Assembly: GCA_026985095.1 (NCBI GenBank)
Contig: JALSQW010000007.1
Location: 1-64,000, forward strand
Reading direction: 5' to 3'
Source: Acidimicrobiia bacterium
GTDB lineage: Bacteria > Actinomycetota > Acidimicrobiia > Spongiisociales > UBA5794
Length of the DNA: 64,000 nucleotides
Shown here: positions 1-64,000 of the stretch, in pieces
How the letters are laid out: the number at the start of each line of letters is the position of its first letter
Numbering within the stretch: position 1 is the first letter of the stretch
Notes under the pieces: model-generated
What the model was told of the DNA's origin: nothing
Databases searched by the model: none
Seen by the model: the letters and a program-made list of their open reading frames with translations, nothing else
Program-made: the position numbers and the translations under genes

Positions 1-298
1 CCTCCAGGTACGCGTCGTTGGCGAACAGTTCGGCGAACGCGTCCCGGTCGCCGTCGTACAGCGCCTGGAGGCGACGACGCTCCAGGTCCTCGAAGATCGC
101 CTGGACCTCGGCCAGACGATCCACCGTCGACGACGACGGGGAAGCGACCATGGAGGTGGTGGGGGACGAGGTGGTGACGGTCGTGACCGTCGACGACGCC
201 GCAGGAAGCGACGGGGCCGTCGCCGGGGTACCACCCGCCGTGCACGAGACGGCCAACGCACCGACCGCGACCAACACACCCACGGATCTTCCCCTCAC
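1..298 (-). CDS. Putative secreted lipoprotein, partial (runs off left edge)
   Basis: Reverse-strand frame open from a GTG at 298: (M)RGRSVGVLVAVGALAVSCTAGGTPATAPS... with lipobox-like LAVSC, Thr/Ser linker, then DRLAEVQAIFEDLERRRLQALYDGDRDAFAELFANDAYLE; not in the ORF track because it is truncated. Confidence 0.6.
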   Translation of the reverse strand, partial: MRGRSVGVLVAVGALAVSCTAGGTPATAPSLPAASSTVTTVTTSSPTTSMVASPSSSTVDRLAEVQAIFEDLERRRLQALYDGDRDAFAELFANDAYLE

Positions 299-351
299 AC
301 CCCCACCCTACGCGCGGGAACCCCGCAGAACCAGAGGGACGTTCCCGGCGA

Positions 352-2265
352 TCAGTTCAGCCCGAACACCCCCGCCACCGGCAACCAGTCGGCGCCGGCG
401 CCCGACCAGACGAACTGCGAGTCCGCCACCCCTTCGCTCAGCGTGTGCCGGAAGTAGAACGTCAGATCCGAAGGCCGGAACACCGCCGGGGTATCCCTGC
501 CGTCGAGGATCCCCCAGTCCCCGGCGACGAACCGGTCCCCCGGATCACCGAAGTAGAACTGGCCGTCGGCCATACCGGTCGCCAGCGAGTTCCGGTAGTA
601 GAAGAACCCGGTCGACTCGCGATGCAGCCCGACCTCGTCGGCTCCGTCGCCGTCCCAGTCGCCCACGACGGGCTTGTCGCCGGGGTTCCCGAAGAGGAAG
701 TCGAAGTCGGCCGGACCGAGACCCCCGCCGTTCTGCCCCAGCGTGTTGACGATGTAGAAGCGCTGCTCCGACGGCCGGTAGATCGACACCGTGTCGCAGC
801 CGCATCCGTCGAAGTCCCCCGCCAACGGCACGTCGTCGGGGTTCCCGAAGAAGAACGTGATGTCGGCCGTCCCCGGCGTGTTCGAGTTCCGCAGGTACAC
901 GTACCCGTCGGACTGGCGGTACAGGCCCGGCGTGTCGATCCCGTCACCGTCCCAGTCGCCCATGAACGGCACGTCCCCCGGGTTGCCGTAGTAGAACGAC
1001 GTCACCTGCCCGGCGTGGTTCCGCAGGTACCAGATCCCGGTGTTCGGATCCACCAGACCCACGTCGTCGGCCCAGCCCACGGTGATCGTCACCCGCGTCT
1101 TCGCATGCCCACCACGGGGGTCCCGCGCCCGGTAGAAGAACGAGTCCGTGGTCGCCGACGAACCGTCGTGGACGTATGTGAAGGTCCCGTCGGGATGCCA
1201 CACGAACCATGCTGCGTGGCTCGGGAAGCTGTACAGCTCGGCGACCAGCGTCTCGCCATCGGGGTCGGTGTCGTTGGTCAGCACCGAGCCCGCCACCAGC
1301 GTCGTCCCGGGCTCGACGACGTAGGCATCATCCACGGCCGTCGGGCGCCTGTTCACCGACTCCCAGGTCGGGGCGGTCTCCCACCCCGGGCCGTCGGTGT
1401 GGCTCCTCAGGTTCGAGCCGTCCGCATCGACCATCCACAGACCCCGGTTCCCCCCGGCGTCGAGCGTGAACATGATGTACTGGCCGTCGGGTGACCAAAC
1501 CGGGTCCTCGATACGGGTGTGGAGATCGGTCAGCCGCTGCACGTTGGATCCGTCTGCATCCATCACGTACAGGTCGAAGACGTTGGGATCGCCGGTCGTC
1601 CGATTGGACGTGAAGGCGATCTTCGAACCATCCGGCGACCACGTCGGGTGCCAGTCCTGGCTCTGGGCTGAAGCGAGGACGGTCCGGTCGGAGCCGTCCG
1701 CGTCCATGACCACGATGTCATCGACGGACGTGAAGGCGATCTTCGTGCCGTCGGGCGACCACTCGGGTTGCAGGTTGCTCAGACCACCCACCGAGGTCCC
1801 CGGCGTGAGGTCCGTCTTCCCGGTCCCATCGGCGTTGACCACCCAGATATGCGCACCGAACACGAACAACGGGTCGACCGAGCTGTAGACGATCTTCGTG
1901 CCGTCGGGCGACCACGAGGGGTACATGTCCCGCCGGGTGTCGTGGGTGACATTGAGCGCGCCGCCGCCGTCGACGTCGAGGACGAAGATGTCGCCGTTGC
2001 CGGCCGCCAGCGACGAATACGCGAGCTGCGACCCGACGGGGGACCACGCCGGATCGTCCTCCTTGGACGTGTTGAAGGTGAGTCGGGTCCAGGTCCCGCC
2101 GCTGAAATCCCGCACATAGAGCTCACCCGAAACCACGTCGTCGTTGGAGACGAACGCGATCCGACCGATGGCACCGGGGTAGGTCGCTTCCGCGGTCCCC
2201 GGGATCGAGACCAACATCCCCGATACGACAACGACCACCGCCACGAGCGTCAACAGCCGACGCAT
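352..2265 (-). CDS. Secreted TolB/PD40-type beta-propeller protein with Ig/cadherin-like segment and C-terminal FG-GAP-like repeat module
   Basis: Signal peptide MRRLLTLVAVVVVVSGMLVSIPGTAEA; repeated PxWSPDGTKIAFTS motifs (PD40/TolB); C-terminal GDWDGDGxDTxGLYRxSDGxVYLRN repeats. Start moved from 2373 to the internal ATG at 2265. Confidence 0.85.
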   Translation of the reverse strand: MRRLLTLVAVVVVVSGMLVSIPGTAEATYPGAIGRIAFVSNDDVVSGELYVRDFSGGTWTRLTFNTSKEDDPAWSPVGSQLAYSSLAAGNGDIFVLDVDGGGALNVTHDTRRDMYPSWSPDGTKIVYSSVDPLFVFGAHIWVVNADGTGKTDLTPGTSVGGLSNLQPEWSPDGTKIAFTSVDDIVVMDADGSDRTVLASAQSQDWHPTWSPDGSKIAFTSNRTTGDPNVFDLYVMDADGSNVQRLTDLHTRIEDPVWSPDGQYIMFTLDAGGNRGLWMVDADGSNLRSHTDGPGWETAPTWESVNRRPTAVDDAYVVEPGTTLVAGSVLTNDTDPDGETLVAELYSFPSHAAWFVWHPDGTFTYVHDGSSATTDSFFYRARDPRGGHAKTRVTITVGWADDVGLVDPNTGIWYLRNHAGQVTSFYYGNPGDVPFMGDWDGDGIDTPGLYRQSDGYVYLRNSNTPGTADITFFFGNPDDVPLAGDFDGCGCDTVSIYRPSEQRFYIVNTLGQNGGGLGPADFDFLFGNPGDKPVVGDWDGDGADEVGLHRESTGFFYYRNSLATGMADGQFYFGDPGDRFVAGDWGILDGRDTPAVFRPSDLTFYFRHTLSEGVADSQFVWSGAGADWLPVAGVFGLN

Positions 2266-2432
2266 GGTCCACCACCTCTCGTGCGCTTCCCCACCTTCCA
2301 AGTTCCCGCCCCGAACGGCACCGTCGCAAGGGTCGAAAGCCCCTTCTTCCGCAGCGGCCCCGACCGCCGCCACGGCGGTTCTGCACGCTGGAGTGCGCCG
2401 TATCCTTGGGTGGAATCGGGAAGGAGCACACC

Positions 2433-2779
2433 ATGCGTCGATTCTTCACCCTCGTCTTCATCGTCGCTCTCGCAGCCGGCGTCGCCGCCCTCGTCGTCAA
2501 GCTGATGGGCGAGAGCAAGCGGTACGCCGGAATGTCCGAGGCCGAGATCCGAGCCGACCTGGAACGCAAGCTGTCGGGCAAGCTCTCGGACGAGGCCCTG
2601 TCCAAGATCCAGGCGGCCGTCGTCGAGGCGATCGAGAAGGCCCGCCCGATCGTGGAGCAGGTCAGCCCACCCGAGAAGGTCGCCACCCAACCGCCGGCGG
2701 AGCCCGCCACCACCGGAAGCGACCAAGGGTCCGACGGGACCCCAGCCGCCGGCGGCGAGGCAGGTACCCCCGCGGAGGC

Positions 2780-2783
<4 letters not shown>
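2433..2783 (+). CDS. Small membrane-anchored hypothetical protein
   Basis: MRRFFTLVFIVALAAGVAALVVKLMGESKRYAGMSEAEIRADLERKL...; N-terminal TM helix, acidic/Pro-rich tail; GTGA overlap with next gene. Confidence 0.7.
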
Positions 2784-4522
<1,739 letters not shown>

Positions 4523-4531
4523 ACGTGCCCA

Positions 4532-5407
4532 TCAGCGGGCGTCGTGATCCTCGACGCCCCCGCCCGCACAGAGCACGTCCCGCACCCGGCGAGTCGCCAC
4601 CGAAGGAACCGACGGGTTCCATGCCACGGCGATCTCCGCCTCCGAGATGTCGACGACGGGCACGAACGCCACCCCGGACGGCCGGTAGAACCGACCCACC
4701 GACGCCGCCGTGATGCACATGGCCCGTCCCTGGGCCACGACGGCGAGCATCTCCTCGACGCTGTGCACCATCGGGCCCCACACCGGCGAACGACCATCGG
4801 GACGCGGGTCGACGCACCAGAACTCGCGATGGGTGGGGAGGTCCACGATCGGCTCGTCCCCGAGCTCACCGATCGACAGCTCTCGACGGTCGGCGAACCG
4901 ATGACCGCGAGCGAACGCAGCCACCCTCGGCTCTCGCCACACCACCCGGTGCTCCACCGCCGCGGGACCCAGCGGCAGCGGCAACACGCACAGATCGATC
5001 TCGCCGTCGACCAGCACCGAGGTCCGCTCCACCCAATCGACCCGACGAAGCTCCACCGGAGCCTCCAGCTCCCCGAGCCGATCCGACACGGCCGCCGGCA
5101 GGGGCGGAACGAACCCGACCCGGACGACCCCCGTGTCGGCCCTGGCGGCCTGGCGGGTGACGACCACCGCCCGCTCGGCCCGTTGGAGCAGCGCCCGCGC
5201 CTCGGTGGCGAAGGCGCGACCGGCCGCCGTCAGACGGATCCCGCGGCCGTCCCGCTCGACCAGCGGGACCCCCACGAGCGCCTCCAACCGACGGACCTGC
5301 TTGGTCAGGCCCGGCTGGGACAGATAGAGCCGTCGGGCGGCACGCCCGATGTGCTCCTCCTCGGCGACCGTCAAGAACGCCTTCGCCAAACGCAGGTCCA
5401 GATCCAT
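4532..5407 (-). CDS. LysR-family transcriptional regulator
   Basis: MDLDLRLAKAFLTVAEEEHIGRAARRLYLSQPGLTKQVRRLEALVGVPLVERDGRGIRLTAAG: canonical LysR HTH; divergent from the YjjI-like gene. Confidence 0.92.
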   Translation of the reverse strand: MDLDLRLAKAFLTVAEEEHIGRAARRLYLSQPGLTKQVRRLEALVGVPLVERDGRGIRLTAAGRAFATEARALLQRAERAVVVTRQAARADTGVVRVGFVPPLPAAVSDRLGELEAPVELRRVDWVERTSVLVDGEIDLCVLPLPLGPAAVEHRVVWREPRVAAFARGHRFADRRELSIGELGDEPIVDLPTHREFWCVDPRPDGRSPVWGPMVHSVEEMLAVVAQGRAMCITAASVGRFYRPSGVAFVPVVDISEAEIAVAWNPSVPSVATRRVRDVLCAGGGVEDHDAR

Positions 5408-5422
5408 GCCGCCAGGTTATCG

Positions 5423-5436
5423 GTTCCCGACGGAAC
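5423..5436. promoter_or_regulatory. Candidate LysR operator half-sites (GTTCC-N4-GGAAC) in the divergent intergenic region
   Basis: gttcc cgac ggaac inverted repeat located 16 bp upstream of the LysR start. Confidence 0.3.
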
Positions 5437-5499
5437 GCCAATGGACATCGGGGCTCCGTGAGCGCATCATGGAACGGAGACGTCATCGGAGGCTGCCGC

Positions 5500-7050
5500 G
5501 TGAACATGGACGAATTCCAGGCCGGTGCCCGCCGGATCGTCGAAGACCCGACCCTCACGTTCCATCAGCGTCGCCACCATCTCGCCTACCTGGCCGAGAA
5601 CGCCCTCGAGTACCCGCAGCTCTCGGACGCGGCCGCCGAGGCACTCGAGAAGCGGGTCATCTGCGACCTGTACGAAGGTCCCGCCCCGTATCGGGCCCGC
5701 TACATCCTCCCCGACTACGCCAAGGCACTCCGGCAGGGCTCGGAGTTCCTCGAACTCGACCCGCCCGACGACCTCGACGACGCCCTCACCTTCCTCCTCG
5801 TCCTCTACGGCCACGTCCCGTCGATCACCGCGTACCCGGTCTACTTCGGGGACCTGGACGAGGTCCTCGCCCCGTACGCCGACGGCGTCTCCGACGACCA
5901 CCTCTACCGGTCCCTCCGTCGGTTCTGGATCGCCCTCGACCGGCTCTTCCCCGACGCCTTCGCCCACATGGACCTCGGGCCACGCGACGGACGCCTCATC
6001 CGCACCATCTTCCGTATCGAACGGGAACTCGCACAGGTCGTCCCCAACCTGACCTTCAAGGTGCATCCAGACCTGACCCCCGACGGCCTGATCCGCGATG
6101 CGGTCGAAACGGTCTTCGTCAATGGCAAGCCCCATTTCGTGAACCACCCGCTCATGGTCCGCGACCTCGGCGAGGACTACGCCGCGGTGAGTTGCTACAA
6201 CTCGCTCAAGATCGGCGGCGGCTCCCACACCCTCGTCCGGCTCGACCTCAAGGAGGTCGCGCTCCGTCATCAAGGCGGCATCGAGTCGTTCTTCACCGAC
6301 ACGCTGCCGCGCTACGCCGAGCTGACCGCCGAGATCATCGAGGCGAGGATCCGCTACCTGGTGGAGGAGGCCCGCTTCTACGAGCACGACTTCCTCGCCG
6401 CTGAAGGCCTCATCTCCCTCGATCGGTTCTCGGCGATGTACGGCGTCTACGGTCTCGCCGAGGCGGTGAACCTGCTCATGGAGCACCAGGGCAAGAGCGG
6501 TCGCTACGGCCACGACGCCGAGGCCGATGAACTGTCGTACCGGATCACCCGGGCCCTCAAGGACTTCGTCGGCAGCCGCGAGATGCCCTACTGCGAGGGC
6601 AACGCCGGCCGCTGCTTCCTGCATTCGCAGTCCGGCATCGATTCCGACGTGGGCGTCACCGCCGGCACCCGCATCCCGATCGGCGACGAACCCGAGATGT
6701 TCGACCACATCGCCACCGTCACACCCCACCACGATCTCTTCGACGCAGGGATCTCGGACATCTTCCACGTCGAGGACACCGCCCGAGGCAACCCCCAGGC
6801 GATGGTGGACATCATCCGTGGCGCCCTCGAAGGCGGCATGCGGGACTTCACCTTCAACCTGGCGACGAACGGCTTCATCCGGATCACCGGCTATCTCGTC
6901 CGTACGTCCGACCTCGAAGGGTTCGACGAGCACGGCGCCCGACACGGCAGCACCACCTTCGCCGCCGGGTCGGTGAAGAACTCCCACGTCACCGAACGCA
7001 ACCTCAAGCGGGTGATCGCACGTGAGCTCACGCCGCGGCCTGGTCAATAG
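5500..7050 (+). CDS. yjjI: YjjI-family glycyl radical enzyme
   Basis: Candidate active-site Cys context VSCYNSLKIGGGSHTLVRLDLK and C-terminal glycyl-radical-like motif NGFIRITGYLVRTSDL; directly followed by a YjjW-like activase. GTG start at 5500 has a GGAGG Shine-Dalgarno (track ORF starts 5458). Confidence 0.82.
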   Translation: MNMDEFQAGARRIVEDPTLTFHQRRHHLAYLAENALEYPQLSDAAAEALEKRVICDLYEGPAPYRARYILPDYAKALRQGSEFLELDPPDDLDDALTFLLVLYGHVPSITAYPVYFGDLDEVLAPYADGVSDDHLYRSLRRFWIALDRLFPDAFAHMDLGPRDGRLIRTIFRIERELAQVVPNLTFKVHPDLTPDGLIRDAVETVFVNGKPHFVNHPLMVRDLGEDYAAVSCYNSLKIGGGSHTLVRLDLKEVALRHQGGIESFFTDTLPRYAELTAEIIEARIRYLVEEARFYEHDFLAAEGLISLDRFSAMYGVYGLAEAVNLLMEHQGKSGRYGHDAEADELSYRITRALKDFVGSREMPYCEGNAGRCFLHSQSGIDSDVGVTAGTRIPIGDEPEMFDHIATVTPHHDLFDAGISDIFHVEDTARGNPQAMVDIIRGALEGGMRDFTFNLATNGFIRITGYLVRTSDLEGFDEHGARHGSTTFAAGSVKNSHVTERNLKRVIARELTPRPGQ

Positions 7051-7876
7051 GACCCTCCGGTTCTCCACCGTGGATGGACCCGGCAACCGGTTCGTCGTGT
7101 TCCTCCAGGGCTGCAACTTCACCTGCATCAACTGCCACAACCCGTACACGATCGCCGAATGCAACTCCTGCGGCCTGTGCATCGATCCCTGCCCTCCGGA
7201 CGCTCTCGCCCTCGTAGGGGACTCGATCGTCGTCGACCGTGCCGCCTGCACCCTCTGTGACGTGTGCATCGATGTGTGCCCCTACGACTCGACGCCGCTG
7301 GCCCGGGAGCTGACGGTCTCCGAGATCGTGACCCAGATCCGCGAGACGGCCCGGTTCCTCTCCGGCGTCACCGTCTCGGGCGGCGAGGCCACCCTCCAGG
7401 GGGAGTTCGTCGCCGAGCTGCTCGGTGCGATCAAGGCCGACCCCGAGCTGTCGCGCCTGACGACCCTGGTCGACTCCAACGGCTCGGCGCCTCGGAGCGT
7501 GTGGGATCTGCTGCTGCCGGTCATGGACGGTGCGATGATCGACCTCAAGGCCCTCGACCCCGACATCCACGTCCGTCTCACCGGGAGAGGCAACGACGCG
7601 GTCCTCGGATCGATCCGGTACCTGGCCGCGGCCGGGAAGCTCCATGAGGTGCGCCTGCTGATCGTTCCCGGCTACAACGACGATCCCACGACGATGAAGC
7701 GCACGCTGGCGTGGCTCAGGAACATCGATCCGGACATGACGGTCAAGGTCATCGGCTTCCGGGCCCACGGGACCCGGCCCGAGATGTCGTGGCTCACCGA
7801 TGCCGACCCGGACCGGATCATCGAGCTCGGCGAGCTCGCCGTCTCGGCCGGCTTCCGCGACGTCGCCGTCCTCTGA
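7022..7876 (+). CDS. yjjW: YjjW-family glycyl radical enzyme activase (radical SAM, extra 4Fe-4S clusters)
   Basis: STVDGPGNRFVVFLQGCNFTCINCHNPYTI (CX3CX2C), ferredoxin-like CNSCGLCIDPCP and CTLCDVCIDVCP, TVSGGEATLQ, LVDSNG; overlaps the upstream GRE gene by 29 nt. Confidence 0.9.
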   Translation: MSSRRGLVNRTLRFSTVDGPGNRFVVFLQGCNFTCINCHNPYTIAECNSCGLCIDPCPPDALALVGDSIVVDRAACTLCDVCIDVCPYDSTPLARELTVSEIVTQIRETARFLSGVTVSGGEATLQGEFVAELLGAIKADPELSRLTTLVDSNGSAPRSVWDLLLPVMDGAMIDLKALDPDIHVRLTGRGNDAVLGSIRYLAAAGKLHEVRLLIVPGYNDDPTTMKRTLAWLRNIDPDMTVKVIGFRAHGTRPEMSWLTDADPDRIIELGELAVSAGFRDVAVL

Positions 7877-7907
7877 GGCCCCACCCCGGCATCCCGAGGT
7901 GGGGCCT
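7876..7907 (+). terminator. Hairpin after yjjW-like gene (10-bp stem, 12-nt loop, no strong U-tract)
   Basis: aggccccacc-ccggcatcccga-ggtggggcct, perfect complementary arms immediately after the stop. Confidence 0.5.
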
Positions 7908-7982
7908 GCGGCCCGACGTTCCGGGATGGCCGTGCGACCCGTCCTCCTGCCGAGAACGACTCCGGACGATACGATGGTCGAC

Positions 7983-10565
<2,583 letters not shown>

Positions 10566-10599
10566 GCCGATCGTCGCTCCTGCGACTCGTTGATCGACA

Positions 10600-11072
10600 C
10601 GCACGCCGCATCGAACGGGCTGGTATCTCCACCGATGGGGAAGCGGTCCGACTGCGCTGATCGCCGTCGACCCCTCCGTCCAGTGGGCCGTTCGCTGGGT
10701 ACCGGCGTCGCCCGCTGAGAAGGTCGACTGGCTTCGATTCGGCCCCGGTACCGGAGGTCCAGTCGTCGTAGAGCGCGACGATCTCATCGAACCTGCCCTG
10801 CGGCTAGCCGAATGCGACGAACACGTACGGACCGGACGTCCCCGACTGGGTCGCCGTCCCCCGTCGGGAACCGGGATCGTCGAACCGTCGGGAAGCGGCA
10901 GGTCGCTGCCGATGTCGAGCGAGCTCCCGTCGTCATCCTCGACCGAGATGTTCACGGATCCGTCGTCGTTCCAATCGACGTCGACATCGCCGCCGACGTC
11001 GGGACTCTCCAGCACCCGACCGAGGGGCGCCATCACGGCATCCGTGACCCTCGACCTGAGGTCGAGGGTCAC
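10600..11072 (-). pseudogene. Frameshift-scarred hypothetical gene (two offsetting frame shifts, in-frame TAG in the recovered middle frame)
   Basis: Reverse frame A: VTLDLRSRVTDAVMAPLGRVLESPDVGGDVDVDWNDDGSVNISVEDDDGSSLDIGSDLPLPDGSTIPVPDGG...SQSTFSAGDAGTQRTAHWTEGSTAISAVG. The middle is coherent only in frame B: TATQSGTSGPYVFVAFG*PQGRFDEIVALYDDWTSGTGAES. Left end approximate. Confidence 0.55.
11044..11072. repeat. Perfect 14-bp-arm palindrome with 1-nt centre
   Basis: gtgaccctcgacct g aggtcgagggtcac. Confidence 0.85.
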
Positions 11073-11207
11073 ACCCGCAGGTCCCGTCGATCCACGGCAC
11101 CGCACCGAACTAGTTCGTTCGACCCATTTCAGAATGCTTCTTCATCACCGGGCGCGGCCGACCGACGACAGGAGAAGCCGGACATCATCGATGTGGGAGG
11201 GGAACCC

Positions 11208-14200
11208 TTGGTCTTCCGTCAGCTGACGATCTTCGCCGTCGCCTTCTCGATCGTGGCCGCCATCGCCGCCCCATCGGCAGCCGCCATGACGACCAGCGAC
11301 AACGAGCCGGATGCGCTCCCCGCGTCCGTCGTCGCCGTCACCTGCAACGCCGGTACCGTCACCGTCGACGGCAACGCGACCGACGTCACCTGTGACGGAA
11401 CCGGCACCCTCGAACTCCGCACCGCCCCGTCGATCGACACCATCGTCCTCGACGGCCCGACGATCGGCACCCTGGACGTGCGAGCCCCCGGCTCCCTCAC
11501 CGTCACCGGAAGCGTCGAGGCCGAAACCATCCGCGTCGAAGCGGGTGACCTCCAGGTGACCGGCACGATGACGGCAGAGACGATCGCGCTCTCCAGCCCC
11601 AGCCAGCTCTCGGTCTCCGCTTCCCTCACCGCGGCCGCCTCGATCGACCTGTTCGCTGCCGTCGTCGGCATCGCCCTCCATCCGACGAGCGTCATCGACG
11701 CGCCAGTGGTCACCATCCGTGGCGGCAACGTCTCAGCCGCCGGGGCGATCCGTGGCGACACCGTCACACTCACCTCTCCCGCCTCGGGAGAGACGATCGT
11801 CACCGGCGACATCACCGCACCCGGTGGACACATCGTCATCGATGGCGGCGCCGTCGGCATCCTCGGGGCCGACGCCGACATCGGCGCCGGCGCCGTCGTC
11901 GACGCCGCCGGAGAGTTCGGCGGCGGACGGATCGCCATCGGCGACTCGGCCGCGTCGACGCTCGTCGGCGCCGACACCCTCATCACGGCAGACGCCACCT
12001 TCGAGGGTGACGGTGGCACGATCCGCATCTGGTCGGACGACACGACCACCAGCTTCGGCACGATCACCGCCCGCGGCGGACCCCGGGGAGGGAGCGGCGG
12101 GCAGGTGGAGGTGTCGGGGCGGCGCGCCTCCAACGCCTACGGCGACATCGACGTGACGGGCATCGACGGGCCCGACGGCGAGGTGCTCCTCGACCCGCTC
12201 ACCTTCATGCTCCTCCCCCAAGGGGTCCTCCTCCAGGTCACCGCGATCGACGACCTCGACGCCGTCTCGTTCAAGGCGTCGCCGTCCCCGATCCTCGACT
12301 CCGGCGCCTTCGTCGGCCAGTACTTCTGCGACCTCGTCGGCATCGCGTCGTGCGGAACGCCGACGTCGCCGAGCCTCACCGACTATCGCCTCCGCTACTG
12401 GTCGACGAACACGATCATCGGGCTGCTGACCGGTCCGCTCAACCCCTCCAAACAGCTCCGAGACCGCTTCAAGCCCCTCAGGGTCCGCGGTTCGGTCACG
12501 TTCCTCCAACCGGCGACCCTCGAGTCCTTCGAAGGCGACATCCAGCTCGAAGCCGTCTTCGGGATCACCCTGTTGCATGGCCTGATCGACGGTGACGAGC
12601 TGTACGACGCGGTCGGCATCCCCCTCGACTGGATCCCGCAGCCCTTCACCCCCGACGGCGAGCTGCAGCTCGACAACCAAGGGCCCGGCGACACGTTCTC
12701 GGCCGCGACGCCGTTCACGATCGTCAGCATCGGCGACATCACGACCGCCGGCGGCGACGTCACCTTCGACGCCGGCGTCAACATCCCCGCGGACGAGATC
12801 CAGGCTTGGATCGAGCAGATGGTGGACGAGACCGGCGAGTTCAGCCTCGCGGACCTCGCCGCCATGCGGGTCGAGGACATGATCGCTGCCGCGGTCGCCG
12901 ACGCCGCCGGCAACGACGACATCCAAGCGATGGTCGACGATCTCACCGCCATGGCGAACCTGCTGTGCGGCAACTGCGTGCCCGACCTCGTCGAACCGCT
13001 CGGCAACGTGATCGTCCCGGCCGACGGGACCAGCTACACGCTGGCGAACGTCACCGCCATCCCGCCGCTCCTCGACGCCCTCGGAGTCACCGTCCCCGCC
13101 TGGGTCGACGACCTCACCGACACCCTCGACGAGATCGACACCTATGCATCGTGGATCCCCAGCGGCACCGACCTCGTCGACGCCGCCCTCGGCGGCATCT
13201 CGATCGACGTCCTCGGCCTCCCCGGCGACGTCACCACGGTGTGCTGGGGCATCGAGAGCGGCGGCAAATGCTACAGCCTCGTCGACCCGCCGATCGCCGG
13301 TGTCCCCGGTGAGGTCACGTCGGTCTGTGTCGACTGGAACTGGCTGCCGCCATATCAATGCTTCGACTACGACGACGTCTGCAACCTCGGGCTCGGCACC
13401 TGGAGCGGAGGGGAATGCTGGACGATCCCTCCCCACGACGGCACCGAGATCGGCTACGACACCGAGTGCAACCTCGGGACCGGCTTCTGGCAGGACGGCG
13501 AGTGCTGGACGATCCCTCCCGGCACAGTGACGATCCCCGGCCTCCACGACGCCGACCCGTCGATCCCACCATCGTTCGCCTCGCTCATCTCCGAGACCCT
13601 GGCGCCGCTCATCGCCGACGGCATCGCCGACCTCATCGACAGCGCCTCGATCGCGGCCGGACTCGGGCCGGTGCCCGACTCCTTCCAGCTTCCTCCCCTC
13701 TCCCTCGCCGACCGAACCGGCGGGGCCCTCCTCTACGTCGCCGGAGACGTCGACGCCCGCTCCGGCACCGTCACCCTGTCCAACGCCTCGACCGGACTCA
13801 TCGCGATCGCCGACACCATCTCCGGCGACCGGATCGTCGTCGATGGGCCCGACGCGGCGCTGCGGAACGCCCGGTACGACCTGGGAACCGTCCTGTCCCT
13901 GGCCGGCGTCGATCAGGATCTCGTCGGCGACACGGGCTCCGCCGTCCTCCAGGCCGACGAGATCGTCATCGCGACCGGCGACGGGATCGGCACCGACGCC
14001 GCGCCCATCACGCTGCGCCCGACCGGTACCGACCTCGACCTGACCGTCTTCGACACCGGCGACGGGATCCGGCTCCGCTTCGACCGGAACGGCACCGTCG
14101 CCGGCACGATCGACGGCGCCGCAACCGCCCGGATCGAGATCGACGCCGACACCGACCTGGGCGCCATCGACGCGGACCTCCCCTCCGACCAGAACCTCGA

Positions 14201-16901
14201 CGTCCGGCTCGACGGCACCGTCACCCTCCCCGGCACCATCTCCGCCGCCGCCGTCAACGTCACGGGCGACGCCGGTGACGACACCGCCCGGACCGGCCTC
14301 TACCCGACCGTGCCCGTCGACATCGACGGTGGTGCCGGCACCGATACCCTGGCTCTCCAGCTCGGTGACGTGACCCCCGTGCAGGACACCTACGGCAGCC
14401 TGCTCGTCGACGGGACCGCCGGGCTGACCTACCGCGACATCGAGTGGATCACCGGCCTGGCCCCCACGGTGCTGACGCCCGTCGCCCCCGTGACGGTCCC
14501 CGAAGGAAGCGAATGGCCGCTCCTCGCCCGCTGGATCGACTGGGGCGCCGCGTCGTGGACCGTCGCCGCCGACTGGGGCGACGGCACCGACCAGGCCGTC
14601 GTGCGGGATCGCTCCGCATCCGAAGCCGACACCCGCATCGTCGAAACCACCGTCACCCGGACCTTCACGGACGACGGCGTCCGCACCGTGGCGCTGGCCG
14701 TGACCGACAACCAAGACGGGATAGGCGCGTCCACGACCCTGCACGTGGAGGTGACCAACGTCGCGCCGACGGTGAGCGCGCCCGACGCCCAGCGCATCGC
14801 CGAAGGCGACGCCGCCCAGGTCGCGGCGACGTTCACCGACCCCGGTGGCGACGACACCCACACGGCCGCCATCGACTGGGGCGACGGCACGTCGACCGAT
14901 CCGACCGTGCTCGAGACCACCGGAGCCACCGACGGCTCGGTGACCGGAACCCACGTCTACGCCGACGATGGCACCTACACCGTCCAGATCTGCGTCACCG
15001 ACGACGACGGCGCCACCGGATGCGACACGACGACGATCGACGTGACCAACCGAGTTCCGACCGTCGACGCCGGCGGCGACCGGTCCCTCGCCGAAGGTGA
15101 CCTGTGGTCCCTCGATCCGGCCGTGTTCCACGACGCCGGCACCGCCGACACCCATGTGGCATCGGTCGACTGGGGCGACGGCACCATCGATGCCGCCACC
15201 GTCACCGAAGCTCCCTTCGGGCCGCCTGGTGACGTGGTCGGCGCCGGCGGAGCCGTCGACGCCGGCCACGTCTACGCCGACGATGGCACCTACGGGGTCC
15301 AGGTCTGCGTCACCGACGACGACGGTGCCGGAAGCTGCGACACGCTCGAAGCCCAGGTCGCCAACGTCCTGCCCGTCGTCGGCGTACCGTCGGGCAGCGG
15401 CGACGAAGGCGCCGTCGTCGGGTTCGACGCCGCCATCCGCGACGCAGGCATCGCCGACGTCCTCACCGGCACCGTGGACTGGGGCGACGGCACGCCCCCC
15501 GTCGACGCCGAGCTCAGCGCAGGAACCGCACCGGGGAACTGGACGCCCACCGCGACACACGTCTACGCGGACGACGGCACGTACACGATCACGCTGTGCG
15601 TCACCGACGACGACGCTCCCGACGTTCCGGTCTGCACCGCCGGATCCGCGACCATCGACAACGTCGCACCCGCCCTCGAGCCGGTCCAGCCGGTGACCGG
15701 CGTCGAAGGGCATCCGGTGACCGCCACCGTGCCGTTCACCGACCCCGGCTCCGGTGATACGTTCACCGCCACCGTCGACTGGGGCGACGGCACAACCGCC
15801 GAGCTGGCCGACGCCACCATCGACGACGGAACCGGATCGGTGGCCCTCCCCGCCCACGTCTTCGTCGAGAACGGGACGTACACCGCGACCGTCTGCGTCC
15901 AAGACGACGACGGCGCCGAAGCATGCGTCGGCGTGGCGTTCGAGATCGCCAACGCCGTTCCCATCGTGTCGGTTCGGCCGGCGGCAGGCGTCGAAGGCGC
16001 CTCGACCGTCCTCGCCGGGGTCACGTCCGACGACGGCGCCGACGATCACCTCGTCGTCACCGTCGACTGGGGCGACGGGGCGGTCGACCGCTTCGACGTC
16101 CCCGGCCACGGCGGCCGCCGCATCGGACCCGAGCACATCTACGCCGACGATGGCACGTACCCGATCGAGGTCTGCGTGGTCGACGACGACACAGACGCGA
16201 CCTGCGCGACGACCGACGCCACCATCGCCAACGCCGAGCCACAGGTCCAGATCGGCCGGCCCGGTAGCGTCGTCGAAGGGGACGAGACGACGATCCGGAT
16301 CCTCATCGACGACCAGGGTCCGGTCGACGTGCACACGGTGACCGTCCACTGGGGCGACGGTACCGCCGACGTCCTCCCGGGCGACGCGGGTGACGCCGTC
16401 GCTGCGGTCCACCGCTACCGGGCTCCGGGAAGGGCGACCGTCGTCGTGTGCGTCGACGACGGCGACGACACCGTCTGTCGCACCTTCGACCTCGACGTGG
16501 ACAATGCACCGGTGGTCGTCGAGACGGGGCCGTTCAGCGTCGGTACCGCAGGTTCGGTGTCGATGCTCGAAGCGTTCAGCGTCCTCGACGGCGGCCTTCC
16601 GACCGACGTCACGGTCGACTGGGGCGATGGAACACCCGCAGAGACCCTCGCCGCAGGCGCCACCCCCGCTCACGTGTTCGACGACCCAGGACGCTACGAG
16701 GTCGAGGTCTGCGCCTCCGACGACGACGGTACCCCGGCGTGCGAGACGACCGTGGTGGAGATCGCTCCTCAGATCGTCACGTCGGGAGTCGAGATCCCGG
16801 GCGACGACAGCCTTGCCCCGACCTGGATGTGGCTCCTCGTCCTGGTCGCCTCGCTGCTGGGTGCCGGCATCGCCGCCCTCCGCCTCCGCAACGGCGACTG
16901 A
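11208..16901 (+). CDS. Giant secreted/cell-surface protein: FHA-like beta-helix region, Cys-pair repeats, eight PKD repeats, C-terminal TM anchor
   Basis: Signal peptide VFRQLTIFAVAFSIVAAIAAPSAAA from TTG 11208 with GGGAGGGG upstream; GGTIRIWSDDTTTSFGTITARGGPRGGSGGQVEVSGRRASNAYGDIDVTGIDGPDGEVLLDP resembles FHA-type TPS proteins; eight WGDG motifs at ~100 aa spacing; C-term TWMWLLVLVASLLGAGIAALRLRNGD. Confidence 0.85.
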   Translation: MVFRQLTIFAVAFSIVAAIAAPSAAAMTTSDNEPDALPASVVAVTCNAGTVTVDGNATDVTCDGTGTLELRTAPSIDTIVLDGPTIGTLDVRAPGSLTVTGSVEAETIRVEAGDLQVTGTMTAETIALSSPSQLSVSASLTAAASIDLFAAVVGIALHPTSVIDAPVVTIRGGNVSAAGAIRGDTVTLTSPASGETIVTGDITAPGGHIVIDGGAVGILGADADIGAGAVVDAAGEFGGGRIAIGDSAASTLVGADTLITADATFEGDGGTIRIWSDDTTTSFGTITARGGPRGGSGGQVEVSGRRASNAYGDIDVTGIDGPDGEVLLDPLTFMLLPQGVLLQVTAIDDLDAVSFKASPSPILDSGAFVGQYFCDLVGIASCGTPTSPSLTDYRLRYWSTNTIIGLLTGPLNPSKQLRDRFKPLRVRGSVTFLQPATLESFEGDIQLEAVFGITLLHGLIDGDELYDAVGIPLDWIPQPFTPDGELQLDNQGPGDTFSAATPFTIVSIGDITTAGGDVTFDAGVNIPADEIQAWIEQMVDETGEFSLADLAAMRVEDMIAAAVADAAGNDDIQAMVDDLTAMANLLCGNCVPDLVEPLGNVIVPADGTSYTLANVTAIPPLLDALGVTVPAWVDDLTDTLDEIDTYASWIPSGTDLVDAALGGISIDVLGLPGDVTTVCWGIESGGKCYSLVDPPIAGVPGEVTSVCVDWNWLPPYQCFDYDDVCNLGLGTWSGGECWTIPPHDGTEIGYDTECNLGTGFWQDGECWTIPPGTVTIPGLHDADPSIPPSFASLISETLAPLIADGIADLIDSASIAAGLGPVPDSFQLPPLSLADRTGGALLYVAGDVDARSGTVTLSNASTGLIAIADTISGDRIVVDGPDAALRNARYDLGTVLSLAGVDQDLVGDTGSAVLQADEIVIATGDGIGTDAAPITLRPTGTDLDLTVFDTGDGIRLRFDRNGTVAGTIDGAATARIEIDADTDLGAIDADLPSDQNLDVRLDGTVTLPGTISAAAVNVTGDAGDDTARTGLYPTVPVDIDGGAGTDTLALQLGDVTPVQDTYGSLLVDGTAGLTYRDIEWITGLAPTVLTPVAPVTVPEGSEWPLLARWIDWGAASWTVAADWGDGTDQAVVRDRSASEADTRIVETTVTRTFTDDGVRTVALAVTDNQDGIGASTTLHVEVTNVAPTVSAPDAQRIAEGDAAQVAATFTDPGGDDTHTAAIDWGDGTSTDPTVLETTGATDGSVTGTHVYADDGTYTVQICVTDDDGATGCDTTTIDVTNRVPTVDAGGDRSLAEGDLWSLDPAVFHDAGTADTHVASVDWGDGTIDAATVTEAPFGPPGDVVGAGGAVDAGHVYADDGTYGVQVCVTDDDGAGSCDTLEAQVANVLPVVGVPSGSGDEGAVVGFDAAIRDAGIADVLTGTVDWGDGTPPVDAELSAGTAPGNWTPTATHVYADDGTYTITLCVTDDDAPDVPVCTAGSATIDNVAPALEPVQPVTGVEGHPVTATVPFTDPGSGDTFTATVDWGDGTTAELADATIDDGTGSVALPAHVFVENGTYTATVCVQDDDGAEACVGVAFEIANAVPIVSVRPAAGVEGASTVLAGVTSDDGADDHLVVTVDWGDGAVDRFDVPGHGGRRIGPEHIYADDGTYPIEVCVVDDDTDATCATTDATIANAEPQVQIGRPGSVVEGDETTIRILIDDQGPVDVHTVTVHWGDGTADVLPGDAGDAVAAVHRYRAPGRATVVVCVDDGDDTVCRTFDLDVDNAPVVVETGPFSVGTAGSVSMLEAFSVLDGGLPTDVTVDWGDGTPAETLAAGATPAHVFDDPGRYEVEVCASDDDGTPACETTVVEIAPQIVTSGVEIPGDDSLAPTWMWLLVLVASLLGAGIAALRLRNGD
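13236..13530 (+). repeat. Four tandem Cys-pair/Trp-rich micro-repeats inside the giant protein
   Basis: TTVCWGIESGGKCYSL / TSVCVDWNWLPPYQCFDY / DDVCNLGLGTWSGGECWTIPP / DTECNLGTGFWQDGECWTIPP. Confidence 0.7.
14470..16780 (+). repeat. Eight tandem PKD-type domains (~100 aa period)
   Basis: ADWGDGTDQ, IDWGDGTST, VDWGDGTID, VDWGDGTPP, VDWGDGTTA, VDWGDGAVD, VHWGDGTAD, VDWGDGTPA, each followed by HxYADDGTYTVxVCVTDDDG-like strands. Confidence 0.85.
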
Positions 16902-17054
16902 TCGCTCGGCTTGCACCCTGGCCGGTCCCGGCTGCATGCTCGGCCGTCTGAGCGGGCGAGAAGGGAACGAGTTCGACCGACGCGGGAGCCGCAGACCGAC
17001 GCGCCACGCTGCTCGCTGCCTTGATCCCGGTCGCCGCCGTCGGGTTCTCCATCG

Positions 17055-17469
17055 GAGGGGACTCTTCGACGACCGTGCGATCGAGGAGCATTGCCGCCGG
17101 CTCGTCGATCAGTACCAGGTGAAGACACCGGCGCTGGACACTCCCGTCGAGAGCCTGTCGGGCGGCAACATCCAGAAGCTCATCGTCGCTCGCGAGCTTT
17201 CCGCCCGACCCAACGTGCTGGTGGCATCCCAGCCGACCCGCGGCGTCGACATCGGAGCCGCCGAGTACATCCACGCTCAGCTCGTAGCCGAGCGTGACCG
17301 TGGCACGGCGGTGGTGGTGATCTCGGAGGATCTCGATGAGGTGCTGGCGCTGGCCGACCGCATCGCGGTCATCTACGAGGGGCGGATCGTCGACATCGTC
17401 GAGCGGGCCCGCGCCGGCCGCGAAGCCCTCGGCCTGATGATGGCCGGCCACCACCCCGCCCAGCGATGA
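17055..17469 (+). pseudogene. C-terminal remnant of a sugar/nucleoside-type ABC transporter ATPase
   Basis: [114 protein letters not shown]: second-domain signature and Walker B-like region only; no Walker A and no full-length frame upstream. Confidence 0.65.
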
Positions 17470-18506
17470 GTTCGCGCGAGTATGGGGGGATGACTGCGAC
17501 GACGCCCGGGCTCGTGTGTTCCCACCATCACCTCTACTCGGCGCTCGCCAGAGGCATGCCGGCTCCGCCCGAGACCCCCACCTGTTTCCGCGAGATCCTC
17601 GAGCAGGTGTGGTGGCGGCTGGATGCCGCCCTCGACATGGAGATGATCCGATGGTCGGCGATGCTCGGTGCCCTCGAAGCCCTCGAGCACGGCACCACCG
17701 CCATCATCGACCACCACGCATCACCCAACGCCATCGAAGGCTCCCTCGACGTCATCGCCGCAGCCTGCGCCCAGGTCGGGATCCGGGTCGCCTGCGCCTA
17801 CGAGGTCACGGACCGCAACGGTCCCGATGGTGCCCGTCGAGGGCTCGCAGAGAACGAGCGCTTCCTCCGTTCCGGTGGACGCGGCTGGGTCGGAGCGCAC
17901 GCCTGTTTCACGCTGTCGGACGAGACCCTCGACGCGGTCGTGGGTCTCTCCGAGGACCTCGGCACGGGGGTCCACATCCACGTCGCCGAGGGCCCCGAGG
18001 ACATCGATGCGGGCCGGCGACTCGAAGGCCGGACCCGAGACTCGTGGCTCCTCGCGCACGGCGTCCACCTCGACCGCCACCTCGACGGCACGATCCTGCA
18101 CAACCCCGAATCGAACATGAACAACGCGGTCGGGTACGCCCGCCCGATTCGCTTCGCCAACCCGGTGGCGCTCGGCACCGACGGCATCGGCGGCGACATG
18201 CTGACCAGCTTCCGGGCCGCCTATCTGCGCATGCGCGAGGACGACGTCACCGCCTCACCTGAGACCGCCTGGGGGTGGCTCGGAACCGGGTGGGATCTGT
18301 TCCCCGAAGCACGCGACGACGTGGTCACCTGGTCCTACGACCCGATCGACCCGTGGCATCTCGCCTTCACCCCGGGAGTGCGGCCGCTTCGGGTCGTCGT
18401 CGACGGGACGGTCGTCCTCGACGACAACGGCCCCACGTTGGTCGATGCCGCCGAGATCCGCGCCAAGGCCGCCGAGCAAGCTCGGCGTCTCCACGCGAGA
18501 CTGTGA
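17466..18506 (+). CDS. ssnA: SsnA-like amidohydrolase lacking the usual N-terminal region
   Basis: TPGLVCSHHHLYSALARGM...WWRLDAALDMEMIRWSAMLGALEALEHGTTAIIDHHASPNAIEGSL...HIHVAEG...NPESNMNNAVGYA...ALGTDGIGGDM matches the SsnA pattern from the metal-binding HxH onward; ATGA overlap with the ATPase remnant. Confidence 0.75.
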   Translation: MSSREYGGMTATTPGLVCSHHHLYSALARGMPAPPETPTCFREILEQVWWRLDAALDMEMIRWSAMLGALEALEHGTTAIIDHHASPNAIEGSLDVIAAACAQVGIRVACAYEVTDRNGPDGARRGLAENERFLRSGGRGWVGAHACFTLSDETLDAVVGLSEDLGTGVHIHVAEGPEDIDAGRRLEGRTRDSWLLAHGVHLDRHLDGTILHNPESNMNNAVGYARPIRFANPVALGTDGIGGDMLTSFRAAYLRMREDDVTASPETAWGWLGTGWDLFPEARDDVVTWSYDPIDPWHLAFTPGVRPLRVVVDGTVVLDDNGPTLVDAAEIRAKAAEQARRLHARL

Positions 18507-18508
18507 CC

Positions 18509-20266
18509 ATGCCCGACGTCCCTCCGCTCACCCCGCTGCCACTCGATCTGCTCACGCGTCGCATCGACGAGGAGTGGCGAACCCGGAAACGGATCTTCGA
18601 TCTTCCCACCGCCCGGATCTGGCGTCCCGACGACGACGTCGACCTCGGTTTCGAGTTCCTGGGTCGCCCCGCGGCGACTCCTCTCGGGCCGGCGGCGGGT
18701 CCCCACACCCAGATGGCCCAGAACATCGTCCTCGCCTGGCTCGCCGGCGCACGGCTGTTCGAGCTCAAGACCGTGCAGGTGCTCGACGAGCTGGACATCG
18801 CTCGGCCGTGCATCGACATGGAGACGATCGGCTACAACATCGAGTGGAGCCAGGAGCTGCGCGTCCCCCAGTCGCTGGAGGAGTACGTCAAGGCGTGGAT
18901 GATCATCGAGATGCTTCGCCGCTGGGAACCGCTGGCCGATCATCTCGGTGACGATCCGGGACCGCACGTGTTCGACATGTCGGTGGGTTACGACCTCGCT
19001 GGGATCTCCGGCGACAAGGTCACCGGCTTCATCGAGTCGATGATGGACGCCTCCGCCGAGATCGACCGGCTCCGTCCGCTCATCGCCGAGCCGTTCCGGA
19101 GGTTCGCCGATCTCGACTTCCCGAGCCGGATCGCCGACACCGTGACGCTGTCGACGTTCCACGGCTGCCCCCCCGACGAGATCGACGCGATCACCCGCCA
19201 TCTCATGGACCGCCACGGGCTCGACGTGATCGTCAAGCTCAACCCGACCTTGCTGGGCTTCGCCCAGGTCGACGCGATCGTCCACGACGTGCTCGGCTAC
19301 GACGAGGTCAAGCTCGTCGAAGACGCCTTCGATGCCGACCTCCAGATGGACCGTGCCATCGAGCTCATCGGCGACCTTCGCGAGCACGCCGCCGCCACGG
19401 GGCGGCGTTTCGGGATCAAGCTCACCAACACCCTGGTGGTGGCCAACCACAAGGGGTTCCTCCCCGACGACCCGATGTACCTGTCGGGCCCGCCACTGCA
19501 TGTCATCTCTTCCACGCTGTTGGGTGAGCTGGCGCGGCGACTTCCGTCGGTGCTGATGATCCCGGGCCACGACGGCGACGTTCAGGTCAGCTTCTCGGCC
19601 GGGGTGACCAGGGACAACGTCGCCGACACGCTGGCGATGGGGGTGGCGCCGGCGACGATGTCGACCGACCTCCTGAAGCCCGGCGGGTACGGCAGGATCA
19701 AACCGATGCTGGCCGCGCTCGCTCGAGAGATGCGCGATGCGGGCGTCTCGGACCTGGCCGGATGGCAGGAACACCGGCGGAGACTCGCCGTCGAGCAGGG
19801 TCGGCACGATGAGATCGACCGGCACGTCTCCGCGATGCTGCACGGCGAAGAACGGGACCGGTACGCCGAGGAAGGAACGTCGAAGCGACCCCGTCGGGTC
19901 GAGCATTCGCTCCAGATGTGGGGGTGCGTCGCGTGCAACCTGTGCGTGACGGTCTGCCCGAACGACGCGGTCTTGAAGGTCCCGACGCCCGAAGGGGCCG
20001 CGATCGAGGGACGTTGGCAGTACCTGGTCTTCGGTGAGCTGTGCAACGAATGCGGGAACTGCATGGTGTTCTGCCCCGAAGACGGCGATCCGGCCATGAT
20101 CAAGCCGCGCCTATTCTTCGACCGGGAGCGCTTCGAAGCGGCCGACGGTCAACGGTTCCTGATCGACGTCGACCCGACGGTGCGGGTGACCGCGGCACCG
20201 GGATGGGAGCCCGAGCTGCCGGCCCTGACCCAAGTGGCGGTCGGCTCCGACGGCCTTCCTTTCTGA
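18509..20266 (+). CDS. YgfK-like iron-sulfur protein (DHOD-like N-terminus plus C-terminal 4Fe-4S), shortened form
   Basis: ATPLGPAAGPHTQMAQNIVLAWLAGARLFELKTVQVLDELDIARPCID...DMSVGYDLAGI...VTLSTFHGCPPDEIDAI...VKLNPTLLGFAQV...TDLLKPGGY, then CVACNLCVTVCP and CNECGNCMVFCPEDG; ~585 aa. GTG 18503 is an alternative start. Confidence 0.8.
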   Translation: MPDVPPLTPLPLDLLTRRIDEEWRTRKRIFDLPTARIWRPDDDVDLGFEFLGRPAATPLGPAAGPHTQMAQNIVLAWLAGARLFELKTVQVLDELDIARPCIDMETIGYNIEWSQELRVPQSLEEYVKAWMIIEMLRRWEPLADHLGDDPGPHVFDMSVGYDLAGISGDKVTGFIESMMDASAEIDRLRPLIAEPFRRFADLDFPSRIADTVTLSTFHGCPPDEIDAITRHLMDRHGLDVIVKLNPTLLGFAQVDAIVHDVLGYDEVKLVEDAFDADLQMDRAIELIGDLREHAAATGRRFGIKLTNTLVVANHKGFLPDDPMYLSGPPLHVISSTLLGELARRLPSVLMIPGHDGDVQVSFSAGVTRDNVADTLAMGVAPATMSTDLLKPGGYGRIKPMLAALAREMRDAGVSDLAGWQEHRRRLAVEQGRHDEIDRHVSAMLHGEERDRYAEEGTSKRPRRVEHSLQMWGCVACNLCVTVCPNDAVLKVPTPEGAAIEGRWQYLVFGELCNECGNCMVFCPEDGDPAMIKPRLFFDRERFEAADGQRFLIDVDPTVRVTAAPGWEPELPALTQVAVGSDGLPF

Positions 20267-20273
20267 AGGCTCC

Positions 20274-20687
20274 TCAGTCCGCCGTCCGACACGAGGCGCA
20301 CACGCCCCGGAAGATGATCTGCGCCTCGTCGATGACCGCGCCGGGCACGTCGGTGTCGATGCACGGCTTGGATCCGATCACACATGGCACGTCCTCGACG
20401 GCGCCACAGACACGACACACGAAGTGGTGATGCCATCCGTTGGCAGCCTCGTAGACGGCAGCGCCGGGGCCCCGGTCGGCCTGCATGACGAGGCCGACGG
20501 TCGACAGATCGTCGAGGACGTTGTACACGGTCGCCCGGGGGAGCGCCGTTCCCGACGCGTCGAGGGCTGACACGAGCTCGTCGGCGGTGCGGTGTCCGCC
20601 GAGGGCTGCGAGCGCGTCGTAGACGAGGACACGCTGGCGGGTCACCCGCAGGCCGGTGTCCCGGATGCGCTCGTCGATCGATGTCAT
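20274..20687 (-). CDS. Fur-family transcriptional regulator
   Basis: RVTRQRVLVYDALAALGGHRTADELVSAL...PRATVYNVLDDLSTVGLV...HHHFVCRVCGAVEDVPC...CASCRTAD. Confidence 0.9.
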   Translation of the reverse strand: MTSIDERIRDTGLRVTRQRVLVYDALAALGGHRTADELVSALDASGTALPRATVYNVLDDLSTVGLVMQADRGPGAAVYEAANGWHHHFVCRVCGAVEDVPCVIGSKPCIDTDVPGAVIDEAQIIFRGVCASCRTAD

Positions 20688-20861
20688 GTGCGGCTCCTCG
20701 TCCGTCCGGCATGCGCGCAGGCGACCACGCCCGGACACCACCGTTCCTTGGACGCAGTCTAAACACAGCCCGACGCGAGCACGGCCCTCCCCCCGGTCGA
20801 CCCCATCCCCGCTGCCCGAGCCACGCCCTCGCCGGTCGCGACGATCGACCACATACAGGCC

Positions 20862-21467
20862 TCACCGGAGATCGATCCGACCCCCATCGGTCGAGATCGT
20901 GACCGCGGCGAGGCCGGGCGGCCCGGGGATGAACGCCACATCGGGGACGTCACCCACCCAATCTCGGAGGCGTTCGACGTCGCCCGAGATCGTCACCTCG
21001 ACGCCGACGGGATCGACGCCGTGATCGACGGCGGACCGACCCGGATGACGTTCGAGATCGTCCCATTCGATGAAGAAGGGAAGGCCCTCGGAGAGCGCCT
21101 CGGCCATGCCCGCCACACGCCAGGCGAGCTCGATGCCGTCGGGGAGCCGCCGGGTCATGGGGACCGCCGAGAGCCCGAGTCGCGCGGTCACCGTGTCCAT
21201 CGCCTCTGCGATGCAGAGACCGGCTGGACGTCCGGCTGCAGCACGACGAGCGACCCAGTTCCCGAAGGGGCTCCGGGCCGCCTCCGACACGTCGACGACA
21301 GCGATCAGCTCGAGGTAGGACGCCCCGAGGGGGACGATCCGGTTGGCCGTCCCATGGCCTCGATGTCGACCGCCGGCCACGGAACCCAGACCCGCCTCCT
21401 GCTGCAGGTCGGCGGCGGCCCGCTCGAGGTCGTCGACGGGGATGAGGACATGATCGATGCGAGCCAT
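20862..21467 (-). CDS. VOC/glyoxalase-like domain protein
   Basis: MARIDHVLIPVDDLERAAADLQQEAGLGSVAGGRHRGHGTANRIVPLGASYLELIAVVD; start corrected to ATG 21467. Confidence 0.75.
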   Translation of the reverse strand: MARIDHVLIPVDDLERAAADLQQEAGLGSVAGGRHRGHGTANRIVPLGASYLELIAVVDVSEAARSPFGNWVARRAAAGRPAGLCIAEAMDTVTARLGLSAVPMTRRLPDGIELAWRVAGMAEALSEGLPFFIEWDDLERHPGRSAVDHGVDPVGVEVTISGDVERLRDWVGDVPDVAFIPGPPGLAAVTISTDGGRIDLR

Positions 21468-21543
21468 GTCCGGACCGTAGCGGCCGAGGAACCCGGCCGT
21501 CGTCGCGCAGCGTCCAAGCGGCATCTCGACCCAGGAGAACACG

Positions 21544-21912
21544 ATGCGCCCGACCCGCTGCACCGCCATGATCCTGATGCTGGCGATCATCACCGCCGCG
21601 TGCGCTCCCTCCGGTTCCGGAGAACCGTCCGCCGGCACCGTTCCGATCGCCCGGGTCGCGGCCGAACCGCCGACCGGGACCTTCACCACCGCCGGCTTCT
21701 TCGTGGACGACGGGTCCGGACCACGGCTCTGCGAACTGCTCGCCGAGTCGTACCCGCCTCAGTGTGCCGGCGCCGCCGTGACCCTCCGGGTCGACGACGT
21801 CGCCCTGCCGACGCTGTCGCGGGCCGATGGCGTGACGTGGTCCGACGCGCCGGTGACGATCGTCGGCCGCATGGACCGGGACATCCTCGTCGTCGAGGCC
21901 GTCACCCGATGA
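21544..21912 (+). CDS. Hypothetical lipoprotein
   Basis: MRPTRCTAMILMLAIITAACAPSGSGEPSAG: lipobox IITAAC. Confidence 0.65.
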   Translation: MRPTRCTAMILMLAIITAACAPSGSGEPSAGTVPIARVAAEPPTGTFTTAGFFVDDGSGPRLCELLAESYPPQCAGAAVTLRVDDVALPTLSRADGVTWSDAPVTIVGRMDRDILVVEAVTR

Positions 21913-22002
21913 CCCGCCGGTGAAGCTTCCGTGAACAATCGGCGCCGGCCACCGCCGGCGGTTCCTCTTCGGGTACCGTCGACCAACCGACCGAGGAGAC
22001 AT

Positions 22003-22587
22003 GTGAGCACGTTGGCCCGATGGAAGATCCCGATCGCCCTCGGCGTCCTGGCCGTGATGGTGGTGGCGTTCCTGGCGTTCCGCCCCGACAAGCTGTTCGT
22101 CGACGACGCGGTCGACGAATCCCTCGACGAGGCCTTCGCCCCCGCCCAGGCGGTCGCCGACGACCCTGCCCAGGGTACGACCGCACCGACGACGACAGCG
22201 CCGGCGGGCTCCGCGTCCACCACACCACCGGAGGCCGAGCCGGCCAACGGCGCCGGCCCACGGGCCGTGTCGGCCGGTTCGTTCTCCGGCATCGACCACC
22301 GCGCCGCGGGGAGCGCCACGGTGTACGAGCAAGACGGCCGGTACGTGTTGCGCTTCGAGGACGACACCGACATCCAGAACGGACCGGACCTGTACGTGTG
22401 GGTCCTGGCCGACGATACGTACACCGGGGGAACCCCGAGCGACTACCTCGATCTCGGCAAGATCAAGGGCAACGTCGGAGGGCAGAACTACGAACTTCCC
22501 GACGGGTTCGACCCGGCCGTGCACCGCACCGTGCTGGTGTGGTGTCTGCGCTTCAACGTGCCCTTCGCCATGGCCCCGCTCGCCTGA
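22003..22587 (+). CDS. DM13-domain membrane-anchored protein
   Basis: N-terminal TM, PTTTAP linker, AGSFSGIDHRAAGSATVYEQDGRYVLRFEDDTDIQNGPDLYVWVLAD (DM13 signature); GTG start with GAGGAG upstream. Confidence 0.8.
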   Translation: MSTLARWKIPIALGVLAVMVVAFLAFRPDKLFVDDAVDESLDEAFAPAQAVADDPAQGTTAPTTTAPAGSASTTPPEAEPANGAGPRAVSAGSFSGIDHRAAGSATVYEQDGRYVLRFEDDTDIQNGPDLYVWVLADDTYTGGTPSDYLDLGKIKGNVGGQNYELPDGFDPAVHRTVLVWCLRFNVPFAMAPLA

Positions 22588-22632
22588 TCGAACCCGCCCT
22601 CCACCGTCCGGTGGATGACCAGGGAGGTCCGC

Positions 22633-23625
22633 TCATCCGGCCGCGCTGAGGGGCAGATCGTCGGTCGTCACGACCTGCCGGACGCTCGTCTCGACGACCT
22701 TGGGCGTCGGTACCGCCTCGCCCATCGTTCGCTCGGTCAGTCTCCGGGCCTGCGGGCTCAGCCGCGACTCCCACGACCCGACCGCCTGGTTGTAGCCCTT
22801 GACGGCCGAATCGAGCTTCCGCCCGAGCTCCCCGAAGTGCTTGGCGAACCGCGTGAGACGAACATGCAGCTCACGGGCATCGGCGACGATCTCCTGGGCC
22901 TCCCGCAGCGCGCGGTACTCGCCGATGACCTGAGCGGTCACGCCGAGGAGCGCCAGCAACGTGGCTGGACCCGCGAGCAGCACCTGCTCCCGGCGCAGCT
23001 CCTCGAACAGGGTCGGGCGGGAACGCATCGCCTCGACGTAGAGACCCTCGTCGGGGACGTACATCACCACGTACCCGCCGGCCGCCTGGGTGTGGTACCC
23101 GCGGGCGCGAAGATCCTTGGCCATCACCACCAGCGACCGACCCTGCTCGGCCATGAGGCGGTCGCGCTCACCGGCGTCGTCCGCGGCGATCGCCTCCACG
23201 AACCGGGCCACCGGGAACTTGGCGTCGACGACGATGCGTCGCCCATCGGGGAGATGAACGACCGCGTCGGGGCGCCGACCGTCGGCACCGGCCCGGTTCA
23301 GCTCGTAGTCGCGACCCTCGACCAGACCGGCATGCTCGAGGGCCTGCCGGAGGGACAGCTCCCCCCATCCACCACGGCCCTGCGGATTGGAGAAGAGCGT
23401 CGCCATGCCCTCCACGCGATCACCGACGGCCCGCATCCGTTCCCCGAGGCCGCCTTCGAGCCGCTCGATCCGCTCGATCACGTCGCGGTTGAGATCCGAC
23501 GGGAACTCCACGGGCGCGGGTCCTCGCCGCACCACCGAGACCGCGAGCACCACCACGGCGACCGCCAAGGCGACCGCCACCACCAACGAACCCGCCACGA
23601 TCCAGACCATCTCAACGCTCCTCAT
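22633..23625 (-). CDS. rmuC: RmuC-family DNA recombination protein
   Basis: GRGGWGELSLRQALEHAGLVEGRDYELNRAGADGRRPDAVVHLPDGRRIVVDAKFPVARFVEAI...YVVMYVPDEGLYVEAM. Confidence 0.9.
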   Translation of the reverse strand: MRSVEMVWIVAGSLVVAVALAVAVVVLAVSVVRRGPAPVEFPSDLNRDVIERIERLEGGLGERMRAVGDRVEGMATLFSNPQGRGGWGELSLRQALEHAGLVEGRDYELNRAGADGRRPDAVVHLPDGRRIVVDAKFPVARFVEAIAADDAGERDRLMAEQGRSLVVMAKDLRARGYHTQAAGGYVVMYVPDEGLYVEAMRSRPTLFEELRREQVLLAGPATLLALLGVTAQVIGEYRALREAQEIVADARELHVRLTRFAKHFGELGRKLDSAVKGYNQAVGSWESRLSPQARRLTERTMGEAVPTPKVVETSVRQVVTTDDLPLSAAG

Positions 23626-23683
23626 CGTCCGATGGACCCATCGTGACATCCGGGTACGACAGATCTTCGACGATACTCGAGGC

Positions 23684-24361
23684 GTGGACCTCACCCGACG
23701 CGGATTCCTCATCGGCCTCACCGCCGGCGTGGGGGCCTCCGCGGCACGCCGGATCCTCGGCCGTTCCTCGCTCGCACGTCCGACGCTACACCTGATCCCG
23801 CGCGCCGCGTGGGGCGCGGCACCGCCGGGACCGGGCCTCGTCCCGCACACCATCGACCGGGCCACGATCCACCACACCGGCGTCGTCCTCGCCGACAACC
23901 GGAGAGCCCCGACCCGGCTCCTGGAGTGGGATGCCCTCCACCGTCACGAGCGCGGCTGGGCCGACCTCGCCTACCACTTCGTCGTCGACCGCAACGGCCA
24001 CCTGTACGAGGGCCGAGACCCGGCGTATCGCGGCGATACCGCCACCTCCTACGACCCCGCCGGACGCCTCCTCGTCGCCTGCGAGGGCAGCTTCTCGGAG
24101 CAATCCCCCACCCGCCGCCAGCTCGACGCCCTCGTGGGGATCCTCACGTGGGCCGCTGCCTCCTACGGGTTCACCCCCACCGCGATCGACGGACATCGCG
24201 ACCTGGCCGCCACCGACTGCCCCGGCGACACGCTGTATGCCGCCATCGCCGACGGCACGCTCCCCCGCCGGGTCGCCACGGTCGACGCTCCGCATCTGCG
24301 CCGTCTCTCCCTCCACGACGGCCACATGCTGCTGGCCGCCATCGCCGACGGGACCATCTGA
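23684..24361 (+). CDS. N-acetylmuramoyl-L-alanine amidase / PGRP-like domain protein with Tat-like signal
   Basis: LTRRGFLIGLTAGVGASAA (twin-arginine), PRAAWGAAPPGPGLVPHTIDRATIHHTGV...LAYHFVVDRNGHLYEGRDP...GHRDLAATDCPGDTLY. Confidence 0.88.
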   Translation: MDLTRRGFLIGLTAGVGASAARRILGRSSLARPTLHLIPRAAWGAAPPGPGLVPHTIDRATIHHTGVVLADNRRAPTRLLEWDALHRHERGWADLAYHFVVDRNGHLYEGRDPAYRGDTATSYDPAGRLLVACEGSFSEQSPTRRQLDALVGILTWAAASYGFTPTAIDGHRDLAATDCPGDTLYAAIADGTLPRRVATVDAPHLRRLSLHDGHMLLAAIADGTI

Positions 24362-24408
24362 GACTCCGGCCATCGCGCACGGTCGATGCCCGCCCGTAGA
24401 CTCACCCG

Positions 24409-24888
24409 ATGCTGCCGATCGTCCTCCGATGGATCCACGTCCTCGCCGGCGCCGCATGGCTCGGCGAGGTGGCGGTCATCTCCTTCGTGCTCGTCCCCGT
24501 CGTCGTCAAGGCCGACCACGACCGGAGGACCTGGTTCCTCTCGACGGTGTTCCCGCGGCTGTTCACCATGGCGTCCGGGTTGGTGATCGCGACCCTGGGG
24601 GCCGGCGCCGCGTTGTCGGTGGCACTCAACGGCTGGACCCTCGACCTGGTGGCGCTCCGCGGGCCACGCTGGGCGGTGCCGATCTTCTTCGGCGGCGGCC
24701 TCGGGTTGGTGCTCGGGCTGTTCCACTTCGTGGCCGAACCGAGACTCGAAGCCAGGATCGAGGACACCGACGCGTCGCCCGCGGACGTCGAGACGACCAT
24801 CCGCTATCTCAGGATCATCCCCCGCCTCGGTTTCCTGGTGCTGGTGGCCGTCGTCCTCTCGATGATGGTCGCGGTCCGCGGCCTGTGA
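24409..24888 (+). CDS. Integral membrane protein (CopD-like fold suggested)
   Basis: MLPIVLRWIHVLAGAAWLGEVAVISFVLVPVV...; four predicted TM helices. Confidence 0.6.
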   Translation: MLPIVLRWIHVLAGAAWLGEVAVISFVLVPVVVKADHDRRTWFLSTVFPRLFTMASGLVIATLGAGAALSVALNGWTLDLVALRGPRWAVPIFFGGGLGLVLGLFHFVAEPRLEARIEDTDASPADVETTIRYLRIIPRLGFLVLVAVVLSMMVAVRGL

Positions 24889-24889
24889 C

Positions 24890-26428
24890 TCATCGACCCA
24901 TGGCTCCGGCGACGGGCAGCCAATCCCGGTCACCCCACGGGAACTCGACGTCGGCGTTGCCCGCGGAGTTGACGAACCGCAGGTAGAAGCGGCTCCGCGA
25001 CGGCCGGAACAGCCCGACCGACTCGGTCCCGTCGCCGCTCCAGTCGGCGGCGACCATGCGGTCCCCGGGATCGCCGTAGAAGAACGACCGCTCGGCGACA
25101 CCGGCGGTGTTCGAGTTGCGGTAGTAGACGAGCCCGGTGCTCGCCCGATGCAGCCCGACCGTGTCGATCCCGTCGCCGTCGAAGTCGCCGACCACCGGCT
25201 GATCTCCCGGATCGCCGAACACGAACGAGTAGTCGGCGGCGCCGAGACCCCCGGCGCCGTCGCCGAGACGATCGATGACGTAGACGCGGGCCTCGGACGG
25301 ACGGTAGAGCGACACGGTGTCGCACCCGTCGCCGTCGAAGTCGCCGGCGAGGGGCACATCGCCCGGATCGCCGAAGAAGTACTCGACATCGGCAGAACCC
25401 GCGCTGTTGGCATTGCGGAGGTAGACGAACCCGTCGGATCGGCGGTACAGGCCCGGGGTCTCCACCCCGTCGCAATCCCAGTCCCCGACGAAGGGCATGT
25501 CCCCCGGGTTCCCGTAGTAGAACGTCTCGACCGTGCCGTCGGGATGGCGGAGCCACCATCTGCCGGTGGCCGGATCGACGAGGCCCATGGTGGCGCCCAC
25601 CGGCGGCGTCGCGGAGCCAGGGAACGCAGTGCCGATCCAGATGTCGTCGAACCAGATGTACTGGGTCTTCAACGGGCCCGGCATGTAGTTCCAGATGGCG
25701 AACTCGTTGATGCGGAGCTCGTCGGTGTCCCGCCACCGCATCCCGGTCACCGAGATCTTCTTCACCCCGTCGATCCACAGCTCCTGACTGCCGTCGTAGG
25801 CACCGGGCGTCCCGGCGTCGACGTGGATGATGAGCTCATGCCAGCGTCCCGTCTCGATCGGCAGCGGCGGGTCGGCCTGGCGGAAGACGTTGCCCCACGG
25901 TGGGACCATGTCGGGGAAGTAGGAGTAGAAGATGAACGGCTTCAGCGTGTACTCGTCCCAGACGCGGCTCGGCTCGACGGTCGTGACGAAGAAGTCGGTG
26001 CCGTCGGGGGTGATCCCGGCCTGTCCGTGGGAGCTCCACTTGTCGTCGATCCGGTTCCCCGCGACCGACACGAAGTGCATGCCGTTGCCGTCCCGGCGAC
26101 GGTTGCTGAACCCGGGCTCGAACATGACGTAGAGGCGGACGTAGATCTCGTCGTAGCCGGGGAGGAACCACTTGTTGAGCTCTCCTCCCCAACCATCGTC
26201 GGCCAGGGTCCCCTGCAGGGCGAACGAGCCCGTCCGCACGTGCGCCGGGTCGGAGGTGACCCCGTATCGGTTCGTCGCGACCTGGTCCCACTTGGACAGG
26301 TCCCCCGACTCGAACCCGTCCTCGAAGATGGTCGTGCCGACGGTCGATCCGGCGCGGGCGGGAGCGGGGGACAGGGTGGCAACGAGCATCACCGCGAGTG
26401 CGGCGAGCACCGGAACGGAACGTCGCAT
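24890..26428 (-). CDS. Secreted protein with polysaccharide-lyase/lectin-like N-terminal domain and C-terminal FG-GAP-like repeat module
   Basis: Signal peptide MRRSVPVLAALAVMLVATLSPAPARA; EDGFESGDLSKWD...GYDEIYVRLYVMFEPGF...WFDDIWIG; C-terminal module strongly similar to that of the gene at 352-2265. Confidence 0.82.
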   Translation of the reverse strand: MRRSVPVLAALAVMLVATLSPAPARAGSTVGTTIFEDGFESGDLSKWDQVATNRYGVTSDPAHVRTGSFALQGTLADDGWGGELNKWFLPGYDEIYVRLYVMFEPGFSNRRRDGNGMHFVSVAGNRIDDKWSSHGQAGITPDGTDFFVTTVEPSRVWDEYTLKPFIFYSYFPDMVPPWGNVFRQADPPLPIETGRWHELIIHVDAGTPGAYDGSQELWIDGVKKISVTGMRWRDTDELRINEFAIWNYMPGPLKTQYIWFDDIWIGTAFPGSATPPVGATMGLVDPATGRWWLRHPDGTVETFYYGNPGDMPFVGDWDCDGVETPGLYRRSDGFVYLRNANSAGSADVEYFFGDPGDVPLAGDFDGDGCDTVSLYRPSEARVYVIDRLGDGAGGLGAADYSFVFGDPGDQPVVGDFDGDGIDTVGLHRASTGLVYYRNSNTAGVAERSFFYGDPGDRMVAADWSGDGTESVGLFRPSRSRFYLRFVNSAGNADVEFPWGDRDWLPVAGAMGR

Positions 26429-26506
26429 CGGTTCGTGGCCTCCTCGGATCGGGCGAAGGGGCCTTCCTACCTGCCACTCAGTGTAGGCGCTTCACCGCGC
26501 CGCGCA

Positions 26507-27124
26507 CTAGGTCGGTCGTTCCATCTCGAAGTACCCGTCGACGGTACGCGTGTAGCCCGATCCCGCCATGCGCCCCACGGCCCGGAGACCGAACGGGTCG
26601 ACGCGGGTGCCGTCGAGTAGGTCCGACCGGACCTGGATCCACACGACCCGCCCGAACACGACCGTGTTGGTCGGCGGGTCGTCGAGCTCGACGGTGCGCA
26701 CGAGACGGCACTCGAGACGCACCGGCGACGCGGCGACCAGGGGGGCGGCGACGACGGCGCCGCGGGTCATCTCGATCTCCGCCAGGGTCGCCTCGTCCAC
26801 CTCCGGTCCGTACTCGCCCGACGTGAGGTTCATCGCCGCGGCGAGATCCTCGTCGACGACGTTGACCGTGAACTCACCGGTGGAGAGCACGTTGGCGAGT
26901 GTGTCCTTCGCGGTGCGACCGCGCCGGCCGGCGGAGAAGATCACCGTCGGAGGCGTCCCGGCGACGACGTTGAAGAACGAGTACGGGGCGAGGTTCCGGA
27001 CGCCGTCCACATCGACGGTCCCGATCCACCCGATCGGCCTGGGTACGACCGAGCCGATCAGGAGCTTGTAGCGCTCGGTGGCCGTCAGGTCGGCAGGGTC
27101 GAAACCGGAGATGTCATGGCTCAT
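26507..27124 (-). CDS. Flavin reductase-like domain protein (FMN-binding)
   Basis: YKLLIGSVVPRPIGWIGTVDVDGVRNLAPYSFFNVVAGTPPTVIFSAGRR...TGEFTVNVV. Confidence 0.85.
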   Translation of the reverse strand: MSHDISGFDPADLTATERYKLLIGSVVPRPIGWIGTVDVDGVRNLAPYSFFNVVAGTPPTVIFSAGRRGRTAKDTLANVLSTGEFTVNVVDEDLAAAMNLTSGEYGPEVDEATLAEIEMTRGAVVAAPLVAASPVRLECRLVRTVELDDPPTNTVVFGRVVWIQVRSDLLDGTRVDPFGLRAVGRMAGSGYTRTVDGYFEMERPT

Positions 27125-27187
27125 CGGCCGGAGCGTACCGGATCATGCCGTCGTCAAGCGACGACGGACGCCTGCCGATAGCATCCC

Positions 27188-27862
27188 ATGATCACCATGC
27201 GGTGCGAAGCCTGCGGCGCCGAGGCGTACGAGGGAGCGGTCTCCTGCGACGACTGCGGACGCCGGCTGGCACCGGCCGAGCCTCGGCCCGAACCGGCGAT
27301 CCCCCGACACGAGCTGTGGCGGATGGCGATGTGGGGCGCGGGAGCGTTGACGATGATCGCCCTCGGCGCCTTGGCGGTCGTGGTGGTGGGGACGTTGACC
27401 CGGACCCCCGCCTCGACCAACGCCGAGGCGACGACCACCACGACGTCCACGACGACGACCCTCCCGCCCGACGAGCCCATCCAGGCCCTCGAGCTCGTCG
27501 ACGTGCCGGTGTCGGCGCCCGTGACCATCGAAGCGCCACCGATCGATCGGCCCGCACGCATCCACCACGGCGGCCAGATCGTCGTCTTCGAGATCGACGG
27601 GAACGAATGCGGCTCGGGTGGAGGGAGCCTCGGCGCCTCAGGCACCATCACGAACCTGTCGCCGGTCGATCAAGCGTTGACGTTCGCGCTCACCGTCGAT
27701 CTGATCCGATCGACCACCGGATCCCGTCTCGAGCGCCAGGTCGTCGACGTCGGCGGACTCGCCGCCGGCGACACCGCGACCTGGGAGGTCCGAGCCTCGT
27801 CACCACGCAAGGTCAACGTGCGGTGCATCGTGCGCGAGGTGACCGTGGCACCGGTCGACTGA
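27188..27862 (+). CDS. Membrane protein with N-terminal zinc ribbon
   Basis: MRCEACGAEAYEGAVSCDDCGRRL, TM helix, Thr-rich linker, beta-rich C-terminus. Confidence 0.65.
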   Translation: MITMRCEACGAEAYEGAVSCDDCGRRLAPAEPRPEPAIPRHELWRMAMWGAGALTMIALGALAVVVVGTLTRTPASTNAEATTTTTSTTTTLPPDEPIQALELVDVPVSAPVTIEAPPIDRPARIHHGGQIVVFEIDGNECGSGGGSLGASGTITNLSPVDQALTFALTVDLIRSTTGSRLERQVVDVGGLAAGDTATWEVRASSPRKVNVRCIVREVTVAPVD

Positions 27863-28219
27863 TCAGCTGCTCGCCAGCGGATCCGGCCCGTACGGGTTCT
27901 CCCCCGGCGTCCCCGGCAGGAACCCGGTCTCCACGAGCGCCCAGATCGGTCCGATGATCGGCACCAGGCCGATGAGCACCCACCACCCGGACTTCCCTCG
28001 ATCGTGCCAGCGTTTGACGGACACGGCGAGGCCGGCATAGATCAGCGCCAGATAGACCAGGAACGCCAGGATGTTGATCGCCGCCGAATTCACCACACCC
28101 ACGATCGCGATCGCGACGACCTCGACGACGATGATCCCCACCACCCCCAGCCAGAACTTCGCTCGGTTGATGCGGCCCTCGAAGCTCGTATACAGCCACG
28201 CCCAGTCGATGTTCTCCAT
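27863..28219 (-). CDS. DUF805-family membrane protein
   Basis: SFEGRINRAKFWLGVVGIIVVEV...VKRWHDRGKSGWWVLIGLVPIIGPIWALVETGFLPGTPGENPYGPDP. Confidence 0.88.
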   Translation of the reverse strand: MENIDWAWLYTSFEGRINRAKFWLGVVGIIVVEVVAIAIVGVVNSAAINILAFLVYLALIYAGLAVSVKRWHDRGKSGWWVLIGLVPIIGPIWALVETGFLPGTPGENPYGPDPLASS

Positions 28220-28454
28220 GGTCTCTCCCCTCGTGCTCGCGCCGCGATACTAGACATCCCGTCCCCCGCCAACCAGGACCAGTGCGGGATCCCGCACCCC
28301 CTGGTGCCGTGCCCGGCGTCGTCCCAGATCTCCTCGCATGAGTCGACCGTCGCCTCGGCGACGATGCCCGGACCGAACCGGCCGGATCCGACGTTGGGAA
28401 GGCCGACGGGACGGCGAGCTACGCTGAACCGCGGACACCGAACGAGGAGCAGCC

Positions 28455-29645
28455 ATGACAGAAGCCGTCGTCGTCGCCAGCAAACGCACCCCGCTGGCCA
28501 AGTCGTACCGGGGATCGTTCAACATGACCCGACCCGACGACCTGGCCGCCCACGCCATCCGCGCCGCCCTGTCGGAGGTTCCCGCGATCGAGGACGACAT
28601 GGTCGAGGACGTCCTGCTGGGGTGCGGCCTCCCGGAGGGCCCGTCGGGCCACAACGTCGGCCGGATCGCCCTCCTCCGCGCCGGGCTCCCGACGTCGGTG
28701 CCCGGTGTGACCGTGAACCGGTTCTGCTCGTCGGGCCTACAGACCATCGCCATGGCGGCCCACCGCATCATGGTGGGCGAAGCGGACGCGATCATCGGCG
28801 GAGGCGTCGAGTCGATCACGTTGGTGCAGAACGACAAGCTCCGAACCTCGGACCTGTTCAACCCCATCCTCGCCGAAGAGATCCCGGGCATCTACCTGTC
28901 GATGGGTGAGACGGCCGAGATCGTCGCCAAGCGCTACGGGATCTCCCGGGAAGATCAGGACCGCTACGCCCTCCTGTCTCAACAGCGGGTCGCCCGCGCC
29001 CAGGAGCAGGGATGGTTCGACGACGACATCGCCCCCATCGAGGTGGACCGGGCCGTCAAGCAGGAGGACGGCACCATGGTCGTCGAAAAGGACGTCCTGG
29101 TCGATCGAGACGAATGCAACCGTCCGAACACGACGCTGGAGGGCCTCGCCAAGCTCCGGCCGGTGTTCGACCCCGAGACGGGAAGCGTCACCGCAGGCAA
29201 CGCCTCCCAGTTCTCCGACGGCGCTTCGGCAACGGTGGTGATGTCCGCCGATCGAGCCACCGAGCTGGGCCTGGAGCCGATGGGCTACTTCCGCGGGTTC
29301 CAGGTGGCGGGCGTCGATCCCGACGAGATGGGCATCGGGCCCGTGAAGGCCGTCCCGAAGCTCCTCGACATGGTGGGCATGACCCTCGACGACATCGACA
29401 TCGTCGAGCTCAACGAGGCATTCGCCTCCCAGGTCCTCTACTGCCAGCGGGTCCTCGAGATCCCCGACGACAAACTCAACCCGATGGGCGGTTCGATCTC
29501 CATCGGCCATCCCTACGGCATGACCGGGTCGCGTATGGTCGGCCAGATCCTCAACCACCTCCGGCGCACGGGCGGGAGGTTCGGCATCGTCACCATGTGC
29601 GTAGGCGGCGGCATGGGCGCCGCCGGTCTGTTCGAAGTGGCCTGA
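28455..29645 (+). CDS. Thiolase-family acetyl-CoA acyltransferase
   Basis: [61 protein letters not shown]. Confidence 0.93.
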
Positions 29646-29794
29646 GGACGGTCGACGCCCGCCAGAGACTCCTGGGTCGGGAGCCCCCACGTCCCCGGTC
29701 GTCCATTCGGTGAACCGCGAGTCCCGCGCGCGTTCTCACCGGACGCTCATCGTCTTCCCATCGCCGGCTCATCGCCGCCTCCGACGATGAGCCC

Positions 29795-30247
29795 ATGGAT
29801 GCCTCGCACCCCTCCCTCGATGGTCCGGTGGCCGTCGCCTCGCTCCTCCTGTTCGTCCAAGGGGCGATCGCGGTGGCGCTGGCCTCCGAGGCGGTCGGGG
29901 CCGCCATCGCCTTCGGTGGCGCACCCGCTCCCGGCGCCATCCTGACGGTCGCCGGTGCCGTCGCCACGCTCGTGCTGGCCGGACGCGTCCGAGGTCACCG
30001 TCGCAGCACGCGTCGCTGGATCCTGGCCTTCGAGATCGGGTGGATCGTCCTGGCCGCCGTCGACCTGCTCCTGGCGACCTTCCTCGCCGACCGGGGTTTG
30101 ACGCCGGTGGGGTTCGCGGTTCGGATGGCGTTGCCGGGAGCGATCATCTGGTCGCTGCGCCGCCCGGCGGCGAAGGTCGCCTTCGGGATCGGGGAAGCCG
30201 CCGACGGCCAGACCGAGTTCCCCGATCGGGCCCAGGTACCGGCGTGA
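29795..30247 (+). CDS. Small integral membrane protein
   Basis: Hydrophobic segments; GTGA overlap with next gene. Confidence 0.6.
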   Translation: MDASHPSLDGPVAVASLLLFVQGAIAVALASEAVGAAIAFGGAPAPGAILTVAGAVATLVLAGRVRGHRRSTRRWILAFEIGWIVLAAVDLLLATFLADRGLTPVGFAVRMALPGAIIWSLRRPAAKVAFGIGEAADGQTEFPDRAQVPA

Positions 30248-31407
30248 ACAAGGCCGACCTGCTCGACCGGTACGTCGGGAGCCCCATCTACGGCATGGCA
30301 CCGGAGCATCGGCTCGCCATCGTCCTGGTCGCCGCCACCGTGATGGCTGCCGGGATCCTGCTCCTCGGAGCTCGACGGCAGCATCCGCCTGCCGTACGGA
30401 TCGTCGAGCGCTACCGGGCCCTCCCGTCGCTGTATCGGTTCGCCGCGTGGCTGTTGGCGATCGTCTCGGCGATGAACCTCGGCATGGGTCTCGGGCGTCT
30501 CGCCGGTCCTGGGACGTGGCTGATCGCCGTCGGGATCGCCGAGGCGGCCATCCTCCGACGGCTCCTGACCGGCCGATCGTGGCGATGGCCTCTGGCGTCC
30601 GTGACGGTCGTGGCGCTCACCGTGAACCTCGGCCTCGCGGTGGCCGGGATCACCGTCGACCAGGTCGGGTTCCTCACGGCACTGTTGGAAGCCACCGTCC
30701 TGGCGGTGGTCCTGCGGACGGTCGAGGGTGGACGGTTGCGGAGGCTCGCGGCATCGATCGTCGTGGTCGGTGCGGTCGGTTTCACGACCCTGGCGAGTTG
30801 GGGCGGTGCCGTCGTCGCCGGTCTGGGAGGCGAGAAGCTGGGCGAGACGCCGCTCCCAGGGGTGCTGCTCCCGAAGGGCACGAACCGGCCGCCCACACCA
30901 CGAGAACAGGAGCTCGCCGACCGGTTCTGGCGGGATACCGCGGCGGCGATCGCCAGGTACGAGGACGTCGCGGTCGCCGCCGCCGACGGGTACCTGGTCG
31001 AAGCCATCGTCGGTTCGGAGTTCCACGCCGAGAACCCGCGCTACAAGTCCGACGGGATCTTGCTCGACCCGGCGCGGCCCGAGACACTGGTGTACGAGGA
31101 GACGCCCGACGGGCCGGTCCTCCTCGGCGCCATGTACGAGATGGAGGAGATCGGCGACGAAGGGCCGATGTTCGCCGGACCGATCACCGTCTGGCACGCG
31201 CACGATCACATCTGCTTCGGGGTGCTCCCTCCGGCGATCACCGGCTTCGAGTCGCCGCTGGGAGCGTGTCCGCTGTTGTCGGTGTCGTTCCCGGTGACGA
31301 ACGAGATGATGCACGTGTGGACGATCCCCGGCGTCGACGACCCCTACACGGAGCTCGACGAGGAAGTCCTCGACACCTACCTGGAGCACCGCCGGACGGG
31401 ACCGTGA
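30244..31407 (+). CDS. Multi-TM protein with C-terminal His-rich uncharacterised domain
   Basis: Several TM helices, then FHAENPRYKSDGILLDPARPETLVYEETPDGPVLLGAMYEME...ITVWHAHDHICFGV...TNEMMHVWTIPGVDDPY; GTG start overlapping the preceding TGA. Confidence 0.7.
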   Translation: MNKADLLDRYVGSPIYGMAPEHRLAIVLVAATVMAAGILLLGARRQHPPAVRIVERYRALPSLYRFAAWLLAIVSAMNLGMGLGRLAGPGTWLIAVGIAEAAILRRLLTGRSWRWPLASVTVVALTVNLGLAVAGITVDQVGFLTALLEATVLAVVLRTVEGGRLRRLAASIVVVGAVGFTTLASWGGAVVAGLGGEKLGETPLPGVLLPKGTNRPPTPREQELADRFWRDTAAAIARYEDVAVAAADGYLVEAIVGSEFHAENPRYKSDGILLDPARPETLVYEETPDGPVLLGAMYEMEEIGDEGPMFAGPITVWHAHDHICFGVLPPAITGFESPLGACPLLSVSFPVTNEMMHVWTIPGVDDPYTELDEEVLDTYLEHRRTGP

Positions 31408-31472
31408 GGACGGCGGGCACGACCCTGTAGGCACGATGCCGCAACGCAGGTCGACACACGCGGGGCCGTATC

Positions 31473-31889
31473 ATGGATGGGATGTACCAGACGATGGCCC
31501 TCGCGTTGGTGATGACCGTCGCCGCCGCCTGCTCGGGCACGTCGCCCCGTTCGCCCGAGGGTCCCGAATGGACGATGCGATCCATGGCCACCGACGGGGG
31601 TCTCGTCGAGGCGATCTCCGACGTGACTCCCACGTTGCGCCTCGACGGGGGACGAGCCTCGGGAACGGCGGGCTGCAACCGCTACACGGCGACGTACACG
31701 CTGGCCGGCTCGGGCCTGTCGTTCGGACCGATCGCGGCGACCAAGATGTTCTGCGCCGGGGACGGGGTCATGGAGCAGGAGGACCGCTACCTGTCCTTGC
31801 TGAGCACGGTCGACGGGTGGTCGATCGAGCAGGGTCGCCTGATCCTCGATGCCGACGGTACGCCGACGCTCGTCTTCGTCGAGGGATAG
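31473..31889 (+). CDS. META-domain (HslJ-like) lipoprotein
   Basis: Lipobox TVAAAC; GGRASGTAGCNRYTATYTLAGSGLSFGPIAATKMFCAGDGVMEQEDRYLSLL. Confidence 0.85.
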   Translation: MDGMYQTMALALVMTVAAACSGTSPRSPEGPEWTMRSMATDGGLVEAISDVTPTLRLDGGRASGTAGCNRYTATYTLAGSGLSFGPIAATKMFCAGDGVMEQEDRYLSLLSTVDGWSIEQGRLILDADGTPTLVFVEG

Positions 31890-32006
31890 ACGGTCTCGGT
31901 GCTCTCCGAGCCGTGGTCGTCTTCGGCGTCCCCCCGGCTGCCCTCAGCGACCGGAGACGTCCGCGTCGGCGCAGCCGTCGGTTCCCGAAACCTTTATCCT
32001 CCTGCC

Positions 32007-32080
32007 GGGCCCGTAGCTCAACCTGGCAGAGCAGCGGACTTTTAATCCGACGGTTCAGGGTTCGAATCCCTGCGGGCCTA
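32007..32080 (+). tRNA. tRNA-Lys (anticodon TTT)
   Basis: GGGCCCG acceptor / TAGCTCA..AGAGC D-arm / CGGA-CTTTTAA-TCCG anticodon arm / CAGGG-TTCGAAT-CCCTG T-arm / CGGGCCT-A. Confidence 0.95.
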
Positions 32081-32088
32081 CCGACCCT

Positions 32089-32643
32089 TCACGTGAACGA
32101 TGACAGCTCGGTGAGCACCTCGGCGGCGACGGCGCGCGCCGCGGCGAGGTTCTCCGACGCCCGGCGCTCGCGATCGCGGGCTTCGTCGAGCCGCGCCTGC
32201 CGGTCGGGAGCATCGGCCGGGCCCGCCACCTGCGTCCGGAAAGACACCCGGGCCTCCACCCGCGCATCGATGGCCGCCCTGACGCCCTTCAGGGTCTCGA
32301 CCACCCGACGGGCGACCTGGGCCGTCCGCGCGTCGGGAGCCGCCGACTCGAGGGCGTCCAGCTCAGCCAACGCGGCGTCCATGCGGGCCGGAAGCTGCTC
32401 CCAGGCGGTCGCGTTGGCCGAGCCAGGATCGGTGATCCCGTCGACACGGGTGTTCCCCCGCCAGATGGCCAGGTCCTCGGTCAACGAGCCGTAAACCCAG
32501 CGAGCGTTGGCATAGGCCCTGCGTGCCCGCTCCTTCCAGGAAGGAGCCGTGGCCGAGATCGCCACGTTCTCGTTCCGGCTCGACCACGCACCGAGAACCA
32601 CGAGCACGAGGGTCGCCAGGCCGACGAGCGCCGCGATGAACAC
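32089..32643 (-). CDS. Membrane-anchored hypothetical protein with helical domain
   Basis: N-terminal TM MFIAALVGLATLVLVVLGAW followed by Ala/Arg-rich helical region. Confidence 0.6.
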   Translation of the reverse strand: MFIAALVGLATLVLVVLGAWSSRNENVAISATAPSWKERARRAYANARWVYGSLTEDLAIWRGNTRVDGITDPGSANATAWEQLPARMDAALAELDALESAAPDARTAQVARRVVETLKGVRAAIDARVEARVSFRTQVAGPADAPDRQARLDEARDRERRASENLAAARAVAAEVLTELSSFT

Positions 32644-32718
32644 GAGGAGGCCGTTGCCGCCCCCTTCACCCTCCGGCTCGGTGGATCCGGGCGCCCCAGT
32701 CGTGGTCCGCCGCCGCGA

Positions 32719-33609
32719 TCAACGCCCACGGCAGGCGCGTTCGGCGAGCAGCAACGCGCCCGAGATCCCGGCGAGATCCCCCAGCTCGGCCGGCACCACG
32801 AAGCCGACCCGCGACTGCTCGACGAGCCCCGGGTACCCGCCGAGCCGGTCCATCAGCGCGACCCGGATCCGAGGGAACACGCCGGGGAGTCGAGAGAGCC
32901 CCCCACCGATGACGATCCGCTCGGGGGCGAACACGTAGACGAACGATCGGATCCCCGACGCCAGGTACCACGCCACGAGCCGGCGGGCCTCCTCGAGGTC
33001 GGCACCCGCCAGTGCCTGCGCGGGGGCGCCGAAACGATCGGCGATCGCCGGTCCCGACGCCATCCCCTCCAAACAGTCGCCGTGGAACCGGCAGCGCCCT
33101 TCGAAGGCGTCTCCGGCGGCCCGGTCGACGGCCACGTGCCCCATCTCGGGATGGACGAGTCCGTGGATGGGCTCACCATCGACGGCCGCACCTCCGCCGA
33201 TCCCGGTTCCGACGGTGAGGTAGATCGACGATCGGACATCCCTGGACGCGCCCCACCGGGCCTCGGCGAGGGCCGCGCCGTCGACGTCGGTGTCGATGAC
33301 GACCGGAAGCTCGAGGGCGTCGGCGATCGAGCCGGCCATATCGACGCCGGACCATCCCGGCTTCGGGGTGCGGGTGATCCTCCCGAAGGCGGGGCGGTCG
33401 GGCCGCAGCTCGAGCGGACCGAACGAAGCGACCCCGACGGCGTCGATACGGTCGCCGTGGCGCATACGGTGGGTGAAGAACTCGATCACGTCGGCCAGCG
33501 TGGACCCGGGGTCCCGGGTCGGGAAACGCTCGACGACGACGTCGTGCGGGCCCGTGCCGACGCCGCACACGAACTTCGTCCCGCCCGCTTCGATCCCTCC
33601 GTACGCCAT
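32719..33609 (-). CDS. ROK-family sugar kinase (fructokinase-like)
   Basis: YGGIEAGGTKFVCGVG, IDTDVDGAALAEARWGA, YLTVGTGIGGGAAVDGEPIHG, HPEMGHVAV, CRFHGDCLEGMASGPAI. Confidence 0.9.
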   Translation of the reverse strand: MAYGGIEAGGTKFVCGVGTGPHDVVVERFPTRDPGSTLADVIEFFTHRMRHGDRIDAVGVASFGPLELRPDRPAFGRITRTPKPGWSGVDMAGSIADALELPVVIDTDVDGAALAEARWGASRDVRSSIYLTVGTGIGGGAAVDGEPIHGLVHPEMGHVAVDRAAGDAFEGRCRFHGDCLEGMASGPAIADRFGAPAQALAGADLEEARRLVAWYLASGIRSFVYVFAPERIVIGGGLSRLPGVFPRIRVALMDRLGGYPGLVEQSRVGFVVPAELGDLAGISGALLLAERACRGR

Positions 33610-33612
33610 CGC

Positions 33613-33918
33613 TCAGGTGGCGACGGTCTCGGCCGACATCGCCCCGAGGATGGCGCCCAGGCGGCCGAGACGTTCGGGACGGAGCCGGTAGAAGCTCCAC
33701 CGTCCCCGAGGCGCCCGAGTCACGATGCCGCCGTCCATCAGGGTCTTGAGGTGAGAACTGATGGTCGACTGGCTGAGGCCGACGTGCCGCTCGATGTCGA
33801 CCAGGCAGGCCGCATCACCGGCTTCGGAGAGGAGATGCGCAATCAGCTCGACCTCGAGACCGCACCCGCAGGCGGTCGGGCTGCAGGAAGCCACATCGTC
33901 CATGGCCCGAGGGTACAC
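33613..33918 (-). CDS. ArsR-family transcriptional regulator
   Basis: LLSEAGDAACLVDIERHVGLSQSTISSHLKTLMDGGIVTRAPRGRWSFYRL; Cys-rich N-terminus CSPTACGCG; ATG 33903 is an alternative start. Confidence 0.85.
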   Translation of the reverse strand: MYPRAMDDVASCSPTACGCGLEVELIAHLLSEAGDAACLVDIERHVGLSQSTISSHLKTLMDGGIVTRAPRGRWSFYRLRPERLGRLGAILGAMSAETVAT

Positions 33919-33947
33919 GGTCCATGATCGACGGATCGCGACGAGCG

Positions 33948-34358
33948 TCAGGCCGACGGCTCGATCGGGAGGAGCCGCGAGTCCTCGAGCGCCGCCGTCC
34001 GGTGCCCGACACCGGCCCGGTAGGCATCGTCGCTCACCATCGTCAGGAACGCCTCAAGGTCCGGATACCGGACCAGCATCACCAGGTCCCACCGCTCCGC
34101 GGGCGGTCCGATCAGGAACCGGCCGCCTTCGCCGAGCAACTGGACCGTCCCACCGGCGGAGGCGAGGAACCGGCCGGCGTGTGATGCATAGCGGTCGTAG
34201 GCCTCGCGTCCCGAGATCGGCCGGTCGGGGGCGAGCCCCGGCGCGGCCGAGTAGTCGGCGATCTGTCGGAACCTGAGGAGGTTGAGCATGACGACGGGCC
34301 CGGTGATCTCGCGGGACATGAGGGCGTCGACGGCGTCGGGGGTGGGGTCGATGAACAT
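33948..34358 (-). CDS. DUF1330-like protein
   Basis: GPVVMLNLLRFRQIADY...ISGREAYDRYASHAGRFLASAGGTVQLLGEG...WDLVMLVRYPDLEAFLTMVSDDAYRAGVGHRTAALEDSRLLP. Confidence 0.8.
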   Translation of the reverse strand: MFIDPTPDAVDALMSREITGPVVMLNLLRFRQIADYSAAPGLAPDRPISGREAYDRYASHAGRFLASAGGTVQLLGEGGRFLIGPPAERWDLVMLVRYPDLEAFLTMVSDDAYRAGVGHRTAALEDSRLLPIEPSA

Positions 34359-34402
34359 CTCACGACCCTACCCGAGACCCGGGCGGCGCAGAACGAGGGA
34401 GG

Positions 34403-35551
34403 TCACCAGCGGGCGGGGACCGAAGGAGGCGACCGGAACTCGTGGCCCCGGGGTTGCGGGGCATGAGGATCGAGACGGACCTCGGGGATGCGCTCGATCA
34501 GGGTCTCGAGGGCGACGGCGGCTTCCATCCTGGCCAGGGTCGCACCGATGCACAGGTGCGGCCCGGAAGCGAAGGACAGGATCTTCGGAACCGGGGGCCG
34601 ATCGAGGCGGAACCGGTCGGGTTCGGGGAACGCCCGTGGGTCCCGGTTGGCTGCCCCGAGCAGGCACTGGACGACGTCGCCCCTGCGCAGCTCGACACCG
34701 CCGATGGCCGTGTCCTCGACGACGTGACGGGTGGCCGTCTGGACTGGCGACTCCCAACGCAGCGTCTCCTCGACGATGCGGCTCCACGGTACCGACCCGG
34801 CGGCGATGGACGGCCACAGGTCCCGATCGTGGATCGCCCACAGGGTGTTCGCGATCGTCGCCACGGTCGTCTCGAAACCCCCGAAGACGGTGATGGCGAC
34901 GTTGGACGCCAGCTCGGACCTGTCGAGCTGCGGATCTGCGGACGCGCCCATGGTGGAGAACGCGGCCGTGGAGGGTGCAGTCGCCAACAGCGCGGCGAAG
35001 TCCGCGAACGCGGTTCGTGCGGCGGCGGCGACGTCGGGATCTCCGATCTGGTTCGCGAACCCTTCGGCGATCGCATCGAAGATCCCGAAGAGGCGCTCGT
35101 CCCAGGGGATGCCGAGGTGATCGACCACGACCTGCATCGCCAGGGGGCGAGCGAACCGTGCACGGAGATCGGCGGACCGCTCGTCGACGAACCCGTCGAT
35201 CAGCGCATGCGCGACCCGGCGGATCCGGCCCTCCATGTCGACGCGCTCCAACGCGGGTCGGTGAAGCGGCTTGGCGAAGGGACGCCGGAGGCGTCGGTGG
35301 TCCGAGCCGTCCACGCTCAGCATCATCGTGTCGATGGTGTACTCCAAGATGTTGTCCTCAGAACGCACCGTGAAGGCCTCTGGGGTCCCCAGGATGAGGC
35401 GGGTCATGGGATACGACGTGACCAACCATGCGCGGAGCCGCTCGGCCCACACGACGGGGCCCGCCGCCCGGAGACGGTCGAAGGCCGCGTAGGGGTCACG
35501 GTCCAGCATCTCGAGATCGACGGCTTCGTCCACCGGGACACGAACGGCCAT
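34403..35551 (-). CDS. Cytochrome P450
   Basis: ETTVATIANTLWAI (I helix), ETLRWESPVQTATRHV (ExxR), FASGPHLCIGATLARMEAAVALETL (heme Cys loop). Confidence 0.95.
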   Translation of the reverse strand: MAVRVPVDEAVDLEMLDRDPYAAFDRLRAAGPVVWAERLRAWLVTSYPMTRLILGTPEAFTVRSEDNILEYTIDTMMLSVDGSDHRRLRRPFAKPLHRPALERVDMEGRIRRVAHALIDGFVDERSADLRARFARPLAMQVVVDHLGIPWDERLFGIFDAIAEGFANQIGDPDVAAAARTAFADFAALLATAPSTAAFSTMGASADPQLDRSELASNVAITVFGGFETTVATIANTLWAIHDRDLWPSIAAGSVPWSRIVEETLRWESPVQTATRHVVEDTAIGGVELRRGDVVQCLLGAANRDPRAFPEPDRFRLDRPPVPKILSFASGPHLCIGATLARMEAAVALETLIERIPEVRLDPHAPQPRGHEFRSPPSVPARW

Positions 35552-35700
35552 GCCGTGACGATACCGCCCGCGGGCCGGGCTTCTCGGAGGTCGTCCCGAT
35601 CGACTGCCCGTTACGTGATCTTTACACGGCCGCCGATACGGCCTTGACGCGGCTCGGGTTCACTACGGCGTGTAGGAACCCCACGCAAAGGAGTTGCGCG

Positions 35701-35916
35701 ATGATGTACGGATGGTGGGCCCCCTTCGGAGGCCTGATGATGTTCGCGTTCTTCGCCCTCATCGTCTGGCTGATCGTCGCCGCGGTCCGGCCCGAGCGGC
35801 AGGCCCCGGCCGGCGGACGCACGGCCCTCGACGTTCTCGATGCCCGGTTCGCCCGCGGCGAGATCGACGACGAGGAGTACCGGACCCGCAGGTCGATCAT
35901 CGAAGGGAGCATCTGA
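35701..35916 (+). CDS. Short SHOCT-domain membrane protein
   Basis: MMYGWWAPFGGLMMFAFFALIVWLIVAA TM segment, then ALDVLDARFARGEIDDEEYRTRRSII (SHOCT). Confidence 0.85.
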   Translation: MMYGWWAPFGGLMMFAFFALIVWLIVAAVRPERQAPAGGRTALDVLDARFARGEIDDEEYRTRRSIIEGSI

Positions 35917-36224
35917 TGGTGAGGAAGACCCTGGCCGTGGCAGCGCTCGCCGCGGCGCTGCTGACCGGCACGTCGGTGGCCCTTGCGTCGTCGGGCAACG
36001 GCGACGCCCCGGCCCCGACCGATCACTGGAACGAGATGGCGACCGAGATGGGCGACGAGTGGCCCTCGATGGTCGCGCACATGCAGGAACGACTCGGCGA
36101 CGCCTTCCCCGAGATGGTGGCCCAGATGCAAGCCACCGAAGCCCACATGGGCTCCATGGGAACGGGCACCGGGAACATGGGTGATCCCGGCATGGGCTCC
36201 ATGGGCACCTGGATGGATCGTTGA
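35916..36224 (+). CDS. Small secreted Met-rich protein
   Basis: Signal peptide MVRKTLAVAALAAALLTGTSVALAS; DHWNEMATEMGDEWPSMVAHMQERLGDAFPEMVAQMQATEAHMGSMGTGTGNMGDPGMGSMGTWMDR; TGATG overlap with SHOCT gene. Confidence 0.8.
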   Translation: MVRKTLAVAALAAALLTGTSVALASSGNGDAPAPTDHWNEMATEMGDEWPSMVAHMQERLGDAFPEMVAQMQATEAHMGSMGTGTGNMGDPGMGSMGTWMDR

Positions 36225-36239
36225 GGCCGACGCACGATC

Positions 36240-36267
36240 GTAGCGGGGACCTGCGGGTCCCCGCTAC
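36240..36267 (+). terminator. Intrinsic-terminator-like hairpin (12-bp perfect stem, 4-nt loop)
   Basis: gtagcggggacc-tgcg-ggtccccgctac followed by ctttcgttc. Confidence 0.75.
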
Positions 36268-36295
36268 CTTTCGTTCACCCGACACCGAGACGGCA

Positions 36296-36988
36296 ATGGC
36301 TCGCCCCCGCATCCTCCTCGCCGACGACGAACGTGAGCTCCGCGACATGCTCACCGCGTACCTCGAGGCCGAGGGTTTCGACGTGACCGAAGCGACCGAC
36401 GGTCTGATGGCCCTCGAGGTCGCCCGGCGGGACGAACCCGACCTCATCCTCCTCGACATCGGTCTGCCCGAGATGGACGGCTTCGAGGTCCTCGGCGAGC
36501 TGCGACGCCGCTCCAACGTACCGGTGATCATGCTCACCGCCCGCGCCGAGGAGGTGGACCGGGTCGTCGGGCTCACCGTGGGAGCCGACGACTACGTCAC
36601 CAAGCCGTTCAGCCCCCGCGAGCTGGTGGCGCGCATCAAGGCGGTCCTCCGCAGGGGACGCATGGCCGCCGAGGAGGAGCGTCCCTTGCGGTTCCCGGGC
36701 CTCACCATCGACGTCGCCGCCCACGAGGTCGTCAAGGACGACGAACCGGTCGAGCTGACGACCCTGGAGTTCGACCTCCTCGTCGCCCTCGCGTCATCAC
36801 CCGGTCGGGTACTGAGCAGGGACCATCTGATGGAACGGGTGTGGGGGTGGGATTTCGTCGGCGTCGATCGTGTCGTCGACGTCCACATCTCGAACCTACG
36901 TCGCATCCTGGACGACGATCCCTCCGAGCCCCGCTACATCGCGACCATCCGCGGCGTGGGCTACAAGTTCATCGCCGAGCCGCTGTGA
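36296..36988 (+). CDS. OmpR-family response regulator
   Basis: PRILLADDERELRDMLTAYLEAEGF...LILLDIGLPEMDGFEVL...VIMLTARAEEVDRVVGLTVGADDYVTKPFSPRELVARIKAVLRR and winged-helix C-terminus; start corrected to 36296. Confidence 0.94.
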   Translation: MARPRILLADDERELRDMLTAYLEAEGFDVTEATDGLMALEVARRDEPDLILLDIGLPEMDGFEVLGELRRRSNVPVIMLTARAEEVDRVVGLTVGADDYVTKPFSPRELVARIKAVLRRGRMAAEEERPLRFPGLTIDVAAHEVVKDDEPVELTTLEFDLLVALASSPGRVLSRDHLMERVWGWDFVGVDRVVDVHISNLRRILDDDPSEPRYIATIRGVGYKFIAEPL

Positions 36989-38094
36989 GACGCCTCCTGT
37001 CGACCCTCCGAGCTCGCCTGGTGATCTCGCATCTCTCGGCCGTGTTCCTCGGTGTGCTGACGACGATCCTGGTCACCGAACCGTTGACCCAGCGGTTCTT
37101 CAGAGACCACACCATGGGCTCCGGGCTCGACGAGATGATGGGCGAGGCTGGGATGGGATCGATGATGGATCGGCTCCAAGGGAACCTCGCGGCGTCGTTC
37201 CGGTCGGCGCTGCTGGTGGCCTTCGCCGCTGCCGCGGTCACGGCGGTGATCGCCAGCATCGTGGCCGCCCGCCGGATCGCCCAACCGATCGAGCAGATGA
37301 GCGAAGCCACCCTCGACCTCGCCGAAGGCGACTACGCGCGGCGGGTACCGGTTCCCGACGTGGCCGAGCTGGCCACGTTGGCCGAGAGCGTGAACACCCT
37401 CGCCCGGTCCCTGGCCGAGACCGAGGAACGCCGGCTGCGCCTCATCAACGAGGTCGCCCACGAGCTGCGAACGCCGTTGACGACGATCGAGGGGTACATG
37501 GAGGGCCTCCTCGACGGCGTGTTCGAACCCTCCGACCAGATCTTCGGTGCCACCGCACGCGAGGCGGCCCGGCTCAAGCGTCTCGCCGCCGATCTCAGCC
37601 TCGTGTCGCGAACCGAGGAGAACGCGCTCGACCTCCACTTCGAACCCGTCGACCTCGCTGCGGTCGTCGACGACGTCGTCGGCTCCCTCCGACCCCTGTT
37701 CGTGGCCAAGGACATCTCGCTGGCGGTGGAAGGCACCGACGACGCGGTCATGGTGCGCGGGGATCGGGATCGTCTCGCCCAGGTCTTCACGAACATCCTC
37801 GGGAATGCCGTCTCCTACACCGATCCGGACGGCCGAGTCGAGATCCGCGTCGATGCCGGCCCGGAGACCACCGCGGTCACGGTCACCGACACGGGGAGAG
37901 GGATCGCTCCCGACGAGCTCGAACGGATCTTCGAACGCTTCCACCGGGTCGACCCCAACGTGCCGGGAGGCACGGGAGTCGGGCTGACGGTCGCCCGCAA
38001 CCTGGTCCGTCGCCACGGAGGCGATGTCGTGGCACGATCGGAGGGACCGGGGACCGGTTCCCGCTTCGTCGTCACCCTCCCGACGGCCCGATAG
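36985..38094 (+). CDS. Sensor histidine kinase with Met-rich extracytoplasmic loop
   Basis: Two TMs flanking RDHTMGSGLDEMMGEAGMGSMMDRLQGN; HAMP-like; INEVAHELRTPLTTIEGYMEGLL (H box), NILGNAVSY, DTGRGIAPDELERIFERFHR, GGTGVGLTVARNLV; GTGA overlap with response regulator. Confidence 0.93.
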   Translation: MRRLLSTLRARLVISHLSAVFLGVLTTILVTEPLTQRFFRDHTMGSGLDEMMGEAGMGSMMDRLQGNLAASFRSALLVAFAAAAVTAVIASIVAARRIAQPIEQMSEATLDLAEGDYARRVPVPDVAELATLAESVNTLARSLAETEERRLRLINEVAHELRTPLTTIEGYMEGLLDGVFEPSDQIFGATAREAARLKRLAADLSLVSRTEENALDLHFEPVDLAAVVDDVVGSLRPLFVAKDISLAVEGTDDAVMVRGDRDRLAQVFTNILGNAVSYTDPDGRVEIRVDAGPETTAVTVTDTGRGIAPDELERIFERFHRVDPNVPGGTGVGLTVARNLVRRHGGDVVARSEGPGTGSRFVVTLPTAR

Positions 38095-38163
38095 ATCGTC
38101 GCAAATCCGACACTTCCGCAACGGGGCTCCACCCACCGGTCGTTGCTGCGTCGAGGAGGAACG

Positions 38164-39375
38164 ATGCGCCGAACCAAATCGATCGCCGCCGCCGCCGGCA
38201 TCGCGCTGATCGCTGCCGCGTGCGCCTCGGGTGCGGGGACGGAACCCGACACGACCGCTCCGACGTCGACCACCGCGACGACCACCCCAGCGGCGGTCCA
38301 GTCCGCCTCCAACCTCCCGACCGGTGTCTCCGCTCTCGACGACCGGTTCGATCCGTCGTTCCCCGAGCCGCTCATCGACCCCTCCGAGGTCCTGTCCGGT
38401 GGGCCTCCCCCCGACGGGATCCCCCCGATCGACGACCCGCAGTTCGTCGACGTCGCCGCCGCCGACGCGTGGCTCAACGATCCCGAGCCGGTTCTCGTCG
38501 TCCAGGTCGGCGACGACGTCCGCGCCTACCCGATCCAGATCCTCATGTGGCACGAGATCGTCAACGACACCGTCGGAGGCGAACCGCTGGCCGTCACCTA
38601 CTGCCCCCTGTGCAACTCGGCCATCACGTTCCGGCGGGTCGTCCGCGGCGTCGAGGTGACGTTCGGAACCTCGGGGAACCTCTACAACGCGAACCTGGTG
38701 ATGTACGACCGTGCCACCGAGAGCCTGTGGAACCAGCTCGACGGCCGGGCCGTGATCGGCCTCCTCACCGGCGAGGAGCTCGAACGGCTCCCCTCGGTGA
38801 TGATCTCGTGGGCGGACGTCAAGGCCACCCATCCCGATGCCAAGGTCCTCGACCGCGACCGGACCGGGTACCGCCGCAACTACGGCACCAACCCGTACAC
38901 CGGCCTCGACGACCCCAACGGACAGCCGTTCCTGTTCCGAGGCGACGTCGACGTGCGGGCCAAGGCCATGCAACGGATCGTCGCCATCGAGAACGGCAAG
39001 GCGGCCGTCGCCTGGGCACTCGACGCCATCAGCGGAGACGGTCCGACCGTGACGCCCGGCGCCTTCGCCGGAGATCCGCTGGTGATCTTCTGGGAGCCGG
39101 GCCAGTCCTCGGCGTTGGACACCTCCGATATCGCCGACGGCCGCGACGTCGGCAACGTGGGCGTGTTCTCACCGGTCGTCGACGGCCAGGAGCTGACCTT
39201 CCGGGTCGACGACGCCGGGTTCGTCGACGACCAGACCGGCTCCCGCTGGGACATCTTCGGCGAGGCGACGTCCGGACCACTGAGCGGGACCCGGTTGGTT
39301 CCGATCACCTTCGTCCGCACCTTCTGGTTCTCATGGGCGGCGTTCCGACCCGACACGGACCTCATCGAAGCCTGA
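38164..39375 (+). CDS. DUF3179-domain lipoprotein
   Basis: Lipobox LIAAAC; VQVGDDVRAYPIQILMWHEIVNDTVGGEPLAVTYCPLCNSAITFRR...FGTSGNLYNANLVMYDRATESLWNQLDGRAVIG. Confidence 0.9.
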   Translation: MRRTKSIAAAAGIALIAAACASGAGTEPDTTAPTSTTATTTPAAVQSASNLPTGVSALDDRFDPSFPEPLIDPSEVLSGGPPPDGIPPIDDPQFVDVAAADAWLNDPEPVLVVQVGDDVRAYPIQILMWHEIVNDTVGGEPLAVTYCPLCNSAITFRRVVRGVEVTFGTSGNLYNANLVMYDRATESLWNQLDGRAVIGLLTGEELERLPSVMISWADVKATHPDAKVLDRDRTGYRRNYGTNPYTGLDDPNGQPFLFRGDVDVRAKAMQRIVAIENGKAAVAWALDAISGDGPTVTPGAFAGDPLVIFWEPGQSSALDTSDIADGRDVGNVGVFSPVVDGQELTFRVDDAGFVDDQTGSRWDIFGEATSGPLSGTRLVPITFVRTFWFSWAAFRPDTDLIEA

Positions 39376-39381
39376 ACGGGC

Positions 39382-40224
39382 GTGACCCCTCGCCCGGACG
39401 CGTGCACTCGGACCGTGCGTGCGCGGGAGGGGCAACGGGTGGGAACGAACGTGACGGTCGACGGCATGGCCGTCTACGTCGCGGTGCCGGGAGAGACGCC
39501 GGCGCCCGGCGTTCTCGTCCTCCACGAGGTGTTCGGACTCAACGACGACATCCGTTCGATCGCGGATCGGTTCGCCGCCCTCGGCTACGTGGCGGCCGCC
39601 CCCGACCTCGTCGGTGGAGGGAGCCTCCGCTGCATCGCCAGGGCACTCCGCGACCTCTCCAGGTCCGATGGGTCGACGGTCGCGGCGGCCGAGCGGATGC
39701 TGACGTGGTTGTCCGAGCGCCCGGAGGTACTCGGCGGGGTGGGTGTCGCCGGGTTCTGCATGGGCGCGTCCTTCGCGATGCTCCTCGGGACCACAGGTGA
39801 GGCTTCGGTCGTATCGGCGGCCTACGGTGAACCTCCCGCCGATCCCGAGCTCGTAGCGCGCATGTGTCCGACCGTGGCCCACTACGGCGGCGAGGACCGT
39901 CTGTTCCGACGGTTCGCCGGACCCCTCGACGACGCCCTCGACCGCGCCGGCGTCCCCCACGACGTGAAGCTGTACCCCGGGGCCGGGCACTCGTTCATGA
40001 ACCGCGGCCATGAGGAACATCCGATCGCCCGTCGGCTGGCCCAGCCGCTCATGGCCGTCGGATACGACCCGGAAGCGGCCGAGGACGCATGGGGGCGGAT
40101 CGCCGGGTTCTTCGCCACCCACCTCGCGACGGGCGAGCCCGAGATCGTCATCGACCTTCGCGACGAGGTGCGCGAGGAGGTGCCCGAGGCGACGGAAACA
40201 GCCGACGGGAACGGCACGAGCTGA
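39382..40224 (+). CDS. Dienelactone hydrolase family protein
   Basis: PGVLVLHEVFGLNDDIRSIADRFAALGYVAAAPDL...GVAGFCMGASFAMLL...VKLYPGAGHSFMN; start uncertain (GTG options at 39418/39439). Confidence 0.88.
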   Translation: MTPRPDACTRTVRAREGQRVGTNVTVDGMAVYVAVPGETPAPGVLVLHEVFGLNDDIRSIADRFAALGYVAAAPDLVGGGSLRCIARALRDLSRSDGSTVAAAERMLTWLSERPEVLGGVGVAGFCMGASFAMLLGTTGEASVVSAAYGEPPADPELVARMCPTVAHYGGEDRLFRRFAGPLDDALDRAGVPHDVKLYPGAGHSFMNRGHEEHPIARRLAQPLMAVGYDPEAAEDAWGRIAGFFATHLATGEPEIVIDLRDEVREEVPEATETADGNGTS

Positions 40225-40406
40225 CCGGTGCCGTGCGATCGAGAGAGGAGGTGACTCATGACGCGCTTCATGGTGCCTCGTGTCGCCCGCTGTTCGGACG
40301 GTTGCCGGGATGGCGTCCTGAGCACGACACGAAACTGCTCTGGATCGATCCCGGCGGCCCATCGCGAAGCATCTCGGCGAGCCCACGCGGGCGATAACCT
40401 GCGCTC

Positions 40407-41852
40407 ATGAACACCACCCGATTCTCCGAACGGCGAGCCCAGTTCACCGACCACATCGGCGCAGGCATCGCCGTGATCCCCGCGGCCACCCTCACCGGCC
40501 GGAACGCCGACACCGACCATCCGTTCCGACAGGACTCCGACTTCTACTTCCTCACCGGGTTCCCCGAACCCGACGCCGTGGCCGTGTTCGACCCGACGCA
40601 CGACGCCGAACGGTACGTCCTGTTCGTGCGACCCCGCGACCCCGAGCGCGAGGCCTGGGACGGCAAGCGCGCGGGCGTGGTCGGCGCCGTCGAGGACCAC
40701 GGCGCCGACGCGGCCTACACCATCGATCGGCTCGAGCGGTTCCTCCGCGACCGGATGCGAGGCCACGACACGTTGTGGTACTCCTTGAACGGCAGACTCG
40801 ACTCCACGGTGTTGTCCGTCTTCGGCGCCGCCCGCGCCCACCGCGAGCGTGCCGGGGTCGTCACCCCGGTGCGCATCGCCGACCCCACCGCCGTCCTGCA
40901 CGAGATGCGCCTCGTCAAGACCCCCGCCGAGCTCGACGCCCTCCGCCGGGCCTGCGACATCTCGGCTGACGGCCACGCCGAAGCCATGCGCTACGCCCGC
41001 CCCGGGATGAACGAGCGGCAGGTCCAGGCTGCCCTCGAGTTCGTGTTCCGTGCCCAAGGGTCCGAGCGGGACGGGTACCCACCGATCGTCGCGTCGGGAC
41101 CCAACGCGGTGATCCTGCACTACGTGGAGAACGATCGGACCATGAACGACGGTGATCTCCTGCTCATCGACGCCGCCGCCGAGTACGGCTACTTCTCGTC
41201 TGACATCACCCGGACCTTCCCCGTCGGCGGCAGGTTCACCCCGGCCCAGCGCACGCTGTACGACATCGTCCTCGCCGCCCAGGAGGCGACGATCGCCCAC
41301 AGCGCGCCCGGCGTCCGGTTCCGGGAGCTCCACGACATCGCCGTGCGCTCCCTCACCGAAGGGATGGTCGATGTCGGCCTCATCCCGGGTCCCGTGGACG
41401 ATGCGATCGACCACGGCTGGTACCGGGCGTTCTACTTCCACGGCACCGGGCACTGGCTGGGCATGGACGTCCACGACGCCGGCGCCTACGCGATCGACGG
41501 CGAGAGCCGGGCCCTCGTCCCCGGGATGTGCTTCACCGTCGAGCCCGGGATCTACGTCGCCCCGGACAAGGCCACCATCGAACTTCCGATCCTCCCGTAC
41601 GACATGGAGACCGAACGGGACCTCGCCTATCTCGATCCGGCGGGTGCTCGCAAGCAGCTCGCCGAACGCCGCGCCGCGGCGGACCACGTCCATCACACCG
41701 TCCCTCAGGAGTTCCTCGGCATCGGCATCCGGATCGAAGACGACATCGTCATCACCGCCGACGGTCACGAGAACCTGACCAGATCCGTTCCCGTCGACCC
41801 CGACGAGATCGAGGCCCTCTGCGCCGAGGATCCGATGCTGCCCCGACCCTAG
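40407..41852 (+). CDS. pepP: Xaa-Pro aminopeptidase (M24 family)
   Basis: QDSDFYFLTGFPEPDAVAVF...HEMRLVKTPAELDALRRACDIS...DGDLLLIDAAAEYGYFSSDITRTFPVGGRFTPAQ...HGTGHWLGMDVHD...GMCFTVEPGIYV. Confidence 0.93.
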   Translation: MNTTRFSERRAQFTDHIGAGIAVIPAATLTGRNADTDHPFRQDSDFYFLTGFPEPDAVAVFDPTHDAERYVLFVRPRDPEREAWDGKRAGVVGAVEDHGADAAYTIDRLERFLRDRMRGHDTLWYSLNGRLDSTVLSVFGAARAHRERAGVVTPVRIADPTAVLHEMRLVKTPAELDALRRACDISADGHAEAMRYARPGMNERQVQAALEFVFRAQGSERDGYPPIVASGPNAVILHYVENDRTMNDGDLLLIDAAAEYGYFSSDITRTFPVGGRFTPAQRTLYDIVLAAQEATIAHSAPGVRFRELHDIAVRSLTEGMVDVGLIPGPVDDAIDHGWYRAFYFHGTGHWLGMDVHDAGAYAIDGESRALVPGMCFTVEPGIYVAPDKATIELPILPYDMETERDLAYLDPAGARKQLAERRAAADHVHHTVPQEFLGIGIRIEDDIVITADGHENLTRSVPVDPDEIEALCAEDPMLPRP

Positions 41853-41862
41853 AAGACCCTGG

Positions 41863-42867
41863 CTACGGCGGCGGCCCGGTCGTCGAGCGCACCACCAGCG
41901 ACGGCGTCACGACGATGTGCCGATCACCCACGCGGCCGTCGATCCGCTCGAACAGCAGCTCCACCGCCATCGCTCCCAGCTCGGCTCCCGGTTGATCGAT
42001 GGTCGTCAGGTCGATCCGCCCGAGCGCGGCCAGCGCCGTGTTGTCGTAGCCGACCACCGACACGTCTCCCGGAACCGCCACCCCCGCGTCGTCGGCCGCC
42101 TGCAATGCACCGATCGCCGCGAGGTCGTTGGCGACGAAGACCGCCGTGGGCCGCTCGCCGCCCGCCAGCAGACGCCGCATCCCCTCGTAGCCACCCTCCT
42201 CGGTGAACGAACCCGACACCACCCTGATGTGGCTCGACAACCCGGCCCTGGCCATGGCCCGTTCGTATCCGGTCCGGCGACTCCGGGCTCCCGCTCCCGA
42301 CCCCGCCGAGATGTGGGCGATCCGCTCATGGCCGAGCGCGACCAGATGCTCGACGGCGAGGGCGCCGCCGCGCCGGTCGTCGTTGGTGACCGAGTCGAAC
42401 CCGACGCTGCGGCTGGCTCGAGCGACCAACACGAGCGGAACCGACCGGGCGGCGGCGGCGATGTCCCGGACCGCCAGGACCGGTCCCGCCAGCACGAGCC
42501 CGTCGACCCGGAGCTCGAGCAGCGTCTCCATCGCCTCGCGCTCGGCGGCCGGGCGCCGAGATCCGGTGTTGAACAACGCCCGGTAGCCACCGAGCGCGGC
42601 CGCCGACTCGACCCCGTCCACCACCTCGGCGAAATACGGGTTGTGGATGTCCGACAGCATCAGGCCAACGACGTGCGAGCGCTGCCGGACCAGGCTCCGC
42701 GCCACCGCGTTGGGCCGGTATCCCAGCTCGGCGGCGGCGGCGACGACCGCCGCCCGCCGTTCCTCGGAGACCTTCGCCGAGCCGCGCATCACCAACGACA
42801 CGAGGGACTTGGATACGCCGGCCCGGTCGGCCACGTCCTTGATCGTCGGGGGCCTCCCTTCCGGCAT
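41863..42867 (-). CDS. LacI-family transcriptional regulator
   Basis: PTIKDVADRAGVSKSLVSLVMRGSAKVSEERRAAVVAAAAELGYRPNAVARSL; TGATG overlap with upstream dehydrogenase gene. Confidence 0.93.
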   Translation of the reverse strand: MPEGRPPTIKDVADRAGVSKSLVSLVMRGSAKVSEERRAAVVAAAAELGYRPNAVARSLVRQRSHVVGLMLSDIHNPYFAEVVDGVESAAALGGYRALFNTGSRRPAAEREAMETLLELRVDGLVLAGPVLAVRDIAAAARSVPLVLVARASRSVGFDSVTNDDRRGGALAVEHLVALGHERIAHISAGSGAGARSRRTGYERAMARAGLSSHIRVVSGSFTEEGGYEGMRRLLAGGERPTAVFVANDLAAIGALQAADDAGVAVPGDVSVVGYDNTALAALGRIDLTTIDQPGAELGAMAVELLFERIDGRVGDRHIVVTPSLVVRSTTGPPP

Positions 42868-43844
42868 CACGACCCCCCGGTCGTCGGCACCTCGGCGGGC
42901 ATCGGTTCCCCCGCGAGCGCGGCGACGACGTTGCGGGCCGCGAGTTCCGCCATCGCTTCGCGCGTGCGCCTCGTCGATGACCCGAGATGCGGCACGATCA
43001 CGCAGTTCGAAAGCGCGACCAGCGGGTGATCCGCCGGCAGCGGTTCGGGATCGGTGACATCGAGGCCGGCACCGAAGATCCACCGCTCGGACAGCGCGGT
43101 CACCAGCGCGTCGGTGTCGACGAGCGGCCCCCTCCCGACGTTCACGAGGGTCGCGGTGGGACGCATGGCCTCCAGTGCGGCGCGGTCGATCAGATGATGC
43201 GTCTCGGGGGTCAGGGCGGCGGTGAGGACGACATGGTCGGAGGTCTCCAGCAGCCTGCCCAGATCGACCCGGCGGAGGCCGAGGGCCTCCTCCAACGCCG
43301 GCTTCGGACGCCGAGACGTGTACACCACCTCCATGCCGAAGGCCGAGCCGCGCCGAGCGACGGCCGCACCGATCCGGCCCAAGCCGACGATCCCGAGCGT
43401 CGTCCGCGACGCGTCGACGCCCCACAGCAGCTTCGGCTCCCAGCGCCGCCAACGTCCCGACCTGACATGGTCGACGCCCTCGACGATCCGGCGGGAGACG
43501 GCGAGCAGCAACGCCCAGGCCATGTCCGCGGTCGTGTCGGTGAGGACGTCGGGAGTGTGCCCCACGCGGATCCCCCGCCTGGCGCATGCTTCACGGTCGA
43601 TGTTGTCGACGCCGACGGCCATGTTCGACACCACTCGCAGCCCGGGAGCGGCATCGAGCAGCTCCTCGTCGACCCGCTCGGTCAACATCGTGTAGAGCGC
43701 GTCGGCGTCGCGGGCCCGGTCGAGCAGGAGATCGCGGTCGATGGCGCGGTCCTCGGGCCAGACCCATACCTGCCCCGCCTCGGCCAGGATCTCGACGGCA
43801 CGTCCAGGCGGACGTCGGGTCACGACGATGAACGGCGCGGTCAT
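42867..43844 (-). CDS. D-isomer-specific 2-hydroxyacid dehydrogenase
   Basis: NMAVGVDNIDREACARRGIRVGHTPDVLTDTTADMAWALLLA...TLGIVGLGRIGAAVARRGSAFGMEV...ATLVNVGRGPLVDTDALVTAL; start corrected to 43844. Confidence 0.9.
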   Translation of the reverse strand: MTAPFIVVTRRPPGRAVEILAEAGQVWVWPEDRAIDRDLLLDRARDADALYTMLTERVDEELLDAAPGLRVVSNMAVGVDNIDREACARRGIRVGHTPDVLTDTTADMAWALLLAVSRRIVEGVDHVRSGRWRRWEPKLLWGVDASRTTLGIVGLGRIGAAVARRGSAFGMEVVYTSRRPKPALEEALGLRRVDLGRLLETSDHVVLTAALTPETHHLIDRAALEAMRPTATLVNVGRGPLVDTDALVTALSERWIFGAGLDVTDPEPLPADHPLVALSNCVIVPHLGSSTRRTREAMAELAARNVVAALAGEPMPAEVPTTGGS

Positions 43845-45691
43845 GTGCCGATCCGTTGCCGCTTCTTCTCGGCTTCGTGCTCGGCTCTCGCGACCCTGAC
43901 CGCCTCGCGTTCGGACACCTCCGGCACCCCGGTCTCCCACCAGGCATCTCCTCCGGTCCAGGTGTAGGGGTCGGTCTCGATGACGATCACCGACGGGCCC
44001 TCTGCCGCCTTCGCCCGACAGACCGCGTCCTCGAGCTCGGCGGTGGTCTCGACCCGCTCGGCGCGGGCGCCCAGGGCGCGGGCATGGGCGACGAAGTCGA
44101 CCCTGATCTCGGGGTTCCCGCGGGAATGCTCGAGGAGGTTGTTGAACGGTGCGCCCCCCTTGAACTCCTGCAGCCGGTTGATCACCGCGAAGCCACCGTT
44201 GTCGGCGAGGATCCAGATGACCTTGAACCCGGTGAACGCGGCAGAGAACACGTCGGAGTTGGCCATGAGATAGGACCCGTCCCCCACGAAGGCGATCACG
44301 TCGCCGCCGGGGCGGGCCATGGCAGCGCCCCAGGCACCACCGATCTCATAGCCCATGCACGAGAACCCGTATTCGCAGTCGAACGCCCCGATGGTGCGCA
44401 CCCGCCACACCTTGTTGAGCTCGCCCGGGAACCCCCCGGCAGCAGCCAGCGCGTAGTCGCCGGGATCCGCCGCGCGCCCGACCGCGCCGATGACCTGGGC
44501 GTAGCTCGGGCGGGGAGCCTCGCTGGGAGCGGTCACCTCGTCGACGTAGGCGTTCCACGCGGCCATCTCCCTCCGGACACGCTGCATCCATGCGGGCGGA
44601 GCAGCCCAGTCGAGCAACGCGATATCGAGATCGTGCAGCCCACGCTGGGCGTCGGCCACCAGCGAGATCGCCCGATGCTTGGTCGAATCGAACCGCCCGA
44701 CGTTGCAGGAGACGATCCGCAGATCGGGGTGCTGGAAGACGGTCCAGGACCCGGTCGTGAAGTCCTGCAAGCGGGTGCCGACCGCGAGCACCACGTCGGC
44801 GTCGGCCGCCAGGGCGTTGGCCGCCGTCGATCCCGTCACCCCCAGCGGGCCCGCGTACACCGGATCGTCCCACACCACCGTGCCTTTCCCGGCCACGGTC
44901 TCGACGACCGGGATCCGCCGACGAGCGGCGAAGTCCCGCAGGTCGTGCTCGGCCGCGGCGTAGTGGACACCGCCGCCGGCGACGATGAGCGGAGCGCGGG
45001 CCTGCGAGAGCACGGCCGCGGCCCGGTCGACCTCGCGGGGGTCTGACCCGGGACGGCGGATCTGCCAGGTTCGGGGCTCGAAGAAGCGGGCAGGGTAATC
45101 GAATGCCTCCGCCTGGACGTCCTGTGGGAGGCCGACGAAGGCCGGTCCGCAGTCCTCGGGATCGAGCATGACCGCGATCGCCTGGGGCAGGCTCTCGAGG
45201 ATCTGTTCGGGCCTGGTGATGCGATCCCAGTAGCGGACGACCGCCTTGAAGGCGTCGTTGACGGTGACCGTCGGGTCGTCGAAGTGCTCGACCTGCTGGA
45301 GCACGGGATCGGGGATACGGCTGGCGAACGTGTCCCCCGCCAGGAGGAGGACCGGAAGTCGGTTGGCGTGGCCGATGCCGGCAGCGGTCACCATGTTGGC
45401 CGCCCCCGGACCGATCGACGACGTCGCGACCATGATCTGTCGCCGCCGTTTCGCCTTGGCGAAGGCGATGGCGGCCATGGCCATGGTCTGCTCGTTCTGA
45501 CCTCGCCATGTGGGCAGACGGTCCCTGGCCGCCTCCAGCGCCACACCGAGAGCGGTCACGTTGCCGTGGCCGAAGATGGCGAACACCCCCGCGAAGAGGG
45601 GCAGTTCGACGTCGTCGACGACAATCCGCTGGGCCGTCATGTAGCGGACGATCGCCTCGGCGGTCGTCATCCTGATCGTCTCCACGCTCAC
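43841..45691 (-). CDS. iolD: 3D-(3,5/4)-trihydroxycyclohexane-1,2-dione acylhydrolase (ThDP-dependent)
   Basis: FAGVFAIFGHGNVTALGVALEAARDRLPTWRGQNEQTMAMAAIAFAKAKRRRQIMVATSSIGPGAANMVTAAGIGHANRLPVLLLAGDTFASRIPDPVLQQVEHF...GDGSYLMANSDVFSAAFTGFKVIWILADNGGFAVINRLQ. Confidence 0.93.
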   Translation of the reverse strand: MSVETIRMTTAEAIVRYMTAQRIVVDDVELPLFAGVFAIFGHGNVTALGVALEAARDRLPTWRGQNEQTMAMAAIAFAKAKRRRQIMVATSSIGPGAANMVTAAGIGHANRLPVLLLAGDTFASRIPDPVLQQVEHFDDPTVTVNDAFKAVVRYWDRITRPEQILESLPQAIAVMLDPEDCGPAFVGLPQDVQAEAFDYPARFFEPRTWQIRRPGSDPREVDRAAAVLSQARAPLIVAGGGVHYAAAEHDLRDFAARRRIPVVETVAGKGTVVWDDPVYAGPLGVTGSTAANALAADADVVLAVGTRLQDFTTGSWTVFQHPDLRIVSCNVGRFDSTKHRAISLVADAQRGLHDLDIALLDWAAPPAWMQRVRREMAAWNAYVDEVTAPSEAPRPSYAQVIGAVGRAADPGDYALAAAGGFPGELNKVWRVRTIGAFDCEYGFSCMGYEIGGAWGAAMARPGGDVIAFVGDGSYLMANSDVFSAAFTGFKVIWILADNGGFAVINRLQEFKGGAPFNNLLEHSRGNPEIRVDFVAHARALGARAERVETTAELEDAVCRAKAAEGPSVIVIETDPYTWTGGDAWWETGVPEVSEREAVRVARAEHEAEKKRQRIGT

Positions 45692-45703
45692 CCTCCGAAC
45701 CGC

Positions 45704-45733
45704 TTGACACCCGCTCGGTCCTCACCGTATCTT
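45704..45733 (+). promoter_or_regulatory. Predicted sigma70-type promoter for iolG operon (TTGACA-N18-TATCTT)
   Basis: ttgaca at 45704-45709, tatctt at 45728-45733, directly upstream of the palindromic operator. Confidence 0.6.
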
Positions 45734-45745
45734 ACGCGGCGCGAA

Positions 45746-45759
45746 TTGGAACGTTCCAA
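45746..45759. promoter_or_regulatory. Perfect LacI-type operator palindrome TTGGAACGTTCCAA
   Basis: 14-bp perfect palindrome with central CG between divergent iolD and iolG, just downstream of the predicted -10. Confidence 0.75.
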
Positions 45760-45778
45760 CGGGAGGGCGGTGTAACGG

Positions 45779-46774
45779 ATGCGGATCGGCGTCATCGGGA
45801 TCGGCCGCATCGGTGCGTACCACGCGCAGCTCCTCCAGGGCATCGCCGGGGTCGACCAGGTCGTCGTCACCGACGCGGACCCCGCGCGCGCTACCACGGT
45901 CGCGGCCGAGCTCGACCTCGTCGCCGTACCCGACGTCCCTGCGTTGCTCGATCGGGTCGACGCGGTCGTCATCGCCGCCGCCACCTCCGCCCACGCCGAA
46001 CTGATCGAAGCGACCATGGCCAGGGGCGTCCCGACGTTCTGCGAGAAGCCGATCTCCCTGGACCTCGACTCGACGAAACGGATCGTCGAGCTCGTCCACC
46101 GCGCCGACGTGCCCCTCCAGATGGGGTTCCAACGCCGCTTCGACCCCGGCTATCGGAGCGCCGCCGCCCTGGCCGCCGACGGCTCCCTCGGGCAGATCTA
46201 CGTGATCCGCATGGCCGGGCATGATCCGGCCCCGCCCCACGAGGCCTACATCCCACAGTCGGGTGGCATCTTCCGGGATTTCTCGGTCCACGACTTCGAC
46301 GCTCTGCGCTTCGTCACCGGCCAGGAGGTCGAGGAGGTCTACGCCGACGGGTCCGTGATCGCGTTCGACGTGTTCGCCAAGTACGGCGACGTCGACACCG
46401 CCGTGGCCACCCTACGCCTCACCGACGGATCGTTGGGCATCCTGTCGGTCACCCGCCACGATCCGCTCGGCTACGACATCCGCATGGAGGTGTTCGGCTC
46501 CAAGGACTCGATCGCCGTCGGTTGGGACGACCGCACCCCGCTCCACTCGGTCGAGCCCGGCGTCGCGCCTCCACCCGGGCCCGCCCATGCGAACTTCCAG
46601 GAACGTTTCCGGAGCGCCTACGAGGCCGAGCTCGCCTACTTCGTCGACGTCGCCGCAGGTCGCTCCCCCAACCCGTGCACCGCCGACGATGCCCTCGAGG
46701 CGCTCCGGATCGCCATCGCCGCCGATCGCTCCCGCGCCGAACATCGCCCGGTCGAGATCGCGGAGATCGTGTGA
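45779..46774 (+). CDS. iolG: Inositol 2-dehydrogenase (Gfo/Idh/MocA)
   Basis: MRIGVIGIGRIGAYHAQLLQGIAGVDQVVVTDADP...PTFCEKPISLDLDSTKRIVELVHRADVPLQMGFQRRFDPGY...GGIFRDFSVHDFDALRFVTG. Confidence 0.92.
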   Translation: MRIGVIGIGRIGAYHAQLLQGIAGVDQVVVTDADPARATTVAAELDLVAVPDVPALLDRVDAVVIAAATSAHAELIEATMARGVPTFCEKPISLDLDSTKRIVELVHRADVPLQMGFQRRFDPGYRSAAALAADGSLGQIYVIRMAGHDPAPPHEAYIPQSGGIFRDFSVHDFDALRFVTGQEVEEVYADGSVIAFDVFAKYGDVDTAVATLRLTDGSLGILSVTRHDPLGYDIRMEVFGSKDSIAVGWDDRTPLHSVEPGVAPPPGPAHANFQERFRSAYEAELAYFVDVAAGRSPNPCTADDALEALRIAIAADRSRAEHRPVEIAEIV

Positions 46775-47730
46775 AGTCGATCGCCGACCGCATCGCCGCT
46801 GCCCCCATCACCTGGGGGGTCTGCGAGGTGCCCGGATGGGGCCACCAGATCTCCGCCGAACGCTTCCTCGCGGACATCCGAGCCCTCGGCATCCACGCCA
46901 CCGAGCTGGGACCCGACGGCTTCCTTCCCACCGACCCCCATCGCCTCGCCGAGCTCCTCGACCGCTACGGCGCCCGCGTCGTCGCCGGCTTCGTGCCCGC
47001 GGTCCTGTACCGAAAGGACCTCCTCGACGATCAACTCGCCTACGTCCACCGGGCCGCCTCCACCCTTGCCGGAGTCGGCGCCGAGATCATGGTCCTCGGA
47101 CCCGACGCCGCCACCAGCGGCTATGAAGAACGGATCCGCATGGACGATGCCGACTGGAAGACCTTCGGCGACGGCCTCGCCGACGTGCGGCGCATCGCCG
47201 GCGACGCCGGTCTCCACGTCGCGCTGCATCCTCACTGGGGGATGGTCATCGAGACCGCGGACGAGATCGAGCGGCTCTTGCACACCACCGACGTCGACCT
47301 CTGCCTGGACACCGGTCATCTCGCCCTGGCAGGTGCCGACCCGCGCGAGATGGTCCGCCGCTTCGGCGACAGGGTCGCCCACATGCACCTCAAGGACCTC
47401 GACCCCGCCATCGCCGGCCGGGTCCGCACCGGTGCCATCGGCTACCGCGACGCCGTGGCCCGCGGCCTCTACCGCCCCCTCGGCCAAGGAGGGATCGACA
47501 TCGTCGGCGTCGTCACCGAACTCGACCGACACGGATACGGCGGCTGGTGGGTGCTCGAACAGGACACCGTCCTGGCCGACGCCGAACCCGACGTCGAAGC
47601 CGGTCGGCTGGCCGCAGCCGCCAGCTACCGGTTCCTCATCGAGATCACCGGCCGCAACGGCCGGAACGGTCGTTCCCCGGTGAAACCGGAGGACGGATAC
47701 GCAGGGACGGCTCCCCGTGGAGCCACCTGA
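46771..47730 (+). CDS. iolE: IolE/MocC-like inosose dehydratase (TIM barrel)
   Basis: [43 protein letters not shown]...[41 protein letters not shown]...[12 protein letters not shown] overlap with iolG. Confidence 0.9.
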
Positions 47731-47746
47731 GAGGAGGAGAGAGAAC

Positions 47747-48760
47747 GTGAGACGCAAACTATGGATCGCCCTCGTCCTGGCGCTCGGCCTCGTGGCCGCC
47801 GCGTGCAGCTCGGGAGGCACCACCACCACCGCCGGAAGCACCGGCACGACCGCGGGCGGCGACGACGGCGCAGTCAGCCAGCGGAGCTATCGCTTCGTCG
47901 TCGTGTCGCACGGCCAGGCATCCGACCCGTTCTGGTCGGTCGCCGCCAACGGCGTCAAGCAAGCAGCCGAGGACATGGGTGTCGAGGTCGAGTACCAGGC
48001 TCCCGGGACGTTCGACATGGTCGAGATGAGCCAGATCATCGACGCCGCCGTCGCCTCGAACCCGGACGGCCTGGTCGTCACCATCCCCGACGCCGACGCC
48101 CTCGGACCCTCGATCAAGGCCGCCGTGGCCGCCGGGATCCCCGTCATCTCGATGAACTCGGGAAGTGACGTGTTCCAGGACCTCGGGGTCAAGGTGCACG
48201 TCGGCCAGACCGAGTACGAAGCGGGGCTCCTCGCCGGACAGCGGTTCGCCGAAGAAGGCGTCACCAACGCCATCTGCATCAACCAGGAGGTCGGCAACGT
48301 CGCCCTCGACCTGCGCTGCCAGGGATTCGAGGACGGCCTCGGCAGCCCCGTGAAGGTGGTCCCCGTCGACCTCGCCGACCCGACCGGCGCCCAAGAGGCC
48401 GTTTCTGCCGAGCTGCAGGCCAACGCCGGCATCGACGGCATCTTGACCCTCGGTCCGACCGGCGCCGAGCCGACGCTCGCTGCGCTCGATCAGGCAGGAC
48501 AGCTCGGAACGATCAAGTTCGCCACCTTCGACCTGTCACCGAAGGTGCTCGAGGAGATCCAGAACGGCAACATGCTGTTCGCCATCGACCAGGCGCAGTA
48601 CCTCCAGGGGTACCTGCCCATCGTCCTGCTGACCCAGTTCCTCGAAACCGGAGCATTGCCGCTCGGTTCCGTCGACCGGGTCATCCTGACCGGCCCACAG
48701 TTCGTCACCAAGGACAACGCGGCCGACGTCGTCAAGTTCGCGGAGCAGGGTCTCCGCTGA
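47747..48760 (+). CDS. Sugar (probable inositol) ABC transporter substrate-binding lipoprotein
   Basis: Lipobox [74 protein letters not shown] (periplasmic-binding protein type). Confidence 0.9.
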
Positions 48761-48769
48761 CCGCCACCT

Positions 48770-48804
48770 GAAGGAGGGTCCGCCGTCGAGGCGGACCCTC
48801 CTTC
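48770..48804 (+). other. Intercistronic 15-bp perfect stem hairpin between SBP and permease genes
   Basis: gaaggagggtccgcc-gtcga-ggcggaccctccttc; no U-tract. Confidence 0.85.
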
Positions 48805-48840
48805 GGTACAGTCGGAACACCGCTCGAGGAGGGAGCATCC

Positions 48841-49907
48841 GTGACCACCGGCACCGCACCACCACCCGTCACCGAACACGACGAACGGCTCCGCAAGGTC
48901 GGCCGGATGTCGCGACTCCTGTCCCGCCCCGAGCTCGGCGCCGTCGTGGGAGCCGTCCTCGTCTACCTGTTCTTCGCGGTCATCGCCTTCGACAACAACT
49001 TCGTGAGTTGGGGGTCCCTGTCGTCGATCCTCAACGCCGCCGCACCGCTCGGCATCCTGTCGGCTGCCGTCGCCATGTTGATGATCGCCGGCGAGTTCGA
49101 CCTGTCCATCGGCTCGATCGTCGGGTTCGCCGGGATGACGATCATGGTGCTCGTCACCAACCCCGACCAGGGAGGGTTCGGCTGGACCCTCTGGCCGGCC
49201 ATCGTCGTCGCTCTGGCCTTCGCCCTGACGATCGGCTGGTTCAACGGCATCCTCGTCGTCACCACCAAGCTCCCGTCGTTCATCGTCACCCTCGGCACGC
49301 TGTTCATCTTCCGCGGCCTCACGATCGCCCTGACCCGGACGATCACCAACCGGACCCAGCTCGGGGGCCTCGACGAGGTGAGCGGCTACGACCTCGCCCA
49401 GAAGGTGTTCGCATCGTCCATCACCATCGGCGGCGGACGGTTCTCCATCGCCATCCTCTGGTGGGTGCTCCTGGTCGTCGTCTCCACCTGGGTGCTCCTC
49501 AAGATGACCTGGGGGAACTGGATCTTCGGCGTCGGCGGCGACCCGAACGCGGCCCGCAACGTCGGCGTCCCCGTCGACAAGGTGAGGATCGCCCTGTTCA
49601 TGACCACCGCCTTCTCGGCCTGGCTCGTTGCGGTCATCCAGGCCGTGCAGTTCACCGGCGCCGACACGTTGCGCGGCACCGGGCAGGAGTTCCAAGCCAT
49701 CATCGCCGCCGTCGTCGGCGGCACCCTGCTCACCGGCGGGTACGGGTCGGCCGTCGGTGCGGCATTCGGTGCCTTCATCTTCGCCATGGTCAAGCAAGGC
49801 ATCCGGATCACCGGCGTCGACGGCGACTGGTTCCAGGTCTTCGTCGGTGCCGTCCTCGTCATCGCGGTCATCTTCAACAACTACATCCGGCAGAAGGCGG
49901 TGAAGAA

Positions 49908-49911
<4 letters not shown>
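48841..49911 (+). CDS. Sugar ABC transporter permease
   Basis: [26 protein letters not shown]...[30 protein letters not shown]...[26 protein letters not shown]. Confidence 0.92.
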
Positions 49912-50794
<883 letters not shown>

Positions 50795-50798
<4 letters not shown>

Positions 50799-51742
50799 CC
50801 ACACCGCTCGACGTCATCACGATCGGGCGGGTCTCGGTCGACCTCTACCCGCAGCAGCACCGGGTCCCACTCGAGGAGGTGCGGAGCTTCGCCAAGTCCC
50901 TCGGTGGGACCGCTACGAACGTTGCGGTGGCCGCCGCCCGCTACGGCCACCGCACCGCGGTGGTGACCAAGGTCGGGAACGACCCCTTCGGCCGCTACGT
51001 CCGGAAGGCCCTCGCGGGGTTCGGGGTCGACGATCGGTGGGTTGGAACCGATCCGACGCTGCGCACCCCCCTCGTGTTCTGCGAGGTATGGCCCCCCGAC
51101 CGTTTCCCGCTCCTGTTCTATCGAGAACCCAAGGCGCCCGACATGAACCTCACCCTCGGCGACCTCGACCTCGATGCCGTGATGCGCGCGTCGATCCTGT
51201 GGACCACGGGGACCCGCCTGTCGGACGAACCAAGCCGATCGACGACGTTCGCCGCCCTCGCAACCCGGGAACGGTCCGGCATCACCATCCACGATCTCGA
51301 CTATCGCCCCATGTTCTGGACGTCGCGCGAGGAGGCCGGGGCCCAGCAGCGCCGCGCCCTGCGCTACGCGACGGTCGCGGTGGGCAACCAGGACGAGTGC
51401 GCCGTCGCCGTCGGCCCCGGTGAGCCCGAGACCCAGGCGCGGCGACTCCTCGACCTCGGTCTCGACCTGGCGATCGTGAAACTCGGCCCCGAAGGCGTCC
51501 TCGTCGCGTGGGGGGACCGGACCGAGCACGTCGCCCCGGTGAGCATCGACGTCGTCTGCGGACTCGGGGCCGGCGACGCCTTCGGCGGTGCCTTGTGTCA
51601 CGGGCTCCTCGAAGGCTGGGACCCGGTCGAAACCGTCACCTTCGCCAACGCCGCCGGAGCTCACGTCGCCGCGCGCCTGGGATGCGCCGACGAGATGCCC
51701 ACCGAATCCGAGGTGCGGCAACTCCTGGAGGGTGCCGCATGA
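50795..51742 (+). CDS. iolC: 5-dehydro-2-deoxygluconokinase (PfkB family)
   Basis: [60 protein letters not shown]...[19 protein letters not shown]. Confidence 0.9.
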
Positions 51743-51747
51743 GCGCC

Positions 51748-52287
51748 TCAGCCACCCTCGGCCCAGCGCGCGACCACCTCGATCGCCTCGTCCGAGACCG
51801 GGACGCGACCGACGTTGATCGTCCGCTCCCCTCGCACGTGGGCCACCACCGCCTCGGCCCAGTGCTCCGATGGGGTCGCGAACCAGTCGCCCTCCCCGAA
51901 CCAGGGGGTTCCCGACGGGAAGCCCTCGGCGACGAGGAAAGCCTCCCGCACGGAAGGCTGATCCGGACAGGCGAACTCCAGATGATGGCCCACCTCGTGC
52001 ACGATCGACGCCGACAGGTTCGGGGCGGTGCCCGGAGCCCGGACCACGATCCGACGCCCGTCGGGAACGTACCGGGCCCGATCCGGGAGGTCCCATGCCA
52101 CGTCCAGCTCGAGGCCGACCAGACACCCGCGTCGAGCCGGGAACGCCGCCACGACCTCTTCCCACACCTCGGCGCCGAGCATCCTCAGATCGTCGGGCAC
52201 CTCGCTGCTCATCGCCAAGCGAGGCTCCCCGACCGAACAGGCGGCCGCCATGAGGGCGGCCACCACGACCCAGCCGATCCAACGCAT
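51748..52287 (-). CDS. Putative lipoprotein with HExxH zinc-protease-like motif
   Basis: Lipobox LMAAAC; SIVHEVGHHLEFACPDQPSVREAFLVAEGFPSGTPWFGEGDWFATPSEHWAEAVV; start corrected to 52287. Confidence 0.7.
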   Translation of the reverse strand: MRWIGWVVVAALMAAACSVGEPRLAMSSEVPDDLRMLGAEVWEEVVAAFPARRGCLVGLELDVAWDLPDRARYVPDGRRIVVRAPGTAPNLSASIVHEVGHHLEFACPDQPSVREAFLVAEGFPSGTPWFGEGDWFATPSEHWAEAVVAHVRGERTINVGRVPVSDEAIEVVARWAEGG

Positions 52288-52331
52288 ACGCCTCACCGTA
52301 GACCGTCCACCACCCCACCGGCCCCGGTGAG

Positions 52332-53174
52332 GTGTCGAACATGACGGGCCGTTTCCATCCCCAGGCAACGCGCATCCAGCCGGGATCCGGCTCCGCCCTC
52401 ACCTATGCCGGACTCGAGATCGTCACACTCTCTCGGGGCGAGACCCACCGGTGGCAGACCGGTCCCGATGAGACCGCCGTCGTGCCACTGGCGGGGGCAG
52501 CCATCGTGACCGTCGACGGCACCGCGTTCGAGCTCGAAGGGCGCGAGAGCGTCTTCACCGGCCCCACCGACTTCGTCTACACGCCGATCGGCGCGACCGG
52601 GACGATCACCGCCACGCGGCCCGGGAGGTTCGCGCTGTGTCGGGCCAGAACCGACCAACGGCTCGAGCCGTATCGGGTCGCCGCGTCGGCCGTTCCGGTC
52701 GAAGTCCGCGGCGGAGGGCCTGCGACCCGCCAGATCAACAACTTCCTCGCCGCCGGCGTCCACGACGCGGCCAAGCTCATCGCCGTGGAGGTCATCACCC
52801 CGTCGGGCGGATGGTCGTCGTATCCGCCCCACAAGCACGACGAGTTCACCGCCGACGAGGTCGCCCTGGAGGAGATCTACTACTTCGAGATCGCCGCCGA
52901 GGGGTTCGGGTTCTTCACCGCCTATACGGCCGATGGCACCATCGCCGACACGGTGACGGTACGGACGGGCGATGCCTACCTCGTACCCGACGGCTACCAC
53001 GGTCCCGCCGCGGCCGCTCCTGGCTACCACATGTACTACCTGAACGTCATGGCCGGACCCGGGGACGAACGGGTGTGGCGATTCTGCGACGACCCGGCCC
53101 ACGCCGGGCTCCGACAGTGGCTCGACACCCTTCCCCCCGATCCTCGCCTTCCGATGATGCGACCAAGGAGCTGA
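52332..53174 (+). CDS. iolB: 5-deoxy-glucuronate isomerase
   Basis: RQINNFLAAGVHDAAKLIAVEVITPSGGWSSYPPHKHDEFTADEVALEEIYYFEIAAEGFGFFTAYTADG...GDAYLVPDGYHGPAAAAPGYHMYYLNVMAGPGDERVW. Confidence 0.93.
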   Translation: MSNMTGRFHPQATRIQPGSGSALTYAGLEIVTLSRGETHRWQTGPDETAVVPLAGAAIVTVDGTAFELEGRESVFTGPTDFVYTPIGATGTITATRPGRFALCRARTDQRLEPYRVAASAVPVEVRGGGPATRQINNFLAAGVHDAAKLIAVEVITPSGGWSSYPPHKHDEFTADEVALEEIYYFEIAAEGFGFFTAYTADGTIADTVTVRTGDAYLVPDGYHGPAAAAPGYHMYYLNVMAGPGDERVWRFCDDPAHAGLRQWLDTLPPDPRLPMMRPRS

Positions 53175-53177
53175 CCG

Positions 53178-53546
53178 ATGCAAGACCTGACGTTCGTCCT
53201 CGCCGCCGACCACGAACCCGCCGACCTGTGGTCCGTGTTCGGCGAAGCGGGGATCACGATGGAAGCCGCCTGCATGTTCCCCCGCCTCGAAGGACGGATC
53301 GTCCACACGGTCGTGAGCGACGAAGACGCCGACGTCGCCACCGACGCGCTGCGACGAGCCGGCTACCTTCCCCTCGACCGGCGACCGGTCCTGGTGGCCT
53401 CCATCGAGCCCAAACCCGGCGAACTGGGTCGGCTGGCGAAGCGGATCAGCGACGCCGGGGCCCGCATCTACATCCTGTACATGGCGGTGGGCAACCGGGT
53501 GGTGATCGGCGCCGACGATCTGGAAGCAGCTCGATCGGCGCTCTGA
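53178..53546 (+). CDS. Small ACT-domain-like protein
   Basis: VLVASIEPKPGELGRLAKRISDAGARIYILYMAVGNRVVIGADDLEAARSAL; 3 nt after iolB. Confidence 0.65.
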   Translation: MQDLTFVLAADHEPADLWSVFGEAGITMEAACMFPRLEGRIVHTVVSDEDADVATDALRRAGYLPLDRRPVLVASIEPKPGELGRLAKRISDAGARIYILYMAVGNRVVIGADDLEAARSAL

Positions 53547-56500
53547 TCAGTCGTCGTCCGTGTCGTTGTCTTCCTGGAACTTCTTCCGGAGTCCCTGCAT
53601 CGACGACAGCACCGATTCGGCACCGACCCCGATCCGCGGAAGCTTGGCCGACTGGCGAGCGTATCGGCTCCGCGACACGGGACGTTCGACGTCCTGCTCC
53701 TCGGCGAGCTCCCGGGCCGCTCTCCAGTCGAGGTCGGCCTCTTCGGACGTCTCCACGGGTCGATGCGACGCCTCGGTGACGGGAGCATCCTCCTCGTCCG
53801 GCCCCTCTTCGACCTCGCCGGCCACGACCGTGGCGGCTTCCCCTGCGCCGGCGCCTGACTCGGGCCCGGCGACGTCCGCCTCGGAACGATCAGCCCGCTC
53901 GTCGGAGCCGCCGGCCCGGTCCGCCGACTCGCCGTCGTCGGTTCGCCCGCCACGCAGTCGGGCCAGCTCCGCTTCGACGGCCTTGAGCTTGCGGTCGGCC
54001 TCGGCCGACATCCGGAGGGCCTCCGCCCTGGCCTCGGCCGCCGACTGCTGGGCCTCGCTGCGGATCCGCTCGGCGTCGACCCGAGCCCGCTCGAGGAGCT
54101 CCCTGGCCTCGGCGTCGGGAGCGACCGGCGCGCCGGCGTCGACGAACTCGATCCGGGCCGCGATCTCGGCCTCCATCCGTTCGAGCTCGCGCATCCGGTC
54201 CCGGGATTGTTCCTCCCGTCGACGGACCTCCTCGTCTCTCCGGTTCAGCTCCTCCCTGCGACCCTCCAGCTCCGCCTTGGCCGCCGCCAGGGCCTGCGTC
54301 GCCTCCTCGGCTTCCCGTTTGGCCTGCTCGAAGGCCTTCACCTGATCCTCGTATCGGCCCAGCTCGGCACGCGCCGCGGCCGCCTCGCCCTCTGCCGAAG
54401 CTCGCAGACCGACCGCCTCGCGTTGGGCCCGCTCGACGATCTCGAAGGCGCGCTGCTCGGCGTCGGCCAGGGTCTTGGCCCGGTCCTTGGCGGCAGCCAG
54501 GACCTGTTCGGCCTCGGCCCGAAGCTCCTCCGCCTCCCCGCGCAGACGAGCCGCTTCGGCCTCTGCGGCGGCGGTGATCGTCGCCGCGCCGGCTTCGGCC
54601 GCTTCCACGGCCGCCATTCGCTCCTCCAGGGCCCGTTCGGCTTCTGCCGTCGCTTCTTGAACTGCGGCCAGCTCGGTTCGGCGCCGCTCGATCTCGGCGT
54701 CGGCTTCCGCGAGTCTCTCGGCGGCGAGCCGTTCGGCCTCGTCGGCCATGGCTCTCGCCTTGCCCTCGGCGTCCGCCAGCAAGGCGAGCTGGTCTTCGTG
54801 CTCCTGGCGGAGGGCCGCAGCCTTCTCCCGCATCCGAGCGACGTCGCGACGCGCCCCTGCGGTGAGCTCCTCGGCGGTCTTCCTCGCATCGTCGAGGATC
54901 GCCTCGGCCTCGCCGCGCAGGAACGCCGCCTGCTCCTTGGCGGCCTCCACGGCGGCAGCGCCGTCCTGACGGATCGCCTCGGCCTCCTCGGTCGCCCGAG
55001 CGATCATCGCCGCAACCCGGTTGTCGGCATCGGCGAGGAGTCGTTCCTTCTCGGCGATCGCCTCCATCCGGTCCTCGGCGTCGCGCAGGATCGAAGCTGC
55101 CTTCTCCGACGCATCCGAGACGAGCTGAACGGCACGCTGTTCCTCGTCCTCGATGGCCGCGAGACGAGCCTCCAGCGATCGTTCCCTCGTGTCGAGCTCA
55201 CGGCTGCGAGCTTCGGCGGCGTTCCGAAGCTCGTCGATCTCGGCCTCGGCTTGGCGGCGGAGCCGGTCCGCTTCTGCGGTGGCCTCGGACACGAGACGCT
55301 CGCCCTCCTCCTCGGCCGCTTCGAGCCGCCGAGTCGCTTCGGCGGTTGCCGCGGCCAACGCACGTTCGCGTTCGGTCAGCTCCTCCAGGCGTTGCTGCGT
55401 CCCGACCAGCAGCGCCTGGGCCTGCTCCTCCGCCTCGGCGCGTCGCACGACGGCCGCCTCGGCGGCCTGAGCCAACGTCGCGGACGCCTCGTCGGCCTTG
55501 CGGTCGGCGACGGCGATCAACTGTTCTGCGTACTCCTCGGCCTCGGCCCGCATCCGAGCGGCGGTCGACGATGCCTCGGCTGCCTCCCGCTCGGCATCCT
55601 CGCGCAGAACCCTGGCTTCGTCGCGAAGCTCCCTCGCTTCCTCTCGCGCCGCCACGAGGGCCGACTCGGCCTCGTCGTGCAGACGTCGGGCGTCGGCCAC
55701 GATCTCCTCGGCCTGAGCATCGGCTCTGGCCCGGATCGTCGCCGCTTCCTCCTTCAGCGTGGCAGCTTCGGTCCGGGCGGACTGACGGATCGACTCCGCC
55801 TCCGATCTGGCGTCGGCCAGGATCTGCTCGGCCTCACCCCGGAGGCGCTCGGCCTCTTCCATCATCCGGGATGCGTCTTCCCGAAGGCGGGCGGCTTCCG
55901 CCTGGGCATCGGCGACCAAGGCTCCTGCTCGCTCCTCGGCTTCGACGACCGCGATCTCACGCTCGTCGAGGTCGCCCTCGCGGGCGGCCAGCCGCTCCTC
56001 GATCTCGGTAGCCGCTGCTTCCGCCGCGGCGAGCCGATCGGTCGCCTCGGCGACGACCCGTGCCGCCTCCGCCCGCGCGTCGGTGAGGATCGACTCGACG
56101 TCGTTCTCGGCGGTGCGGATCCGCTCGGCAGCGTCGGCTTCGGCCGCGGCGCGGATCCGGTCCGCCTCCCGCCACGCCTCGGTCAGGTTCTCCTCGGCCT
56201 CGTCGCGGATCCGATCCGCCTCCCGTTGTCCTTCGGCCCGCTTGTGGGCGAGCTCCGTCTCGATCTCCAGGAGGATCTCCTGGACGCGACGCTCGGCGTC
56301 GGCGATCAAGGCCCGCGCCTCACGCTGCGCCTCCGAGACCTTTCGGGCTGCGGCGAGGCGGTCCCGGTCCGCTTGCTCCCGGGACCGGTTGGCTTCCTCC
56401 CGCATGGTCACCGCGGCGCGTTCGGCACGGGCCAGCAACGACCGGGCTCGTTCCTCGGCTTCCTTCCTGATCCGCTCGGCGGCAGCATCCGCGTTGACGA

Positions 56501-58121
56501 GCGCGGTCTCGTCTTCCAGTGCCGCAAGACGCTGACGGAGGTCCTCTTGGAGATGCGCGACCTCGTCCCGTCGCCGCTCGGTCTCGGCGAGCAGCTCGTT
56601 CGCGGCAGCTCGCGCCTCTGAACGGATCCGGTCCGCCTGGGCTTCGGCGTCCTCCCTGATCCGGCCGGCCTCGACGGCGGCCAGCGCCAGGGTGTCGTCC
56701 TCGGCGCCTTGCCTGGCATCGACGATCCTGGAGATCTCCGCTTCGAGCCTCCGGCGTTCGTCCTCCATCGACCGGCGGGCGTCGGCGACGATGCGTTCGG
56801 CTTCCTCCCGCGCTGCTTGGACGATGCCGGCAGCCTGATCGTTCGCTTCGGCAACGGCGACGGCCGTGCCCTCGGCGATCTGGCCCCGCAGCTCCTCAAG
56901 CTCGGCAACGGCCGCGGCCAACCGCTCCTCGGCCTCCGCCCGCGCCGCCGCCGCCTCGGCCACCCGCGCCTCGACCTCCACACCCGACGCGACCTCCGCC
57001 TGCAGCCGCTCCACCTCCGCCCGCAGAGCCGCAGCCTCCCCCTCCAACGCCGCCGCCCGCTCTTCGGCCACCCGACGCGCCGCGTCCTCCTCCGAACCCA
57101 CCGCCACCGACTCCCGCAGCTCCTCCAACTCCCGGCGGAGACCGGCAGCCTCCGACTCGAGGGCGGCGACCTTGGCATCGGCGTCGGCGGTGACCGCGGC
57201 GAGCTCCTCTCGGGCCGCGGCGAGGATCGCCTCGGTTCGTGTGTGGTCAGGTGCCTGAGCTCTCGCCTCTTCGAGCTGAGCGGCCAGATCGTCGATGCGC
57301 GCAACGAGCTGCTGCCGTTCGCTCTCGAGCTGAGAGCGATACTGGGCGAGGCCTTCGGCCGCTTCGGCACGGATCCGGTCCGCCTCTGCCCGGGCTTCGG
57401 CCAGGAGGCGATCGGCTTCCGCCCGTGCGGCCGCCTCGACCTCTTGGGATACGGGAACCGGAACCTGCGCGGCCTCGAGGGACTGCTGCAACACGGCGAT
57501 CTGTTCGAGGAGCTGCGACCGCTCTTCCTCGACCTGGCGGCGGTACCGCTCCAGCTCTGCGCCCATCTCGCGGCGGATCTGCTCTGCCTCGGCGCGGGCC
57601 TCCTGGACCATGCGCTCCGCTCGTGCCGTCGCTTCCTCCGTGACGCCGGATCCGGAGGCAGCCGCCGAGGCTTCCGCCTCGGCGACGATCCGGGCGGCCT
57701 CGGCTCGGGCCTCCTCCACGATGCGTTCGGCTTCGTGGTCGGCCTGGGACGACGAACCGGCACCACCGGCCTCGTCGAGCAGGCGCCTGGCCTCGGCTTC
57801 GATGGCGGCAGCCCGCTCCTTGGCTTCGGCCTCGATCTTCTCGGCTTGCTTGCGGGCCCGTTCGAGAACCCGGTCCTTGGCATCGAACACCGCGATCATC
57901 GCGTTGTCCATCGACCGGCTCTCGACCTCCTTGGCCTTCTGCGCCTCGTACTCGGCTTGTTGCAGACGCGCCTTGGCTTCCTCCGCCCATCGCTCGAGGT
58001 CACGGAAGTTCTGCTCCACCTCGCGCAGGAACTCGCGCACCTCGCGTTTGTCGTACCCCTTGCGAGCGACGGAGAACTGCTTCTTGTCGATGGACGCGTC
58101 GTCCGAGATTCGCTTCCTCAC
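53547..58121 (-). CDS. Giant DivIVA-domain coiled-coil protein (polar scaffold-like, 1,524 aa)
   Basis: N-terminus KKQFSVARKGYDKREVREFLREVEQNFRDLERWAEEAKARL resembles DivIVA/Wag31; then ~1,350 aa of near-continuous Ala/Glu/Arg coiled coil; basic C-terminal tail. Confidence 0.85.
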   Translation of the reverse strand: MRKRISDDASIDKKQFSVARKGYDKREVREFLREVEQNFRDLERWAEEAKARLQQAEYEAQKAKEVESRSMDNAMIAVFDAKDRVLERARKQAEKIEAEAKERAAAIEAEARRLLDEAGGAGSSSQADHEAERIVEEARAEAARIVAEAEASAAASGSGVTEEATARAERMVQEARAEAEQIRREMGAELERYRRQVEEERSQLLEQIAVLQQSLEAAQVPVPVSQEVEAAARAEADRLLAEARAEADRIRAEAAEGLAQYRSQLESERQQLVARIDDLAAQLEEARAQAPDHTRTEAILAAAREELAAVTADADAKVAALESEAAGLRRELEELRESVAVGSEEDAARRVAEERAAALEGEAAALRAEVERLQAEVASGVEVEARVAEAAAARAEAEERLAAAVAELEELRGQIAEGTAVAVAEANDQAAGIVQAAREEAERIVADARRSMEDERRRLEAEISRIVDARQGAEDDTLALAAVEAGRIREDAEAQADRIRSEARAAANELLAETERRRDEVAHLQEDLRQRLAALEDETALVNADAAAERIRKEAEERARSLLARAERAAVTMREEANRSREQADRDRLAAARKVSEAQREARALIADAERRVQEILLEIETELAHKRAEGQREADRIRDEAEENLTEAWREADRIRAAAEADAAERIRTAENDVESILTDARAEAARVVAEATDRLAAAEAAATEIEERLAAREGDLDEREIAVVEAEERAGALVADAQAEAARLREDASRMMEEAERLRGEAEQILADARSEAESIRQSARTEAATLKEEAATIRARADAQAEEIVADARRLHDEAESALVAAREEARELRDEARVLREDAEREAAEASSTAARMRAEAEEYAEQLIAVADRKADEASATLAQAAEAAVVRRAEAEEQAQALLVGTQQRLEELTERERALAAATAEATRRLEAAEEEGERLVSEATAEADRLRRQAEAEIDELRNAAEARSRELDTRERSLEARLAAIEDEEQRAVQLVSDASEKAASILRDAEDRMEAIAEKERLLADADNRVAAMIARATEEAEAIRQDGAAAVEAAKEQAAFLRGEAEAILDDARKTAEELTAGARRDVARMREKAAALRQEHEDQLALLADAEGKARAMADEAERLAAERLAEADAEIERRRTELAAVQEATAEAERALEERMAAVEAAEAGAATITAAAEAEAARLRGEAEELRAEAEQVLAAAKDRAKTLADAEQRAFEIVERAQREAVGLRASAEGEAAAARAELGRYEDQVKAFEQAKREAEEATQALAAAKAELEGRREELNRRDEEVRRREEQSRDRMRELERMEAEIAARIEFVDAGAPVAPDAEARELLERARVDAERIRSEAQQSAAEARAEALRMSAEADRKLKAVEAELARLRGGRTDDGESADRAGGSDERADRSEADVAGPESGAGAGEAATVVAGEVEEGPDEEDAPVTEASHRPVETSEEADLDWRAARELAEEQDVERPVSRSRYARQSAKLPRIGVGAESVLSSMQGLRKKFQEDNDTDDD

Positions 58122-58193
58122 CCAGGGTCTATCGGCCGGCTCGGAGGCCTCCTTGACCCAGTCTCCGACTCGGACCGATGTCCCTCGGGCCGG

Positions 58194-59720
58194 TCAGATC
58201 GCCTCCACGATGGAGGGGTCGAGGCCAGGGAAGGTCCGCAGGTAGACCCGCCGCTCCTCGGTCAACGACTCGACGATCCGCTTGTACTCGTCGAGCCTGC
58301 CCTGTCGTTCGTACAGGCGCCGCGGCTGAAGGAGCTCCAGATCGTCGAACCCCGGAACCTCGGTGGCCACGAAGTAGCCGAAGTCCGGATCCTCCTCCCA
58401 GACGATGGATCCCTCGGCGATCCCCTGCACCACGGCGGACGAATGCCGGATCTTGACCTTCTTCGACCGTCCATCGTCGTCGGTGCCACCGACCCGGCCG
58501 GTGTTCTTCAAGTACACCTCGAGGTCCGGCATGGTCTCGAGCAACTCGAGCAGACGGTTGCCCTGCAACGCGTCGTTGGTGAAGAAGAACGGATTCGTCC
58601 CGGGCACGCGCAGGTTCTTGCCCATCTCTGCCGCGCCCCCAGCCGACGTGCCCTTCGTCTCGCCCAGCATGAAGTAGGCCGCCGCCTGCTCCCGCTTCAG
58701 CTTCACCACCGCCGGGATGATGTTCTCGTTGCGGTTGAGCAGCAGCATGAAGTCCGCCGGTGGCAAGCCGTGCGGACTGCGATGACGGATGTTCGCCAGC
58801 GGGAAGGTCGAACGCCCGTTGCGGGTGTACGAATCATTGAAGAAATCGACCTTCCCGTTCTCGTCGACCCAGGTGTTCTCCAACCACGCATCCGGCCTGG
58901 TCGTCCCCCCGTAGATCGTCGGCTCGTCGTCGGGATCGAGCCCGAAGGTCTTCGCGAAGCAACCGTTCTCCGACGCGTAGACCTTGCCTCCGGGGAACAA
59001 CGCGACGAAGTCGTCCTGAACGGGCAACGACCCGAGCTGCTGACGGAACGTCGTCGTGGTCTTCCCGGTCCCCGACAGGCCGAGGATCAGCGCCACCTTC
59101 TCCCGACCGTCGACGTCGGGGAACACCTTGAGCCCGGAGTGGAGCGCCAACCCGCCCGCCTCGTACACGAGGTGGTTCCACATCCGCAGGCCGCCCATCT
59201 TCGACTCACCGAAGTAGTCCGAACCGAACACCCGGGTGACGTAGTTGTCGTGGTCGACGAGGATCAGCCGATCGTCGGGCATCCCCGGTGCCATGAGCCC
59301 CGGGGTGTAGATGACCGTGAACTGGGGCACCCATTCATCGTCCTTGGGGAAGAAGAGCTGCTGCTGCATGGCCGGGATGTTGGCCTGCGTCTTCTCCATG
59401 TAGAGGCGACTCGCCGTGCGGAACTCCGGATCGGGACCGATGTAGCCCTCGATGAGGATCATGTCCTTGTCCGCGATGTAGGCGTCCTGCTTGGCCGCCC
59501 ACTCTTCGTAGTCGGCGCGGGAGATCGAGTTCTTGTACGGCTCGTCGGCCGACACGAAGAACGTCGAGTTCGCCAGTCTGGCCGTCACCTCCGCCTTGTA
59601 GTTGATGTTCCCGAACTCGGTCACGGTCACCCGGGGCATGTACGCCAGCACCCATTCGCGCATCTGCGCCTGGGTCGGGTTCTTCTCCACCGATGCCGCA
59701 TGGGGCAATCTGATCGCCAT
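58194..59720 (-). CDS. pckA: Phosphoenolpyruvate carboxykinase (ATP)
   Basis: PKDDEWVPQFTVIYTPGLMAPG...ALILGLSGTGKTTTTFRQQLGSLPVQDDFVALFPGGKVYASENGCFAKTFGLDPDDEPTIYGG...FMLLLNRNENIIPAV. Confidence 0.88.
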   Translation of the reverse strand: MAIRLPHAASVEKNPTQAQMREWVLAYMPRVTVTEFGNINYKAEVTARLANSTFFVSADEPYKNSISRADYEEWAAKQDAYIADKDMILIEGYIGPDPEFRTASRLYMEKTQANIPAMQQQLFFPKDDEWVPQFTVIYTPGLMAPGMPDDRLILVDHDNYVTRVFGSDYFGESKMGGLRMWNHLVYEAGGLALHSGLKVFPDVDGREKVALILGLSGTGKTTTTFRQQLGSLPVQDDFVALFPGGKVYASENGCFAKTFGLDPDDEPTIYGGTTRPDAWLENTWVDENGKVDFFNDSYTRNGRSTFPLANIRHRSPHGLPPADFMLLLNRNENIIPAVVKLKREQAAAYFMLGETKGTSAGGAAEMGKNLRVPGTNPFFFTNDALQGNRLLELLETMPDLEVYLKNTGRVGGTDDDGRSKKVKIRHSSAVVQGIAEGSIVWEEDPDFGYFVATEVPGFDDLELLQPRRLYERQGRLDEYKRIVESLTEERRVYLRTFPGLDPSIVEAI

Positions 59721-59739
59721 GGTTGTTCTCCTCCCGCCG

Positions 59740-60789
59740 TCAGGCGATGGTCACGGAGTCGTCGAGGTAGACATCCTGGATCGCGTTGAGGATCTCGATG
59801 CCTTCGGCCATCGGACGTTGGAAGGCCTTCCGTCCCGAGATGAGACCCATCCCGCCGGCCCGCTTGTTGATGACCGCGGTGCGGACGGCTTGCGCCAGGT
59901 CGCTCGCCCCCGACGAGGCGCCGCCGGAGTTGATCAAGCCGATGCGACCCATGTAGCTGTTCGCCACCTGCCAGCGGGTCCACTCGATCGGATGGTCGGA
60001 GGCCAGCTCCGAGTAGACCCGCGGGTCGGTCTTGCCGAACCCCACGGCCGTGAACCCGCCGTTGTTCGTGGGCTGCTTCTGCTTGACGATGTCGGCTTCG
60101 ATCGTCACCCCGAGGTGATTCGCCTGGCCGGTCAGATCGGCGGACGCCTCGTAGTTCACCCCGTCGACGGTGAACGCCGGGTTCCGGAGGTAGCACCACA
60201 GCACGGTGAACATCCCCAGCTCGTGGGCACGGTGGAACGCCTCCGAGACCTCGACGATCTGCCGCCGCGACTGGGGCGAGCCGAAGTAGATCGTTGCCCC
60301 GACGCCGGCGGCCCCCAGGTCCCACGCCTCGTCGACGCTGCCGAACATGGTCTGGTCGTACTCGGTGGGGTAGGTGAGCAGCTCGTTGTGGTTGATCTTG
60401 ACGATGAACGGGATCCTGTGCGCGTAGCGGCGCGACATGGCTCCGAGGACCCCGAAGGTGGTCGCCACGGCATTGCAGCCGCCTTCGATGGCGAGGGTGA
60501 TGATGTTCTCAGGATCGAAGTAGATGGGATTGGGACCGAACGCCGAGGCCCCCGAGTGCTCGATGCCCTGGTCGACGGGGAGGATCGACAGGTAGCCGGT
60601 GCCGCCGAGGCGCCCGGTGTCGTGCATCGACTGGAGGTTCCGGAGGACCTGCGGGTTGCGATCGGACGGCCCGAAGACCTGATCGACATGGTCGGGTCCG
60701 GGAAGATGGAGCAGCGACTTGGGGATCCCCTTCGCCTCGTAGCTGAGCAGCTCCGCTGCCTCGTCCCCCAACAGCGCGTGCAGATCCAT
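59740..60789 (-). CDS. Class I fructose-bisphosphate aldolase (DhnA/FbaB type)
   Basis: [52 protein letters not shown]...[52 protein letters not shown]; start corrected to 60789. Confidence 0.9.
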
Positions 60790-60872
60790 GGACGCTCTCC
60801 TCGTTCGCGATCGCCTCTGTGCCCTGATTATGGTCGATACCGCGGGCCGTGGATCAGGGGCACAGGACCCTG

Positions 60873-62594
60873 TCACGAACCCTCGAAGCCGGCGAAGGCG
60901 GCGAGAGCGACGGCGACGCGGTGGGCGGACCCCCGAAGCTGCTCCTCCACGCCGGCCCGATCGGCGCCCGAACCGAGCTCTCCACGCAGGTCGACGTAGA
61001 TCTTCAGCTTCGGCTCGGTCCCCGACGGGCGGATCAACGCTCGGCCCCGGTCACCCAATGTGTACTCGACCAGCGGCGTCGCACCGAGATAGAACGGGCG
61101 CCGGTCGGCGTTGAGCCGGTAGTCGGTGACGGCGGTGACCGCCAGACCGCCCAACTCGCTCGGGACAAGATCGCCCAGGCGATCCATGGCGGCGTCGATC
61201 TCGCGGCGTCCCTCGCGGCCGGGCCGCACGATGTTGTGGTGCGCCGACACCCACACCCCGTGCATCCGGTAGAGACGCTCCAATCGTCGCCACACCGACC
61301 CGCCTGCGGATCGTTCGTGGCCGACCATCTGGGCGAACACCGCTGCCGCGGAGATCCCGTCCTTGTCCCTGACCCGCGGCCACACCGAGTACCCGATCGC
61401 CTCCTCGTAGCCGAGCAGGAAGTTCCCCTTCCCTTCGTCTTCGAGCGCCAGCGCCGCGTTCCAGATCCACTTGAACCCCGTGAGCGTGCGATCGTAGAAG
61501 GCCCCCGCAGCCTCCGCGATGGAGGCCAACATGGGTGATGAGACCACCGTGTTGAGCAGGATCGGGCGATCGACGGTCCCATACTCCAGCAGGAAGTCGG
61601 CGAGCAGCACACCGATCTGATCTCCGGTCAGCGGCCGCCACACGCCCCCCGGCTCGGGGAGACTGACCGCCAGACGATCCGCATCGGGGTCGTTGGCGAG
61701 CACGACGTCCGCGTCGATCGCCGCCGCCAGCTCATGGGCCAGGTCCAGCGCGCCGGGCTCCTCCGGGTTCGGGAAGGACACCGTCGGGAAGCGCCCGTCG
61801 GGCTCGAACTGCCGGGCGACCGGGTACACCGAGCGGAACCCTGCCCGTTCCAACGCCGCGGTCGTGTACGGGCCCCCGACCCCGTGCAGCGGCGTATAGA
61901 CGACCTTCATCGACCGATCCACGGTCACGCCGACCATCGCTGCCGGCAAGGCCGACAGGTACTCGCCGCGGAGGTTCGGGATCGGGCGGACCAACGGATG
62001 TTCGAAGGGATCAGCGACCCGGGGGACCTCGTCGGCGGGTGCGACCGCGGCGATCGCGTCCGCGATCTGCCGGTCGGCTGGCGGGATGATCTGGACGTGG
62101 TTCGCCGCATAGACCTTGTACCCGTTGTACTCCGGCGGGTTGTGACTGGCAGTGATCACGATCGCGGCGATCGCGTCGAGTTCCCTGGCCGCGAACGCCA
62201 CCCCCGGCGTCGGGGTCGTCCCCGGGCCGTAGACCACCTCGAGGCCGGCGGCGACGAGCACCGCGATCGTGTCCTCCATGAACGCCTGGCTGGAGAGCCG
62301 GGCGTCCCGACCGACCACGACCGGACCGCGACCAGGCCCGGTGGTCGCCAGTAGATGATCGGCCAGGCCCCGCGTCGTGCGGATGACGACCGCCCGGTTC
62401 ATCCGGTTCGAGCCTGCCTCGACCACACCCCGCAGCCCCGCCGTGCCGAAGACGAGCATCCCCGCCATCCGGTCGGCGAGATCGTCGACGGCGCCGGCGT
62501 CGATCAGCCCCTCGAGCTCCGCTCGCGTGTGCGGGTCCGGGTCGTGGGCCGCCCACACGCGGGCAGCCTCGATCGGGTCGTTCGGTAGATCCAT
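60873..62594 (-). CDS. Phosphohexomutase (phosphoglucomutase/phosphomannomutase)
   Basis: [121 protein letters not shown]. Confidence 0.93.
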
Positions 62595-62682
62595 GAGACA
62601 CCGAGCCTACCGGCCCGCGCCCGCCCTCCGAAGAGGCCAGCCGCACGATCCGAGCCACCCCTACGGCGGTAACCTCCACCGG

Positions 62683-64000
62683 ATGGACACCACCGGACGC
62701 CTCGGACCGCAGGACCGCATCGCCGCCATCGAGACCATGACCACGACCGAACTCGACGTGCTCGTGATCGGCGGAGGGATCACCGGCGTCGGCTGCGCCG
62801 TCGACGCCGCGACCAGGGGACTGTCGGTCGGTCTGATCGAACAACGCGACCTGGCCTCGGGCACCTCGTCGCGGTCGTCCAAGCTCATCCATGGCGGCCT
62901 CCGCTACCTCGAACAGTTCGACGTCCACCTCGTCAAGGAGGCGCTGCGTGAGCGCAGCCTCCTCCTGCGAGAGCTGGCCCCCCACCTCGTCCATCCCGTG
63001 CCGTTCGTCTATCCGCTGCGCCATCCGGTCTGGGAACGGGCGTACGTCGGGACCGGCATCATGATGTACGACCTCCTGGCAGCCACGGGAGGCAACCCGC
63101 TCCCCTGGCACCGGCATCTGTCCAAGCGACGCCTCCTGACCGAGTTCCCGTCGCTCGATCCCGACGCCTTCATCGGCGGCATCGAGTACTGGGACGCTCA
63201 GACCGACGATGCCCGCTACGTCACTGCCCTCGCCCGCACGGCGGCCCGATTCGACGCCGCGATCGCCACCAGTGTCAAGGCCGTCGGGTTGCTCCGCGAC
63301 GGCGGAGCCGTGGTCGGTGTCCACGCCGTCGACCTCGAGGACGGGCGGCCCCTCAGGATCTCATCTCGGGCGGTGATCAACGCCACCGGCGTGTGGACCG
63401 ACGACATCGAAGAGCTCGCCGGTGACACCCAGAAGCTCGTCGCCGCGTCGAAGGGTATCCACCTCGTCGTCCCCGGCGACCGGATCGACGCCAAGGTCGG
63501 GCTCATCACCAAGACCGAGAAGAGCGTCCTGTTCGTCATCCCCTGGGACCGGCACTGGCTCATCGGAACGACCGACACTCCCTGGACGCTGCACCGCGCC
63601 CACCCAGCCGCCAGCCGCACCGACATCGAGTACCTCCTCGAGCACGTCAACCGCCTCCTCGCCCACCCCCTGACCGAGGACGACATCGTCGGCGTCTACG
63701 CCGGGCTCCGCCCACTGGTCGCCGGCAACGCCGAGAAGACCGAGAAGCTGTCGAGGGAGCACGTCGTCGTGAGCCCCGCGCCCGGGTTGTTCACCATCGC
63801 CGGCGGGAAGTACACGACCTACCGCGTCATGGCGCAGGACGCCATCGACGTGGCCACACGGGACTTCGGCCACGTGGCGCCGTCGGTGACCGATCGGGTC
63901 CCCGTCCACGGCGCCGACGGCTACGTCGCCCTGTGGAACGCCAGACGACGGCTCGCCCGCGAGCACGACCTTCCCGTCGAACAGGTGGAGCGTCTCCTCA
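62683..64000 (+). CDS. glpD: Glycerol-3-phosphate dehydrogenase, FAD-dependent (partial, runs off right edge)
   Basis: MDTTGRLGPQDRIAAIETMTTTELDVLVIGGGITGVGCAVDAATRGLSVGLIEQRDLASGTSSRSSKLIHGGLRYLEQFDVHLVKEALRER; no stop before 64000, so absent from the ORF track. Confidence 0.9.
   Translation, partial: MDTTGRLGPQDRIAAIETMTTTELDVLVIGGGITGVGCAVDAATRGLSVGLIEQRDLASGTSSRSSKLIHGGLRYLEQFDVHLVKEALRERSLLLRELAPHLVHPVPFVYPLRHPVWERAYVGTGIMMYDLLAATGGNPLPWHRHLSKRRLLTEFPSLDPDAFIGGIEYWDAQTDDARYVTALARTAARFDAAIATSVKAVGLLRDGGAVVGVHAVDLEDGRPLRISSRAVINATGVWTDDIEELAGDTQKLVAASKGIHLVVPGDRIDAKVGLITKTEKSVLFVIPWDRHWLIGTTDTPWTLHRAHPAASRTDIEYLLEHVNRLLAHPLTEDDIVGVYAGLRPLVAGNAEKTEKLSREHVVVSPAPGLFTIAGGKYTTYRVMAQDAIDVATRDFGHVAPSVTDRVPVHGADGYVALWNARRRLAREHDLPVEQVERLL

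Follow-up and report, generated by a model that had tools for sequence, protein, structure and literature searches.

In this study, we analyzed a window of 64,000 nucleotides (the whole stretch of DNA considered here) from a deep-branching actinobacterium, in which a giant gene with a TTG start encodes a predicted surface protein of 1,897 amino acids. The gene, its domains and its borders are listed in Table 1. A genome search revealed orthologues in two other metagenome-assembled genomes (MAGs) of the family (80% and 71% identical), one of which was full-length (G016) and the other split over two contigs (G001). The TTG at 11208 was taken as the start because the three orthologues share its ribosome-binding-site context and, in G001, a stop codon in frame lies immediately 5' of it.

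Table 1. Coordinates of the giant gene, its segments and the bordering genes in the window
Feature	Position	Strand	Basis
Xanthine dehydrogenase-type gene, left border of the insertion	7800..10565	+	Synteny
Ribosome-binding site GGGAGGGGA, upstream of the TTG start	11195..11203	+	Sequence; kept in G001, nearly so in G016
Whole gene	11208..16901	+	Sequence; orthologues L002/L022+L021 (G001), L003 (G016)
Sec-type signal peptide, residues 1-26, without twin arginine	11208..11285	+	Sequence, hydropathy; hydrophobic leader kept in orthologues
N-terminal beta-solenoid, residues 39-190	11322..11777	+	AlphaFold model
FHA/TPS-type beta-helix module, residues 230-340 (WSDDTTTSFGTITARGG..GGSGGQVEVSG...LLDP)	11895..12227	+	Sequence comparison
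Middle region, residues 341-780	12228..13547	+	Without known relatives; AlphaFold low confidence
Four Cys-pair motifs (e.g. CNLGTGFWQDGECWTIPP), residues 679-766	13242..13505	+	Cys positions
Second beta-rich stretch, probable beta-solenoid, residues about 848-1058	13749..14381	+	AlphaFold
Eight PKD domains, residues 1091-1855	14478..16772	+	PF18911, WGDG motifs, Cys list
C-terminal TM helix and RLRNGD tail	16821..16898	+	Hydropathy; conserved in orthologues
Nucleoside-type ABC transporter operon remnant	16902..17469	+	Comparison with G001
Amidohydrolase gene, right border of the insertion	17466..18506	+	Synteny

Domain architecture

The open reading frame, its coordinates and the order of its domains were as the initial annotation had described them. 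This included the eight PKD domains, which appeared as eight PF18911 (PKD_4) stretches (5e-64 in Pfam) and eight WGDG motifs (residues 1123, 1224, 1322, 1425, 1525, 1621, 1715 and 1805), with a Cys pair in seven of the eight, as well as the single C-terminal transmembrane (TM) helix with a short tail, since hydropathy peaked at about residues 1872-1893, directly ahead of RLRNGD. The other peak coincided with the signal peptide at residues 1-26.

Residues 27-229 were predicted to form a beta-solenoid, with a Cys pair at 46/62. AlphaFold modelled the solenoid (residues 39-190) with a pLDDT of mostly about 90-98, but only about 63-74 near its C terminus; neither Pfam nor NCBIfam gave a match to it. 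The C-terminal half of the N-terminal model, the FHA/TPS-type module included, was of low confidence. In a Foldseek search with this model, the top structural matches were the TPS secretion domains of EtpA and HMW1, although these matches were weak and their E-values not significant (best E 0.063). Scans of the N-terminal and middle parts against PHROGs and NCBIfam gave no meaningful match. The middle region contains the most conserved stretch of the protein (residues 351-400, 94-98% identical in the orthologues); its AlphaFold model had a mean pLDDT of 39.6, and a structural search with this low-confidence model gave no usable match. The Cys-pair stretch is divergent among the orthologues (omega about 0.5), and the second beta-rich stretch was modelled with a pLDDT of about 70-85 over residues about 937-1030 only.

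The FHA/TPS-type module and the missing TPS pathway

FHA-type beta-helices normally belong to bacteria with two membranes and a dedicated export pore. The initial annotation had recognized the signature of such proteins over the N-terminal ~350 residues. We compared segments of the protein with three alphaproteobacterial TPS proteins (from Pseudosulfitobacter, Azospirillum and Rhizobium). Residues 230-340 gave z = 24, 16 and 22, respectively, against 300 shuffles, with real alignment scores of 176-225 against shuffle maxima of 69-84, and reversed copies scored 54-78, not above the best shuffles. On the other hand, residues 27-200, 341-780 and 830-1090 showed no clear homology in the shuffle and reversal test against TPS proteins; for residues 27-200 and 830-1090 the resemblance was at the level of composition only, with shuffled or reversed controls scoring nearly as high or higher. 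Since these other segments fail the shuffle test, the homologous part shrinks from ~350 to ~110 residues (230-340), and residues 27-229 have no convincing TPS match.

The sequence comparisons show clear homology of residues 230-340 to the beta-helix of FHA/TPS exoproteins. With a 69-residue query (268-336), tblastn matched 34 plasmid records, all from Proteobacteria, at 42-53% identity, and the diagnostic positions WSD, GG.GG.VEVSG and LLDP aligned without gaps across this 69-residue core. The annotations under the matches were 'filamentous hemagglutinin N-terminal domain', 'ESPR-type extended signal peptide' and 'MBG domain' proteins, together with one 'hypothetical protein', and several records were unannotated at the matched site. 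The module also matched EtpA in PDB (4.5e-7). No relative was found in viral contigs. A right-handed beta-helix of the FHA type is therefore indicated for residues 230-340 by their sequence, the model of this part being of low confidence.

The features that normally accompany this module were looked for as well. The TPS domain PF05860 (Haemagg_act), which the initial annotation had suggested checking, gave no match in the whole protein at E up to 1 or in residues 27-345 at E up to 10, whereas it lies ahead of the module in all three diderm relatives examined (6e-24 to 6e-33). These values come from direct hmmscan with diderm positives, which was used in place of a genome search for PF05860 whose controls were silent. 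Each of the three diderm records also has a ShlB gene, which in the two with annotation is the neighbour of the exoprotein gene. ShlB/FhaC (PF03865) was not found in the window genome by the same search that was positive in all three diderm records; Omp85 was not found there either, with seven diderm controls positive, nor in G001, G016 or G140. Thus, the absence of a TpsB-like gene, noted before for the window, extends to the whole genome, as judged, like the absence of the TPS domain and of Omp85, from profile searches and draft genomes. NPNL/NPNG is a conserved motif of the first TPS subfamily, whose role is described elsewhere (PMC5422565, PMC10284417). A motif scan did not find NPNG/NPNL in residues 1-400, which is weak evidence because the scan also missed the motif in the Azospirillum TPS protein.

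The crystallised fragment of EtpA covers 67-447, and the module lies at its C-terminal end (PMC10284417). Given this position and the lack of a PF05860 match, the window protein appears to keep the distal part of an EtpA-like region, with a different N-terminal solenoid replacing the TPS part. The protein falls outside the TpsA family, because the two defining features of that family, the TPS domain and the TpsB partner, were both searched for and not found; it would behave as a surface fibre that contains an FHA-type part.

Distribution and genomic neighbourhood

Among 395 genomes of the class, the N-terminal profile was found in G000, G001 and G016 only, and the architecture in three. The profile of the module recovered one extra, diverged protein of 315 amino acids in the class (G140, 5.9e-8); among 397 genomes across the phylum, with a first pass that scores a limited number of candidates per genome, it recovered the window genome and one chance match (G613), in which the reading frame resembles a type III pantothenate kinase. 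The same profile found two diderm records outside its building set (2.9e-45 and 1.8e-40), which shows that the search works and not that it reaches far, because both are close relatives of the profile rows. The architecture is thus rare in Actinomycetota. In a scan of public genome contigs, the carriers were an Acidimicrobiia MAG and an Actinomycetota MAG, HyVt-587. In our literature search, with subscription papers mostly outside its coverage, neither FHA in Acidimicrobiia nor a combination of FHA and PKD in Actinobacteria came up. Judging from the rarity of the module in the genomes sampled, it may have descended from diderm TPS/FHA exoproteins by horizontal transfer. The giant gene itself is under purifying selection (dN/dS 0.22-0.62 in every segment, Nei-Gojobori).

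In five relatives (G008, G013, G003, G024 and G007), the amidohydrolase gene directly follows the xanthine dehydrogenase-type gene, with matches 0-21 bp apart; both genes are of purine type. The window genome has the giant gene between the two. In G001 the space between these borders holds a nucleoside-type ABC transporter in addition to the giant gene (on two contigs, with the order inferred); the same pieces are spread over two contigs in G016. In the window, the transporter is reduced to a remnant in which the 5' end of the permease gene is fused to the 3' end of the ATPase gene at about 17048/17049. Compared with G001, about 4,055 bp are missing, and the junction has a 2-bp TC overlap. The role of the giant gene is probably independent of this transporter, because the gene stays open despite the loss.

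Several other genes of the neighbourhood were observed. A frameshifted remnant of a lipoprotein gene occupies 10583-10994 (-); this gene is open in G001 (L034:7069-7641 -), and G016 has a short gap at its position, with no room for such a gene. A YjjI-like glycyl radical enzyme gene (5161-7873) adjoins a radical-SAM gene, which may encode its activase. A 4Fe-4S enzyme, perhaps dihydropyrimidine dehydrogenase-like, is encoded beside the amidohydrolase (18515-20263), and this pair is adjacent in most of the relatives examined.

Alternative explanations and proposed working

Glycine-rich beta-solenoid repeats may resemble each other by composition, and this is indeed all that residues 27-200 and 830-1090 share with TPS proteins. 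For residues 230-340, however, convergence of this kind is very improbable, as their alignment scores lie far above those of shuffled and reversed copies, the three diagnostic motifs align over the 69-residue core without gaps, and the 34 plasmid matches come from Proteobacteria without exception, with FHA-type exoproteins making up nearly all that are named. It is even harder to believe that the architecture arose by misassembly or by contamination from a diderm. Although both public carriers are MAGs and one copy is split over two contigs, orthologues are present in three separate genomes with conserved flanking genes, and the GC3 of the orthologues is near 0.9, like that of host genes. Neither chance nor contamination accounts for the gene, because the two other MAGs of the family hold orthologues that are 71-80% identical and under purifying selection.

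With regard to function, the protein might capture nucleosides, nucleotides or extracellular DNA at the surface, as the receptor of a purine/nucleoside uptake module that includes the adjoining ABC transporter and the catabolic enzymes. The G001 permease gene lies closely 3' of the giant gene on the same strand, the transporter precedes the amidohydrolase in G016, and the insertion splits the xanthine dehydrogenase-amidohydrolase pair. However, about 4 kb of the transporter is gone from the window genome, in which the giant gene is still open and conserved, and no nucleic-acid- or nucleoside-binding domain could be recognized, which makes such a receptor improbable; a link to nucleoside uptake is possible, and weaker than that to adhesion or ligand capture. 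A less remote, but still unlikely, alternative concerns attachment: the C-terminal TSGVEIP-TM-RLR could be a non-canonical sorting signal by which a sortase links the protein to the cell wall, rather than a membrane anchor. The genome has two sortase genes, and T[SA]GVE[IL]P is conserved ahead of the TM helix in the orthologues, yet neither sortase gene is near the giant gene and a regular-expression search of the last 60 residues found no [LIV][PA]x[TS][GA] sorting motif, LPXTG and LAXTG included.

We consider it fairly probable that the protein is a Sec-exported, TM-anchored surface fibre of a monoderm acidimicrobial actinobacterium, with a PKD spacer and a solenoid head that includes a TPS-derived module, likely serving adhesion or ligand capture. 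Sec would export the chain, and the C-terminal helix would stop in the membrane and anchor the protein. The eight PKD domains, seven of them with a Cys pair, could then form a spacer that spans the cell wall, whereas the solenoids, the middle region and the FHA module would make up an outer head exposed at the surface. The initial annotation had proposed an FHA-type stalk reused without TPS export. The FHA module, the undetected TPS domain, TpsB and Omp85, and the C-terminal anchor agree with this idea. As for the stalk, judging from the topology, the PKD array is the more likely one, and the FHA module would be placed in the membrane-distal head. By analogy with FHA, HMW1 and EtpA, the most likely function would be adhesion or ligand capture via the head and its strongly conserved middle region.

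For TPS systems, nucleation of beta-helix folding at the surface is attributed to the TPS domain, and the export of FHA-type beta-helices, like their folding, to this domain together with TpsB (PMC5422565). The FHA module of the window protein would be kept without the TPS recognition domain and would work without a TpsB pore, and the N-terminal solenoid, found at the position expected for a TPS domain, may nucleate folding instead. More tentatively, and with a chance that we rate somewhat below even, a TPS-derived beta-helix would here have been uncoupled from type Vb secretion, folding after Sec export on a replacement solenoid nucleus as part of the head of a PKD-stalked fibre. If so, the beta-helix itself would need neither the TPS domain nor TpsB.

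Work on FHA-type beta-helices treats them as the cargo that a two-partner system carries across the outer membrane. A natural protein with part of the beta-helix but neither the TPS domain nor TpsB would separate what is needed for folding from what is needed only for crossing an outer membrane, and would show how adhesin modules are passed between diderm and monoderm bacteria.

Compared with known systems, the window protein shares with TpsA exoproteins (FHA, EtpA, HMW1 and the MBG-domain TpsA of Alphaproteobacteria) the WSD...GG.GG.VEVSG...LLDP module, 42-53% identical over about 69 residues, and the character of a large, predicted secreted protein. Unlike them, it has neither PF05860 nor NPNG/NPNL, no TpsB/Omp85 was found in its genome, and it has a C-terminal TM anchor and eight PKD domains. 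A second comparison is offered by the PKD-array surface proteins of Acidimicrobiia, which are likewise large, predicted to be secreted and equipped with multiple PKD domains. Twenty-eight of 149 relatives match the window protein, most of them in the PKD part only; the PKD-array proteins examined (L023-L026) have other domains around their arrays, and a search of their genomes gave no FHA module. Finally, the membrane-anchored protein of 315 amino acids in G140 (L027:4652-5596), from the same class and also without PF05860, carries a diverged copy of the module (z about 9; E = 5.9e-8), whereas it differs from the window protein in having an N-terminal TM helix, no PKD domains and no middle region.
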